Shown here: positions 1-64,000 of the stretch, in pieces
Layout: each line of letters opens with the position of its first letter
Position numbering within the stretch: the stretch's first letter is position 1
Assembly (NCBI GenBank): GCA_030581615.1
Contig: JAKTTT010000021.1
Span: 1-64,000, forward strand
Origin: Alloascoidea africana
Lineage: Eukaryota > Ascomycota > Alloascoideomycetes > Alloascoideales > Alloascoideaceae
Reading direction: 5' to 3'
Length of the DNA: 64,000 nucleotides
Notes under the pieces: model-generated
What the model saw: the letters and a program-made list of their open reading frames with translations, nothing else
The model's database searches: none
Told to the model about the DNA's origin: nothing
Position numbers and translations under genes: made by a program

Positions 1-649
1 TGAGCATCCATACACTATTCGTGCTCTTTTCAACATTGGCAAGGCCTTAAAGATGGGAACGAACTACAGAAGAGCAGAAGAAACATTTGCCAAGGTCTAT
101 GAAAAATACAAGTCTTGGCTAGGAGAAGAGCACATACTGACTTTGGAGACTCTTTATGAGCTTGGGTCAATTCACATTGTTTTGGGTCAGTTTGAAAAGG
201 CAAAACGAGAGCTTGAGTTGGCAGAAGCTGGTTTGAAGAAAGTCTCTGGCGAGAACAGTTTTTACACTTTGAGAGCCCTAAGCGAACTTGCTCTAGCGTA
301 TGGCAAAACTGGAATGATTGAGGAAGGTAAACTTATTTCAGGAAGTGCAATTGAAGGTGGAGAGGCAGCGTTCGGGAGAGAGAATCTCAACGTGTGGCAT
401 GCATTTGCCAACTTGGCATGGATCTATCAACATAATGACGAATATTATGATGCCCTTCAACAGAGAAAGCATGTTTACAACTCGATGCTGAAAACTTTAG
501 GCAAGGAAGACAAGGAGACTCGAATGGCAAAGAGAGAGTTGAAAGAACTGAAAAAAAGCAAACGATTTGGCTGGTTTCCGTTCTATCGGTCTCCAAGTCA
601 AAAGGCCATCAAGTCTAACAGGAGAAGCATCAATGTTTTGTGTGCTTAA
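1..649 (+). CDS. TPR-repeat protein (kinesin-light-chain-like repeats), 5' truncated by window edge
   Basis: The reading frame is open from base 2, well before the first in-window Met at 53, and stops at 649, so this is the C-terminal ~215 residues of a longer protein. It contains consecutive ~42-residue helical repeats of the TPR_10/TPR_12 type, each with a recurring pattern of LG-E-H-(I/L)-(T/Y)-T-L followed by L-(A/G)-x2-Y/H and small residues. It ends in a basic tail rich in Lys and Arg. Such repeats are protein-interaction scaffolds. In filamentous fungi they often form the C-terminal sensor half of NACHT or NB-ARC (NLR-like) proteins or of patatin/kinesin-light-chain-like proteins. The N-terminal effector and NTPase part lies outside the window, so the function cannot be assigned. 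Confidence 0.75.
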   Translation, partial: EHPYTIRALFNIGKALKMGTNYRRAEETFAKVYEKYKSWLGEEHILTLETLYELGSIHIVLGQFEKAKRELELAEAGLKKVSGENSFYTLRALSELALAYGKTGMIEEGKLISGSAIEGGEAAFGRENLNVWHAFANLAWIYQHNDEYYDALQQRKHVYNSMLKTLGKEDKETRMAKRELKELKKSKRFGWFPFYRSPSQKAIKSNRRSINVLCA

Positions 650-861
650 GCGTGAAGTCTTGCTGTATTATGATAGTAACTAATTTTTATTTTATCTTCT
701 TGATTTATGATTTGTGTTTTGACAATATTTCTGAATGAACTGAATAGTACAAATTTAACTTAATGTCTCTTTCAAGAAGATGGGTGGGTGTGAGGATGAA
801 AACTCTCTACCTGAATATTTCGATGCTCCTAGTACCGCCAACAGTTTAGAAACTTGTCAGG

Positions 862-2183
862 ATGGTATTCATTCCACGGAATTCCTTTCCCAGGTATCGT
901 ATGTCCCTTGCGGACTTTAAGGGTCATCACATGAAGGCGCTCCAGCGGATCTACTGGCTGGCTCCGAGGGTAGATCTGGTCTTTGAGGTGAGAGATGCAA
1001 GAGCGCCGTTAAGCACAAGAAATCTTCTTTTCGACAAACCTTTTCTGGGGAAAAACAAGGTCATTCTCTACTCAAAAACTGACTTGAGTTGTTTGAAAGA
1101 TGATGTATGATTGCTCGTGTAGAGATAATGAAGAAATAGCATTCGCCGGCCCAGTATTAACATGTTCTTTCTGAAGATTCTCCAAAAATGGCATACAGAA
1201 GCAGGCGAAAAATACATGACAGTAGACTGCCGAAGCAAACGGGATGCGAAGAAGCTAATTTCTTTTGCAAAAGGTAGCTATTCTCTGAAATTACTCTGTG
1301 AATTTTCCAAGAAAAATTCTAACATACAGTAGAAACGTACAGAGAGATGTATCCGCGTCCTCCATTGGGGATGCGAATGATCATCACGGGCATGCCAAAT
1401 GTAGGGAAGAGTACACTGGTCAATACACTTAGGCTAGCATCACTTGGCCACTGTAGGTTTGAAACGGACTTTATCGCAATTTGTTTGACTTGTATGCTAA
1501 CAGACGAGCATATAGCTAAGAAGGTCGCTACTACAGGTGGGCAACCAGGAGTTACGCGCAGTGTTTCAGAAAACATAAGAATAAGTAGAGACCCTGATAT
1601 ACTGCTCTATGACACACCAGGGGTTTTCCTACCGACTATAGCAGACTCAGAAACAATGCTGATACTCTCTATAATTGGTGCAGTAAAGTCCAATATTGTG
1701 GATCCTGTTGTCCAAGCCGATTATCTCCTTTACCAACTAAACAGACTCTCATTGCTCTCAGAAAGTAGCATAAAGACAAATGGAAGAGCTACGAATTTAA
1801 TTGATGACGTTGCGATTTCCATGAATGAGAATGGGGAGCCGCTTACAGCTAAATTTAATCACTGCTACTATTCAGAGTATCTCCAAAGACCGACAAACTA
1901 TGTTGACAAGCTGTTATTGAAAATTGCAAAAAGCATCAACAAATACGATCGACGGACAAAAAATGTGGACGAAAATGGGACAGCATTGTATTGGATAGAT
2001 AAATGGAAACAGGGGAAAGCAGGAAGGATAGCATTTGATGACATTGGAAATCCAGATGCGTATCGAATACATACAGAGATGGAAAGCAAAAGAATTGCTG
2101 CAATGAATCTTGATAGCAAAATCACGACAACTAGGAGGGAAGGGAAAAAGAGAGTAGGGATTGATCTGTTTAGAAGCATATAA
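862..2183 (+). CDS. MTG1: MTG1-like mitochondrial ribosome-assembly GTPase, 4 exons
   Basis: Exons are 862-1104, 1177-1273, 1330-1452 and 1516-2183, giving 376 aa (yeast Mtg1 is about 367). The GTPase motifs are circularly permuted as in the YlqF/Mtg1 family. An N-terminal V-x-E-V-R-D-A-R-A-P-L segment and a G4-like SKTD come first, followed by the P-loop GMPNVGKST, GGQPGVTR and the G3 motif DTPGV. The family assembles the mitochondrial large ribosomal subunit at the inner membrane. All introns have GT-AG ends with CTAAC or TTAAC branch sites. The third (1453-1515) is 63 nt, keeps frame and contains no stop, so a plain ORF call translates it. Removing it restores a family-like junction, L-G-H-S-K-K-V-A-T-T-G-G. 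The G4 motif is SKTD rather than NKxD. Confidence 0.9.
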
Positions 2184-2351
2184 GTATATCCCGAGAATGA
2201 AAATTACAATACCAAACTAGATTATTGTGTGAAAATTGGGTATTAAAACCAACCAACTTATACTTAATATTGAAATCAAAAGCAAGCAAAATAATGCTTC
2301 ATTCTTCATAAACAGTTACTAACAAAAAGGCAACTTCGAAAGCAAATACAG

Positions 2352-3755
2352 CTAGACTAGGACCTTTTCAAAAGTGACAAACAACAACTCATAGTCATCA
2401 ATGTCATATAAGATCTTGTCGGCTCTTTTGTATCCTTTCAAATTATCTAGTAAAAGTGACAACTTGCCTTTACCCGTTCCCCACTCACCTAAAGTACAAC
2501 TATTACCCTTGGATTCAAAGAAAGTCAAGCAAAACTTTCCGGGCTTGAACATGCCAATTACTTTCTCGATTATCTCAAAGTTGGAGGTGTTATAACGAGC
2601 AGCTGGGACGTTTGTTTCAAAGCTTGCATACGACCAACCCTTCTCCGGAGTAACATGCACTGTGTAGTAATGTTCAGAACCAACTATTGCATTTGCAGAA
2701 TAGCCACACGGGGTGAAGCTGAAGGAGTCAATCGTAGTGGTTGCAGTCTGTTCATTCTTGGCCGTGATGCCATCCGCAGTTGAGGCTGTTCCATAAAGAG
2801 TGTCCATGCCAGTCAATTTTGAAACAATTGATCCAAGACCATGGCCCGGATCTGTGTTAGTAACCTGGTCAGACCCCTCGATAGAAGATGAAGAGGATAC
2901 AGACGCAGTCTCAAACATGTCAGATTTATCTGAAAGGTTGGAACTGATTGAAATGTTTCCAGTGGAAGCAGTCATATCAGTGATAATCTCCTCTCCGTCA
3001 GAATCATAATGCAAGACCTTGTCTCCAGGTACACGTTCGTAACAGAACTGTGCTGCTTTGTCAACATCAAGATGGGTCATCAAAATCTCCAGGGTACGGT
3101 CATCAAACTTTAAAGCTCCTTCCGATGTTTCTAGTCTTCTCGGAACTTGGCAATCAAGACCAGACAAACCGTTGAGGGTGTAAAGGTACCAATGGTCAGA
3201 ATTCAATCTTCCCAAAAGATACGCATTGCCAGTGTGATCAAACATCTCATCCAGGAATTTTACCTCGTCAGTCCAAGTTTTATGTGGATGCTTCTGCTTA
3301 TCCGGAAACATGAAGGATTTTCTCGAGTAAAACAGCCTCCATGGTTTAGTTGACTTTCCGTCAATAAGTGGGAATTTGACGTCCCCAAAAGCAAGTTCAA
3401 GGATTCGGGGCAAGCCGATCAAAGTCGTTGTAGTGCCACAAGTTTTCAGAATGACTTTATGGGGAAAGACAAACATGCTTGACTCTGACAAAAGGTAGCT
3501 ATCCATATGTTCAGAGCTGATGACAGACAAAACTTTGCATTGGACTAAATCCAACATCTCTTCCCACTTTGCCCGGGGAACCGATCTGAGACCTTGCGGA
3601 TCAACATGTGAAGGGATTGATTTTTCATCTCTGGCAAACCAAACCTCCAACAGCTTTTCAGGGCCTTCAAAAGCAAAAGTTGAGTCCAGGTCAAGAGACA
3701 CCTCGTAATTGACGTAGGGGTCGTTATTGATATAATCCTTGTTTGCTTGGGTCAT
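2352..3755 (-). CDS. SPE2: S-adenosylmethionine decarboxylase proenzyme
   Basis: Single-exon gene of 467 aa. It makes decarboxylated SAM, the aminopropyl donor for spermidine and spermine, in the cytosol. The eukaryotic AdoMetDC signature is clear: FEGPEKLLEVWF near residues 29-40 supplies the active-site Glu. Y-L-L-S-E-S-S-M-F-V at about 87-96 is the self-cleavage site, so Ser92 should become the pyruvoyl group after cleavage behind Glu91. KTCGTTT at about 104-110 carries the catalytic Cys106. The protein is about 70 residues longer than S. cerevisiae Spe2 (396 aa). The extra length is mainly a Ser/Asp/Thr-rich low-complexity insert at about residues 255-330. The start is the first Met after a pyrimidine- and CA-rich leader; no intron is needed. 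Confidence 0.95.
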   Translation of the reverse strand: MTQANKDYINNDPYVNYEVSLDLDSTFAFEGPEKLLEVWFARDEKSIPSHVDPQGLRSVPRAKWEEMLDLVQCKVLSVISSEHMDSYLLSESSMFVFPHKVILKTCGTTTTLIGLPRILELAFGDVKFPLIDGKSTKPWRLFYSRKSFMFPDKQKHPHKTWTDEVKFLDEMFDHTGNAYLLGRLNSDHWYLYTLNGLSGLDCQVPRRLETSEGALKFDDRTLEILMTHLDVDKAAQFCYERVPGDKVLHYDSDGEEIITDMTASTGNISISSNLSDKSDMFETASVSSSSSIEGSDQVTNTDPGHGLGSIVSKLTGMDTLYGTASTADGITAKNEQTATTTIDSFSFTPCGYSANAIVGSEHYYTVHVTPEKGWSYASFETNVPAARYNTSNFEIIEKVIGMFKPGKFCLTFFESKGNSCTLGEWGTGKGKLSLLLDNLKGYKRADKILYDIDDYELLFVTFEKVLV

Positions 3756-4513
3756 TGCGAGTCGTGTGACGGGAGATAGAATAGTGGCTGGTGCGGTTGG
3801 GAAAGAATGCGAAAACTTTCAAAAAATTCCAAATCCTTCTTTCTGGTGGATTTTTTTTTGGTTTAAAACGTAAAGGTGTGTTACGGCTCGTTTTATCTAG
3901 GTCTACATTTGATTTTGAAAAAGGTAATGTCAGTCTTTGCTTGCCGATCAAAAGTAAACGATCCACAGATGGGATAAGCAGCAATACACAAATGCGCACA
4001 GCACGGACTCAATACTCACTTTGCGGGACGGGCGAAGCGCAAAAGTACTTCCTTTGGCATACGAGGCAGGCAGAAAAGGCTTTTCAAACTCTTGTAAATA
4101 GAACCGTTCGCAGTTGATTCCCAAGATTCAAAGGAAAAAACAGGGTCCTACCACAGGATTTTGTAAAAATAATGCTAAAAAGCAGAGATAAAAGTCAACC
4201 AAAGTAAAATGGAGAAAGTAAGAGCAAATCAAAACTGATCAACGCTGTTTCTGGTCTCTGAAAAAAGAACACTGAACCACAATAAACTGCCTGTTAGCAA
4301 ATTTAGTACAACAGGGGAAAAGAAAAGATTTTATAGTCTAATGATGTCCGGAGGTCTCAGCCCAAACTTCCGGGAAAACGTTGCGTGAAAAATTTAGGGA
4401 CAAGAAACAGGTGAAAACAAAACGAGTGAAAACAAATAGGAAAGTCGCATAATGCATCGGGTACTTGGTACCACTAGCTTCAATGACTATTTTACTATAC
4501 AAATACTTTAAAA
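3756..4513. other. Intergenic: SPE2 upstream region and TMA19 3' flank
   Basis: No supportable gene. Short ORFs on both strands here (for example 3791-4117 +) show no family features. The part nearest 3756 should hold the SPE2 promoter; the AT-rich part near 4514 is the TMA19 3' UTR. I see no tRNA or repeat. Confidence 0.6.
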
Positions 4514-5185
4514 TTAAATCTTCTCCTCCTTCAGGCCATGCTTCCAGACCGCGATGTATGGAGTGGTGCCATCTTCACGGTAGTTCAAGAGAACTATCAT
4601 CGCATCAGGGTCCATGGACTCGCCTGTGAAAAACTCCCAGTCCTTGAAGCTTCCAAGAACTTTCTTGACGTAGGTAGTAGCGCCCTTTTCAAAGGTGCCG
4701 ATAGAATCAGGATCGTTCTCAGCAAGATAGGCCTTGACCTTCTTCATGTAACCCTTGATGAAGGTCATGAAAGACTTTTTGTCAAAGTTGGTCTGCTGAA
4801 GACGGAACGAATAGACGAGGTTGTTCACTGTCTCAACTCCTTCCTCAAGGTCTTCGCCAGCATCCTCAGCAGAAGGATTGGCACCAATGTCGATATCACC
4901 ACCCTGTTTGATTTGGACCATTTGGCAGTCTGCCTCATAGACAGCATCACCAACTTCCTTGATGTCATAAGCATCGGAAAGGAGCTAAAAATGGAGAGTC
5001 AGTACCTCTCATACGCCTATCATTCAACCGACATGTATTAAATTGGGAGCCTACCTCATCTCCAGAAATAACGTCCTAGAAAATATGGAAATTAGTTCCA
5101 GTTTAGTCAAAACAACAATCAGTGGGCAAAAATCGCGCACAAACACATTCACTCTTGATGCCAATCATACTTTGTAAATAATCAT
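4514..5185 (-). CDS. TMA19: Translationally controlled tumour protein (TCTP) homologue, 3 exons with a 21-nt microexon
   Basis: In coding order the exons are 5185-5171 (15 nt, MIIYK), 5075-5055 (21 nt, DVISGDE) and 4984-4514, giving 168 aa (yeast Tma19 is 167). Introns of 95 nt (5076-5170) and 70 nt (4985-5054) have GTATGA and GTAGGC donors and AG acceptors; a TACTGAC branch site is visible in the second. The assembled N-terminus matches the TCTP signature (M-I-I-Y-x-D-x-I-S-G-D-E-L-x-S-D). The rest holds the conserved YSFRLQQT-like and F-x-K-x2-Y-x3-I/V-K-x-Y-x-K segments. TCTP is an abundant cytosolic protein linked to ribosomes and growth. It shares a 184-bp divergent promoter with RTT109. 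Confidence 0.93.
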
Positions 5186-5282
5186 AGTTAAGAATAAGCA
5201 ATAAGCCGGTAGGTCTGATGAAGATCAAAGCACTGTTTGGAGGAAAAGACAGTTGAAATTTTAACTGTTGAAAGTAAAACGG

Positions 5283-5307
5283 CGGGTAAATTATTACATA
5301 TTACCCG
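5283..5307. promoter_or_regulatory. Inverted pair of Reb1-type CGGGTAA sites in the TMA19-RTT109 divergent promoter
   Basis: CGGGTAA at 5283-5289 and TTACCCG at 5301-5307 face each other across 11 bp, about 100 bp upstream of the TMA19 ATG and 65-85 bp upstream of the RTT109 ATG. The sequence equals the S. cerevisiae Reb1 core. Binding in this organism is inference. A 10-bp palindrome TGTCGCGACA lies just downstream at 5324-5333. Confidence 0.5.
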
Positions 5308-5369
5308 GATATTTCCAAAACCTTGTCGCGACACGAAACTGACGCCGAAGGAAGACACGAGTACGAAAG

Positions 5370-6716
5370 ATGAAAGATTTAAAAGCTCTGCTTTCAAAAG
5401 AGCTCCCCAAGCTGGCTGAGGATTTTACAATTATAAACTTGATAACGCGGCCGAGAAAGACGCATTCGCTGACATTGAGGGCAAATGGTTCGAACTTGGC
5501 GCCCTCGGATGGAGATGAGGGAGAAGGGGAAGAAAGCAACAAAAAGAGATACGGAACCTTAACAAGCAGAACTAAGCATTTCGTGGCAATTGAGTACGGC
5601 GGCGTCATTTTCTTTGCTTTGGAGATTTTCGTTTATTATAGCAAGGGTCTCCGAACGATTTATGTTTCAAAGGCAGACACAAACGGGTATGAGCCAAAAG
5701 AGGGAGGCAAGATTTCGATGAAAAGGATATGCCTTGCTATACTACAGTGGATTTTCAGTATACCTATTGAATACTATGCTGAAATTACTGTGAAGCAATT
5801 TAAAAAGCACTCGGTTGAGCTAAGCGAGAGAGGATTGGTCCGCGAGAGATTGCTTCAATTGGCAGGCACACTAAGTGGAAAAGAGGCAGAGGAAAAAACC
5901 ATCAAAATTGACGTTGTTCCTGATGTTCACACACAAGTTTGTCTATACGCTCGAACTGAGCCTCAGTATCTGTTTCCTTTTTCTGGTAATAATGGATCAA
6001 AGCATGTTTTGAGAGGTGACCAACTAGTCCGTTGGTGGCTAGATATACTCGATAACTTGAGCGCAACTGAATACGCGAAAACCAAAAAGGTCGCATGCTT
6101 TTTGGAAATCCCTGGCGCAGAAACTTCGGACGTTGCAAAGTACACAAGCAGCCCGGCTCTTTTACAAACTTGGACAAAGGGTAGCTTATTCTTAAATGCA
6201 GAAACAGAAGATCAATGTGCTGTGTTTTGCGTCGCCAACTTTCCTGATGACCCGAAAGGTCGCTTTATAGAGCATCTAGTAGTAGAAAGCCGAGCAAAAA
6301 GCACCAACACAAAGCGGTTTTGGGTAGAGTTACAGGCACGCCAAGAATTCAGACTTAGCAACACGGTGGGAATATTAGGCATTCGAGGAGTGGCCTTGGC
6401 CCAGTCCTCAGTTGGTGGACATGAAAGCGATGTGGAGAATGTTCTTAAGCAAAGTGTGACAAACAGGCATGAAAAGCAGATTCAGGAAAGTTTACAAGAA
6501 GGAGACTACTCTACAAAGAAGTTTGGAATCAGATTTTCCGGGGAGGTATTTCAGAAGATTAAAAAGTTGGGTTTGGAAAGGGGCATTGTTAAAAGCAAGG
6601 GAGAACGAGAAGACCTGGCACATGGCAGCGGCTCGCTGAGAGATCCGAAGCGATCCACGCCCGTTCAGGTGATGGACCTCAACCAGCTGGTTCGGAGGAA
6701 AAAGCCCAAGAAATAG
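5370..6716 (+). CDS. RTT109: Rtt109-type histone H3 lysine acetyltransferase
   Basis: Single-exon, 448 aa (yeast Rtt109 is 436). It matches the KAT11/Rtt109 fold: an N-terminal block with R-P-R-K-T-H, the strand-turn-strand F-F-A-L-E-I-F-V-Y, and the family hallmark V-S-K-A-D-T-N-G-Y at residues 99-107. A V-R-W-W-L-D-I-L-D segment with the paired Trp follows, then an L-E-I-P-G-A-E stretch. An acidic low-complexity loop (about residues 46-58) and a Lys-rich tail ending R-R-K-K-P-K-K are typical. Rtt109 with Asf1/Vps75 acetylates H3K56 (and H3K9) on new histones in replication-coupled chromatin assembly. The start is the first in-frame ATG after the divergent promoter. Confidence 0.9.
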   Translation: MKDLKALLSKELPKLAEDFTIINLITRPRKTHSLTLRANGSNLAPSDGDEGEGEESNKKRYGTLTSRTKHFVAIEYGGVIFFALEIFVYYSKGLRTIYVSKADTNGYEPKEGGKISMKRICLAILQWIFSIPIEYYAEITVKQFKKHSVELSERGLVRERLLQLAGTLSGKEAEEKTIKIDVVPDVHTQVCLYARTEPQYLFPFSGNNGSKHVLRGDQLVRWWLDILDNLSATEYAKTKKVACFLEIPGAETSDVAKYTSSPALLQTWTKGSLFLNAETEDQCAVFCVANFPDDPKGRFIEHLVVESRAKSTNTKRFWVELQARQEFRLSNTVGILGIRGVALAQSSVGGHESDVENVLKQSVTNRHEKQIQESLQEGDYSTKKFGIRFSGEVFQKIKKLGLERGIVKSKGEREDLAHGSGSLRDPKRSTPVQVMDLNQLVRRKKPKK

Positions 6717-6863
6717 ACCCGAGAAGCCATGTATATACAGCATTTAGTGGAATTTGTGAGCGTAGAAGGCAGGTCGGTTTTGTCTTTTGTAACCCCCTTT
6801 CGCATGCGCCGTGTACTAATTGCTCCTTCCCTCTTCTCCCTTCCTCTTCTTCCTCCACAGTAA

Positions 6864-7804
6864 ATGTCCGCTTCGCCAGCAACGCCTTTCCTGCATCAAA
6901 GGTCCTCTGCTCCAACCGGAGGGGAGCAGTGTGCCATAATGGGCCCCTTCTCCCTTATAATACAGAGCGCTTTGGGGCTCCTAGCCGTGTCATCGCTGGT
7001 GTACAAACGATACCGCGAGTACCCCAACCGAAGACCATGGCTGATTTGGATCTTTGATGTTTCGAAACAGGTCCTAGGGTCATTTGGATTACACATCCTC
7101 AACATCGTCATGTCCATGTTTAATGCGCAACATGACGACCTGCCCAACTCCCGGTACTTTCGTGTGTTTGAAGACGGGCGGAGTCCACGGCCTCCTCCTC
7201 TGAGCGACACCAACAACCCATGTAATTGGTACTTTCTGAACATTCTCTTCGATACGACGATGGGCATTCCGATTCTGTGGGGGTTTCTCTATATCATTTT
7301 CCAGTCTGCCACACGGGCTGGCATAACGGATATCCTGTCGGGCCAGTATGGATACCCACCTCGGTTTTCAGCATTCTTTAAACAAGCAATCCTCTACTTC
7401 ATCGGGCTACTGTGTATGAAGCTGGTGGTCTACATCATTTTGCAGGTGGTACCGGGGCTTGTGTCTTTTGCTGATTTTATTCTCTCATGGACAGACAGTA
7501 ACCCACGGCTTCAGATTGCATTTACGCTGATGATTTTTCCCTTAATGTGAGTTGTTTTGTGTGATTTGGCTCTGCAGAACATTATGTCCGCTTTGCCATG
7601 CTCACTTGTTGGCATTAACTAACTAAGGCAATCATTATATCCAGAATGAATGCCTTGCAATATTACATTATCGATTCCATAATTCAGTCTCCAGAGTACA
7701 ATCATCACCCGCATCAAGAAGGAGGCCTTCTGGGTCAGCCGGCGGCATTCAACGCGGACGACGAAGACGCAGTTGAGATTTCGCATTTTCGAAGAGGATT
7801 CTAG
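6864..7804 (+). CDS. STIMATE/TMEM110-family multi-pass membrane protein (vacuolar type)
   Basis: Exons 6864-7546 and 7645-7804 give 280 aa. The 98-nt intron has a GTGAGT donor, a TAACTAAC branch region and an ATCCAG acceptor; splicing yields F-P-L-I-M-N-A-L-Q-Y-Y-I-I-D across the junction. It has four to five hydrophobic segments: about residues 28-45, 62-82, 120-145, 168-195 and 215-240. The family signatures D-V-S-K-Q and C-N-W-Y-F-L-N-I-L-F-D-T-T-x-G are present. The family includes S. cerevisiae YPL162C at the vacuole and animal STIMATE at ER-plasma membrane contacts. The first Met is used here; Met26 (6939) is possible. A TACTAAT followed by a long pyrimidine tract and CACAG ends 4 bases before the ATG, so a 5'-UTR intron is possible but no donor is clear. 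Confidence 0.82.
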
Positions 7805-7921
7805 GCTACTGCTAGACCGCACTCTGCTTTCTGTACCGTGTATAATATCTCTCTACATCTAGCTAAAGCTTTCTAATAGTATACATAGCTTCCTGCTTTG
7901 CTGAACGAACCACGGCTGGTC

Positions 7922-7928
7922 CGGGTAA
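7922..7928 (+). promoter_or_regulatory. Reb1-type CGGGTAA site upstream of the PSR1-like gene
   Basis: Exact CGGGTAA about 150 bp upstream of the chosen ATG (8076). The motif recurs in several promoters of the window. Function is inferred from the S. cerevisiae Reb1 consensus. Confidence 0.4.
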
Positions 7929-8075
7929 CTCCTAAACACACCCGTGCACCCATTCTCACCAAACCTTCTTGCTGCTGGCTCAAATCGCCCAAACTCGTTC
8001 TCTCTGCTCTTTCTGCTCTTTCTGCTCTGTTCGCTCTCTCGTGCCTGCCACCGGCTCTCTCTACCTGCTGCTCCA

Positions 8076-9656
8076 ATGACTCCGGACAACCCGTCCGTCT
8101 TATCGAGGGTCGTGGCCACCATATTCTGCTGCTCGTTACCTCCCTCCTCGACTCGCTCTACCTATCCCCAGCACCTGCAACAGAATGCCTCTTCAATACA
8201 CAAGTCTCCGTCTGTTTTGAACCATGTGCCCACGCTGGACCCATCCGTCTTGAACACAGAGAGCCGTCGTGCCTCTAACCAAGACTCTCCGTTCACTTTG
8301 GATCCGAATAGCAAACTGGAAATCCACGGAGAGAAGGATGTTGACGATGCAATAACCGCCCACTCCACACATTCCAAGCCTGATGCTGATGCTGATACCG
8401 TAAAGAACAAGGAACAGGAATCCACAGCAGATATTTTTGACGATGATGACAAAACCGCAAATGCCGGCGCACCTGGTTCCAGCAAGAACCCATCTCCTAA
8501 TTCATCTAATTCTAATAGTACCAGAAGCGATTCCAGCAAGAGGTGGAACTCCAACAACAGGGATGGGAATGTTCAGATCCCAACCACGCTTGATCCCAAA
8601 GTGCTAAGCCAGCAAAAGCAGACTGCCCTAAAATCCACCTATCCTTCGGATACCTCTACTGTGCTTCAGGATGACGCTTCACGGACTACCACAACCACGA
8701 CACCGATCCCTCGAAACGGCATTGTTGATGAAACCGAGAATAATGGCCTTGCTCGGCAAAAGACACAGGGGACTACTCCTGAACAAGGCAAGTCTGATCC
8801 ACCTTTCCCAACGCCAAATTCAACCACAATAGTACCAGCTGAAACAGCTCCTGTTTCCCATGCCACAGGAGACGAAAATCAGGCTGAGCTTCCCCCTCAG
8901 TTGAGAATCCAAACTCAGATACAGGACAATAGTAACGGCAATACAGATGGCCAAGACCTGACTTCATCTGATTCGCTCATCTCCTCAAATTCATTAATCG
9001 GCAATGCTCCCTTTCTTCTCCCCCAGATTGGTGTTGGAGCTGCAGACCAAGAGAATTTCCCCTTTATGGACATTCAACCTGACCAAGCAACACACTCTTC
9101 AGGCTATCTTCTGGAGCCCATAAAGCCCGAATTTCAAGGCAAAAAATGCCTGGTCCTAGACCTTGACGAGACATTGGTTCACAGCAGCTTCAAATACCTG
9201 AGACAGCATGATTTTGTCATTCCCGTTGAGATCGAGGGTCAAACACACAGCGTCTACGTCATTAAAAGACCTGGAGTCGATGAGTTTATGCGTATTGTAG
9301 GACAGCTCTACGAAGTTGTTGTGTTCACTGCCAGTGTTAGCAGGTATGGTGATCCCCTTTTAGATGAGCTAGACGTCCACAATTCTGTTCATCACCGTCT
9401 GTTCCGCGAAAGTTGTTACAACTACCAAGGAAACTATGTGAAGAATTTGTCCCAGCTGGGGCGACCTCTGAAAGATATTATAATCCTCGATAACTCCCCT
9501 GCCTCTTACATGTTCCATCCGCAACATGCTGTTCCAATATCGAGTTGGTTTAGCGACTTGCATGATTGTGAACTTTCTGATATTATACCTTTTCTTAATG
9601 ACCTCGCAAGCGGCAAAGTTGATGATGTCAGTGTGATCCTAGATGTCACCGTATGA
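8076..9656 (+). CDS. PSR1: PSR1/PSR2-like FCP1/SCP-family phosphatase, probably membrane-tethered
   Basis: 526 aa from the chosen start; an in-frame ATG at 7944 would add 44 residues. I chose 8076 because it puts a di-cysteine (residues about 17-18, in V-V-A-T-I-F-C-C) near the N-terminus, as in Psr1/Psr2, which are palmitoylated there and held at the plasma membrane. Residues 30-330 are Ser/Thr/Asn-rich and probably disordered. The C-terminal ~180 residues form an NIF/FCP1 (HAD) phosphatase with [10 protein letters not shown] (first Asp about 362), V-V-V-F-T-A-S, and I-I-I-L-D-N-S-P. In yeast Psr1/2 act with Whi2 in the general stress, sodium and TORC1 responses. No intron. Confidence 0.87.
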
Positions 9657-12195
9657 TTTGAAACGACTCTGAAAGACAAGACCGGGAAGCAGCGTTCTCT
9701 CGCGTTGTCTACTATACTATGGGAGACTTTTCTAACCTCAAGATTTACATTTACAATTCCATTATCATTGTGACAGTTATGAATGAACCAAATAAGGAAA
9801 AAGATTTTTTTTCAGTTTAAAGCATGCCTCTAAAAGGTGCAAAAGAATACCAAAAAACCAAAAAAAAAAAAAAAAAAATGAAACGATCACCATTTAATGC
9901 TTATTTGATGTAGTATGGTTGACGCATTAATACTTACATTAGAGGAATAACCGGAATGAACAAGGCAAAAGCACACAGAATATAATGAAGCAAGAATGTC
10001 AAGAACTGCATTTAAAACAACATCTAACATAACTCTAATGCCAACGATAAAAGCGACAAAGTCAAAACAAAGAAAGTACACGATCAACCAAGTTTGGTGG
10101 ACCAGCTTTATTCTTTCATCTATCCCCTTCATTGCCTTATTGTTTTTCCAAGTTTATTATTCTTGATTTGCAGCATGAAATGCGAAACAAAGTTAAATGG
10201 CAAACAAAAAGTATTCTTCGAGATCATTATGCTTGTGTTTTGTTGAGCCTCTATGTTTTTGTTCCAATTTTGATTGTCTTTAATCTATTTACATTGTACC
10301 ATCTCATTTTCATAATTTTGCCTTCTTCACTTTTGTTGCTGTTCTCTTCTTAAAAGTCAAACAAAATAAAAAATATAGCTCTTGTTGCATTTTTATCTTC
10401 TTTCGTTACTTTGCTTTTTTTGTATTATATGTTCGGTCTATTTTTTTGATGATCCAGTCTAACTGTTTTTGCTCTAAGCGAAAGTTATATTCTATAGCTC
10501 TATCCTATCTACAGTTGTTCTACATGATCTGTTTCAACCCACATAGTAATGATTTTTATTTCTACTTTTTGAACATACAAACGAAATCATCATGGGTCAC
10601 TTTCTAAGTTATCTTGTTTTTAATTGAACTACTTCCCTTTTCAAATTTCATACTGTTGTTGTTTCCTGCTCGATACACGATTCATACCAATACCTACATA
10701 TAAATAGCTAGAAGAGAGAATTATATGTTTGCCGAGTTTGGGACTATAGTGAATGCTACAGTGCAGAGCTTTAATTATTATACTCTAGTCTCTTGGAGCT
10801 TTCATGTTCTGGTAATTTACGGAAAAGGAATGGTAAAATGTCAGATCGAAATTCAAAAGAAGTGGACAAAGGATAGGACTGAGTCCAAATAGAGCGACTT
10901 GGTACACCAAAGTAGTGCTAAACTTTGGAATGCGTACCACTAGCTTGATCCATTCAATAGAAACGAAAGAAGACTTTATTTTATAACGGGAATTGCAGTA
11001 TGCAGGGAAGAGCATTTACCGGTGGCTAATAATTTCCAAGGCCAAGTTTGTTAGATTACAAAAGAGTAAGTTTTAGAGCTGTAAGTCTCTTAAGAAAATC
11101 AAATTTTGCAGGCACCTTGCAGGCACCTAATCGACCGTTCAAACATGACCACTCTTTAGTTCGAGCAGACTCGATCCGAACTTTAGCATTATAAGCTTTG
11201 AAGCACTTCTAATACTTTCATCGAAGAGCAGAAACGGAAAGTATCGAGTAGGCGCGGCTCAAACCTGTGAGGAATGAGGCGATTATCCTTGGCAAAGTTG
11301 TAAGATTCTGTCCAGTTCTCACCTTCTGTACTCAAGAATGCTCTGCAGCTTCTGATCAGGCGTAGTTTTCTCTTCTGGTTAACTTCCCGATTCTTCTTGT
11401 AAATGTTTGAACAAAAGGAATTTATAGGGTTATTTTTGCATTCCGTAGTTTCAAATAACCATTTGAGTAACGGTCAAGTTCAACTCTTCAAGAGATGTCT
11501 TAGCGGCATGTCCTTGATATCAATGCCCATTTTCGTGTTAACTCGATTCCCCATGCAGATTCAAAATGTTCTGGAAAAGAATTTGGGTTACTAAACCCAA
11601 GAAAATAAAAAATCGAATGAAAAACCTAACAATAAGTCATTCAAAGAGAGTAGCATTTTTGTCTGAACTGTAGAACAATGCGATTTGTCTGGATGATCTT
11701 CTACTCATCTCTCTCTATTAACGGTCTTGTCCTTCTAACGTTATTTGTTTGCGGTAGTTATCGCCCAGTGTTCTACATCTCTGCGCACCATAAACAAAAA
11801 TCTCAGTCTCTTTCGCGAGGAAACGGGATTGACAAGCGCATTGATTGATTCTATTTTTACCTCAAACATATAAATCTAAGTATTGCTCTTTCTTCGGAAA
11901 ACAATGGCGGGGCAAGAGGGAGGTTGGTTTTAATAAACAAATGAAGAGTATCTGTTGGTGGTGGCTGGATTGCAGAGTGTAGATCGTAAGTAATATTTCC
12001 GCATTGGGAAGTAATTGACCCAACCTCCCCAATCCAGCTTCCAGCACCCAGAAGTCTCCCCACGGAGAATAGAGTAAAAGAAAATCATTTAAAAGTAAAG
12101 AATTCGTCTTCTTTGATCCATCATCATCGCTACCAATTGCACATTTCAGAGTAAATTTTAAGAAAGAAGTTCATTCATCTCACTCCAACTACAAA
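9657..12195. other. Gene-free 2.5 kb intergenic stretch
   Basis: AT-rich with homopolymer runs. Only short ORFs are present (for example 10785-11015 -, 11403-11594 +) and none shows family features. I see no tRNA. One 11-bp tandem duplication, TTGCAGGCACC twice, lies at 11106-11127. The right part must contain the promoter of the wall protein at 12196; its length suggests complex regulation. Confidence 0.55.
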
Positions 12196-12912
12196 ATGTA
12201 CTTTTCATCCTTGGATTTCATCGCCTTAATCGCTATCATTAGCTGCACAACAGCTGTGCCTATTTCTGCTACTGTCGCCGAAACGGTCGCGCAGTTGGAC
12301 ACAGAACCTTCTGCTGCTCTCGATACAGTTGCCGCTCAATCTACAGCGATCATTTCGGTCGCAACCGCAAAAGAAGAGACCAGTGTGGCTGTTGAAACAG
12401 CTATCATCGCCACATCTGCCACGACTGCATCAGTTTTAGTATTGGAATCTGGTGCAGCCACTGTCCCAACAGCCCCTTCTGCCTATTCCATTGAATCACT
12501 AGAAGCTAGTGTGTTAGTCGATGCTTCCTTGGAGTCTTCTGCTACAGCGGTTATCACTATACCTTCTGCAACAGCTTTGGGGACACAAACGACGCCAATT
12601 ACCTCTTACATTTCCGTTCCTACAGAAGACACAAACACTGTTGTTGCCACTGGAGCTTTGACAGCTTCTCCTCTTGGAACCACAGTAACCGAGGTCAAAA
12701 CAACGGAGACACCAAAAGCAGAAACTGCCACCTCCAAATCAGGCAAGAGCACCAAAAGCGCATCCGCTTCTGCTTCCGAGTCTGAATCATCCACCGCAGC
12801 GTCTTTATTTTCACAGAACGATAGCGATTCTGGAGCAATTTTTGTTCAGAATAGTTCAAAAAATCATCTCATCTTGACGATCGTCATTTTGGTGACAATT
12901 GTTCTTGGATAA
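12196..12912 (+). CDS. GPI-anchored Ser/Thr/Ala-rich cell-surface protein
   Basis: 238 aa with the layout of a fungal GPI mannoprotein. A hydrophobic signal peptide of about 20 residues ends near T-T-A-V-P. It is followed by ~195 residues dominated by Ala, Thr, Ser and Val with almost no aromatic or Cys residues, which suits O-mannosylation. A Ser/Ala/Glu-rich segment precedes a polar stretch (about V-Q-N-S-S-K-N, likely omega-site region) and a C-terminal hydrophobic tail. There is no enzyme domain, so it is probably a structural wall protein or short adhesin-like protein. Loose repeats such as A-T-A and E-T-A-x-I occur but no exact tandem unit. The exact family is not recognised. Confidence 0.8.
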   Translation: MYFSSLDFIALIAIISCTTAVPISATVAETVAQLDTEPSAALDTVAAQSTAIISVATAKEETSVAVETAIIATSATTASVLVLESGAATVPTAPSAYSIESLEASVLVDASLESSATAVITIPSATALGTQTTPITSYISVPTEDTNTVVATGALTASPLGTTVTEVKTTETPKAETATSKSGKSTKSASASASESESSTAASLFSQNDSDSGAIFVQNSSKNHLILTIVILVTIVLG

Positions 12913-13756
12913 GTTAAGCCCTTTGACGAGAGAATAACGGGCATTGTTTGTTTTTCGCATCTTTGATTTAGGCTGAATATGTCGTTGCATTACTATTATT
13001 TGCATTTGATTTACCATGGATTCTATTTTATTACTATTAGGCTTATTACACAAGCGTTTATCACATGTTTATTACTATAAGATCAATCTTTAATCTCATA
13101 CTCTCCGATATCGGTTATAACTCCCAGCAGACATAGATAACTGTTCCAATTGTAACTTAAATTTCCGGCTCTTCGAATGAAGCAATGAATCAAGCTAAGC
13201 TTTGGTTTTCATTCCGAACCCTGAACCCAACTTCATGCCACCACTGAATCAAAGCGGGAATCTAACGGCATGTCTTAGCACCAAGGTTTCAAAAAGAAGA
13301 CACTTTTACTAAAGGGTTTACTTATAACGTGAATCAGTAGCCTCTAAAACTCCCTTCCTCTTAAGCATCGTTTAATACTAATTCTATCAAATTTACTACA
13401 AAGCCGTTAGCCAAGCATTGTATTCTCATAAACAGATTTCTCAAATCGGATACGTGCTAAACATACACCAAGATTAGCATCAGTTTAATTTCAAGAGATG
13501 ATCCCTTACGGACAAAATTTAACAAAATAGCCGCCTTTCAGGTTAATTGGAAATGCTCGATGAAAACTTTCAATGGTTCACCAAATGCAGACACAGTAAA
13601 ATGACGTGATGACGCTCTTCTTTCTCGTTTGCCAAAGGACTTCTCCATTGTCCAACTTGATTAAAGGCAGAATGCTTCCCTATTACATGATTTATACCGA
13701 TAGATGTTTATAATATTCTTTTTTTGTAAAGATAGACACGATGCTAAGGAAGAACT

Positions 13757-13795
13757 CGGGTAATTTTACCGATTCACGGCTTCATAACTTACCCG
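13757..13795. promoter_or_regulatory. Two opposed Reb1-type sites upstream of the esterase gene
   Basis: CGGGTAA at 13757-13763 and TTACCCG at 13789-13795. A third copy, TTACCCG, is at 14045-14051. The surrounding bases are rich in CGG/CCG triplets, which are also possible half-sites for Zn2Cys6 factors such as the one encoded 2 kb downstream. That link is inference only. Confidence 0.4.
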
Positions 13796-13888
13796 GGGTG
13801 ATGGCCTAAAACATCCGAGTCACCGAGTCCAGAAATCTCCATCCAGGGATCCTTCGTTTTTTGGCTAATAGAACAAATAGTTCAATTC

Positions 13889-13958
13889 TAGACTACTCCA
13901 ATCACCAGCTGATTGGTTCCAGCTTCTAGATTATATTAGTTTATTCTGGAGTAGTCTA
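13889..13958. repeat. Nested inverted repeats (12-bp outer arms)
   Basis: The outer arms are perfect 12-mers (13889-13900 and 13947-13958). An inner 7-bp dyad, CCAATCA and TGATTGG, lies at 13899-13905 and 13911-13917. A TATA-like sequence follows the right arm. Confidence 0.7.
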
Positions 13959-14218
13959 ATATAAATAGATGCCTTGTGAAAGTCACAGACAGGGAGGCAC
14001 CGTACTTGATCTCGATATGGGGATCCTATACCTGTTCGGCTCAGTTACCCGAAATCGTAAACGATCTTGCGATTGGTGCCTGATCAAAGAAATATCCTTT
14101 CCAATGTTTCTCTTTCTCTCGTTCTCCATGGTTTAAATAGCATCACTTTTCCTGCTCAAGCGGTGGTGGTGGTAGTGTAAAGCTCAATATCATAGAACAG
14201 GCCATTCAAGCGCACTCA

Positions 14219-15898
14219 ATGTTTCTACCTCCCATTATCAAGGAATCAAAAGCTCGTACACTTAGAATACCCTCATTAGGCTCATTTAGAGGCTTAAGCA
14301 TTTTGGATGAAGAGTCCAAAAAGATCAAATGCACGCGCTTTGCTGGAGTCCGCTATGCTCAACCGCCAGTGGGATCTCTAAGATGGCGACTTCCTCAGCC
14401 ACTACCACCAGGCCATAATTATGACGGCGATTATACTCAGTTCAAAACTTGCTGCCCACAACCTAAATATAACAACCGCCCGAATGCGCCTCCAAACTTG
14501 GAAAACAAATTCGATGAGGACTGTCTGTTCTTGAACATATGGGTTCCCGGCGACGAATCCGAAAAACCAGAGGAAGGCTGGGCTGTTATGTTCTATATTC
14601 ATGGTGGATTTCTCCAGGTTGGAACCCCACATCAGTACCGCTGGGCAGACCCACAAGATTTGTTATTTGAAGGCCCCGTAAAGTGTATAGTTGTGGCTTG
14701 CGGATATAGACTAAATCTGTTTGGGTTTCTTGCTGGAAGTCAGCTTTTGGAAGAAGACTCAAAAAGCTCCAACTTTGGGTTTTGGGATCAACGTCTGGCG
14801 CTAGAATGGACGTACCAGAATATTGAACACTTTGGAGGAGACAAGAACAATATTGGAATTGGTGGTATCAGTGCTGGTAAGCAATTTCAAGATTTTGTTT
14901 GATAAGTTACCATCAGCTAACCTGTTGTAGGTTCCTATTCATCCATATTCCAACTAGCTTATGAGATGTACCATCCCGAGGTTCGGCAGATAATCAAAAG
15001 AGTTCAATTGATTTCAAATGGCTTGGCGATACAACCTAAGGATCAGAAGGAAAGCCAAGAACAATTTGAATTACTGGCCGAGGCTTTTGGAATCCCAAGA
15101 GATACACCCTCAAAAGAAAAGCTCCAAAAGCTTCGAGCAATCTCGTTTGAAAATTTGGTTGAAAAGATTCCGGACCTCAAGCTTCATACCTTTAGAGCAT
15201 GCACGGATGATACCTTTGTTTGCCAATCACTCTTCAAAGACATATACTCGGGGGAGTTCGGAGCCAAAGTCAATCATTCAAAAATTACAATTTTAATTGG
15301 CGAAGTAGTGAATGAACACTCCATATATGCGAACACCAATCCACCAAAATCGGCAAGCGATTTGGAAAACCAACTCCACAACTACTACCCAGAACGTGTA
15401 GTTGATGCACTTGTCCATCTTTATCCCCAAGTTCCAGATGAATTTAAGTCGAATCCTCACGTTTACTCTGCAAAAATCAAGGAGCTGTTTGGAACAATCG
15501 TCTCCGACATGCAGGTTTATGTTTCAAGTCGTATCTTTGTGAATGGGCTCGTAAAAGGCGGAGTGCCCATCGACAGACTTCATCGTTACCGAATTGGATA
15601 TAGACCAAAGTTTTTTGATGAAATTGAGCCACCTGATCAATTGGTTCCGCACGCTGGGGACTCGCCGGTTTGGTTTTATCTTGCCTCTATGGGGATTCTA
15701 GAGGAAGAAAAGCCATTTTTCGTAGCCTGGCTTAAGCCTCTTTCGCAATGGGTGAAAAATGAAATCCCGAATTGGGGGACAACAAATGAAAGACAGTATA
15801 GGCAGTTTAACTCAGATGGAACTATTGAAATAGCAAATGACTCTAACTGGGAATGGGCTTTAAAGGTCGGCGAAGCTGTTTCAAAAGCATTAGACTGA
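14219..15898 (+). CDS. Type-B carboxylesterase/lipase-family alpha/beta hydrolase
   Basis: Exons 14219-14876 and 14931-15898 give 541 aa. The 54-nt intron has a GTAAGC donor and a GCTAAC branch, and splitting it restores the nucleophile elbow I-S-A-G-S-Y-S. COesterase motifs are in order: F-A-G-V-R-Y-A-Q-P-P-V-G-S-L-R-W-R near the N-terminus, E-D-C-L-F-L-N-I-W-V-P, I-H-G-G oxyanion hole, N-F-G-F-W-D-Q-R-L-A-L-E-W, and G-G-D. The catalytic His is probably in V-P-H-A-G-D-S-P-V-W-F-Y, a family-typical context. No signal peptide, so it is likely intracellular. It hydrolyses carboxylic esters; the substrate is unknown. It lies 380 bp upstream of, and in tandem with, a Zn2Cys6 regulator. Confidence 0.88.
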
Positions 15899-16278
15899 GA
15901 TGGTCATTTTTGTACTAGTATTTTATTGGAACTGGGATTAGTATTGTGCCTTTTTGAGTTTCTTGGATCCTTTTAGTCAGATATAACTTGTTAATTATCC
16001 AACGGAACAATTCGAGCTGATTATTTATGATCGATTCGGCTCAATACAGCATCGTTTCCTTTATAGCAACCCCTGACCGGCATCTCCCTATAATTCCCCG
16101 AAACGAACTTCAAACCACCCATTACTATCGACACAGAAGACAAGAATTCTTGGTTTTTGACACTTTCTGGTTTTTGCTCCCATATCGATCGCGATCACGT
16201 GTATTGTCAAGATCCAGATTTAGATCTGGGCGCCCAATTGATTACTCCCACACCACTTTTCCTCTGTCTCTGATATCA
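15899..16278. other. Intergenic: esterase 3' end and Zn2Cys6 gene promoter
   Basis: About 380 bp. It contains a CACGTG E-box at 16195-16200 inside a GATC-rich patch, about 80 bp upstream of the chosen ATG at 16279. Nothing else is recognisable. Confidence 0.5.
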
Positions 16279-19200
16279 ATGTCAGAAGACGCTAAGAGTG
16301 ACTCGATCATGGCTACCAATGCTTCTCACGATAATCCCACGATGCCGCCTAAGAAGAAAAGAAAGAGGCCGACTGTTCCAGAAGAAAAGCGTCTTCGTCG
16401 CAATGTAGCGTGAGTGTCTCTCAAAAGAAGGTTTGGGTTTGAGACCAAGCACCACTAAACATTAGCTTTGAACCAACAACAAGATGTCTCGAATGTCGGC
16501 GACAAAAGTTGAAGTGCCTTGGAGGCGACCCATGCCAGAGATGTATTGACAAAGGAGTGCAATGTATTTTTGAAAATATTCCCAGGTCTACTATGAGGTG
16601 AGCAAATCTCAGCGCCATCCGAAAAGGTCATTCATAGTGTTTACCGTGATACTAATAGGAAGGTCGATCTTGATGCATGTTTTTGCTAAATCAATTATAG
16701 TGACAGAGAAGTTCATGAAAATATCCAGAGGCTCAAATATTTGGAGCGGATTGTGCGGAGTAAATTTCCAGATCTTGATCTTGGAATCTCATCCCTGAAA
16801 AACAAAGCGGAAGAACTTTCAGGCGAAGCGGCCAGTATCGCTTTGGCTTCTTCTAGTTCTCCTGCGAGTGTCAAAAATACAAGTATAACAGGAGAAGCAG
16901 GTTCAGGATCTATGGGCAGTTCGAGCTCATGTAAGAATTTGACAACAACCGATGACGAAACTGACGGGAACAATGTTCTTCCAGGGACAGATTTCGGAAG
17001 CTCCTTGCTGTTAACTCACAATTCGCAGACACATTATGAAGGTGATGACTCGGTCAATAGTCTTCTACTACGCTTGGGGCAAATAATTATAGGAGAGGAG
17101 AACGAAGAAAAAGGAAGTTATAAACAGGTGAGAAGAGATAATTTTCATTTCTTAGTGAAAAGTTTACTAATATGGGAAGTTTTCGAATGGGGAAGCTTTT
17201 TGAAACAAATGACACCAAGAAAGTGGATGAAATTGATATTGAGGCAAATATCAAGATGATACTGAATGAACTTCCTGCAAAAGAGATTTCTCTTTATCTT
17301 ATCAACACATTTTATACTGTTTATGAAGGGAACAACTATTACTACTTTAGTTCCAGTAATTTTCATGAAAGGGTTGAACAGTTGTATGCGAACCCGGAGA
17401 ATTGTACTGAAAAGGACTGTGGGTTTCTATGCCTCTTGCTGGGGGTCTTGGCGTTGGGCAGCCTTTTCGTTTATATTCGGCATCCGGAAATGGCATCGAT
17501 TGTGAAAGAGGCTAATATCAATCAGCGGCCAGAGTCATGGAAACATCCAGGAGTCAGATTTTTCCATGCTGCAAGAAAATTACTGCCTGATGTAATTACG
17601 CATTGTGGAATTGAAACTGTTCAGTCGGTATTTCTTATGGCTCTGTTTTTGACATCGACACAAGCAAAGGAGTCTCCATATCTATATCTGGGAATTGCTA
17701 TGAAAGCTGCTATTACAAATGGCATGCACCAACGAATCGCAACCGGGAAACTAGATTCAAGGACGATAGAGATTCGAAATAGATTGTTTTGGGCTCTTTA
17801 TACTATGGAAAGGTAAGAATTATTCCTAGACTTGCCTTTTGCCTGTGCTTCAAGCTAACATTTTTTTTAGGAAAATTTCCATATCACTTGGTCTACCAGA
17901 TGGCCTTTCCACTACTGACATCACCACAGATTTGCCTCAACCGCTACCTGAACTAGATGATTTTGACAGACAGCCTTCGATAAATTGCCAAAGAGCAGCG
18001 ATTACGCTGGCTTTAATAAGCAACAAAATATTTGGAACGTGGAAAGATGCTAAAACAAAGGGTTTACTTCCTTCACAAAAATTACAAGAACTAATGGACG
18101 ACTTGGACAAATGGAAGTCGTCTTTACCACCAGACGTTGAGGTTGACAGTTTGAAGGCACCTGAAAAACATTTCAGGGGGGTGGCTCACATCCACCTGTC
18201 TTTTTTTATCGCAAGAATATCTGTTGGTCGGCCGTTCATGTTGTACTTTGTTCATGAACAGGTTAAAGCATTCAACTCCATGAAAAGCCAAGGAATGGTA
18301 CCCGAGTCGAACACTCCGACTCATCAACTGGCCAATAAGATGAGTCGGTACTGCTATGATTCGGCGTCTGTCATAGTTTCTCTACTGTTATACATGAAAG
18401 ATAAAAAATATCTTTCAATCTATGGCTATCTGGATTACAATGTGTGTCATACAGCAGCTTTCATTCTCATTTTAAACTCCTTGATTAATCCTTCAGAGCA
18501 GTGCGAGAGTCTACTCAATAGTGCTATTGAGATTTTACAATTCATCTCCGATAGGTCTGTTCATACCAGACATGGAACAGATATGATTTTAACCCTACGA
18601 GATGTAACCAAACGATCACAAATATATCAAAGCAGGTTACAACACCAAAGGTTCCCCGGAGTCCATGTAGCGCTGGAGAATGGTATCACCAATATGTCTA
18701 CCTCAACGCAAGTATCTCCTGCTCAACAAGATAATTCTGTTACTCCTCGAACGACCCCTGTTCAATATGAAAATGCTCAGTATCAGCAACAGCAAGTTCT
18801 TCCTCCTCCTCTTGTTCCTTCTTCGAATGGCCCACCCCAAATGCATCCCCAGTATCCAATGAACCCTATACTTCACAATCAGAATACTTTTGTTCCTCCT
18901 CCAGACCCGTCTGTTATCCCGCCTGACTATCCTCTTCAAACCCAAGCGGACCAGTTTCCCTCAGGCCCCCAGCCATTGCTGAGTCCTGCTTCTGTGGCTC
19001 AACACTTGTCAGCTGCACATCCACCGCCATCCTCTATTCTCCAAGCACCACTTGAACCCCATCCATATGCATTTGGCCAGGCTAACTCTTACCAATTGTT
19101 AAATCAAACTAACAAGACATCCCCAATCGATATAATATCCAATCTACATCCCAACATAGAGTTCTTGTTTGAAAGGCAAGGGGCTTTAAAACAAGAGTGG

Positions 19201-19281
19201 AACGAGGGTCTAATGTTAAACGAGACTTGTTTTGGCCTTTTGGAGAATAATTCGGTTGAGAATATTCTGTTCCAAAGATAG
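16279..19281 (+). CDS. Zn2Cys6 fungal transcription factor, 5 exons
   Basis: Exons are 16279-16409, 16466-16597, 16701-17127, 17196-17812 and 17871-19281, giving 905 aa. A basic stretch P-P-K-K-K-R-K-R-P (probable NLS) precedes the binuclear zinc cluster C-x2-C-x6-C-x5-C-x2-C-x6-C, whose six cysteines all lie in exon 2. A short leucine-containing dimerisation helix follows in exon 3. The middle homology region (fungal_trans, about residues 240-560) includes Q-S-V-F-L-M-A-L-F and L-F-W-A-L-Y-T-M-E-R. The C-terminus is Gln/Pro-rich and probably activating. The start at 16279 excludes 84 unlikely upstream residues. Intron 3 (17128-17195) uses a weak AAG acceptor chosen because it alone keeps frame. 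The target pathway is unknown. Confidence 0.85.
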
Positions 19282-19773
19282 CATCAAGACCACCCGCAAT
19301 CTAGAGTGCCAGACTGCAGCACATTGTTTGAACACCCTGTAGACATTACGAACTCACAAGACTTTTATCGTATTTTTTTATTTTTAAGATTGATTGATAA
19401 TATTTGTTTATATATGTTGTATTTTTCTCCCCATTATTCTCTCCGCTTTTTTCTTCATCATCGTATGGTAATCCATTTAAAAGACAATATTTTAGAAGCA
19501 GCATGTATAAGTATGTTGCTGGATTCTTTGTATAAGAGCTTTAAAGGTTTTCGTTGTTGTACATTAGTAAAACATTCTCATGAAAAAAGTGTGAACCTGT
19601 ATTTTGTATCTCAATGGAGACAGTAGCCTACGATTCAATACAATAAAACTGTGCTGTACAAAGAAAACTTCACAAAGGAAACAAAACCGATACAAAGATA
19701 CATTATTAATACCAAAAAAAAAAAAAAAAGACCATTAATACCACAAATCAATGCTCAGAATTCACAATTTTAC
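19282..19773. other. Convergent intergenic region (3' UTRs)
   Basis: AT-rich sequence between convergent genes, including an A-tract at 19714-19729. A 106-codon ORF at 19306-19626 has no recognisable features and is probably chance. Confidence 0.5.
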
Positions 19774-21423
19774 TCATAGGGTATACCTGAACCTTGGATT
19801 TTCAAAATCTGTCAAGTCTGCAAACTCCAAATCTTTTATCCCTGTTAAACTTTCTGGAATCAGGTCCTGACCCCCGTTTTCCACTGCAAGAGCATCTCTC
19901 CTATCGTTTTCTGTCTTGTTGACCCAATACAACAGGCCCAGCCCCACAAGACAAACTGCATAGCACACAACAAGAATGGTCTTTGCGCCGGTATAATGAG
20001 GAGCTTCTCTATGATGGAATGTTTGAGGCCCAATGAGGTTTCCAGTGCAGTATCCAATTAGATAGACTGCATTCACCGTGGTTTTTTTCGTATGCCCCGC
20101 AACATTGGAAGAAACTGTTGATAGGAGACATATTATGCCCACCGGGGTTATGCCCATTAAGTAAAGGCCGGTCAAACGGCCGGTTTTCGTAGGCGCCCAA
20201 GCTAAGAGACAGGTAGATAGCTCTGCTAATGTCAGGGCGAAGATGGCGATAAACATGGTCTGCTCAATATACAAATTGAGAGCTCCAAGTAAAATGCATC
20301 CAACAAGTTCAACAGCACCAACAGGCATTCCCATGAGCAGCGCTTTGTTTGTGGTGAAGCCAAAATCTTCTTTTAGCAGGATGGATCTAAAATTAGAAAT
20401 TCCACCATTTGGAATGCAAACGGCTACTCCTTCAACAAAGAGAATATATGTCCTGGCGTCCTTAAATGCCTCCAGAAACTGATACTTTTTAAAGATTTTG
20501 TTTCCAAAGCCTTGGTTGTTCGAGCGGATTCGCTCAACTACCTGTTTCTTCTCCTCTTCGTTTAGGAACCATGCTTTTGTAGGCACATCTGGTAGATGTA
20601 GAAAAGTGACAATTCCAAGGAAGATGGTAATGCAACCAACAGTTATGAAAAGAAGCCGCCAAGCGGCAATAGAAGAGGCATAACTCTCTTGATGGGTAGC
20701 AAAGCCGTAAGCAATTGAGCTGCCCAGTATTGTTCCAAACCCGTTAAACGCGAACCATATTGAAGTCCGTAGAAACATTTCCTCCTTTTTGTACCATTGT
20801 GCCGTTATTAGAACAAAAGCTGGCGTCACGGCAGCCTCTAGCATCCCCAGAGCTACTCTGAGAAAGATAAATCCAGGATAATTTGTCGTCGCAAAAAGGC
20901 ACACCACGATACCCCAGACTATGAAAAATGAAACCAATGTCTTTACAACAGGCAGTCTTTGAAGCATACGGCAGGCTGGGTATTCAAAGACAAGATAACC
21001 GAGGTAGAAAGAGGTCCCTGTCCAGTTATACTGGTTTCCCTTCATGTTAAGATCTTCTCTGAGTCCCATGATGGAAGCGTAAGAGTTTGTGTTTTTGTCC
21101 ATGAATTGGCAAGAATAGAGCAGACACATTATTGGGATCAGATACATGTCTATCTTCCGTGCCAGTTTACGGTCTGCTTTGGCATCAACTGGCACAGGGG
21201 CTTCTTCACAGCCTGAAGCACAATGGGAAGTTGTCTCAACAGCTTTGAGGTACTGGAGCGCCTCATCGCCATCTTCCAGATCTAATGAATGCATGAGATG
21301 ACCATCTGAGTGATGGGGAGAGGCGGAACATGGAGGATCAGGCCGTGGCGAAGGCGAATGTGGGTGCTGGGGCCTTTCCGAGGCTGTCCCAGTGTTTGAA
21401 CCATTGTCCAGAAGCATGGTCAT
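19774..21423 (-). CDS. Dal5-like MFS transporter (anion:cation symporter family)
   Basis: 549 aa from the chosen start. The ORF extends to 21540, but the extra 39 residues are His/Leu-rich and look like leader. Met42 is also possible. A soluble N-terminus of ~90 residues precedes about 12 membrane segments. Signatures of the Dal5/Tna1 allantoate-permease family are present: R-K-I-D (R/K-x-D start of TM1), D-K-x-N x6 A, G-Y-L-V-F-E-Y-P, R-V-A-L-G-M-L-E-A-A-V-T-P-A-F and the terminal N-P-R-F-R-Y. The family imports organic anions such as allantoate, ureidosuccinate, nicotinate or biotin precursors at the plasma membrane; the substrate here is unknown. It is divergent from an ornithine-cyclodeaminase-family gene across ~490 bp. 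Confidence 0.88.
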   Translation of the reverse strand: MTMLLDNGSNTGTASERPQHPHSPSPRPDPPCSASPHHSDGHLMHSLDLEDGDEALQYLKAVETTSHCASGCEEAPVPVDAKADRKLARKIDMYLIPIMCLLYSCQFMDKNTNSYASIMGLREDLNMKGNQYNWTGTSFYLGYLVFEYPACRMLQRLPVVKTLVSFFIVWGIVVCLFATTNYPGFIFLRVALGMLEAAVTPAFVLITAQWYKKEEMFLRTSIWFAFNGFGTILGSSIAYGFATHQESYASSIAAWRLLFITVGCITIFLGIVTFLHLPDVPTKAWFLNEEEKKQVVERIRSNNQGFGNKIFKKYQFLEAFKDARTYILFVEGVAVCIPNGGISNFRSILLKEDFGFTTNKALLMGMPVGAVELVGCILLGALNLYIEQTMFIAIFALTLAELSTCLLAWAPTKTGRLTGLYLMGITPVGIICLLSTVSSNVAGHTKKTTVNAVYLIGYCTGNLIGPQTFHHREAPHYTGAKTILVVCYAVCLVGLGLLYWVNKTENDRRDALAVENGGQDLIPESLTGIKDLEFADLTDFENPRFRYTL

Positions 21424-21916
21424 TATGCTTTGAGTCGGTGGTTTAGCAAAGTGAGAAAGAAAAAGATGATGAAGATGATGCAGAGAAGATAATTTCCAGG
21501 AATTGGGGACAATAAAATACAAGATAAGAAAGCCTATCACAGCACATATGGATTAATAAAAGCGTGGCTCAACTTTGGCTCCTGATGAAGCCAGACATAA
21601 CCCCTGCCTTTGCAGGCGAGGAGCCTTTTCTAATTTAAATACGCCGCGGGTAAGATGATACGAGCTCCTTTGGCGAGAACGGCGCTGGCTGAACATATCT
21701 GGAGGCGTGTGAAAAGAGACGGACGAGATGGTGGAATTCTGAAAGTTGGCTCTTCTTCAGGGTATATGTTCAACATGAAAAACTGGAGATGGTGTCTTGT
21801 CAGCGCAGTCAGTTCACAATACCTTCCACAGGGAAAAAGAATGAAATCGATCTTCCTCCCCACCTCTTCTATCTTCTGCAACTTGAGCACCAGGGAAATC
21901 CAAAAGAAGTCACATC
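21424..21916. promoter_or_regulatory. Divergent promoter region of transporter and OCD-family gene
   Basis: Contains GATAAG at 21523-21528 and a further GATAAT near 21488, the core of fungal GATA-factor sites, and one Reb1-type CGGGTAA at 21647-21653. The GATA cores are compatible with nitrogen control, which is known for DAL5-type genes; here this is inference. An ORF at 21655-21930 overlaps the region but shows no family features. Confidence 0.45.
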
Positions 21917-22945
21917 ATGCGAGTCCTTAGCGAATCCCAGATCGAAACTTTCCTCAAGTCTCTCTCCGACTCACAAATCGCTCAATTCCAGCTCGCACTT
22001 GCCCAGAGCCTTGCCGCCTACACCAAAGATACAAGCCTGGTGCCGCCAAGAATTGTCACACAGACCGAACATGCCACCCATTTGTTCATGGCAGGCATGG
22101 GGGAGAGCATCGGGTTGAAAGTCTTGACGGGTTCCAGATCAGGGTTTAAAGGTGCTGTCTTGGTGGTGGACGAACTTGACGGGACGCCCAAGGGTCTCTT
22201 GAACGCTGAAACTTTGACGGCCTTTCGGACGGCTCTCGCAACCAGTCTCGCTCTTACAAAGTGTAAGGGCTCTTCAGGTTCGTCTCCGGAGGCGGGAAAA
22301 GAGGAGATCACGGTGTTTGGTACGCGGAAGCAGGGCTTTTGGCACGTCTGGCTCACGCTCAAGCTTTACCCACGAAAGTTCAAAGTGGTGAACATCTGCG
22401 GGCATTCTCCGACTTCGCAAAGCGCCTCTGCGCTGGCAGACAAACTGGGACGAGAATTTCCAGAAATTGATTTTATTGCACTGGATCCCACAGATCAAAA
22501 TGCAATTTCTGAGGCCATTGGAAGAAGCAGCGTTCTATACGGTTGCACGCCCTCTACAAGCCCTGTAATCCACTCAGAGTTTCTTAATAGAAACTCCGGG
22601 GACCTTTTCATTGGTCTTATTGGGAGCTACAAGCCAGAAATGGTCGAGGTTGATAAACCTTTGATTGATCGGATATTGCAGCATAACGGGAAGATCCTCG
22701 TTGACTCTGTGGAACATGTATGCGCCGAAGCCGGAGAAATTATCCAGTACAACGTTTCCCAGTCAAACTTGCTTCCAATAAGCAATCTTTGGGAACAAAA
22801 GCAAAATGGATTAAAATTTGCATCTGACGAGGGTATTGTTCTCTCGAAATGTGTAGGTCTTTGTACAATGGATCTCTGTGTTGCTTCTGAAATTTTGAAA
22901 ATCGCGGAAACGAACAACTTGGGTACTGTAATTCCCAATTTTTAG
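21917..22945 (+). CDS. Ornithine cyclodeaminase / mu-crystallin family protein
   Basis: Single exon, 342 aa, the usual family length. It matches the OCD_Mu_crystall family: an N-terminal helix-rich dimer domain with P-P-R-I-V and M-P/A-G-M, then K-x-L-T-G-S-R, G-L-L-N-A-E-T-L-T-A-F-R-T-A-L-A, and a Rossmann segment with V-F-G-T-R-K-Q-G-F-W-H. In typical members the last reads G-(T/A)-G-x-Q-A, so the second Gly is Arg and the Ala is Gly here. The central D/E residues and the L-Y-G-C-T-P-S-T-S-P stretch are kept. Family members use NAD(P) as ornithine cyclodeaminases, ketimine reductases or amino-acid dehydrogenases; the substrate cannot be told. Divergent to a Dal5-like transporter. Confidence 0.85.
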   Translation: MRVLSESQIETFLKSLSDSQIAQFQLALAQSLAAYTKDTSLVPPRIVTQTEHATHLFMAGMGESIGLKVLTGSRSGFKGAVLVVDELDGTPKGLLNAETLTAFRTALATSLALTKCKGSSGSSPEAGKEEITVFGTRKQGFWHVWLTLKLYPRKFKVVNICGHSPTSQSASALADKLGREFPEIDFIALDPTDQNAISEAIGRSSVLYGCTPSTSPVIHSEFLNRNSGDLFIGLIGSYKPEMVEVDKPLIDRILQHNGKILVDSVEHVCAEAGEIIQYNVSQSNLLPISNLWEQKQNGLKFASDEGIVLSKCVGLCTMDLCVASEILKIAETNNLGTVIPNF

Positions 22946-23087
22946 TCTTTATACAGATTCATTCTACGGGATAGGAAAAAGAATTGGTAGCACTTACAAC
23001 CCTTTTGAAAACAGTAGTAAGGGGAAGAAAAAAAAAACAATTAGAATAAAACACACAGCAAATTCAATAGCACAATAGTAACCCTAA

Positions 23088-25502
23088 TTACTCGGTTTCG
23101 GACCCCGGAGCATTGTAAAGTTGAAGAAAATCTAAAGACTTGTTCATCAATTCTTCAATGCCATTTCCGTATTGATATGAGGGATCTTTTGTCTTGTTTC
23201 CATTACCCATACTGCTGCCGTTTCCATTCAGGTCGCCCCCCATTCCCGTTATCGAGTAAGTAGCGCTTATTGTATTTCGCAGTTTTGTGATACCTTCTTC
23301 AGAAACCAGTGTTTTTAATGTTTTGATTATAAACGGAGAAAAGTCACTGTACCAACGGTGATTCCAAGAAGTAATTTTCACGAGTTGGTCAAGAATCTGA
23401 GAGTTCAGATCGGCAATTTTTAAAAGAATGCTCTGATGATGATTTGGTCTTGCAGCCTGTGCTTCATTCTTGGATGCGGCATTTGGGAAAAGCTGCGATT
23501 GTAACTGTTTCTTCTCCAAAATACAACAGTCTACAAGGTGAACAGCTGATTTGAGAGAAAACGAATGCTTCAGACTTTGCTCAAACGCATACTTTGCATC
23601 TCTATTGTATTTTAGTCTTTGAGATACAAGACCCAGTAATTCCCACTCCTGAGGTGAACGCTCATATTTTAACTGTTGGGATCCGTAATGTAAAAATTCG
23701 GCTTGCCAGAACGTGTAAACTCTCAAGTCTTCATAGAGAACCATGAATAGGTTGTCGAGCCATCTTTCGCAGAGTCTTTTCGTTCGGAACTGTTCTGAAG
23801 TCGATGATGGAGGAGCCGTCACCGCCACTGTGGTCTTGGTCGAGACTACCTTTGCCACTGTTGGCGGGATCGTGGAAGAACCTGCATTTGTCTCTAATTG
23901 CACGGCTTCATTTACTTTTGTATCGTTATCTTCAACCGGCGGCGGGACAACAGCAACAGACACTGACGAAGCCATAGCTCCATTTTTCTTCTCCTTACGA
24001 TACTCTTCCTCCATTACAAAAACGGATGCTCTGTGTTTTAGCAAAGCATCCCATCCAGTATTGATTGCAATTTGGGCAAGGAGCTCATACGTCCTTGCGA
24101 AAGTGGACTTTAACCCAACAGCAGACAAGTTTAAAAGAAATGGATCAACGCTGCCCTTTCTCCTTTCTTCGATCAACTTGGTGTTTATGAGCTCTGGGAG
24201 AACACCACTTTTTGGTATTGGTAAGTGCTTTTGGGGGTCTGTTCCAGCCGAGCCCACAGTAGTCGTTCCTGATGCCGGTTTGGGCATGGTGAACTTTTCA
24301 CGGTGGGCAAACATGGGACATGAGTTCAATGTAACCAACGCTTCCTCATATTGGGCCCTTGCAGTGTAGACTTTGATTAAAATCTCCCAAGGCTCAAACT
24401 CAGAGGGAGAAGCCTCCACAGCCCATCGAGCACAATAAAGGGCAAAATCCAGTTTCCCCTTTTCAAGACAAAATTCGGCCTGTAGACGCAACAGGTTTGA
24501 GTCGAGGTTGTTTCTCTTAATTCCTTCATACAGAATTCTCGCTGCTTTCACTTCTTCGTTTTGAAGGAAATGGAGCTTTGCAATTAGATACACCACCGAC
24601 TCTTCCTTTTCCCTTAGTCTTTCCAATACTTGTAAGGCTTCTTTATACACTCCCGTGATTGAAACAAGTTTTAAAAACCCATCTACGAGATAATTTGAAA
24701 CAATAGTGGGGGACTGCACGGTAGAGGACACGCCTACTTCCATTCCATCAAAGAACAGCTTTTCAAAGGCTTCTAGAAACAGTAGGGCATTTGATTTAGA
24801 TTCAAACGGGCTCAGTTTCTTACACTCGGGGCTCAAGTAAGAAGAGGACATTATATCATCATCTGAATAGAGCAAAGCCCTTAACATTCCGCTCATATAA
24901 GTCTCCAGCCAAATTCTTTCCGATATCGTCTTGTGCTTTTCATTTCTGACCGAGTCGATGAGGTAGGAATCTACGGATCCGGGGATGTTGACGTGGACGC
25001 GGACATCGCATTTCGTAAAGGCGTTGAAAGTGCTAAACACAGCCAATTGAACTTTCCAATGTTTTTGCTTGTCGAACCAGAGCTGGGTTTCTCCGAGATC
25101 GTTTGTCAGAGTGTTCAAGTACGCTGCTATCGAAGCGGAACTGGAAATGTCGACTCCGAGAATGTAGAGATATGTGCCGGTCTTGGTTCAACGGTTTCAA
25201 TTCACTGTTAGCACCACCATCACACTCAGCTCGCGGGCAGAAATACTCACTTCTTTCCCCGAGCTCTTACTCTTCTTTACAAGGTTTATCTGATCTGGAG
25301 GACCTAGCTCTCGAAACATCTGGAGAGAACCAGTTCGAGCAGACAAGGACTCTTCAATTACACGCTCCAGGACTCTGCGAAACAGAAGCGACTATCGTGT
25401 TAGACTCGACAATGGAGACGCCATGACGCCAAGCAACAGCCCAACGACTACTCACTCGGGCATAGAGCCTCCTCCGGCTGCGTGGCTGCTGCCCTGAACC
25501 AT
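23088..25502 (-). CDS. BUD7: ChAPs-family exomer subunit (BUD7/BCH1/CHS6-like), 3 exons
   Basis: In coding order the exons are 25502-25456, 25374-25251 and 25181-23088, giving 754 aa (yeast Bud7 746, Bch1 724). Introns are 81 nt (25375-25455) and 69 nt (25182-25250), with GTGAGT donors and CTAAC branch sites. The spliced N-terminus carries the family block S-A-R-T-G-S-L-Q-M-F-R-E-L-G-P-P-D-Q, then S-G-K-E and G-T-Y-L-Y-I-L-G-V-D, before the TPR-rich ChAPs body. A Thr/Val/Pro-rich insert lies in the second half. ChAPs proteins join Chs5 and Arf1 in exomer, which exports chitin synthase Chs3 and other cargo from the trans-Golgi. Which of the four yeast paralogues is closest cannot be decided. 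Confidence 0.9.
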
Positions 25503-25588
25503 GATTCTCCAGCAGTTTTAAGTACCTATTTCTAAACTAAACTGCCCGTGAAGCGAGCTGGCCAGCTGGACACACCTAGCGAGCGGCA

Positions 25589-25595
25589 TTACCCG
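25589..25595 (+). promoter_or_regulatory. Reb1-type TTACCCG in the 100-bp gap between BUD7 and TAF9
   Basis: TTACCCG lies about 90 bp upstream of the BUD7/BCH1 ATG and 8 bp beyond the TAF9 stop. In S. cerevisiae such sites separate tandem genes by terminating upstream transcription; here that is inference. Confidence 0.4.
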
Positions 25596-25602
25596 CCCTC
25601 GC

Positions 25603-26261
25603 TCACTCCTCCATCGGCACGCGGTCCGTTTCCTATACGAAGGTTAGTGGAAAAGACCAGAAACAGAGGGTACCAGAGGGTACCTGGTAGAGGGTACCGG
25701 AGATCAGGGACTCACCTTTAGCTCTTCCTCCTCCTCGCCAACGTACCAGTCTTTGGACGTCAAGCAGTACTTTTCCGGCGGGAGCCGTATGCCCCAGCCG
25801 GCAGGCACCTGTGGCAGAGGCTTCTTATTCCGTTCCTCGGCTATCTCGAGCAGTAGCTCTTTGGGAGGAGCAGGCTTGAATTGGTAGTTTGTCCTTGCTG
25901 CTATCGCCAGCCTGACGTCGTCTATCGTGAGCGCTGTGTTGGATGTGTGTCCGGACGCCGCGTGGTCGTGGTATTGCACGGCATCTTGCAAGACGCCATA
26001 GGTGTATCTGTAGGCAAAGTCCATCAGTTGCAGAGGAACGTGGTCCTGGTACGAGGTGATGCCGAGCGAGGCAAATATCAGATGTAGCAACCGCACGTCT
26101 CGGGGCACAATCATTTGCTCGTCCTGGCCGCCGTTGTTGAAGTCGGGGTTTCGCGTGCCTGCAGACACGCCGGGGATCTTTGTGTTGGTGAGGCCGCCGT
26201 CGACTCCCCCGGAGCTGCCCAGGGGCTGGCTGGAGGAGGACGGTGCTGGAGTGGACGACAT
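25603..26261 (-). CDS. TAF9: TFIID/SAGA subunit TAF9, with a 30-nt terminal exon
   Basis: Exons in coding order are 26261-25716 and 25632-25603, giving 191 aa. The histone-fold core is clear: I-V-P-R-D-V-R-L-L-H-L-I-F-A-S-L-G-I, Y-Q-D-H-V-P-L-Q-L-M-D-F-A-Y-R-Y, and the conserved A-P-P-K-E-L-L-L-E-I-A-E-E-R-N region with W-G-I-R-L-P-P. An unspliced reading ends V-S-P-stop directly after a strong GTGAGT donor. An 83-nt intron with a CACTAAC branch and TATAG acceptor adds E-T-D-R-V-P-M-E-E-stop instead. In-frame ATGs at 26360 and 26396 could extend the N-terminus. I chose 26261 because 26396 would leave only ~34 bp to the divergent NudE gene. TAF9 pairs with TAF6 in TFIID and SAGA. Confidence 0.88.
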
Positions 26262-26430
26262 TGCTGGCTGGTCTGGTGAAGAAGAGCTGTGCAGCGAGAA
26301 GGTGAAGCCTAGGGGTGTGTGGGTGTGTGGTCGCCGCGGCTGCGCGGGAAAGGTAAACATCGATGTTTGTGTCTGCCCATTGGGGTCCGGTTCCATCTTC
26401 TCTGCTCTCTCTCTCTCCCGTGCGCTCCAA

Positions 26431-28583
26431 ATGACAACAACGCTGGCTGCAATGACGCCCCTGGACCGGCAATGGCCCGCCCAGGCCATTTTTGAGTACG
26501 ACGGCTCGGAGTCGTCGTCGTCAGACTCAGAGTCCCGCTACGACCAGGCCATTCGGCAAATAGCACTGCTGGAATCAGAGCTGTCAGAGTTTCAACTTTC
26601 TTCGAGGGAGCTGGAGCAAGAATTGGAAAACGAGCTTATCGACTCGGAACGCCGGTACTCTGTTCTCGAATCCAAATGGAAAACCGCAGTCAAGGACGCT
26701 GACCAGTGGAGAGTATGTCGTTTTGTTTTTGGATGGTTTTTGGCCTCTGCACTCTCTTCACTGTTGATGTTTGATGTTGATGGTCTCTAACTTTATTTAC
26801 TTTGTAAAATCTAGATCAAGTTTGTCGGCGCACAACAGGAACTGAGCAAGTTTCAACTGTCCTCACAGTTGGAAGCTCGAAAGTTGAAAGAGGCTCTTCA
26901 CATTGCCAAAGAGCGGCTTCGGGATGTTGAAATCACCAACGATGATCTAGAACAGCACGAACGGTATGTTCCAGCCAGGGCAGGATCACCGCCCACCCAA
27001 ACGGAAACGGTGGATTATTCTCACAAATTTACAGTTGGTTTGCTTTAAACTCTAACACTGAACACAAACAATATAGAATCGCTCAGTCAACACTGCAGGA
27101 CTTGGAGAACAAGTATAACAATGCACTGGAGGAGATCTCGTTGGCTGAATCTGAACTGATCACTAAAAACCAAGCACTCAACGACAATGCAGAAACGATA
27201 CAGAGACTAAAGGATGAACTTAGGGATACCACAGAAGAGCTCGAAGTGACAAGAAACAAACTAGCAAAGAGCGAAGATGACCGACTTAAGATTATAGACG
27301 AGTTTTCGAGCAAAAGAAAGCAGAGTTTTGGACCACCTGGTGAACAGGATTTACAAAGAAGCTCTGTCAAGTCTAGGAGAGTCAAGAGCGATAGTCAAGA
27401 GATTCTACGGAAAGATCAGGAAAAGGGAACGTTTGACTCTTCTTCCTACGGAGGCTTGGTCCGGATGCCAACATCAAACAGTATGATTGCTCTTCATGGA
27501 ATCATTGCACATGCCAAAGACATTGAGCTTAGAATGGGCAGCATTCGGTCTTCTTTAAACGCCGCAGAGCATAGCAAAAAGCCCCGGACTGGTTCTACTT
27601 CAGCAACAACATCGTCTCAGGTCCGAAGGAGACCAATGACTCAGGACAAAGTGCTCAAAATGCTCAGTGGGAATAATGGATCTGGTACCAACGATCCACC
27701 TTTAGAGAAAGAAAAAGAACAAAAGACCTCCAAACAAGAACCATCCTGGTCGCTTCCTGCTCCTCCATCCTCGTCTTCTGGAATGTGCAATAGCCATTAC
27801 AAGCATGCTCTGACGCCCAGGCTCGGCGTGATCCAGGGTTCTCCATCAACAGTTTCCAAATGCATGCCCTTATCAACAATCACTTCTTTTTCAGATGCCA
27901 ACCCCGAAATTACTGTTTCTGCTTCTTCTCCTTCAAAGCATAAGGGCAAGCAAGGCAAACCTAGCACTAACTTTTCAATCCCCAAGACAACTTCAAGGTT
28001 AAATCTCTGCAATTCTATTGCGTCTGCATCTTTGGAATCGATGGATTCGCTATCGGATTCTTCTCATTCTGCTTCCAGATCGAGTCTGTCCTTGTCATCC
28101 TCGGCAACTGCTGCCACAGCCAATTCAGATAGCCACCACCAGAGAACTCTACAACGGGCTCAATTATCTTTAGTAAGGGAAGCAGGTAAAAATCAGAATG
28201 GGTCCAGACCACCCAGCATTGAAATTTTAAAGGTTAGCGAGAACAACGTATCAAGCGAACGGTCAAGCACACGGCAAACAGAGGCAGTAGCAAAGAAGGG
28301 CCTGGAACGAGAAGAATCGGGAAATAAACAGGAAAAGAAGGATAAAGAAAAGGTTCATGTTAATGAGCAGCAACCATTATCCTCTGCAAGATCATTTGCA
28401 CCATTTGCAGCGCGTATGTTTTTCAAATCTCGTCATACACAACAGCATAGCGGCAAGCAACATCATCGTCAAAGGCAAAGGGAGAAGGAGAAGGAAAAAG
28501 AGCGGTTCACATCAGTACTTGATTCTCAAAATAAAACCAAATCCAGAGTCATTTCTGAACGTTCTCCATTTTTGGATACCTAA
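26431..28583 (+). CDS. nudE: NudE/NDEL1-like dynein regulator, 3 exons
   Basis: Exons 26431-26712, 26815-26963 and 27077-28583 give 645 aa; the second ATG at 26452 is also possible. Introns of 102 and 113 nt have GTATGT donors and CTAAC branch sites. The first ~200 residues are a continuous coiled coil with the NudE pattern: L-E-S-E-L-S-E-F-Q-x-S-S-R-E-L-E-Q-E-L-E, then D-V-E-I-T-N-D-D-L-E-Q-H-E-R, and L-Q-D-L-E-N-K-Y-N-N-A-L-E-E. This region binds Lis1/Pac1. The remaining ~400 residues are Ser/Lys-rich and disordered. NudE recruits Lis1 to cytoplasmic dynein at microtubule plus ends for nuclear migration. S. cerevisiae Ndl1 is much shorter (about 190 aa); this long form resembles filamentous-fungal NudE. 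Confidence 0.87.
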
Positions 28584-29324
28584 ACTACTTGGAGAACTTA
28601 TCATTACAATGGATGGTTGATTGAATAAGCTGGGACCCAAAGTTGGAATTAATTATGACATGTAAAAAAGATAGAGAATTATGATTTTTCTCTTCCTTTT
28701 GTGCCTTTTTCATCTATTTTATTTTATATTACTTTTGACAATTCTTTATGCTTTATTTGTTGCAAAAAAAAGGGGTGCTTAACTATACTTTGATGATTTC
28801 TAAATAAAGAAGAACAGCTTGCATAACTTTTTATAACTATCAAAATTGCTTTATAGGAGAAACCAATTCTTGAGTTAACTACAACTGAGTATTTTGCCTT
28901 TTAGTTTTGTTCTAGTTGGAATCATGAATCGGTTTGCAATTCTTCAATAAAACAAATATATTTTGGTTATGCCATATATAAGTAAACAGTAGATCAATTA
29001 AAGAACAAGAGATTGGTTTTTATAGCCAGCTGCTAGTGAGAATGTTCAAAGCCATGGTTCAAATCGATTCTATAGTGCAGCGCATAGTTAAACGGTATTA
29101 ATTAAATAAATATTCGAAGGAAAAACAAAAATCAAAAGGTTTCTTCTTCCTTATCAACAGCAACACTGTATAGTTGCTATAAGTTTATATAGCAAAAAGT
29201 TTCTCCCAATAAAATGCATACCAAAAACAACAATAAAACAGTTTCCTTTAAGGCAAAAATTATAATTGACATGAAAAAAAATCATTATATGAATGATGCT
29301 CAAGTTTTGAAATGGAAACCAAGG
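28584..29324. other. Convergent AT-rich intergenic region
   Basis: No gene, tRNA or repeat that I can support. It carries the 3' UTRs of NudE and the histidine phosphatase. The GGTTCAAATC at about 29058 resembles a tRNA B-box but lacks pairing arms. Confidence 0.5.
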
Positions 29325-31121
29325 TTAAACATTGGATCCAAACCAAGAAGGTTCCCTTTCTCGTGAACTGCTAAGATATGGCCGTCTGTTTAGCGCTTTA
29401 GATTCAGCACGAGACTGGGCATTCTTACCATTCCTCACGACAGCATAGGGATACAACTTGGAGGTTGAGTCCAAAGATGTTAGCAATTTCAGACCTGGAT
29501 AGTTCTGAGGATGAGTGTTGCCGATGACAGATTTCACAATGGAGCTACTTCTCTTTCTAAGGATTTCTGACTCTGGCTGTTCTTTGTAAGCATAATCGAA
29601 ATTCAATTGAATGTTCTTGGGTGAACGGGAGTGGGTATATGAAGGAGATAATGAATTGTGAGTTTTTTCAGACCAACCAAGGGGTAAACTGGCAGACAAG
29701 GTTGGAGACGGAGTTGATGAGACTGAAGATGAATGTCCAAAGTTCAAGATATGGGAAGAAACGCGTGTTGGGAATTTCGAAGGATGTAGCTGTGGCGAAG
29801 TTGGGGAAAATGATAGCTCACTGATTGAGTTTGTTTCGTCAATTCCATTTGGATTTGGATTTGGAGATGCCAGCTGTGGGAGATAGTCAGGGCTAGAAAC
29901 AGAGGGAGAGCTGGGAGTGACGGCTGTTGAAGGGGTTGCAGTGCCTGGAGTGCTAGTTGGAGTTAAAACAGCAGTATGGGTCGATCCAACCAGATCGCAA
30001 TCGGCAGTGTCTATGTACTGCTTCCAATTGCCTAGTTGTTGGTATTTTGAGTGTTCCTCGACATCTGCATAGTCCGTAAATACCGAAGTATTTGAAAGCA
30101 TGGGAGACAAGCCTGCAGCGCTATTTCTGCTGTTGACATTGATGAGTTCTGTACCAGGAGAAGCCGATCTGGAGGAAGCCAAAGAGGCATTTCTGTGTAT
30201 CGGGTCTTTTCTGTTTGGCAGGGAGTAATTATTAAGCGCTAGAGTGGAAGGCAGGGCGCCCAGGATCGAAAAGGACCAGGGCAGAGCATGGTGGTCTCTG
30301 CTGGCGATGGACAGCGAGGCCATTTTGAACTCTGTGAAAACAGGCTGTCTGGCCATGCCTCCGACCAGGGCATTGCAGCCAGCACCGTGTGTCACCAGAA
30401 TGACTATTGTCTCGGGGTCTGTATTTGAGTAGAACGATTCCAGCTGGTCCAGGCCAGCCACATACCGCGCCTGCATTTCAGCCCAGGGCTCGCCATACTG
30501 GCCCGCAGAGCCAAAACTCTGCAGGTTCCAAAACGTATCAATCTTGAGGCGCTGGGGATGCTTTGTTGATAAGGAGGAGGTGGCAGCAGCAGCAGTAGCA
30601 GCAGCAGCAATATTGGGAGTAGAAGGGGTGGAATTCGACCGGGATCTAAAGGTGGGGCCAAATCGTTGTTCGGATCTGGAGGCCGTCAGAAGGTCAGCCT
30701 GGTGCTTGTCCAGCAGCCATTGCATGGAGGACGCGGCGATAGAGGCCGAGTTGTCGTCAGGGGGAGGTTGGTATGATTTGAAGTAGCTGGGACAGAGCCA
30801 TTCGCCCAGGACCGCGTCCAGCTTTATTTCCACGTTGGTGGCGGCGGACGAGTAGTGGATGAGCGACGAGGCCATGAAGTAGGCCGTCTGGGCGCAACGC
30901 AGGTAGGGGGACGAGTGTATCAGCACTCTGAGGCGCTGTTTGGCCCTGTCTGGGGCCGATCTGTTGGCGAGGAGAGCGGCAAGGGCCTTTCCCATGGAAG
31001 AGGCCTGGGACATGCCATCGGGTGACAGAGGCGAGTCGTAGGGAGTAAGCGACCGGCTGGACCAGGACGGGTCCACGGAGTCCAGCCGCGAGGCGTGACG
31101 GGCGACCACGAAGGTGTTCAT
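29325..31121 (-). CDS. Histidine-phosphatase (phosphoglycerate-mutase-like) superfamily protein
   Basis: 598 aa from Met at 31121; the ORF runs on to 31262 but those residues translate promoter repeats. The N-terminus M-N-T-F-V-V-A-R-H-A-S-R-L-D carries the phosphohistidine RH motif, with RHA in place of the usual RHG. It is followed by L-T-P-Y-D-S-P-L-S, V-L-I-H-S-S-P-Y-L-R-C-A-Q-T and L-G-E-W-L. The second catalytic His is in I-V-I-L-V-T-H-G-A-G. This matches the fungal PGAM-family group whose members read RHG-x-R-L-D. The last ~280 residues are Ser/Pro/Thr-rich and probably disordered, which suggests regulation by phosphorylation. Substrate unknown. It is divergent from the GATA factor. 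Confidence 0.8.
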   Translation of the reverse strand: MNTFVVARHASRLDSVDPSWSSRSLTPYDSPLSPDGMSQASSMGKALAALLANRSAPDRAKQRLRVLIHSSPYLRCAQTAYFMASSLIHYSSAATNVEIKLDAVLGEWLCPSYFKSYQPPPDDNSASIAASSMQWLLDKHQADLLTASRSEQRFGPTFRSRSNSTPSTPNIAAAATAAAATSSLSTKHPQRLKIDTFWNLQSFGSAGQYGEPWAEMQARYVAGLDQLESFYSNTDPETIVILVTHGAGCNALVGGMARQPVFTEFKMASLSIASRDHHALPWSFSILGALPSTLALNNYSLPNRKDPIHRNASLASSRSASPGTELINVNSRNSAAGLSPMLSNTSVFTDYADVEEHSKYQQLGNWKQYIDTADCDLVGSTHTAVLTPTSTPGTATPSTAVTPSSPSVSSPDYLPQLASPNPNPNGIDETNSISELSFSPTSPQLHPSKFPTRVSSHILNFGHSSSVSSTPSPTLSASLPLGWSEKTHNSLSPSYTHSRSPKNIQLNFDYAYKEQPESEILRKRSSSIVKSVIGNTHPQNYPGLKLLTSLDSTSKLYPYAVVRNGKNAQSRAESKALNRRPYLSSSREREPSWFGSNV

Positions 31122-31259
31122 TCCGGCTGATGGAGGATGGAAGGGGTGGTGGTGAGAGCAGATGGAGTGGTCCCAAAGGTCAAAAAGGTCAAAAAGGTCC
31201 CAAAAGGTGGTGGAGGACCCCCAGATTGGCATGTGAAAGTCGCCGCGAGGAAGGCCCGG

Positions 31260-31286
31260 CACGTGAGCGGCACGTGCCGCTCACGT
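31260..31286. promoter_or_regulatory. 26-bp perfect palindrome built on CACGTG E-boxes
   Basis: Bases 31261-31286 read identically on both strands. The centre is GCACGTGC. The left edge plus one base forms a second CACGTG (31260-31265), and the right edge ends CACGTA. CACGTG is the bHLH site of Pho4 and Cbf1. It lies about 140 bp upstream of the histidine-phosphatase ATG. Confidence 0.75.
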
Positions 31287-31366
31287 ACTAAGTGGAGGCA
31301 ATCGAAGCCGCGGTACGAAAGAGCGAGGGTCTGGCGCTGATAAAGCTCTGGCGGGCAAGAGCTCTT

Positions 31367-31412
31367 GGGTCCTGGGTCCTGGGTCCTGGGACCCCGGGAC
31401 CCTGGGACCCTG
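31367..31412. repeat. GGGTCCT/GGGACCC tandem units forming an imperfect inverted repeat
   Basis: Three GGGTCCT units are followed by three GGGACCC-type units. Since GGGTCC is the complement of GGACCC, the tract can fold on itself as well as slip in tandem. Confidence 0.75.
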
Positions 31413-31604
31413 GTACTAGGGGCAGTTCGCGAGGAAGTCGATACACCCAAGAGAAGCTGGCAGAGAGCTGGCAGAGAGCCGGCAGAGCGAGGGTCTTCTG
31501 CTCTTGGGCTGCCTGGCGATCGATTGTTAGACGTAGAACCAAGTAGTCTTTGACTGAGTCCCGCGCCAGGGCCCTCTCCAGCCAAACGGTAGGGCTGCTC
31601 GCGT

Positions 31605-31640
31605 CCAGATCCAGATCCAGATCCAGATCCAGATCCAGAT
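31605..31640. repeat. (CCAGAT)6 hexanucleotide microsatellite
   Basis: Six exact CCAGAT copies followed by CTC, about 235 bp upstream of the GATA-factor ATG. Confidence 0.9.
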
Positions 31641-31872
31641 CTCATGGGGACTGTAGCTGGTGCTGATGGAGCTGCTGGTGCTGGTCCTGGTGCTGGTCCT
31701 GGTCCTTATCGCCAGGCCCAGCAGACAAATAAGGTCCTGCCCATAACCTAACAACCACCCCCAAAATTTTTCAATCACAAGTCCGCCCATACTAACAATC
31801 TCTTATCAAATCATTCTACTCTCTCTTTTCCTTGCATCCACCACCCTATCTTCTGTCCTCGACCTCTATCTA

Positions 31873-34242
31873 ATGAACTCTCCACCATTACAAACCCGCC
31901 AGCCCATTGTAAAAGACGGATGCAACTCCTCTATGGCCCCTGCTCCCGATCGATCCCTTGTGTCTGCTGATAAAGTGGGAGATCGCTATCGCCGTAATCA
32001 CAATCAACAACACCAGCTGGTCTCCACCCACCACCTCAATCTCAATCTCAATCTCAATCTCAACCACGATGAATCGGACCAAATCCGTACCCAATCCTTA
32101 AGCTCCTCCTCTTTAAATCTTCTTCCTGACTCGCCCGGTTTCCCTGCCTCTTCTGCAAAGCCAATGAAATCAACAGATACCCACAATAATCGTGGTGGTG
32201 TTACTCCACCAACACCAGAATTTTCAGATCCCAGCACCCCAGTGTGTCAAAACTGTAAAACTTCAACAACCCCACTCTGGAGACGCGATGATCATGGAAA
32301 TGTCCTCTGTAATGCCTGCGGACTCTTTCTCAAGCTCCATGGAAGACCTCGTCCAATCAGCCTGAAAACTGACGTCATAAAATCGAGAAATCGGACAAAG
32401 CACAAAAAGGGAGGAACGACCACCACCACTTCCTGCTCCAAAACATCAGATTCAGCAAATGTCGTAACCTCAGCAGCCTCCTCCAAAAACGACCAGAAGG
32501 AAAAGACCAAAGATAAACGGAAACGAAAGAGCAGAGCCCAGCAGAACAAACCGTCCGAAAGCAAGGATCCTGTTGCAACTAATAGGGTTCCAGATGCAAC
32601 CAGTCCAAATGCTTTCCGTTTGTCTTCTTTGATAGAGGTTGTCGACTCCGGCTTGGTCTCTGGAGATATGGATTTAAATTTAAACACCTCCAGCAACAAA
32701 AAAAGTGTCTCGATCCTCAGTCTCAACAGAAACTCGGCCTCTTGCTCCTCGCTCTCGTCCTCTCCATCCTCTTCAAGCATCCTTGACTCACCAAAACTGG
32801 TATCAAACCATGCCTCTGTCGTATTCCCTCCCGTTCGCCCATTCCTAAATGGTAATTCCCACATTCGAGGAGAGCGATCTTCTCCTCTGTCCCAAGCCAA
32901 TAACAGTCTATCCGCACTCAGCTGGGCTGCAAATAACACTCCTCCATTACTCTCGTCCATTCATCATGATCATGATCATGATCATGAATCTAATGTTCGA
33001 AGCGCTACTCGCAGTGCTCAAAATTCGTCGTCAAAGCTGCAAAATCAACCTTTTTCAGGCATCACCAGCCCCTTGCTTCTCGCCTCCACGGCTCCATCTC
33101 TTTCTTTTCCTTCTGGTAGTAATACGACTACTAGTACCAGCGCCCCATCAACGACAACATTAGTGGGTAACAAAAGCTCACCAGCGTGGCCTCTGGCCTC
33201 CACCAGAAATGTGCCCACGGTTTTGGATCAATTGCATTCGATATCCGCAGACCAACAACCTTCGTCACCGTTTCTTACCTGCCAACAACAAAACAGTGAC
33301 ACGAGACAAGAACCCCACGGTGTTGTGCCTTTAAAAATTACAAGAAAGACAAATGATATTGACCAAAAGCCAAGAGAAGATCTAGTTGCTGTAGGAGGAA
33401 AATCAAAGTGCGAAATAACGACAGAAGAACCCCCTTTGGCGTCATCATCAACTACAGGTGCAAGCCACGGGGACTCGTCGTCTCAACAGACCATAACCTC
33501 CATATCTGCTTCCTCCCCCAGCTTTGGACCCCAATTTTCTCTCTCATTGTCATCCTCGTTGCATTCGATAAATCTAAGCAATGACAGACTAACCCATACA
33601 CAACCTAATAGACCCCATAATTGCACCACTCTTCTCAATGGGAACGATTCCAGACTTGATGATGATGATTGTAATCGTGTCGGTACTAATGAAAAACTCT
33701 TGTCAGGCTCGAAGAGAAAGCCCTTGCCGCTGATTCCTGCCCCTTCCATCCTTCTTCCAAATCCATCAAGCAATATTAAGGAATCCAGCAAAGAAGAGAT
33801 TCAACTTTTAAAAACACGAATAAGTGAACTGGAGTTGGTAAATGATTTATACGAATCCAAAATTGCGGAGTTGGAGCATGCGGAACTCATAACAGGCAGA
33901 CGTGAGTTTCTAATGAGGCAAAAACTGAAAGACTTGAACATTGTCTTACCCCTGGGTTGGGATACAACCAATCGGAGCATCAGTGATCCCGGTTCCTATT
34001 CTTACAATATCTTTAAAGATGATACCCCAGTTGTTGTTGTTTCATCAAAAGACACGGACTCGTTAAAAGTTGATAACAACATGAATTTGAGTTCCAAGAG
34101 ACGACGCCGGAGTAGCGTTGGAGGACATGAAACTCGTCATTCAAGAAGCAAGCTGTTGAAGAAAATGGAAGCAATGGAAAGGGATACAAATGACCATGGC
34201 TTGATTCAAAATAGGACTGTTAAACAAGAAGAGATTGCTTAA
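31873..34242 (+). CDS. GZF3: GATA zinc-finger factor with C-terminal leucine zipper (AreB/GZF3/DAL80 type)
   Basis: Single exon, 789 aa. One GATA finger, C125-x2-C128-x17-C146-x2-C149, has the fungal core T-P-L-W-R-R-D. It is followed by the basic arm [12 protein letters not shown] and [12 protein letters not shown], the AreB/Asd4/Gzf3 form. A heptad coiled coil at about residues 640-690 ([19 protein letters not shown]) is the dimerising zipper that separates this group from the AreA/GAT1 activators. Known members repress or modulate nitrogen-catabolite genes. The middle is Ser/Thr/Asn-rich. Residues ~55-64 are an (LN)n run encoded by a CAATCT hexanucleotide repeat. Confidence 0.85.
32033..32063 (+). 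repeat. In-frame CAATCT hexanucleotide repeat encoding (Leu-Asn)n
   Basis: About five copies of CAATCT inside the GATA-factor CDS, preserving frame. Confidence 0.85.
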
Positions 34243-35557
34243 CTTGATTTTTTTTGTTTGGTCTTTGTGTTTTTTTGGTTTTTTTTTATCTTTTTTAACC
34301 TCTCTATGGAGAATACAAAGCATCATTTTCTCTACGTTTTTATTGTTTTTATTTTGTATGGTTAATTATTTATTTATTTATTTATTTGTTTGTTTGTTTG
34401 TTTTATTTATACAATATGATTGATTGTACATAGAGCTGGTTTTTATTCATGACTGATGACAACCTTTACATAGCTAGTTTTTTTTTCTTGCATATATATA
34501 TATTGTACCATTTTAGCCGCTTTTGAAACAATTAATGAATGGTAAGAACCGCTATAGATCCCCAGCATTTGTATTGTGCTCTCGGCAAGTGAATGGATTG
34601 AATGGGTGGTGGTGGTGGTGGTGGTGGTAGCACTTTTAAACTTCAGAAGTAACAGCAACCCAAAGTATGAGCAAAACTGTACTTGCCTCTCAATTGTAGA
34701 AAAAGAAAGAAGAAACGAATTTCGATTCTAGCAAACTTGTTCATGATTGCGAAGCGTTTGTTGTCATGCTCTCGCTGATTTCTGTTATCATCCCCCCAAT
34801 ATACTGTCATTAAAACAACGATCAAAATAATATGTTACTGGATTTTAAATTAAGCATAAGCTTGTCGTTTCACCCAATGCCAAACCTAACTCATAGGAAC
34901 AGATACAAGAACCGCAATGCTGGGGCTGACAGCTCTTATCATCTGTCTGATTCAAGGGAAATCGTCGTTTCATAGGCTCACAGAGTGACAACCCTTGAGC
35001 TCATGACATTTATGTTCAGCTGCCATCCTCAGCTCAGCTCAACTCAACCATGGTCATTCCGAAACAGCAGCACCTGTCACCGTCCACCCAGAAATGACGA
35101 TGCACCATGGCCTCTCTTTTCGTGACGAAGCTGAACATTTCCCAAGAAGCAAAGAACATTGGTATGTACCCCCTACATGACGCCACGGCGCAAGCCGTTG
35201 CCAAGTTCGCTCTTTATCCGACACCACCTCTAACCCGGGCCTATACCCATTTTTGCCACACTCCTTGATCCTGATCATTGCTGGCTCAGCCCCTTCGAGA
35301 GAAGAAGAGAAGAGCTATCTCATGCCTGTCTTGGACCCTGCCGCAGCTCCCAGCCGCGCCCAGCCTCTCAACACCCGTACACCTCATCCGCTCTGTAGCC
35401 ATCTCCCTGTTTCTCTCTCTCTTTCCTACTTGCTCTTCTCCAGACACTTTCTTGTTCACTCTACTTTCGCTTCAGTTCATTTTTGTGTGTTTTTTCTTTA
35501 TCTGGCTTCTTTATTTTGATTAATTAATTGGTTATTTGACGACCTGCTGTTAAAAAA
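34243..35557. other. 1.3 kb intergenic region with simple repeats
   Basis: No gene that I can support. It holds a TTTA tract that turns into TTTG (about 34364-34403) and a (GGT)8 tract (34605-34628). The last ~300 bp before the RhoGAP ATG is a pyrimidine-rich leader with a GTATGT donor-like site at 35161, so a 5'-UTR intron is possible but unproven. Confidence 0.5.
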
Positions 35558-37393
35558 ATGGCCTCGGAGCCTGGAAATTCACCTTCCAAGTCTTTGTCCG
35601 CTTGGTGGTCACAATTCAAAAAGAGAGACGGAGCTACTAACCGGTCTCCCAAGAGTTCTGCGAACGGAACTTCCTTATCCCCTCCTAGAAGACGTCCAAC
35701 CCTCGATCGGAAAACAAAATCTTCGAATAATGTCATTAGCACATCTTTTGAAAAGTTGCGACTACAACGTGATGATTATGTCCTTCAAACTGCACGCAAA
35801 TATGGTGATTCAGAAATCTTTGGAGCACCACTCGAGCAAGCTATACAAATTGCCAGTGCAAACATTATATCCACCACTCCAGAAGGTGTCGAGTACAGAT
35901 ATGGGAAAATCCCTATAGTTGTTGCCAAATGTGGGGTGTTTTTAAAAGCAAACGGTTTAGACGTTAAGGGCATATTCAGACTTGCTGGATCTGTTAAAAG
36001 AATCAAAGAGTTACAATACGTTTTTAGCTCTCCTCCTTCTTATGGAAAATCTTTGGATTGGGATGGGTATACCACTATTGACGTAGCATCGCTTGTTCGA
36101 AGGTATCTTAACCAGCTACCAGAGCCAATTATACCACTAGCAATGTATGACCAGTTTCGTGCACCCTTGTTGGAGCGTCCAGCTATCAGAAAGTACTTGA
36201 AGAAGCGGGCAAATCTACTCGTCAAGTCTCAAGTTGATGAATCCTCTCACAACCCAGATTCCAGTGCTATCACTTCAGTGCCGATCTCTCAATCCCAGAC
36301 CCCAGTACCATCAGCTACCACTAATAAAACGACCACCACCGAAAATGGAAATGGAAATGGAAATGGAAATGGAAATGGAAATAACGAGGCAAAATCAACA
36401 GTAAATTCAAATGATTGTGGTACAGAAAATGCCAAAGAAAATACAGAGGCTGATCATGAGAATAATAGCAATTCAAGCAAAGAAATTGGAGACCCAGAGG
36501 CAACACCATCTGAAGAAAATAATAATTCCTCTTCAGTAGAAGAAAAGGAAATTGAAAAGAATGAAAAACGTTCCAGCTCTCAAGACTTGGTGGATCAGTC
36601 CAAGTCAACAGAAGCGAATAGGTTGTTGGAAAAAAATGAATCCTCTGAATGCGAAATTAAAGAATCTAATTCTTCACCCAAAGATGTCAAAACAGAACAG
36701 AAAAAAAGTACCAAACCGCCAAAGGAAAACCTTCTTAAGCAAGATATAAAAATGGCGCTAAACAATTATGAGAAGCTAATAAAGGCAATGCCTGATAGGT
36801 CAAGAGAATTACTGATGTATCTTTTAGATATGCTCGCAATGTTTGCCTCCCATTCCGAGCAGAACAAAATGCCAGCCTGTAATTTGGCCGCAGTCTTTCA
36901 ACCTAGCATTTTCTGCCATCCAGATCATGACATGAACGTTGAAGAGTATGAGGTGGCAAGATCCGTCATTGAATTTTTAATTGAATATTGCCATCATTTA
37001 GCTCCAAGAATTGAAAAGCATGTGATATCACAGCTTCAACCTGAAAAGAAGATTTTGATTCCTCCTCTTCTCATTACTACAGATTCCTCTACCAGTCTGT
37101 CAAACCAGCCCCAGAATAATGAGTCACCTTTAGATTCTGCAACGAATTTGTTAACTGAAGGTTCTATGTCTAATAATGTCACAACCACCTCTTTACCCAG
37201 TCCAGATGTACTGGGGATACCTACAGTTGACTCTGAGAATGGAAATGGTTTAATGGCACCTCTATCCTTTCGAAAGAGTAATAAAGAGTTTCATTCTTCA
37301 TCCAGGCCCTTGGGAAGAAGACACAGCAAGAGCCTTAGTAGTCCTCGACCTCCAAACTTGCAAGACTCCCTTTCTTCTTCTGATGTATTATAA
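35558..37393 (+). CDS. SAC7: SAC7/BAG7-like RhoGAP with a low-complexity insert
   Basis: Single exon, 611 aa. The RhoGAP domain starts near residue 90 with I-P-I-V-V-A-K-C-G-V-F-L-K. The arginine finger is in G-I-F-R-L-A-G-S, followed by L-D-W-D-G-Y-T-T-I-D-V-A-S-L-V-R-R-Y-L and L-P-E-P-I-I-P-L. The second half resumes at about residue 400 with M-P-D-R-S-R-E-L-L-M-Y-L-L-D and N-L-A-A-V-F-Q-P-S-I-F. About 170 residues of Ser/Asn/Glu-rich sequence, including an (NG)n run, separate the halves. Sac7 and Bag7 down-regulate Rho1 in cell-wall integrity and actin control. The C-terminus is Ser-rich and basic. The catalytic Arg is intact, so the enzyme should be active despite the insert. Confidence 0.88.
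   Translation: MASEPGNSPSKSLSAWWSQFKKRDGATNRSPKSSANGTSLSPPRRRPTLDRKTKSSNNVISTSFEKLRLQRDDYVLQTARKYGDSEIFGAPLEQAIQIASANIISTTPEGVEYRYGKIPIVVAKCGVFLKANGLDVKGIFRLAGSVKRIKELQYVFSSPPSYGKSLDWDGYTTIDVASLVRRYLNQLPEPIIPLAMYDQFRAPLLERPAIRKYLKKRANLLVKSQVDESSHNPDSSAITSVPISQSQTPVPSATTNKTTTTENGNGNGNGNGNGNNEAKSTVNSNDCGTENAKENTEADHENNSNSSKEIGDPEATPSEENNNSSSVEEKEIEKNEKRSSSQDLVDQSKSTEANRLLEKNESSECEIKESNSSPKDVKTEQKKSTKPPKENLLKQDIKMALNNYEKLIKAMPDRSRELLMYLLDMLAMFASHSEQNKMPACNLAAVFQPSIFCHPDHDMNVEEYEVARSVIEFLIEYCHHLAPRIEKHVISQLQPEKKILIPPLLITTDSSTSLSNQPQNNESPLDSATNLLTEGSMSNNVTTTSLPSPDVLGIPTVDSENGNGLMAPLSFRKSNKEFHSSSRPLGRRHSKSLSSPRPPNLQDSLSSSDVL
36342..36380 (+). repeat. In-frame GGAAAT hexanucleotide repeat encoding (Asn-Gly)n
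   Basis: About six copies of GGAAAT in the RhoGAP insert, frame-preserving. Confidence 0.9.
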
Positions 37394-38313
37394 CGCAATG
37401 AATAACACAACGAGGTATTCCAGCTAAAGTTTGAGCCTTGGGAATTGAACTTAAAACTAATTCTTTCTTGGCTATGGGCGAAATATTTTGTGTAATAACT
37501 AGTGATTTCCTTTTTTTTTTTTTTTTGTGCATTTTGTTTTCGTTGTGCAAGCTTTAGATTCGAATGATTGATAATAGTAAAGGTTCTTTTTTTAATTTTT
37601 ATGGTCAAGAATGCTTCACTTCTTTGACACCGCCGCGTTCTCTGGGTTTTTATAGTTTTTGTCTGTATGTCAACATATTGGGCGAATCCTAAAACGATGA
37701 GAAAGCTTTGTTTGAAGAAACATTTCTTGCAACTCAGAAGACTATGTTCGATCCTTCAAAAGCTGCAGTCAACATTCTCATTCCTGATCTGTCCTCAACT
37801 GGTGATGACACGCTTCTTCATATGTTGCTAAGGCCAAGAATGGAGCCAAGACCAAGACCAACGTGTTTGAAATCTAAGCGCTCTTTTGTGTATCTTGTTA
37901 TTTTGGATTTTTATCAAGTATGTTTACTGTCTTTGCGCTTTATGGGTCTCACTCTGTCACTCATCTATCAAAAAGGTTTCAAAATAAGAAACTCTAATTG
38001 GCGTATTTGCATTTGTGTTATGTCTTGGACTGTCAGAGATAATCTAGCTGAGAATTGTAGGAGTATTTGGTGGATGGTCTGGGAAACCACGACAAACGAA
38101 TTTCACATCCTCTTGCTTTTAATCGCGGCTTCGCGACCAAAAACCAGTTGTCATCAGAAACAACGCTGGAAATTACAACTCACCAAGAGTCCTGTGCTAG
38201 CAAAAGACATTGCACGTTCAATAAATAGGACTGTAATATGAATCGATACATACGCTATCTGGACTACTTCAACAACTGTTTTGATTCTGTTGTTGATATA
38301 TACCAGTGTGTAC
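37394..38313. other. Intergenic: RhoGAP 3' flank and unexplained ORF
   Basis: Contains the RhoGAP 3' UTR (T-tract at 37510-37525). An ORF on the + strand runs to 38241, open from about 37708 with its first ATG at 37744. Its predicted product has no recognisable motif and irregular composition, so I do not call it a gene. Confidence 0.4.
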
Positions 38314-38447
38314 TGTTAGGACTCGGGTGATATCCATTCCAGGTAAGCTCGGTCTATGGCTATATAAGTAATTACATCCCTATTCTATAGCAATTCAGCA
38401 GCTATGTGTGTGAATCATTGACCCCTAGCTTTCTTCCAGAGCTAACA
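38314..38447 (+). mobile_element. Solo LTR (134 bp) of an LTR retrotransposon, with 5-bp target duplication
   Basis: The segment begins TGTTAG and ends CTAACA, a 6-bp terminal inverted repeat typical of LTRs. It is flanked on both sides by TGTAC (38309-38313 and 38448-38452), a perfect 5-bp target-site duplication. A TATATAAG TATA-like element lies inside. No internal region or second LTR is next to it, so it is a solo LTR left by recombination. The short length suggests a Ty1/copia-type element, but family is inferred. The intact target duplication suggests it is not very old. Confidence 0.85.
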
Positions 38448-39152
38448 TGTACCTGTCATGAACGATGCCAGAGTGTTTTTCTTTGCCACGGTATCATAAG
38501 GCCCAACTTTAAGATCAGCATCCACTGAACTGTCTTAAAGTTCGCACCATGCCAATCAGACATCGTTTTACTCCTCTTCCCCTTACTTTTATGCTAGTCT
38601 CAATTAGCCCCGATTTTCTGTGGCTTCATCATCACTTTGTAAGTTTTTCTCAAAAACAGTTAACATTTTTCTCACAAAAGGCGGCGTGTAATGTCCAACC
38701 GATAAAGCTCCCTTTTTGATCAGCAATATCAACAAGAGAATATAAAACTTTTGGCTTTTTTGTGGGATCAGAAGCTGATGATTATGGGAAGGAGGAAGAT
38801 TTCATTCTCTCGCTTAGATCCAAGAACATCAATAACCTTATTCTTCCTTGGGGTTCGCTCATGAAAAGCTTGTTGGAACCGCACAACCTGAATAATTAGT
38901 ATTTGAGAGAAATTCGCCCATTGAAATAGAGCTTACGCTTCAACTTTGAAGATCTTTTCTGTTGACGCTTTTGAGTTGACATGTGTTAAACTTTGAGAAG
39001 CATCCATTTTCATCTCACTTCTAGTCCCAGCCAGATTCAATATCATCTCCTCTATTTCTACTTGTCTCCTATGCTGATGACGCTTCCCTGATTAAATAAT
39101 TTCAACTGTCTCAGCCATTGCTTAACTCTAAATAAAGCTAATGAAAGAAAAC
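38448..39152. other. Stretch between solo LTR and USP-like relic
   Basis: No intact gene. On the minus strand, short open stretches about 39090-38970 and 38925-38830 may be decayed continuation of the ubiquitin-protease relic. A TACTAAT plus TTCAG acceptor-like site lies between them. Confidence 0.35.
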
Positions 39153-39546
39153 GATCAAAATCTCATGAATGTCATGTTGAACTGAACCTATTTCTAAATC
39201 AGGTTTCTGTTGAAATACTTTAGAAATGAGCCGGCAAGGGTGAAGCTGCAATCCATAATTGACTTGTAGCGAACAATTAATCTTGCAAACTCACACTCAA
39301 GGCTGCCTCGGAAAGCAACTCTACAAGAATGTCCCTTGCCGGCTCTTTACCAGTTGTCCTTTTGGTAATATCTGTCCTGGAAAATAGTCTCTTTGTGCTT
39401 CTTGTAGCTAGGATTGCGAGATTGAGATCCTTGATGAGATTGCCTTCAGTGAACATTTTTGCAAATGGATGAAGCCAAAAAAAGCATTGGATTATAGGGT
39501 TCAAGTAGCAAGTATTCCCTGAATTCTGCAAAACCTTCGTTGTCAT
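39153..39546 (-). pseudogene. Ubiquitin-specific-protease-like gene relic
   Basis: The minus-strand ORF 39546-39295 starts with M-T-T-K-V-L-Q-N-S-G-N-T-C-Y-L-N-P-I-I-Q, the USP/UBP Cys box with its catalytic Cys in N-T-C-Y-L-N. A GTGAGT donor and an 88-nt intron-like gap (39207-39294, acceptor CAACAG) lead to K-P-D-L-E-I-G-S-V-Q-H-D-I-H-E-I-L-I (39206-39153). This resembles the second conserved USP block (usually Q-Q-D-A-H-E-F-L). After that the frame breaks down and no His box is found within 500 bp, so only ~100 residues of a >300-residue domain remain recognisable. In the first block Ile-Ile replaces the usual V/L-L; in the second, Q-H-D-I-H-E-I is degenerate. It is probably a dead gene or captured fragment. 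Functional USPs deubiquitinate proteins. Confidence 0.55.
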
Positions 39547-39719
39547 TTCTGCAACTAACGAAAGTTCGCTTGAGAAATTCCTCTTCTGAATTCATTTGAT
39601 TAAAGAGTTCTCAACGGATAGGAACTCGTTTGAAAAATTGTTCTCCATGCAGCCAAGACAAAACACACACTTGAAAGCTTGTTGGCGGTTTTGAAAAAAA
39701 AGACAATAGAAAAGCGTTA

Positions 39720-40827
39720 ACGTGGTTCACATGCGAGCTGATCATACAAGCGAGCTGATCACTTTCCACAATTCTACAAACTCTTCATTTAAATATTAAT
39801 TTTTTTCTGCCACACAACATGTATTCAAATTCTAAAGAAGCCAATCTCCTCCTTGCCATCCAGGCTATCAAACAAGATACAAAACTCAGCATACGGAAAG
39901 CTGCCCAGATCTACCATGTTCCCTATTCAACACTATACACTAGGATGAATGGAACAGCTGATATTCCTGCCAATTCGATGTGGTTGACCCAGATAGAAGA
40001 GGAGACTCTAGTCAAGTTCATTCTTGACGTTGATACCAGAGGAGTTTTTCCCCACCTCTCTAGTGTTGAAGATATGGCCAATCTCCTGCTCGCGCGGACG
40101 CGTCGGGAAGTACTGGGCTACACACTTCGTCAAGCGACAACCAGAGCTCAAGACACGCTTTAATCGCATATACGGCTACCAGAGGGCTAAATGCGAAGAT
40201 CCAGATGCGATAAACGTGTGGTTTCGGCTTGTGGTGAATATGAGAGCCAAGTATGGTGTGGCTCATGCGGATATCTACAACTTGGGTCTCTTCGACAACA
40301 CAGACCCTTCCACAAGCCGCTTCACAGTCTGCCTACACCAAATATCGAATATCCCGACACCAGAGCAGCTCTTCAAAATCAATTGATGAAGCTGTTGACA
40401 AGATTGTAAAAGGAACTCAGTCTTTGATGCACCAGGTGGCCCTCCTGCGTGCTGAGACCAAGTCACTTCACGAGGCTAATGAGAGACTTAGCAAGCGCCG
40501 GAGGGCCAAAAAACAGGCATACAGCTAGGAGGAGTCCTTTCGGTAGGAGAAGGTCAAGACTTTATAGCTTAGAACGAGGTGGATAAGCAGGTAGCTCATG
40601 AAACAAGGCAATCTGGTGGTCGGTCGATGCGAGCTGCGGTGGCTGTTCGGCGATGTCGTACTTGCGGGAAAACTGGTCATAATTCGCGGACTTGTACAAA
40701 AGATGTAGAAATGTCTGGAGATTCAGATAAGGGTAATATCGAGTAGAGTTTTATTGTGGTTGTGTTTTAATTGTCTGTTATATTAAGATAGGTTATGGAA
40801 AGTGATCAGCTCGCATGTGAACTACGT
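39720..40827 (+). mobile_element. Fot1/pogo-type DNA transposon, internally deleted
   Basis: Terminal inverted repeats begin ACGT(G/A)GTTCACATGCGAG and extend about 34 bp; both ends are flanked by TA (39718-39719 and 40828-40829), the pogo/Fot1 target duplication. The left repeat contains an extra ~17-bp internal duplication of the GCGAGCTGATCA part that the right one lacks. The element is 1108 bp, whereas autonomous Fot1-like elements are roughly 2 kb. It keeps both ends of the transposase gene but lacks the DDE catalytic core. Confidence 0.88.
39819..40746 (+). pseudogene. Fot1/pogo transposase remnant lacking the DDE core
   Basis: From ATG 39819 the frame encodes a psq/CENP-B-type HTH (S-I-R-K-A-A-Q-I-Y-H-V-P-Y-S-T-L) and the start of the second HTH (I-E-E-E-T-L-V-K-F-I-L). 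A frameshift near 40105 moves it into the frame reading G-K-Y-W-A-T-H-F-V-K-R. After A-D-I-Y-N-L the DDE catalytic region is missing and sequence jumps to the C-terminal part S-Q-S-A-Y-T-K-Y-R-I-S-R-H, followed by a coiled coil with L-S-K-R-R-R-A-K-K. Further frameshift and stop separate the last segment, a zinc-knuckle-like C-R-T-C-G-K-T-G-H-N-S-R-T-C ending at 40746. It is non-functional. Confidence 0.85.
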
Positions 40828-42368
40828 TATCTTCAAAATTTGATACTTAAAACTCAAACACTACCGTTTTTTTTTGCTCCAGCTCAAAGAATCTGAGTCC
40901 ATCATGTTGTCATTGGTTGGATACTCTGTCTCCAATAGAGCAGGCTCTTTATTATTATCTTTAGAAAATGGATAAGCAAATCTGCGTGTTGTGTTCCAAT
41001 ATTCAATCTTGGGATTCCTGGATTTCACGCAAGTTGTCTTGAAAACATACCGGTAGTAGAATTTGCACATTAAAAGGGAAAGGGAACAGACTTTCCTTAT
41101 ATATTTATACACTGGAATTAACTTTTTCTCTATGGACCAGTTGGAGCATTTCTCCCAAAGCGTTTTCTTTTGTACGCGAGCTGAACTTTCGCTCTATCTA
41201 AGAGAAAACTTAACCTTGAGAGATGGTTTGACTAGAAGTTTTCGTAGCCATCTCATAACGATGCTCGTAGTATGTTTAGTAATATTCTCTATTTTGTTTA
41301 TTTGAAGGTGGTCATTTAGTTTTTGTTCAAGTTGAAACTACTAGGCATTTTGTACGTTTATCTTCTCTGTAGTACTTCAATGCCATAAATCAGTATTTAA
41401 TTCAGAATGGAAGCAAAAAAAGAAAATAATGATGAACTACAAGAAAGGAGTCAGTTAAGAACAAAAAAACTTATTATAACTATTTCTTGTTTAGTAGCTC
41501 ACACATGTAACGATGTAGCTTAAACTTTTGAATTCTTCAGAGGTGTTTCTAACAGATATAAGAAATAACAGCATATTCCAACCGTAATAAACCTCGAATA
41601 ATTTCCAAACTCAAGCAATCAATTGAGAGCATGATAATATGGTCTGCTAGAGCGATTCATTCTTCACTATCGCCATTTTAAACGCTAAGTGCTAATTCTA
41701 CAAATATGCTTTTGCTTTTGTGCAATAGATTTTTCAGGTTGCTTAGAAGACATAGCAAAGCGGAACATTTTGCATGATTTGAGTTGTTCCGTGGTAAGAT
41801 TTAGGTAGACTTAGATACTATGTTACAACGGGTAGCTTTCTTAATTGAGAATTCTCCCCCAAAAGTTAAACCAATCCATGTTCCCACCGCTATCAAGCAC
41901 TATGTATCTTGACACCATGACATCCAGTCTCTGACGTTGTAGTATTCTTTTTAAAGAAAAACGTCATCGGGTGGAGGTTCTGAAATACTGAGCCATTTCT
42001 GCTGGAAGAAAAGTATGGCTGTACCGAATAGCCTTGTACTGCTAATAATCTAGAGTGGCTTAAAACGATGAATTAATATTCTTTCTTGAGAACAGTAACT
42101 ACCGTTCCAATTCTTCTGTATCAAGGTTAAGGTGGGTAAAAAAAATTAAGAAAGGAGTTGTAATTTTAGTATGTTCTAAAATCTGATCTATCTAATCTTG
42201 AAGAAGGGCATGTTATATATGTATGATGTCGACGCTTGTTTTGACAGACATTATACCTTATTGTTTCTTGTGCCAGCCCTTCACTCCCATTTTCCGCATC
42301 TGCTTCCAGCTTATTAATCTGACAAAATATCCAAAATGTCTGAGGATCTAGTTCTTGTTCGTGTTCTC

Positions 42369-42375
42369 CGGGTAA
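42369..42375 (+). promoter_or_regulatory. Reb1-type CGGGTAA in the MCM4 promoter
   Basis: Exact CGGGTAA about 155 bp upstream of the MCM4 ATG and directly upstream of the cell-cycle boxes. Confidence 0.45.
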
Positions 42376-42383
42376 CATAATTG

Positions 42384-42429
42384 TTTTCGCGACGCGTGGC
42401 TTATTTCCAGATTGGGAAAAGTTTTCGCG
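42384..42429. promoter_or_regulatory. MCB/SCB-like G1/S boxes in the MCM4 promoter
   Basis: TTTTCGCG at 42384-42391 (SCB-like, complement of CGCGAAAA) runs into ACGCGT at 42392-42397 (exact MluI cell-cycle box). A second TTTTCGCG lies at 42422-42429. MBF/SBF sites of this kind drive G1/S expression of replication genes in yeasts. They sit 100-145 bp before the MCM4 ATG. Confidence 0.65.
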
Positions 42430-42528
42430 TTTGGTGTTGGCAACCTTCTCCAAACCAGTTCTTCCTCTTTCTCATTACTGCCAAAGTCCGTTCTTTCCCT
42501 CGAAAACCATCGATACAAGCAACACACC

Positions 42529-45482
42529 ATGCCTGCAGAAGATGAATCTCAAAGCTCGGGTGTCCCTGAGACTCAGGACTCCCACCAAACTGAAACAACT
42601 GCTTCGCAGACGTCTCGACTACGCTCGGTTCCTGCTACCCAGCACCGATCTCCTATCGCTTCTTCACCATTATTTTTCCCAGCATCCTCTCCAGCACCCA
42701 CTTCTCAGCTGGCTTCTGAAGGAGTCACTCCTCGTCCATCGGGTACATCTCGACTAAATGGTATGACATATATGTATAGTGTGTGTGGTTGTATCATTTT
42801 GACTAATTGTTTGTTGTTGAAATAGAAGTGTCATCTCCCCTTGTGTACTCTTCATCTCCTGCTCCTTTTGCTCGGTCTTCCGATCGGGCCAGATCTGCAG
42901 GAAGTCAGCTCAGGTCGACATTATCATCTGAGCGAGGTGCACTCTCAGGCTCGGAGACTGGGAGACAGAGATTTAGAAGAGGAGATGTCAACCCTGGAGA
43001 TGTTTCTTCAACCCCCCGTCGCAGATTCTTTTCTGAAGGTCCTAATGTTCACAGTGATGCAGCCTCTGCCTCCATGACTGTTGGAGAAATGACCTCTGAA
43101 GCAAACCCAAACGAGCCCGTTCGGGTCATCTGGGGTACAAACGTCAGCATCCAGGAATGTTCGAACCAGTTTCGAGATTTCCTACTGAACTTTAAGCGCA
43201 AGTACAGAATGAAAATGGATGATGAACCTGTTTTTGAAGGAGAAGGCGAAAGCCTCGAGTACGTTGAGATGCTGAATCAGATGAGACAACTGGGGACAAC
43301 AAATCTGAATTTGGATACAAGGAATTTGTTAGCTTATCCACCTACCAAAAAACTTTTTTTTCAGTTACAGAATTATCCACAGGAAGTCATCCCGATAATG
43401 GATCAGGCAATTAAAAATTGTATGGTTTCGTTAGTTGTCGATGGCGAGGGCAGTAACAGTAACAACACCAACAACAATCATAATAACAACAGCAGCAACA
43501 ATAACAATACCAACAACAATAATAGTACTCAGGAAGAAGAGCTGGAACAGATTGAAACAAATATTTACAAATGCCGACCATTCAACATTGATTCTAAGCG
43601 TGGTATGAGGGAGCTGAACCCCAATGATATTGACAAACTCGTCTCTGTTAAAGGACTGGTGATCAGATCCACACCTGTTATTCCCGATATGAAGGTTGCT
43701 TTTTTCAAATGCAGCGTTTGCGACCACACGGTCCAGGTAGAGATCGATAGAGGAGTTATTGCAGAGCCCACACGGTGTCCAAGACCTGCCTGTGGTCAAT
43801 ATAACTCAATGCAAATCATTCACAACAGGTGCAGTTTTGCAGACAAGCAGGTTATCAGACTGCAAGAAACGCCGGACTTGGTTCCAGATGGACAAACCCC
43901 CCATTCGGTTTCTCTCTGTGTCTACGATGAACTGGTGGATTCGTGTAGGGCTGGTGACCGGATCGAGGTTACTGGAATTTTCAGATCTGTTCCTGTTCGA
44001 GTCAACCGAATGCAGCGAACTCTGAGAAACCTGTTCAAGACTTATTTGGACGTTGTACATATCCAAAAGATTGATAAAAAGCGTCTTGGGATCGACGTTT
44101 CAACGGTCGATCTAGACGATGAAATTGCTCAGGAACAGCAGAAGGACGTTGAGGAGTTGAGAAAGCTCACAGAGGACGACGTGGCCAAGATAAAGCAAGT
44201 CTCAGAGCGAGATGACCTGTACGAATTACTGGCTAGATCCTTGGCTCCTAGTGTCTACGAAATGGACGATGTGAAGAAAGGCCTGCTCTTGCAACTATTT
44301 GGCGGAACAAACAAAGTTTTCCAAAAAGGCGGAGCGCCGCGGTATAGAGGCGATATCAATGTTTTACTATGTGGTGATCCCTCCACTTCAAAGTCCCAAA
44401 TCCTCCAATACGTCCATAAAATTGCTCCCCGAGGGATATACACTTCGGGAAAAGGTTCTTCAGCTGTGGGTTTAACTGCCTATGTGACTAAAGACCCAGA
44501 TACAAAGCAACTGGTCTTGGAAAGTGGTGCGCTTGTGCTATCTGATGGTGGTATCTGCTGTATTGACGAATTTGACAAAATGTCCGATTCGACCAGATCT
44601 GTACTCCATGAAGTTATGGAACAGCAGACCGTATCTATTGCAAAAGCAGGCATAATCACCACGCTGAACGCACGGACATCGATTCTGGCCTCTGCAAATC
44701 CAATTGGCTCTAAATACAACCCCGAGTTGCCAGTGACACAGAACATCGATCTGCCGCCTACACTACTATCACGATTTGATCTTGTATACCTTGTTCTTGA
44801 TAAAGTCGATGAGCCTTCCGACCGTATGTTAGCAAGACACATCACATCAATGTATCTGGAGGACCACACCGAGAGCGCTACGCAGCACGAGATTCTGCCT
44901 GTTGAATTCTTGACAATGTACATTTCGTATGCGAAGCAAAAGTGTCAACCTGTGATTTCTCAGCTTGCAAAAGACGAGCTTGTCAAGGCATATGTCGACA
45001 TGAGAAAGCTAGGTGAGGACATCAGAGCCTCAGAGCGCCGTATTACGGCAACGACCAGACAGCTTGAAAGCATGATTCGTCTCTCCGAGGCCCATGCAAA
45101 GATGCGGCTTTCAGAAACTGTGACTGCTGACGATGTAAAGGAGGCCGTCAGGCTGATCAGGTCTGCTATAAAGGATTACGCAACGGACCCAATTACCGGA
45201 CGTATTGATATGGATTTGGTCCAAACAGGCACTTCTCTAGCACAGCGCAAGATGAAACTGGACTTGCAAAAAGCGCTTTTGGACGTGATCGAGACGCTAT
45301 CTGCCGAAACTGGACGTGCAAGATATGGAGAGGTTTTGAAGAAGATTAACGAACAGTCCAATAGCAAAATCGAGAACTTGGAACTTGGAGAAGCTCTAAG
45401 AAGACTCGAGCAGGAAGGTGAAATTACTATATTCGGCGAGGGCCATCGTAGAGTTATTAGGCGGGTTGCTGGCAAGCTGTAG
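42529..45482 (+). CDS. MCM4: MCM4 replicative helicase subunit, 2 exons
   Basis: Exons 42529-42760 and 42826-45482 give 962 aa (yeast Mcm4 is 933). The 65-nt intron has a GTATGA donor and a GACTAAT branch. The N-terminus is Ser/Thr-Pro-rich, the usual CDK/DDK target tail. The zinc motif reads C-S-V-C then C-P-R-P-A-C. The AAA+ core has Walker A G-D-P-S-T-S-K-S at about 594, Walker B C-C-I-D-E-F-D-K-M at 655-663 and the arginine finger S-R-F-D at 726-729. The C-terminus forms a winged helix. Mcm4 works in the Mcm2-7 hexamer of the pre-RC and CMG helicase. A poly-Asn insert encoded by AAC/AAT repeats (about 43450-43530) interrupts the N-terminal domain. It is Mcm4 rather than another MCM because of the C-C-I-D-E-F-D-K-M context and Ser/Thr-rich tail. 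Confidence 0.95.
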
Positions 45483-45855
45483 TGTTTTTTTGATTGTACT
45501 GTACAAAATTTTGTTAATTCCTTATTAATGTCTTAGTTGAGAAATGTACGACTCCTGCTGGTAAAAATATAAAAGCGCGTCAACGTGTTTCACACCCCAA
45601 AATGGGGGGGTCCTTCTGAGCAGAAGGGAGACAGCTAGCAGATGCTAACAGATGCTAACAGATACTAGTAAAGTGGTCGAAACAGGCAAAGCTAAAAAAG
45701 AAAGATGTAAGTTGAATGACCAGTGATTTCCAAAACACGTCCTGTGCGAGCGCCGCACGGTTTTTCTCGCTTTTCTACCACATCGCCCTCTTCCACTTTG
45801 CTCCACCTTCACCACCCATATACTTGTTTCGGCATCAGAGATCACTCAGCTACGG
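45483..45855. other. MCM4-SPA2 intergenic region
   Basis: About 370 bp. It holds AGATGCTAAC-type short direct repeats (about 45638-45668: three near copies, the last ending in TACTAG). Nothing else is recognisable; it must contain the SPA2 promoter. Confidence 0.5.
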
Positions 45856-48800
45856 ATGCCGCCCAACATCGACGCAAAGGAGGAAGAGCAGATTCTGACG
45901 CCCCATCATTTGGCGCTTACTCAGTTCCTCAATGTGTCGTTCGGGAGTAAAGGACCCCAGCAGTCCCATAAACCCAGCTCCAAGGCGCGAGACAAGCTGT
46001 TAAAACTGTCAAGGGCCCAATTTTGCGAGCTCTCCACTGATGTGTATGATGAGCTCAGACGACGAATCGATGAGTCGAATCAGATGGACTATCTGCAACC
46101 TGTCGAGGGGTTTCATCCCAAAAGAAACCAGGCAAGAAAAAAGTTGTCTACGCTCCCTTCTACAAGATTCAAAGATCTCGTCACCGACATTGCTTCAGAG
46201 ATATCACGACGAGTTCCCAAGCTGAGAAATGAACAGAACCATTCACACGCCTCTGGAATTGGAGGAGACGGTGCCGATGGGCCTAAACCACCTTCTATGC
46301 CTCCGCAAAAGTTATCTCAGGGGAACCCACCAGAGAGGCCCGACAGAGCTGGAGTTCCAGATATAGGCATAACACAACCAAACTCGTCTCAGAGCAGACT
46401 AAATGCGGTTCCCCAGGTTCGTGTAGAGTCTGATTCTGTCCCAGAGCCGATGAATCAGGGCAGTAAACCCCCTGACGCGCTTTCAACGACTGGTTCGAAT
46501 GGCGGAGAAGGAGTCGGGTTCCAGACCAGTACAATTGTGCCCACAAAATCTACTTTGGCTGGAGATTCAGACGAGGACGACGAAGACGACGAAGACGATG
46601 AAGATTACGATGATGAAAACACAGTCAACAATAGCAACAACTATATATCAACGCCTCCTTTGAATTTGAAAGGTGCTAGACCTAATCAAGCACCTGGCAA
46701 CTCATTTCAAGACAAGATCGATGCCAGTTTTGCCCAGTCAGGGCTCGGTGAAGACAACGAAAGCGATTATGATGATTTTAAACATCATCAAGGTGTGCCA
46801 GATGTCTATCCCAATTCTGCCTATGCTTCAGAGCACAGTAACATGATGCCGCTTCAGGACGAGCGTAACCGACCAAACTACCGAAGAAGCTCGACTTTGC
46901 CTATTGATCTGTCAAAGGGCACGACTGATAGAGGAACACTAAACATGAGCGATAAGGATCGGGAAATTAAAATCCTTCTTGAAGAAGGCAGCAAGATGGA
47001 CTCCAAAATAACAGAACTGGAAAGGCAAGTGGAAACGCTTGAGGGTGAGAAGAGTGTTTTACAAAATCGATTAGCTTCAAATGGAAATGGACGATTACAA
47101 GATGACCATTCGGCATCTTCAGATTGGAGACTAAAATACGAGGACTTGTTTGACCAGCACAAAGCGCTATTGGCAAAAGAACATGAAACAGGCGAACAGA
47201 ATCGACTGCTGAATGATAGGGTTGGTGACCTAGAGATAGAGATTGATGACTACAAGGAGACCATCACGAGGATGGGGCAAGAATTGGTCCAGGCGAGAGA
47301 GTTTGGAGGGGGTGGCGGTGATGTTTCGAGCGATGCTGTCTCGACCATAACTGCAGAGAAGCAAGCGGTAGAAACCGAACTGAAGCAGATAAAATCAAAG
47401 TATAAACTGTTGGTGGAAGAAAATGAATCTCTTCAAGCGCTGGCATCGTTTTCTAACCAGCGGTCTAATGAGATTCACAGCCAAGCAGACAACATTGGAG
47501 AACTGAGAAGGGAAACCTCTGAGCTAAGAGTAAAGTATGAGACAGAGAAACAAGCGTCTGCTTCTCTTCGGGAGAAGGTTAAACTTTTGAGCGGTCAGCT
47601 GGCTGATTATGAAGAAGGACAGTTGCAAACGACTGCCAGTAGAAATGTAAGCAACACAGGAGCAGTAAAGGAAAAGATTAAAGATCTTGAAAACGACGCA
47701 ATAACTTGGAGAACCAGATACGAAAAGTTAAAGGGCTCCAAAAAGGATAGAGGTACTAGATATGTGATTTACCAGAATGAAGTGAATGAACTTCAACTAG
47801 GCGCCAAGCTGAACGACACAGTCTCGTTAAAGTCTAATGACGGACTGGTATCAAATCAAAATTTTGTCAAATTTCAGGTGTCTGTCGAAGAGTATTTGGC
47901 AATGGTACGGATATCGAATAATGACAAGATATTATCGCTACTAAACGATGTAATTTTCGCAACAAAAGGCATACTGGAGGACATTGATTTGTCGCCTACG
48001 GTTGTGGCCGATTCATCCGCTCTCAAAGATATGATATCTCTTGTTAGTGCCTCTGCCAATCATCTTATAACGTCTACTCGGTATCACGTCATTTGTGAAG
48101 ATGTTCTTCCCTATTTTATAGTTGATTCCGCTATCGCAGATCTCTCCTTTTCAGTTGTGGAGCTGCTCAAAATGGTTAGGATTCGGGATGCTGCTGAAGG
48201 GCTTTTAGGAGGTCAAAATGGAGTCGACATGAATAACAGCGACCACATGTGGCCACAGTCGCCATTGAATCTCCGAAAGCGGACTGATAAATCAAATGGA
48301 GGTGCGAACAATGGACTTCGCACGTTCAGCGTTGTCAATGGGGCAGCCGGGACCAGGAACAACAGGGACAGGGACCCATATGCACAGGCCCGACGGCTCC
48401 CAAGCACGGATTCTGAGAGTTCTTTTACAGGCCAAGACCACTATTCCAATGACAGCAGCAGCAGTCCCATTGAAAGCGGGCTCAGATCGTTTTCCACAGG
48501 TATTGGCAGCAGAGCGAGAAAGGAGACGGCCACTCCATTGGACCTGAGCAAGATCACGACCCCGAAAAGAAACCCCAGCAGGCGCCTCAAAGACGTTGCC
48601 GAGCATCGCCATTTAATCTCATCAAAGGACTCGACGGCGACTCCTCCCAAGAAGGCGGCGCCTGGGCGTGAATTACAGTCGTTTGTGATTAACCAGCATG
48701 ATGAGAGTAGACGTGGGTTTAGGCAATCTCAGTCGAGCAATACGTCCACAATTAAAGCACTAAACCAGTCGACACCGTCCTCGATGCCACCGCCCAAGCG

Positions 48801-49296
48801 GATGCACAATGGGCAAGCGTTTGACGTGGAGGACTACGATGTTGAGGACCCAGACAATACGGTGTCGGATCTTTTGCTGTACCTCGAGCACCAGACGGTG
48901 AACACAATAGGCATGATTCAGCGGATGCTGGAAATGGTGAAGAGCAGCGGCACGACGATGGAAGAGCTCCGCGGGCTGTCCAACCAAGTGCTCGTGATCG
49001 TGAACCAGATGGTGGATGCGACGGGAGTGGTGATGGACCAAATGGAAAATGCACACCTGAAAGACGCTGCGTCCTGGGTTCTCAAGGGATTGGCCGACTG
49101 CTTGAAGCGGATGTGGGATTTATCCGCCTCCAAGGTCGCCGCGGGATCTGGGCCAGCGGACAAGACGTTCAAGCAGGAGCTGGCAAGCATTGCGTTTGAC
49201 GTGGCCAAGTCCACGAAGGAGCTGGTGAAAACTGTGGAGGAGGTGAGTCTGGGGACGGCGGCCAGGGACGAGGACGTTGAAGACGGGCTTCTCTAG
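45856..49296 (+). CDS. SPA2: Spa2-family polarisome scaffold
   Basis: Single exon, 1146 aa. Two Spa2 homology (GIT/SHD) repeats lie at about residues 45-75 and 92-122, with matching patterns A-R-x-K-L-x-x-L-(S/P)-x-x-(Q/R)-F-x-(E/D)-L-x-T-D-(V/I)-x-x-E-(L/I)-x-R-R. A long coiled coil spans about 370-640, including M-D-S-K-I-T-E-L-E-R-Q-V-E-T-L. A conserved C-terminal helical domain is present (about 960-1130, with V-N-T-I-G-M-I-Q and L-V-I-V-N-Q-M). An acidic (D/E)n run lies near 238-252. Spa2 anchors Bni1, Pea2, Bud6 and cell-wall MAPK components at growing tips. The start is the first in-frame ATG with the T-P-H-H-L-A-L-T-Q-F-L motif. Confidence 0.92.
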   Translation: MPPNIDAKEEEQILTPHHLALTQFLNVSFGSKGPQQSHKPSSKARDKLLKLSRAQFCELSTDVYDELRRRIDESNQMDYLQPVEGFHPKRNQARKKLSTLPSTRFKDLVTDIASEISRRVPKLRNEQNHSHASGIGGDGADGPKPPSMPPQKLSQGNPPERPDRAGVPDIGITQPNSSQSRLNAVPQVRVESDSVPEPMNQGSKPPDALSTTGSNGGEGVGFQTSTIVPTKSTLAGDSDEDDEDDEDDEDYDDENTVNNSNNYISTPPLNLKGARPNQAPGNSFQDKIDASFAQSGLGEDNESDYDDFKHHQGVPDVYPNSAYASEHSNMMPLQDERNRPNYRRSSTLPIDLSKGTTDRGTLNMSDKDREIKILLEEGSKMDSKITELERQVETLEGEKSVLQNRLASNGNGRLQDDHSASSDWRLKYEDLFDQHKALLAKEHETGEQNRLLNDRVGDLEIEIDDYKETITRMGQELVQAREFGGGGGDVSSDAVSTITAEKQAVETELKQIKSKYKLLVEENESLQALASFSNQRSNEIHSQADNIGELRRETSELRVKYETEKQASASLREKVKLLSGQLADYEEGQLQTTASRNVSNTGAVKEKIKDLENDAITWRTRYEKLKGSKKDRGTRYVIYQNEVNELQLGAKLNDTVSLKSNDGLVSNQNFVKFQVSVEEYLAMVRISNNDKILSLLNDVIFATKGILEDIDLSPTVVADSSALKDMISLVSASANHLITSTRYHVICEDVLPYFIVDSAIADLSFSVVELLKMVRIRDAAEGLLGGQNGVDMNNSDHMWPQSPLNLRKRTDKSNGGANNGLRTFSVVNGAAGTRNNRDRDPYAQARRLPSTDSESSFTGQDHYSNDSSSSPIESGLRSFSTGIGSRARKETATPLDLSKITTPKRNPSRRLKDVAEHRHLISSKDSTATPPKKAAPGRELQSFVINQHDESRRGFRQSQSSNTSTIKALNQSTPSSMPPPKRMHNGQAFDVEDYDVEDPDNTVSDLLLYLEHQTVNTIGMIQRMLEMVKSSGTTMEELRGLSNQVLVIVNQMVDATGVVMDQMENAHLKDAASWVLKGLADCLKRMWDLSASKVAAGSGPADKTFKQELASIAFDVAKSTKELVKTVEEVSLGTAARDEDVEDGLL

Positions 49297-49560
49297 CGAA
49301 GATCTTTGCATTTGTGTACTATTATAGCATTTCAGGTCGGCTTGAGCAGTGTATCATATAGATCGTACAAGGGAGATCCTTGTCTGGCGGTTCTAGTGCT
49401 TTTTCTTGTATATCTGACGCCTGTCAATTTGTATTTATGCTGGAAAAAAGAAGAGATGGCGCCTTTTCGACCCCACACGCTCTCTCTCCCTTTTCTCCCA
49501 ATATAAGGCCTCCACAGTCCTCACCTCCTCTTTACTCTGTTTTTATTCCCTCTTCTTTTC

Positions 49561-52431
49561 ATGGTAGCTGCAATGGACTTTGAAACTCGGGAAGAGATCA
49601 TTACGAATTGGTACTTTCGTCAGGCCGCAGACCCAAACGTCAACGGCAACGGCAATGCCAATGCCAATGCCACAGCGAAGCGGAACGCAAGGACCGTTGG
49701 CGTCACTGCTTCTCACAGTGGTGGGCCAGGACAGTGGCGCCAATGCCGCAATCCGCACTCGCCTGTGTCGGAGGTGTTTCCGGAGTTGGTGGAGCAGGGC
49801 ACGATAGCCGATCCTTTCAAAGATTTGAACGAGAAGGATGTGGCTTGGGTGGGAGAGTCCGACTGGGAGTACATGGGCAACTTTTACATCAATGACGACG
49901 ACGAAGGTGTGGCTTTCGCAACAGACCTTGTGTTTGAAGGACTGGATACGTTTGCCAAAGTTTTCATCAATGAGCATGTCGAACCAATTCTGACGAACAA
50001 CAACATGTTCCATATCCACCGTGTCGACATCACGCCGTACGTTATCAAAGGCATGAATTCTGTCCGCATTCTTTTCACCAGCGCATTGGCGGAAGGACGC
50101 AGGCTGGAAAAACAGTACGCGAAAGACAAATTGGAGGTCTGGAACGGCGAATCGAGCAGACTGTTTGTGAGAAAGGCCCAGTACCACTATGGATGGGACT
50201 GGGGCCCCAAGCTAATGACCTGTGGACCTTATCGACCCCTGAGAATCGTCAGATACCATGCCAGCATTACGGACTTTTACGTGAAATCCCAAGTCTCAGA
50301 GCCCGCGGTCGAGTCCGAGGATCCGCACCCCGTGCAAACCGCCACAGTAGATGTTGCTGTCGAAGTTCGCTTCCGCACGCTGGCGTTTTCGCCCGGGCAG
50401 GAGGTGCAAGTGGAATACGACCTGCTGATCAACGAGTCAAGTACGGACACAGATACGGATGTTCTCCTGCAGGAACAAACGAAGACGTTGAAGGCTGACG
50501 GGCAAAATGCTACCTGCCATGCCTCCTTCACGATCGAAACCCCCAGGCTCTGGTTCCCTCACACGCACGGCGCCCAGCCGCGGTACTGTGTGGTTGCGAG
50601 AGTGGTGCAGGGCGGCCAGGTTCTGGATTCGAGGAGACAGATGTTTGGCGTGAGGACTGTGGAATTGGTCCAGGATGCCTTTATCGGGGATCAGCAGGGG
50701 TCTTCTTTATATTTCAAGATCAACGGCGTGCCCATTTTTGCCCAAGGCTCGAATTGGATTCCTGCGCATTCCTTCACAACAGAGCTGTCGGGGTCCCATT
50801 ATACCACGCTCCTCCAGCGCGCGGCAAAGGGGAACCAGAACATGATCCGTGTCTGGGGTGGAGGTTTGTGGGAGGATGACATGTTTTATGAAGAATGCGA
50901 TAGACTCGGGATAATGGTATGGCAGGACTTTATGTTTGCGTGTGGACAATACCCGAACTTACCCTGGTTCCAACAAAGCGTGGAAAAGGAGGTTGAAGAC
51001 CAATTGAAAAGGCTCAGAAACCATTGTTCTTTGGTCGTATTTGCCGGTAATAACGAGGACTACGTGCTCATGGAGAGTTTAAAATTGAAAGACTCTTCCA
51101 AGTTTTACGCAAAACAGTTGTACGAGGAACTACTTCCTTCATTTGTGAGCAAATTTACCACGGGGATTCCGTATCGTTGCGGTTCGCCCTATAGTGGACC
51201 TGGGAAACTGTCAAACGATCCATCGGTTGGAGACATTCACCAGTGGAATGTCTGGCACGGATCTCAGGAGCCGTATCAGAACTGGGCAAAGCTGGCGGGT
51301 CGTTTCATTTCCGAATTTGGCATGCTTGCGTTCCCAAACCTCAAGACTGTGCAAAAATTCACAACAGATCCGTCACAGTTATATCCACAGAGCGAGGTTC
51401 TGGAATGGCACAACAAAGCGGTTGGATCCGAGAGGAGGTTGGCTCTTTATGTGATGGAGAATTTCAAATTAACGAGGATGGATCTGGATTCTTGGATTTA
51501 TATCACACAGTTGATGCAAAGCGACTGTCTAAGTTATGCTTTCAGAGTATGGAGGCGGAACTGGGGTAAAGATAATGGAGACAGACGCACCGGTGGATGT
51601 CTTGTATGGCAATTGAACGATTGTTGGCCTGGATCAAGTTGGTCAATAATTGATTTTTACAAGAGTCCAAAGTTGGCATATTTTGGAATCAAAAGAGAGC
51701 TTGAGCCTGTGCAACTGGGACTTGCACGATACAAATTTGTTAGAGAACAGGAACATGGAGTAAACGCAAATGCTGTTGATGGAAATGAAGATGGATATTA
51801 TAAAGGTGAGCGGTATGCTTTTGATCTCTGGGGGGTTAATTCAACTTTGGAAGCTGTTCGTGGACAATTGGTAATCAAGATATACGAAATTGAGTCTGGT
51901 GATTTGAGTATTCAGTTCCCCATTCGCGAAACCATTTTGGCACCGAATTCTGTTACCGAGCTCATGTCGGGGATCTCAATCCCAGTGCCGATGAACACGA
52001 ACCAATCCCCCCATTTCAAGTACGTTGTGTATGCAAAATTGGTTAATTCAGGACCAATTGTTCCACGGACAACGCAAACATTGGCATCTTTATCTTTGGA
52101 GTCTCAAGGCAATGGTACGAATGGGATTTCTGGAGATTCTTCACATTTCCCGATTGCAGAAGCCAGCGATTGGCCTCAACCGTTGAAGCATTGTCTCTTC
52201 CCGGATCGAAATGTGACTGTTCGACTAATGGGTCATGAAAAACTTAGTCTTGAAACCGACAAACCTGTAAAAGGTGTACAACTTGTAGTTGATCGGGAGA
52301 TGGTTGAACTTTCGGATAATGGGTTTGATCTTTTCCCTGGGGAGAAGAAAATTGTTAAAGCGAAGTGGCTAAGGAAGGAAGATATCCAAAAGGGCAAAGT
52401 ACATTGTCGATTTTACGGACAAGATGGATGA
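49561..52431 (+). CDS. Beta-mannosidase, glycoside hydrolase family 2 (cytosolic MndB type)
   Basis: Single exon, 956 aa. GH2 layout: sugar-binding domain with V-F-E-G-L-D-T-F-A-K-V-F-I-N, conserved Y-G-W-D-W-G-P, an Ig-like domain, then the TIM barrel. The acid/base is Glu499 in A-G-N-N-E-D and the nucleophile is Glu585 in F-I-S-E-F-G-M; R-V-W-G-G-G and the C-W-P-G-S-S-W motif are also present. There is no signal peptide, so it resembles the intracellular MndB group that trims beta-1,4-mannosides and N-glycan-derived Man-GlcNAc in the cytosol. A short Asn/Ala repeat (from AATGCC units) lies near residues 30-42 in a region that is likely variable. S. cerevisiae lacks this gene, so it marks a broader carbohydrate range. 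Confidence 0.9.
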   Translation: MVAAMDFETREEIITNWYFRQAADPNVNGNGNANANATAKRNARTVGVTASHSGGPGQWRQCRNPHSPVSEVFPELVEQGTIADPFKDLNEKDVAWVGESDWEYMGNFYINDDDEGVAFATDLVFEGLDTFAKVFINEHVEPILTNNNMFHIHRVDITPYVIKGMNSVRILFTSALAEGRRLEKQYAKDKLEVWNGESSRLFVRKAQYHYGWDWGPKLMTCGPYRPLRIVRYHASITDFYVKSQVSEPAVESEDPHPVQTATVDVAVEVRFRTLAFSPGQEVQVEYDLLINESSTDTDTDVLLQEQTKTLKADGQNATCHASFTIETPRLWFPHTHGAQPRYCVVARVVQGGQVLDSRRQMFGVRTVELVQDAFIGDQQGSSLYFKINGVPIFAQGSNWIPAHSFTTELSGSHYTTLLQRAAKGNQNMIRVWGGGLWEDDMFYEECDRLGIMVWQDFMFACGQYPNLPWFQQSVEKEVEDQLKRLRNHCSLVVFAGNNEDYVLMESLKLKDSSKFYAKQLYEELLPSFVSKFTTGIPYRCGSPYSGPGKLSNDPSVGDIHQWNVWHGSQEPYQNWAKLAGRFISEFGMLAFPNLKTVQKFTTDPSQLYPQSEVLEWHNKAVGSERRLALYVMENFKLTRMDLDSWIYITQLMQSDCLSYAFRVWRRNWGKDNGDRRTGGCLVWQLNDCWPGSSWSIIDFYKSPKLAYFGIKRELEPVQLGLARYKFVREQEHGVNANAVDGNEDGYYKGERYAFDLWGVNSTLEAVRGQLVIKIYEIESGDLSIQFPIRETILAPNSVTELMSGISIPVPMNTNQSPHFKYVVYAKLVNSGPIVPRTTQTLASLSLESQGNGTNGISGDSSHFPIAEASDWPQPLKHCLFPDRNVTVRLMGHEKLSLETDKPVKGVQLVVDREMVELSDNGFDLFPGEKKIVKAKWLRKEDIQKGKVHCRFYGQDG

Positions 52432-52723
52432 TGGAATTTGTTAATGATGATTATTATTATTATGAACCTATGACGCTTTTTATACTTGTGTATGTCCTTT
52501 TTGTGTTTTGCGAAATCATGATTTTTGTATATTGATGATGATTGTGGATGAATGGGTATATAAACCAGTACCAAAAAAAGAAAAAAAAAAAAATTGAGCA
52601 AGTTAAATGTCGTAACGTAAGGCTTTCTAATATACACAGTACTTTTTATGATAAAACCAAAACAAAGCGTATTAAAAAATGGAATGGAATGGGCATGGAA
52701 TAAGGTGAATTTGTTTGTTTGAT

Positions 52724-53529
52724 TCATTTTTGAGGATAAGGGAAAACCGGTGCTTCAGGTGTTGTGCCCATAATCTTAACCTCATGAACCCCCAATGTGT
52801 GAGCATTTGAACCCAGAATTGTATCCTTTAACCGTTGTTCCAAGTTGATATTGGGGTTTCTCTTCATCAAAAGCGTCAGCCAATCCTGTCTCGGTGGTCG
52901 TTTCCTCCGTTGTTGTTTCTTCTTCTCATCAGGTAAATCCATTGCATTTTGAATAGGATTTAAATCGTTTAATGACCCCCGTGTTGCATCTTCTCCATTT
53001 GTCAAAACACCGTTTTGTTGTCCTTCTCCCCCAGCAGCACCAGTAGCAGCAGCAACAGCGGCGGCAGCAGCAGTGGCAGTGGCAGTGGCAGTATCATCAC
53101 TTTCTGCCACTTCCATCAAAGCAAACTCTTTCAACCGTTCGGGGATTTCCCCTTTACACCATTCCACAAAGCTTTCCATACCTTTGACCCCCAAAGGTGA
53201 GGTATCCTTTGGATCCACAACAACACACGGTTTCACAAGCCCAATGTCTTCCATGGCCTGTGCAACATCACAAACCGATACGTCTATTTTCCCCGAATTC
53301 TCCGCATATCGTTGAGATTTCTCAATTAGGAGTTCCAAATGTCGAATGTATAAATCTGTTATAATGTCAAGGAGAGAAGGCGAGCACTTGTCAATTCCAG
53401 TAGACCGTAGAATCTAGATCACCAACAGTTAGATATAATATCATCAGTAGCATTGATTCCAACAACAACGCATACCTGGGCAACAGATATCCGCAGAAGC
53501 GAAAAGTAAAAGTCCGAGCTCGAGCTCAT
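52724..53529 (-). CDS. TAF3: TAF3-like TFIID subunit (bromodomain-associated histone fold), 2 exons
   Basis: Exons in coding order are 53529-53476 (18 codons, beginning M-S-S-S-S-D-F-Y-F-S-L-L) and 53413-52724, giving 247 aa. The 62-nt intron has a GTATGC donor and a CTAAC branch. The spliced N-terminus S-L-L-R-I-S-V-A-Q-I-L-R-S-T-G-I-D, then S-P-S-L-L-D-I-I-T-D-L-Y-I-R-H-L-E-L-L, is the BTP histone fold of TAF3/TAF8. The short C-terminus with D-W-L-T-L-L-M-K-R-N-P resembles fungal TAF3 and lacks a PHD finger. A poly-Ala/Thr run comes from GCA/GTG repeats. TAF3 pairs with TAF10 in TFIID. A TAF8 identity is less likely but not excluded. The ATG lies ~195 bp from the divergent RET3. Confidence 0.8.
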
Positions 53530-53723
53530 TTCGCAAGCGAGACTTGGATGCGATTCTTGTTTTGATGATGATGGAGCAAACATCCATCCCATTTTTGAAA
53601 AGGGTGTTATGGGTTACCCTGCCATGGTGATTTTTTGTGTGTGTGGGACCAGCTGTCAAGATTGAGCTCACTACTGTTTAGAGACGACACCAAAGCCAAA
53701 TCAAATCGATTCAATTCAATTCA

Positions 53724-54461
53724 ATGCCCACCGCGAGCTTGAGCCTTTACACCGTTAAAGCGGTTCTGATACTGGACAATGAGGGCGATCGTCTTTTTGC
53801 AAAGTACTATGAGCCTCCTCATGAAAGCAAGGCATTGACTGAAGGAGGTGGTGTAGATTCAGGTGCTTTGAATCCTTTTTCAACTCCAAAGTTGCAAAAA
53901 CAATTTGAAAAGACGTTGTTTGGAAAGACACATAAACAGAATTCGGATGTTGTGCTACTTGAGAATGTGATCATTGTTTATAAAGAGGTTACAGATGTGT
54001 TGGTCTATGTTGTTGGAGGATTGGAAGAGAGCGAGTGCATACTTTATTCAACAGTGTTGGGTATACGGGATGCTCTAGAGATTGTGCTCAAGTAAGTGAA
54101 ATGCACATGATTCGAGAGAAGGGGAAAAGAGGAGTGTTAAACTAATTTGTTTGTGTTTTTTTCTAGAAGGTCAATTGATAAGAGGACGATACTCGAAAAT
54201 TACGACTCGGTGGCACTTTTAGTTGATGAAACAGTGGACAGTGGTATTATACTTGAAACTGACCCAGTGGTTATTGCATCTCGAGTTTCCAAAATGCCAC
54301 TTCCAGAGGCATCTTTAAATATTGATCTGCCTGTTGCCAGTAAAGGGGTGAGTGAAAGCATAATGGATATACTTCTATGTAAATGTGTAACTAACAGTGG
54401 CCCTTTTTTTTTTTTATAGCTCTTGGGTGCTTTTGAACGTCTCAAGAAAGAGTTCTCTTAA
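53724..54461 (+). CDS. RET3: Coatomer zeta subunit, 3 exons
   Basis: Exons 53724-54091, 54167-54347 and 54420-54461 give 196 aa (yeast Ret3 is 189). Introns of 75 and 72 nt have GTAAGT and GTGAGT donors; a TAACTAAC branch is clear in the second. The longin-type fold reads [40 protein letters not shown], and [16 protein letters not shown]. The C-terminal exon encodes only 13 residues, [13 protein letters not shown]. Zeta-COP belongs to the F-subcomplex of COPI, which returns proteins from Golgi to ER. Confidence 0.94.
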
Positions 54462-54637
54462 TGTCTTTTTATATCAATTATTTTTTTTTCTATTTTGTTA
54501 TTGCTGTAGACGATTGAGCTTTTCTACAAAATATATCGTATCATTCCATATATCTCATTCAATTTTTCATTTGTTTTGTAGTAGTAAAGTTACAATCAAA
54601 GAATATCAAAAATCAAAACTCGGGAAAGAGTGTATAT

Positions 54638-56425
54638 TTAAAACAACATGTCATTTACAACTTCATATACCATTTTTCTACGAATATTGTAAACATCGGA
54701 TTGAGAAAACCGAGGTTGTTGACCTTTTGAAAGAGATTCTGCAAATTGACAAGTGAAAACACCACAATCCGAATCGTTATTTTGTTGTGGACATGTCACT
54801 TTATCAAGAACGGACCAAGTTTTGTAACCAAAATCAAAATCAAGGTTCATTGTGGGGACTACTTGTTCATGTTCCAATCCTGATTCTCGTAATAATTGTC
54901 TAGCAGTCTCTTTTTCCATAAATTGTTGTAATTGTTTAAGTATCACTTTACCAACGAGTCTCCCACTGGACATGGAATCGTAAAAGGCAAATTGACGTTT
55001 GTTGAAATCCACAACGGCAAGACACCAATGAACACTGTGGCGGTTAATGGGGATGAAAATGTAATCGATTTTGGAAATGTCAAGCATCCCACGCTCTGCC
55101 CATTTCGCAACAGCTTCGTATCCGCGTTCCTCCAAAGTGGTATAGAAATGCGTGGTGAAACAAAATACTCGGGCCAAGTCAGGGCTGGTGCCAGAGGCTG
55201 AGGCCGAGGAGGCCGAGGCTGAGGCTGAACGCTCCATGATCATGGCGAGATAAAAGTCGATAACGTTGTCGTTTAACCATGCCCCATCTTGTAAAGTTGC
55301 GAGGTCTCCCACGGTGATTTCAATCTTGTGGGAATCCATCAACACCTTGTCCTGATCAGGATTCTTCCATATCTTGCGAACTTTTTCCAACTCTTTATGT
55401 TCCAGTCTACTAACCGCGCGATTCCTTCTTTTTCTCTGTCTGGATCTCTCGGGTCGTCTATCTGTTCTGTCAGGGGACTCTGGCTGCGTAAAACGTTCTA
55501 TTTTATTGCCATCTTCCTTGTGGTCTTCATCGCTATGGGATTGTGCCTGTGGAGGCCCAGCATGAGGATTTTCCCATTCAGGCTCAATAATAGGATACAC
55601 GGACTCCTTATCGCTGTCGGTGACAGACATTGGTTTTAACTTAACCACTTTGGGAGCCGACTCCAGGCGGTCCAGGCGGTCCACTTGGTATAGAGGCAGT
55701 CTTCCTGGGATCTCAGTAACAACTGCAGGCTCATCCAAATCGCTGTCGTCAATTGTCAGATCCCAATCCACAGATCTCAATATCCTCTTGCGCCTTGCAC
55801 TTGCGCTTGCGCTTGCACTTGTGTCGATCCGCAAGTTGGGATCTCTTCTACCGCCAGTCTCGCTGAACTCATGGCGGCTCTGTCTTGTCCCAGCGAGACG
55901 AACAATACCATTACAGCGGATGAAAATTGTACTCATTATGCGCTTTAGACCGAGCAATACGGTCCAAACGATGCCGCATAGCGTTATCCAAAATGAGGTG
56001 GCTGCAGCGATTGGAATCGAGGTTGGCTGGTCAAGATCCAGCTTCTGGGTGTAACCCTGGGGCAGGGCCTGTGTCTGTGAGTCGAAGATTGTGCCTGCTG
56101 CGGTTTGGGACCGTTTGTGGTGGTTATACCGAGGACATGAGGATATGTGGACCTGGACGGGCAGGAGGTGCTTGTTCTTTTGAGACGAGTGCAGCTGAGC
56201 TGACTGTGCTCTTTTGTGTGCGTAGCGTTTGCTAGAGGGCAGGTGTCTCTGCTGGCGAGGCTGTTCTTGCGAGAACGGGGATGAGGACGAGGGCTCTGGG
56301 GGCTGGCAGATGTCCAGGGCGGCGACGGAGTACGGATTCGCCGAGTCCTGGCGGTGATGGGGAGAAGAGTAGGACTTGGGGACTTGGGCCGGGTCCCGCG
56401 CAACGATGGCCGGAAGAGAAGACAT
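54638..56425 (-). CDS. ULP1: Ulp1-type SUMO protease
   Basis: 595 aa from Met at 56425; an earlier in-frame ATG at 56458 abuts a TATATATA run and would be too close to it if that is the TATA box. The C-terminal C48 domain contains G-A-W-L-N-D-N-V-I-D-F-Y, the catalytic His in N-R-H-S-V-H-W-C-L, Asp in F-Y-D-S-M, and Gln/Cys in C-P-Q-Q-N-N-D-S-D-C-G-V-F. A possible membrane-like hydrophobic stretch, F-W-I-T-L-C-G-I-V-W-T-V-L-L-G, lies at about residues 142-158, unusual for Ulp1. An Ala/Ser repeat sits inside the domain. Ulp1 matures SUMO and desumoylates proteins at nuclear pores. No intron. Confidence 0.9.
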   Translation of the reverse strand: MSSLPAIVARDPAQVPKSYSSPHHRQDSANPYSVAALDICQPPEPSSSSPFSQEQPRQQRHLPSSKRYAHKRAQSAQLHSSQKNKHLLPVQVHISSCPRYNHHKRSQTAAGTIFDSQTQALPQGYTQKLDLDQPTSIPIAAATSFWITLCGIVWTVLLGLKRIMSTIFIRCNGIVRLAGTRQSRHEFSETGGRRDPNLRIDTSASASASARRKRILRSVDWDLTIDDSDLDEPAVVTEIPGRLPLYQVDRLDRLESAPKVVKLKPMSVTDSDKESVYPIIEPEWENPHAGPPQAQSHSDEDHKEDGNKIERFTQPESPDRTDRRPERSRQRKRRNRAVSRLEHKELEKVRKIWKNPDQDKVLMDSHKIEITVGDLATLQDGAWLNDNVIDFYLAMIMERSASASASSASASGTSPDLARVFCFTTHFYTTLEERGYEAVAKWAERGMLDISKIDYIFIPINRHSVHWCLAVVDFNKRQFAFYDSMSSGRLVGKVILKQLQQFMEKETARQLLRESGLEHEQVVPTMNLDFDFGYKTWSVLDKVTCPQQNNDSDCGVFTCQFAESLSKGQQPRFSQSDVYNIRRKMVYEVVNDMLF

Positions 56426-56805
56426 GGTGGTGGTGGTGGAAGAGAACAGGAGCACCACGATATATATATATATTTGAGAATAGCAGGAGGCTAAATTACA
56501 GGTCGGTTGGTCTTGTATCAGAAGCCTGTGGGCGTTTTGGGGAGGTTCTGGAACCCGTCATCCCTGGCCAGGCCCAGCGGTTAGCGTTTTATCGTTTATC
56601 GAGGAGGTTGGCGATAACCTTAGCGCCAGCACCAGCAGCACCAGCACTGGAACCAGCACCAGCAGCCCTGGCAGAACGCTCCACCGCAGACCCAGCCTCG
56701 CGATATTCGACTACGTAGGTGCGTGTATATTCAGATTCGATTTAGTACGGGTCGATATAGTATTTAGTACTGGCCTACGCTTACGCTTACGCTTAGCTCA
56801 CGGGC
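56426..56805. other. ULP1 promoter and VTC 3' flank
   Basis: (TA)n at 56459-56474 just upstream of ULP1, ACCAGCAC-type short repeats at about 56628-56662 and a triplet of CTTACG units at about 56778-56794. No gene. Confidence 0.5.
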
Positions 56806-59306
56806 CTACGCCACGAGGCGCGAGACGGCCTGGAGCACCAGCCGGTGCGGGCCCTCGCCAGGAAGCTGCTCGGGCCCAGCGACGATCTGCTTGAAGCGGA
56901 ACACAAAGTTGACGACGAGCGAGGCCAGAATCGTGATGGCGACGACCAGCGGTCCAAAGGAGCCGTCCAGGTGCTTCCCGCTGCGCTGCCGGATCAGGTT
57001 CAGACGCTTCATGTAGATATAGTAGCCCCAGACCCCGGCAAACAGCGTCAGCACAAAGTAGAGGTACGCGATCGAGGTCGCCAGCCCGGCAGAGTACGAC
57101 TGCGACACGGACGAGTACAGCGTGAAGGTCAGCACCGACAGCAGCGCCGTCACGTTGAGCCAGCGGTTGAAGGTGCGCTCGTTCGCCAGCCAGACCTTGG
57201 CTTCCACCTTCACGGGCCCCGACTGGCGGATCAGCACCTTGGGCTTGACCACCCCGGGAGGCAGGAAGATCTCGTCGTCCTCTTCAGAGTCCGCGGGCGC
57301 CTTGCCCCGGAAAAACGGCAGGCTCAGTTGCGGACGCAGGCCCTTCTTCTTGCCTGTCCGCGCGGTTCGCGATTGCGATCGCGATCCCGACGTCTCGGCG
57401 ATGGATTCCTGCTGGTGGTTGGCTTCGTCCTCCTCTTCCTCGTCGCTCGACTGCGCATCTTCAAGATCCACGTTGCCACGAGGGCCAACGGGCTCTGCTT
57501 CTTCAGCCTCGGCCTCTTCCAGATTCGCAAGCTGTCCGAGAACCGCTTTTCTCTTGGGAGACAGCGCAGGAATGGAAGAGGACCGGTTGCGTATGATCAC
57601 AGCCTCCTCTTGCTGCTTCTTCAATCTGTTCTTCTCCTCCTCCCATGCCTCCTTGGGATCCCGTCGAATGTCCAGCTCCAAATCTGGAAGCCAGAAGGGA
57701 AGGTTGTCGAGACGGTCCTGTTCTCCGTACAAAGATGCCACTCCCTGGATAAACTTGGAAAAATTAGGCACCTCTTTCACCAAATGGCTACCTGTCAATT
57801 CATTGACCCATCTCGCGTGGCTTTTCGAGATGGTTGGCGTGATAGTGTCCCTGATCTCACCGCGCTTGTTCCTGACCTTGATTTCCATGATTGCATGTGG
57901 GAACTTGGCATATTCACTCTTTCGCAATAGAGAATAAGGGTCTGCAATGTCCGAGTCAATGTCTGTACGATGCCAATTGTGCGGGTCACGGATCGGATTC
58001 TCCTCGTCAAAGTCGTCCTCACGGATGAACATGACATCCGAATCAATGATGATCCGCACCCGGTTATCACCGGGCATTTGGAAGGCCGTTCTGGTGTACA
58101 CGACACGAAGAGTAGGACTCAACTCGTGCTCACCGATAAAGTCCTGGAGATTCTTTACCGTATTCTCGTAATTCTTGATATCGTTATCCTGTGCATGTCT
58201 CTCTTTCATCTTGTGTATGTCTTTCTCCATCGAGTAGGTGCCATCGAGGAATGGTTGAATGTACTTTTGTTTCAACTTTAGGCGTTCTTCAACAACGTCC
58301 TCGCTGGTTTGCGAACGATCAACAATACGTTTCTCAAGCACAATGTCGGGCTTTTCCGTGATTTTCCCGGACCATCGAAGTCTCAAAGTGGGAGAAGATT
58401 CGTTCTTCAACAGCTTTTGGTTGTAGAGTTCAAAGTTTGAATTGTCAAAGTAGACCGAAGTGATGGTGGGATCCGAGTTTTGTTCCTCTGCCACTGAATT
58501 GTAAACCAAAACGGGCAAATGTCTAAGGATTCTCGTCTTGACCTCCATCAGATTATCTGGATGGATCCAAAATTTGTAACTGCTAAACTCCGTTTCTTCA
58601 TTGACCAAGGACAATTTGGCAGAAGCGCTCTTGCTTCCAGAAATGAAGTTTTCTCTCAAGAACGAGTAAAGCGAGGATAATCTAGATAAAAAATGTTGAT
58701 GTTGATGTTAATGTTAATGCTAATGTAATGTTGCTGCCAACGTCAACGTCAATGTCATCTAAACCAAACGGCAAATTGGCCCTACTGGTCATTGTGGGGG
58801 GATAGAGCAACCAAAAAGCAAAAACCATACCTGTATAGAAGAGGCGAGTAATCTTCAGAGTGGAAGGGCAATTCCTTCAACCGAACGGCCAACAATGCTT
58901 TAACGGAGCTAAACCTAGGATGTAAACGATCATGCTTTTTAACAATTTTGACAAACCCGGTAAAGTTGAGTCTGCTAAAATTGTCCAGTTCTTGCGCACG
59001 GCTGAGGGTTTCTTCAATATCATGTTCAAACTGTTTCAAATCCAAATCCGCAATATTGGCAGATTCGTCATCAATCTTCTTCTCCAAAACCGCAATTCTG
59101 TCTGAAATGTCCTTGTAGTGTGCACTTTGGAACCCGTAAACTTTTTCCAACTCGGCGTCCAGGGCCTCAGTGAACCTGGTCTCGTCGTTGTCGGCCCACG
59201 TCTCCCTGCTGGACTCCTTGAGCAGGGCCTTGAGCCGGTCGTACGCAAGATAGTGGTCTTTCCAAGGAGTGTACATCTCCTTTTCGAGCTTGACTCCGAA
59301 CAACAT
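56806..59306 (-). CDS. VTC2: Vacuolar transporter chaperone subunit (VTC2/VTC3 type), 2 exons
   Basis: Exons in coding order are 59306-58831 and 58681-56806, giving 783 aa (yeast Vtc2/3 are 828/835). The 149-nt intron has a GTATGG donor and contains ATGTTG/ATGTTA repeats. The SPX domain occupies residues 1-158, ending L-P-F-H-S-E-D-Y-S-P-L-L-Y-R. The polyphosphate-polymerase fold follows (H-P-D-N-L-M-E-V-K, Y-T-R-T-A-F-Q-M-P-G-D-N-R-V-R, F-P-H-A-I-M-E-I-K-V). An acidic linker and a C-terminal three-helix VTC1-like membrane domain close the protein. D-P-T-I-T-S-V-Y-F-D-N and W-H-R-T-D-I-D place it with the regulatory Vtc2/3 rather than catalytic Vtc4. VTC makes vacuolar polyphosphate under inositol-pyrophosphate control. 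Confidence 0.92.
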
Positions 59307-59410
59307 GGCGGAAAAAGGTGCTCTCAAAAGGGTTCTAATCTTGGGGGAAGGAAGGAGAAACGGGCTCCCGGTGCAAGATGAAGCCTCCCGCACAATGGCA
59401 GGCTGCCGCC

Positions 59411-59488
59411 CACGTGCAGTCAGTGCCCCGATATACGCTAACCGCGGTAAACGTGAGCACGACTGAGACCTCGCGGATTGTGCACGTG
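59411..59488. promoter_or_regulatory. Two CACGTG boxes (Pho4-type) upstream of the VTC gene
   Basis: CACGTG at 59411-59416 and 59483-59488, 105 and 177 bp upstream of the VTC ATG. VTC genes belong to the Pho4-controlled PHO regulon in S. cerevisiae, so phosphate control is likely here; Cbf1 is the alternative reader. Confidence 0.6.
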
Positions 59489-59585
59489 AGACCCAACGTT
59501 GTTTAAACAATGAAACAGCAAAAAGGCTAAACGCGATTGACAAAAACTAAAAAAGAACTAACGAACAGTATAAAGTATTATCTAC

Positions 59586-60494
59586 CTAGGCGGTCTCCGA
59601 GTCTTGATAGTAGTACTCATCGTCGTACTCCGCGGGAGCGTAAAAGTCACGGTAAAACTCATCCAGGAGCTGGGATTCAGTGAGCCCGTAGTCGTCCTCT
59701 CCATAGTAGTAGTAGTAGTCAGCATACTCGGGAACCAGTTCGTCAGCAAGAGCAACGCCGTCAAGGCCCTGGACATAGTCAAAGTAAACGTTGGGGCCAT
59801 AGGCAACTGGGTCCAGATAGCTGTCAGTGTCAATGTCGTAGTAGGTTTCTCTGTCCACCATGGCGTACAGTTCGGGATCAATATAGCTATAGTCCTCCTC
59901 ATCGTAGGAAATCAAATCATTTTCATTCTTCAAAGCAGGACAAATTTGAAAGTTTTTGCCCGTTTCCTCCTTCAAATTTCTCTCTCCTCCCTTGGGCTTC
60001 TTCATCAACCAAAACTTCTTCTTCATCAAAACCTTGAGAAGCATAAACTTCTTTTTAACCATTGTCATCTTTTTCTTGAAAAGTTTGGCAAATCCGGAAA
60101 GAATCATCTTCTTCTTCTTTTGTAAAAGGGAGTTTTTCATAGCCATCAGTTTCTTCAACTTGGCCAGCAACAAAGCCTTCTTCTTCTTCAAAAGCATCTT
60201 CTTCTTCAACATGGCCTGCTTCTTCTTCTCCTTCATGGCATCCTTCTTACCTCCCATATCTTGCTTCTCCAAGATTAAATCCTCCTGGTTCGTGGTCAAA
60301 TCAGGAAGTCCGCCCAAGTATTGGAGTAGCATGTCCTCACTGACAAAACAGCATTCTCCCTTGGTGTCATTCTCATCACACATGACGATCATCTCCGTGT
60401 CGGGATTAAAAGAGTGAGGTTCTTCAACACTGGCACCAATTACAGCGGCTACTGGCCAAAGCAGAGCCGTGGCAATACTAATTGAAAACTTCAT
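59586..60494 (-). CDS. Secreted protein with Lys/Leu/Met-rich cationic block and acidic Tyr-rich tail; family unknown
   Basis: 302 aa, no intron. Residues 1-20 are a clear signal peptide. Residues 21-80 are mildly acidic with three Cys (C39, C48, C49); a fourth Cys is at 185. Residues 82-168 contain about 35 Lys in clusters of two to four, spaced by four to six Leu/Met/Ala/Phe, and there is no Asp or Glu from 90 to 170. This would form a long amphipathic or oligocationic helix. Residues 191-302 hold about 33 Asp/Glu and about 23 Tyr, including five Tyr in a row, and only two Arg. The ends may neutralise each other, as in precursors of cationic peptides, or phase-separate like adhesive proteins. 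Many di-Lys sites are potential Kex2-like cleavage points. I recognise no homologue. Confidence 0.8.
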   Translation of the reverse strand: MKFSISIATALLWPVAAVIGASVEEPHSFNPDTEMIVMCDENDTKGECCFVSEDMLLQYLGGLPDLTTNQEDLILEKQDMGGKKDAMKEKKKQAMLKKKMLLKKKKALLLAKLKKLMAMKNSLLQKKKKMILSGFAKLFKKKMTMVKKKFMLLKVLMKKKFWLMKKPKGGERNLKEETGKNFQICPALKNENDLISYDEEDYSYIDPELYAMVDRETYYDIDTDSYLDPVAYGPNVYFDYVQGLDGVALADELVPEYADYYYYYGEDDYGLTESQLLDEFYRDFYAPAEYDDEYYYQDSETA

Positions 60495-61268
60495 TTTTTT
60501 GGAGGTCTGGTTTTGTTAATCCGCTGGGGGGTTCCGTATTACTCTAGATAAAACGCCAGCTCCCCTTATATATAGATACAAAATAGACTATGTTTATGGA
60601 GCTCTTTATGTTGCCCCTTGGTCCTGATGTCCTGATCTTGTAAGAATCATGCACATTTTCTCCCTCATTAGCAAACATCGGGAAAAAAGCCCACAGATAA
60701 GTATGTAGGAGATTGGGAGGCAAGAATTGCATTTAACAAAGTTGGAATCTTAAATATGTTGGTATGTGCTTGCCCCAGCACTGGTTTTGTTACAAAAAAC
60801 CCACCCCAAACAACATGATAAAACCATCAAAAGCATACCTCAGCATAAGTGTGTAGCTTGCCACCTTGCTGGTTTCTCCTGATATATTTGTAAAAACAGC
60901 AGATATATCGAACCACCCCTTGTTGCTACCACCTCCCCTCTGCTCCAACCTTTTCACAACCCTCCAGAAAGCAACCTTCTGCTCTACTCTTGAGCAAAGT
61001 CGTAGCAAAAAGACAAGACTCTTTTTGCCTCATTGGGCCGCGCGCGCATCAGTTATACTGCAACACGCTGCATGCCTGCGCTTTCCCGAACGGGCAGCGT
61101 GCATTTTCCACAGGCCGCTTGCAAGGGAAATTCAAAAAAATTCACCTCCGCCGAAATCTTTTTCGTTTCTTCCTCTCCTTGGCCCTCCAACTTCTCTTTC
61201 TCTCACACCTCCCTTTCTTCTTTCGCCACGGGCCTCGACTTGCTGCTTCTGCCTTCTCCCCGCCTGCT
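60495..61268. other. Divergent promoter region of secreted-protein gene and PHO92
   Basis: A TATA box (TTATATATA, 60566-60574) lies about 75 bp upstream of the secreted-protein ATG, which suits a strongly regulated gene. The PHO92 side is a long pyrimidine-rich leader with a GCGCGCGC run near 61038-61046. No other gene. Confidence 0.55.
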
Positions 61269-62561
61269 ATGTACGCCATCAACACGCAAGTCCTCCTGGT
61301 TGACATGGACAAGAATGGAGACTTTTCCGTCCCCCGTGGCCCATCTTCCTCCTCCTGCACCGAACATGGCAACAACAAGGGTTCGCCCATCGACCATTAC
61401 AAACTGCTCGAGTCCTTCGACGTGATTCCCTCCGGCCTGCTCGACGAGTGCCCCGAGGACACCAATTCCAGAAACCACAAACCTCTGTCCTCTTGCTCGT
61501 CCTCTTGCTCGTCGTCCTCGTCGTCCTCGTGCTCCTCGTCGCTGCTCAACAACTCCCTGACCGTTGGGCTAGGGCCCGCTCATTACACCACCAATGTAAT
61601 GACCCCCCAGCTGTCGCCACCGTCCTCTCAACATGCCCATGTCCATGCCAGCGCGCCCTTCTCGCTCAGCAAGTCCATCTGGTCCGTCACCTCCAGCGAG
61701 GTCTCTGCCATGTACTCTCTTGCAAGCTCCAGCTGTTCCAAGCAGCAGTCGCACTGGGCTCTCACCACCTCTCGTTCCCCCGGAAACGCCATCGCCACCA
61801 CCACCACCACGACTCGTAGCACAGGCCCCAATGGGCCCATTGGGCCCAATGGACCCAATGGCTCGAGTAATGCCTGCTGGAAGCTCCCTGTGCCCATGTC
61901 TGTGTCGCCAGCGGGCCCTCTGTCACCGGTGTTGGACCCACAAGACTACGGTGTCCCCATCGGGTCCCGTTTCTTTGTCATCAAATCCTACAACGAGCGC
62001 GATGTCCAGAGCGCCTTTGTCCATAACGTCTGGGCCTCTACCGATTTGGGCAACAAGCGGCTAAACAAGGCATTCAAGGAGATACACGATTCGGACTATG
62101 CCAAATTTGTCAAATCCCATCCCGATCTTCACAGAACTTGTCAATTACCCAAAGTTGTCCTGTTGTTTAGTGTCAATGGTTCAGGACATTTTTGTGGTGT
62201 TGCGGAGATGACCAGTCCTGTTAGATACGATGTCAAGACCAATAATCTAAACATATGGACGGAACAATCCAGATGGCGCGGTCTCTTCACTATTAAGTGG
62301 ATTTTTGCAAAAGACATTCCGAATAATACATTAAGGAAAATCAGGGCTGTGTAAGTTCCCAACTATTCTATTCTATTCTTTTTGCGATGGTGGTGGTGGG
62401 GGGTTCTATTTTCTAACGCTTATTTTAATAGGAATAACGATAACAAACCCATCACCAACTCTAGAGATACCCAAGAGTTGTTTTATGATACTGGGAACAA
62501 AGCAATTCAAGTGTTTAAAACCTATCCTTCCAAAACAAGCTTTCTTCAAGGCATGATGTAG
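61269..62561 (+). CDS. PHO92: YTH-domain m6A reader (Pho92/Mrb1 type), 2 exons
   Basis: Exons 61269-62350 and 62432-62561 give 403 aa. The 81-nt intron has a GTAAGT donor and a TTCTAAC branch. The first ~230 residues are Ser-rich and disordered, with a nine-base GGGCCCAAT-type repeat encoding a G-P-N-G-P-I run at about 61833-61860. The YTH domain runs from about 240 to the end: S-R-F-F-V-I-K-S-Y-N-E-R-D-V, W-A-S-T-D-L-G-N-K-R-L-N, V-L-L-F-S-V-N-G-S-G-H-F-C-G-V-A-E-M, and W-T-E-Q-S-R-W-R-G. The aromatic cage Trp residues are present. Pho92 binds m6A mRNA, and in yeast affects PHO4 mRNA stability and meiosis. Earlier in-frame ATGs upstream are disfavoured because they translate the pyrimidine-rich leader. 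Confidence 0.9.
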
Positions 62562-63876
62562 CATATCTTGCTCTTCTGTTTTTATTTTCGGTCAGAACAA
62601 GCACACATAAACATGTGTTGGCATAATTTTTTTTTTTTGTTTTTTGAAGAAACAATTTTCTTTTTATTTTTTTCATGAAGAGTTGCACATTTGCACACAT
62701 TTCCGTCTTATCCCCCACGCTTACCCCCCACACCCACTTCCAACTCATACATTTAACTCCCATTGTGACTCCAAAATTTCTTGCTTTTTAACGTTAATCA
62801 TTTTTTCTCCATCATTTGCTACACTGATAAAACACACACCCAACCTTTATTCATGATGATTCCACTCTGTTTCCATTATAAATCAACAACATAAACGATG
62901 CACTACACTGCTTTTCCCCTTTTTCTATTCCTATTTATCTACAAGCATATACTTGCGTCTTTGCTTTTTGTTTTCACTTTTTTTTTTTGCTCCTAAATTT
63001 TCACCTGGATAATCATAAAGGCATCCCAGGATTATACAGGAAATAATGCCTTTTCCACTGAACGTTTCTCATCGACCCATCTCAAACATGCTTTCTCTTT
63101 CCCTTTTTGTTTGTATCTTGTCATCTATAAACTACAAAACCGAACAACATTCTCATTCTCATTCTCATTCTCATTCCCATTTTCTTTATCTTTTACCCCT
63201 TTTTGTCCTAACAGCTTTGCTTCTTTTATGTGTACTACTTTTCTGTATTTCTTGCTACTTTGCTATTACTTTCCTCATTTCATCTCACCTTACCTCACTG
63301 ATCGCTTTGTCCACAGAACTCCATATTTTGAAAGTTGAATACCCCCATCACCTATTCTTTTTTTGCCTATAATATATATTTATAAATTTTAACTTATCGT
63401 TGTCTCTTTTTATAATTCTTGTTCCTGGCGCTGGAACCATAGTTACTAATAAATCTACTTTCTCTAAACCCCTGACAACACCCCCGTAAAGTGTTTAATT
63501 GTATCTAGCAAGATATCGAATTCAAGTATCCTTTCTTCTCGCTTACATGCACTCTTCAAAAAAAAAAAAAGTGCAACTACTAAACCCTGACCTGGGCACC
63601 GTATAATCATTTCATAATCCACTTGTGTATTAATGTATAACTTGTCTTTCACTTGCCTAAACCTAAATATAGAGTCCAAGTGAAATACCGCATGAACCAA
63701 CAAGTAGCTAATAAATAACAAGGTAAGATAAAAAAAAAAAAAAAAGGACCTATCCAATACGATATACAACCATTTCAATGCCAGATCTAAGTTAAATAGA
63801 AACCCAGTGTAAAATGCTTTACACTTTACACCCTTCGCTGCTTAGCTTTACTTTACCCTGCCCCCCTGTCAAAACT
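62562..63876. other. 1.3 kb convergent intergenic region
   Basis: T- and C-rich sequence with poly-A/T runs and a CATTCT hexanucleotide repeat (63148-63177). A near-perfect hairpin, AGTGTAAA and TTTACACT around ATGC (63806-63825), lies 50 bp beyond the FRQ1 stop. ORFs here (for example 63046-63372 +) are low-complexity. Confidence 0.5.
63806..63825. repeat. 20-bp hairpin in the FRQ1 3' flank
   Basis: Arms of 8 bp with a 4-base loop, followed by another TTTACAC copy. It may be part of the FRQ1 3' UTR. Confidence 0.6.
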
Positions 63877-64000
63877 CTAGACCAAGCCATCGTACAAATT
63901 TAATGCAGAAACAATGGTGGGATCAACTTTAGAACCTTCTCGAAATTCATCCAATGTGAGCTCACCATTACGATCTTTATCCATAGTTGCAAAAATTTTA
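63877..64000 (-). CDS. FRQ1: Frequenin / neuronal calcium sensor 1, C-terminal end
   Basis: Only the last 40 residues are inside the window; the gene continues beyond 64000. They contain a complete EF-hand loop, [12 protein letters not shown], followed by [15 protein letters not shown] and the terminal L-Y-D-G-L-V, a nearly exact NCS-1/Frq1 ending. Frq1 binds Ca2+ and activates the PI 4-kinase Pik1 at the Golgi. The N-terminal myristoylation site is outside the window. Confidence 0.93.

What the first reader, a model, noticed from the sequence alone, without database searches (positions are those of the whole stretch)
59586..60494. Secreted protein with split charge blocks: oligo-lysine core and acidic tyrosine-rich tail
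The translation shows a signal peptide, then ~80 residues with about 35 Lys in regularly spaced clusters and no acidic residue, then ~110 residues with about 33 acidic residues and about 23 Tyr. I know no fungal family with this plan. Hypotheses: a self-neutralised precursor of a cationic membrane-active peptide, a coacervating surface protein (Lys/Tyr chemistry as in adhesive proteins), or a polyphosphate-binding protein, since Lys runs bind polyP and the next gene is a VTC polyP synthase subunit. It also has its own TATA box.
Basis: partly seen in the sequence, partly recalled or inferred. Interest (0 to 1): 0.78.

Follow-up and report, generated by a model that had tools for sequence, protein, structure and literature searches.

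The report
Orphan secreted yeast charge-block protein
A yeast gene with no relatives found encodes a probably secreted protein made of a lysine-rich rod flanked by acidic, partly tyrosine-rich arms, which may stick to itself or to cell surfaces through opposite charges; its function is untested.

Summary
Minus-strand ORF 59586-60494 encodes 302 aa: a signal-peptide-like start, an acidic Cys-bearing domain (net -13), residues 82-168 with 35 Lys, no Arg and 2 acidic residues (net +33), and a tail with 33 acidic residues and 23 Tyr (net -31). The protein search found no relative, while the neighbouring VTC exon gave 949 in the same database; no paralogue was found in its own genome. Its codon usage leans most towards highly expressed genes among 75 sampled ORFs (itself included), so it is very probably a real gene.

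Best reading (inferred, 0.4): a lineage-specific secreted polyampholyte that stays whole (no Lys-Arg or Arg-Arg site) and self-associates by pairing its Lys rod with acidic arms, as a surface or matrix protein. Calculated charge runs from -10 at pH 7 to +40 at pH 3, so acid could unmask the rod. Against the other ideas: helical amphipathicity is no better than shuffles, its promoter lacks the CACGTG sites of the VTC promoter, and Lys and acidic residues are segregated, unlike polyP-modified PASK domains. 'Regular' Lys spacing is not significant over all periods tested.

The parts
59586..60494 (-). single-exon ORF, 302 aa plus TAG stop
   Evidence: codon adaptation rank 1 of 75
60567..60574 (-). 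TATA box (TATATATA, followed by AGGGG), first base 80 nt upstream of the ATG
   Evidence: consensus scan
60429..60494 (-). signal-peptide-like start, residues 1-22 (Lys2, then hydrophobic core to Ala21)
   Evidence: read from the sequence; 19-residue hydropathy reaches 1.97 here and at most 0.76 in windows starting at residue 23 or later; no signal-peptide predictor available
60252..60428 (-). acidic N-terminal domain, residues 23-81, net -13, Cys39, Cys48, Cys49, one N-glycosylation sequon at Asn42
59991..60251 (-). Lys block, residues 82-168: 35 Lys, 0 Arg, 2 acidic, 16 Leu, 11 Met; modelled as part of one long helix (68-164)
59925..59990 (-). linker, residues 169-190, with Cys185
59589..59924 (-). 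acidic Tyr-rich tail, residues 191-302: 33 acidic, 23 Tyr, net -31; low model confidence, probably disordered
60168..60248 (.). imperfect 18-24 nt tandem repeats inside the Lys block (hint of origin by AAG-rich repeat expansion)
   Evidence: Tandem Repeats Finder

Best explanation
A lineage-restricted, well-expressed protein of a Saccharomycotina-like yeast. It is secreted and, having no KR or RR site, most likely stays mostly whole. It is a self-complementary polyampholyte: a Lys-rich rod that would be helical when its charge is neutralised, held between an acidic Cys-bearing N-terminal domain and a disordered acidic Tyr-rich tail. Pairing of rods with acidic arms of other molecules, or with anionic wall polymers, builds a charge-driven coacervate or matrix at the cell surface. 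Near-neutral secretory pH keeps it self-neutralised, and acidified medium strips the acidic arms of charge and exposes a strong polycation. Shown: the block plan, charge segregation, lack of KR/RR sites, codon adaptation and orphan status within the searches made. Inferred: secretion, intactness, self-association, surface location and the pH switch.
For: Charge blocks far beyond shuffles and beyond all other of the 146 sampled ORFs on the Lys and Tyr/acid measures. Codon adaptation is rank 1 of 75, so an abundant product is likely. Lys used almost to the exclusion of Arg (41 to 3; binomial P about 3e-8 against the Lys:Arg ratio of sampled ORFs); a paper on secreted Tyr/Lys-rich diatom proteins reports the same Lys-over-Arg preference and suggests charge-driven aggregation for two of them (PMC4220933, passages seen). 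No KR/RR/PR site although a kexin-like P-domain protein is encoded. Calculated charge -10 at pH 7, pI 4.75, +40 at pH 3. The Lys block has 71 of 87 residues that are strong helix formers, and single-sequence AlphaFold2 gives one helix 68-164, with mean confidence 78-94 in the ten-residue blocks from 81 to 160 and 48-64 at its ends.
Against: No homologue, transcript or protein evidence. Lys excess may come partly from AAG-repeat expansion (48 of 87 codons in the block are AAG, ATG or TTG) rather than selection. Kex2 can also cut Lys-Lys to a lesser extent (PMC6339444, passages), and there are 19 overlapping Lys-Lys pairs. No cross-linking enzyme was shown: tyrosinase search uninformative, amine oxidases without visible signal peptide. 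In the diatom study the one protein of the class that could be localised, AC3362, was judged a cell-wall protein rather than one involved in surface adhesion, and the diatom reportedly lacks Dopa, so adhesion is not established even for the analogue. The helix model comes from a single sequence of helix-forming residues and is weak evidence (mean pLDDT 54.7). The pH switch is a calculation with standard pKa values, which ignores pKa shifts inside a complex.
Confidence: 0.4

Rival explanations
1. Precursor of a cationic membrane-active peptide: acidic flanks neutralise the Lys block during secretion, and extracellular proteases or Kex2 at Lys-Lys release it.
For: Signal-peptide-like start, +33 Leu/Met/Phe/Lys block almost without acidic residues, acidic flanks on both sides; Kex2 cuts KK to a lesser extent (PMC6339444, passages); a segment from residue 131 has an 18-residue hydrophobic moment of 0.52.
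Against: No KR/RR site at either border; the block is 87 residues; neither whole-block helical periodicity nor the best local hydrophobic moment (p = 0.33-0.57) exceeds shuffles of the same residues.
Confidence: 0.22
2. A polyanion-binding wall or matrix protein whose Lys block is bound to phosphomannan or extracellular nucleic acid rather than to its own tail.
For: Lys clusters without Arg and net +33.
Against: The acidic tail and N-domain (together -44) would compete at neutral pH; nothing specific points to a ligand.
Confidence: 0.12
3. A polyphosphate-binding protein of the vacuole or surface, functionally tied to the neighbouring VTC gene.
For: Same-strand neighbour of a VTC2/3-type subunit; Lys is the residue modified by polyP (PMC7008358, passages).
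Against: Two CACGTG sites lie in the VTC promoter (59411, 59483; 5 in the 64-kb window) and none, nor the AACGTG/CACGTT variants, in the 774 bp before this gene. PASK domains intermix acidic residues and Lys, and the acidic residues are needed for Top1 modification; here they are segregated.
Confidence: 0.06
4. A young gene grown from AAG-rich repeat expansion with no selected function for the blocks.
For: Tandem repeats in the Lys block, no relative found, single copy found.
Against: Codon adaptation outside the Lys codons and in residues 169-302 alone (z = 3.8) is hard to explain without selection on expression; the distinct acidic Tyr-rich tail is not an AAG product.
Confidence: 0.12

Closest known systems
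Tyr/Lys-rich secreted proteins of the diatom Amphora coffeaeformis (AC3362, AC714, AC4076; PMC4220933, passages seen)
   Same: Signal peptide, modular charge blocks, high Tyr and Lys, Lys in place of Arg, no homologues of the whole proteins by ordinary search; charge-driven aggregation suggested for AC714 and AC4076.
   Different: I did not compare sequences. Those have Pro-rich modules and Lys-Gly repeats; here Tyr lies almost only in the acidic tail and the Lys block is Leu/Met-rich and helix-prone. AC3362 was judged a cell-wall protein rather than an adhesin. The paper reports PSI-BLAST similarity of segments of AC3362 and AC4076 to fungal proteins.
Silaffin precursor Sil1p (PMC4557024, passages seen)
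   Same: Signal peptide, acidic N-terminal domain, then a strongly basic Lys-clustered part.
   Different: Silaffin's basic part is C-terminal and highly repetitive, with modified Lys and phosphorylated Ser; here it is central with 2 Ser in 87 residues, and a second acidic block follows.
Candida albicans Ece1, the candidalysin precursor (PMC5784256, passages seen)
   Same: Secreted yeast precursor of similar length (271 aa in that paper) containing a membrane-damaging peptide segment.
   Different: Ece1 has seven KR sites; this protein has none.
Kex2-processed repeat proteins (PMC6339444, passages seen)
   Same: Signal peptide and many basic pairs.
   Different: No near-identical repeats between cleavage sites, and Lys-Lys pairs only.
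PASK domains that undergo Lys polyphosphorylation (PMC7008358, passages seen)
   Same: Many Lys and many acidic residues in one protein.
   Different: Segregated rather than intermixed; a secretory-type rather than a nuclear protein.

Membership tests
Kex2-processed repeat proteins | signal peptide | tested here: inconclusive
   Sequence reads as one; no predictor was run.
Kex2-processed repeat proteins | at least three near-identical repeats separated by Kex2 sites | tested here: not met
   Segments between Lys runs differ; Lys-block self-similarity p = 0.05 against 300 shuffles; 0 KR/RR sites.
Ece1/candidalysin-type precursor | toxin segment bordered by KR sites | tested here: not met
   No KR or RR anywhere; Ece1 description.
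Cationic amphipathic helical peptide precursor | cationic segment with helical amphipathicity | tested here: inconclusive
   Cationic yes; best 18-residue moment 0.52 but not above shuffles of the same residues (p = 0.33), no whole-block helical period.
Cationic amphipathic helical peptide precursor | membrane-permeabilising activity | not testable with these tools
   Needs peptide assay.
PASK / Lys-polyphosphorylated proteins | Lys interspersed with acidic and Ser residues | tested here: not met
   81 residues without any acidic residue; 2 Ser in residues 82-168.
Silaffins | Lys clusters combined with many Ser (phosphorylated) in repeats | tested here: not met
   2 Ser in the Lys block; description.
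Tyr/Lys-rich secreted surface proteins (a compositional class, not a homology family) | signal peptide with a Tyr- and Lys-rich, charge-modular chain | tested here: met
   Composition; class description; signal peptide judged by eye only.
Tyr/Lys-rich secreted surface proteins (a compositional class, not a homology family) | location at the cell surface | not testable with these tools
   Needs a tagged protein.

The most novel reading that the evidence does not exclude
An acid-switched, self-neutralised polycation: acidic N-terminal and Tyr-rich arms cage a Lys helix at the pH of the secretory pathway; when the yeast acidifies its surroundings the arms lose charge (calculated net -10 at pH 7 to +40 at pH 3) and an uncut chain becomes a strong polycation that glues cells or acts on competing microbes, with no protease needed for activation.
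Probability: 0.17. Interest if true: 0.75.

Novelty: new variant of a known kind. Interest (0 to 1): 0.5.

Why it matters
If the best reading holds, a yeast evolved, perhaps from repeat-rich sequence, a secreted block polyampholyte that works like the Lys/Tyr-rich surface proteins of diatoms without shared ancestry: a natural genetically encoded coacervate or pH-switched polycation in a fungus, testable in ordinary laboratory yeast. It would also be a case of an orphan gene already adapted for high expression.

Tried and rejected
Alternative code: rejected on one gene; at 9 of 9 VTC CTG codons lying in columns where at least 7 of 10 compared proteins agree, the shared residue is Leu. Lys block as an unspliced intron: considered because GGTAAGAAG occurs near its start; judged unlikely because the block is purine-rich, stop-free and the most codon-adapted part; not tested with transcripts. 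Diverged paralogue: none found for whole protein, N-part, Lys block or tail (only the tool's best candidates are scored). Duplicated or hybrid genome: the VTC search gave 8 matches and no second near-identical full copy (a 34-residue hit at 71% lies at the edge of contig C43). Enzymatic Lys cross-linking: three Cu amine oxidases found, no signal peptide by eye at the first Met of the open frame; an unseen upstream exon is not excluded. Tyrosinase: none, but the control rang nowhere, so absence is not shown. Solved structures by sequence: best E 0.75, taken as chance. A fold search was not run because the model is one helix plus low-confidence chain. The bacterial promoter/terminator scan is not meaningful in a yeast. 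One search failed on a file name and was redone. Paper searches: searches found 0 papers and three unrelated ones for secreted Lys/Tyr-rich or polyampholyte yeast proteins; (Kex2 specificity, acidic propeptides) gave listings I did not use; this is a search of open-licence PMC papers only.

Full report
The gene. On the minus strand, 59586-60494 is one open frame of 302 codons plus TAG. Among ATG-started ORFs of 80 aa or more, the only other one overlapping it is a 106-aa frame at 59582-59902 on the same strand. It begins MKFSISIATALLWPVAAVIGAS, which reads as a signal peptide with cleavage near residue 21-22 (judged by eye; 19-residue hydropathy 1.97 at the start, at most 0.76 in windows starting at residue 23 or later). 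An A-rich leader and a TATA box (TATATATA, 60574-60567, first base 80 nt upstream) precede it.

The blocks. Residues 23-81: net -13, three Cys. Residues 82-168: 35 Lys, 16 Leu, 11 Met, no Arg, 2 acidic, net +33. Residues 169-190: linker with Cys185. Residues 191-302: 33 acidic, 23 Tyr, no Lys, net -31. Among 146 non-overlapping ORFs of 100 aa or more in 264 kb (the window plus 20 stretches of 10 kb), its best 80-residue window scores 32 for Lys minus acidic, against 13 for the next; on a joint Tyr-and-acidic score scaled to this tail it has 1.0 and the next 0.43. SCD is -11.7 against 0.07 +/- 0.95 in 500 shuffles, and kappa 0.315 against 0.161 +/- 0.026. Against uniqueness: among 87 ORFs of 200 aa or more, a 321-aa ORF on L018 has nearly the same SCD, -11.3 against -11.5 for this full-length protein. 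The tail has weak internal repetition (offset 8, p = 0.003 against 300 shuffles; Lys block p = 0.05).

What the Lys block is not. Lys clustering is real but a fixed period is not established (best angles p = 0.004 singly, 0.15 over all angles). There is no excess at the helical 100 degrees (p = 0.21), and the best local hydrophobic moment, in a segment beginning at residue 131, is no better than shuffles (p = 0.36, 0.33 and 0.57 for 11, 18 and 24 residues). It looks like a helix-prone cationic rod rather than a tuned amphipathic helix. Single-sequence AlphaFold2 draws one helix, 68-164, with high confidence over residues 81-160 and lower at its ends, and leaves 186 of 302 residues below 50 (mean pLDDT 54.7, pTM 0.27); for a chain of Lys, Leu, Met and Ala this is weak evidence.

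Is it a real gene? The reference was seven stop-to-stop frames of elongation factor 1-alpha (2), GAPDH (3) and enolase (2), from eight loci fetched; L025, an organellar-type EF-Tu, was left out, and the frames include a few codons upstream of the start. Against these its codon adaptation index is 0.651, with a median of 0.451 and a 90th percentile of 0.515 in 75 ORFs of 250 aa or more (itself included); it ranks first. Corrected for amino-acid composition it still ranks first, z = 6.0, or 4.5 with Lys left out; by part, z is 0.9 for 1-81, 5.7 for 82-168 and 3.8 for 169-302. Six of seven reference genes score higher (excess per codon 0.51-0.63; one 0.25; this gene 0.30). A plain codon log-likelihood under background usage is just at expectation. 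So the gene is probably expressed well above average but below glycolytic level.

Relatives. Among about 5.8 billion proteins, 2337 candidates shared words and none scored E <= 0.001; the N-terminal region alone had 7 candidates and none at E <= 10. The same database gave 949 matches among 2206 candidates for residues 1-300 of the neighbouring VTC exon; of the 120 listed many are from named yeasts; the best, unnamed, is 69% identical, the others listed 59% or lower. The database thus covers yeasts, but a fast-evolving, biased protein could be missed at such distances, and the search needs shared five-residue words. Own-genome searches with the whole protein and three parts found only itself. 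Pfam 0, PHROGs 0, NCBIfam one chance hit at E 0.33, PDB sequences one at E 0.75. CTG is read as Leu in the VTC gene (9 of 9 conserved columns), which speaks against a CTG-Ser or CTG-Ala yeast. The species was not identified; the named VTC matches at the top of the list are Saccharomycotina (lineage recalled).

Processing. All three Arg follow Glu, Asp or Tyr, so there is no KR, RR or PR site; with only three Arg this is unremarkable in itself, and 8 of 74 other sampled ORFs of 250 aa or more also lack KR/RR. The informative fact is the lack of Arg: 3 of 44 basic residues, P about 3e-8 against the sampled Lys:Arg ratio. AAG-repeat growth could also cause that. A kexin-like P-domain protein is encoded. 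Lys-Lys is a lesser Kex2 site in fungi (PMC6339444, passages), so nibbling of the Lys block is possible.

Phosphate. Downstream on the same strand lies a VTC2/3-type gene: an SPX exon, a likely 149-nt intron (58830-58682, inferred by reading frame from the sequence) and a VTC/DUF202 exon. The 279 bp before its ATG hold two CACGTG sites and one AACGTG; CACGTG is the motif bound by yeast Pho4 (recalled). The 774 bp before our gene, shared with the divergent YTH gene, hold none. Lys polyphosphorylation of Top1 needs the acidic residues of its PASK domain (PMC7008358, passages); here Lys and acidic residues lie apart. The adjacency is real; a functional link has no support.

Mechanism. Calculated net charge of the mature chain is -10 at pH 7, zero at 4.75 and +40 at pH 3; the tail goes from -30 to 0 while the Lys block stays near +33 to +35. 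The chain is thus self-neutralised at near-neutral pH and a polycation in acid, such as yeasts can create around themselves (recalled). Combined with charge blocks, Lys over Arg and abundant Tyr, the best analogy is with secreted Lys/Tyr-rich proteins such as those of Amphora, where Lys also replaces Arg and charge-driven aggregation was suggested for two members (PMC4220933, passages). The same paper judged its one localised member, AC3362, a cell-wall protein rather than an adhesin, so the analogy supports a surface place better than an adhesive role. I hold self-association at the cell surface as most likely (0.4), a peptide precursor second (0.22), and keep the pH switch as the boldest reading not excluded. 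All functional steps are inferred; nothing here measures secretion, location or binding.

Noticed in passing
56806-59306 (-): VTC2/3-type gene split by a likely 149-nt intron between the SPX and VTC exons; the closest database protein (P0001, 69%) also lacks the SPX part, as if called from an intron-split gene.
   Followed up: partly
59411-59416 and 59483-59488: Two CACGTG sites in the short VTC promoter, of 5 in the whole 64-kb window.
   Followed up: partly
61269-62354 (+): YTH-domain gene (Pfam E 4e-30) divergent from the orphan, with a likely intron starting near 62352; its yeast counterpart Pho92 is also phosphate-linked (recalled).
   Followed up: no
54638-56425 (-): Ulp1-type C48 peptidase with a long N-terminal part outside the domain.
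   Followed up: no
L018:2642-3607 (-): 321-aa ORF with almost as strong charge segregation (SCD -11.3) but without a Lys-only block.
   Followed up: no
L037, L038, L039: Three copper amine oxidases with no signal peptide by eye; C-termini end in SKNNL, SKNSL and SKKL, suggestive of peroxisomal import (recalled motif).
   Followed up: partly
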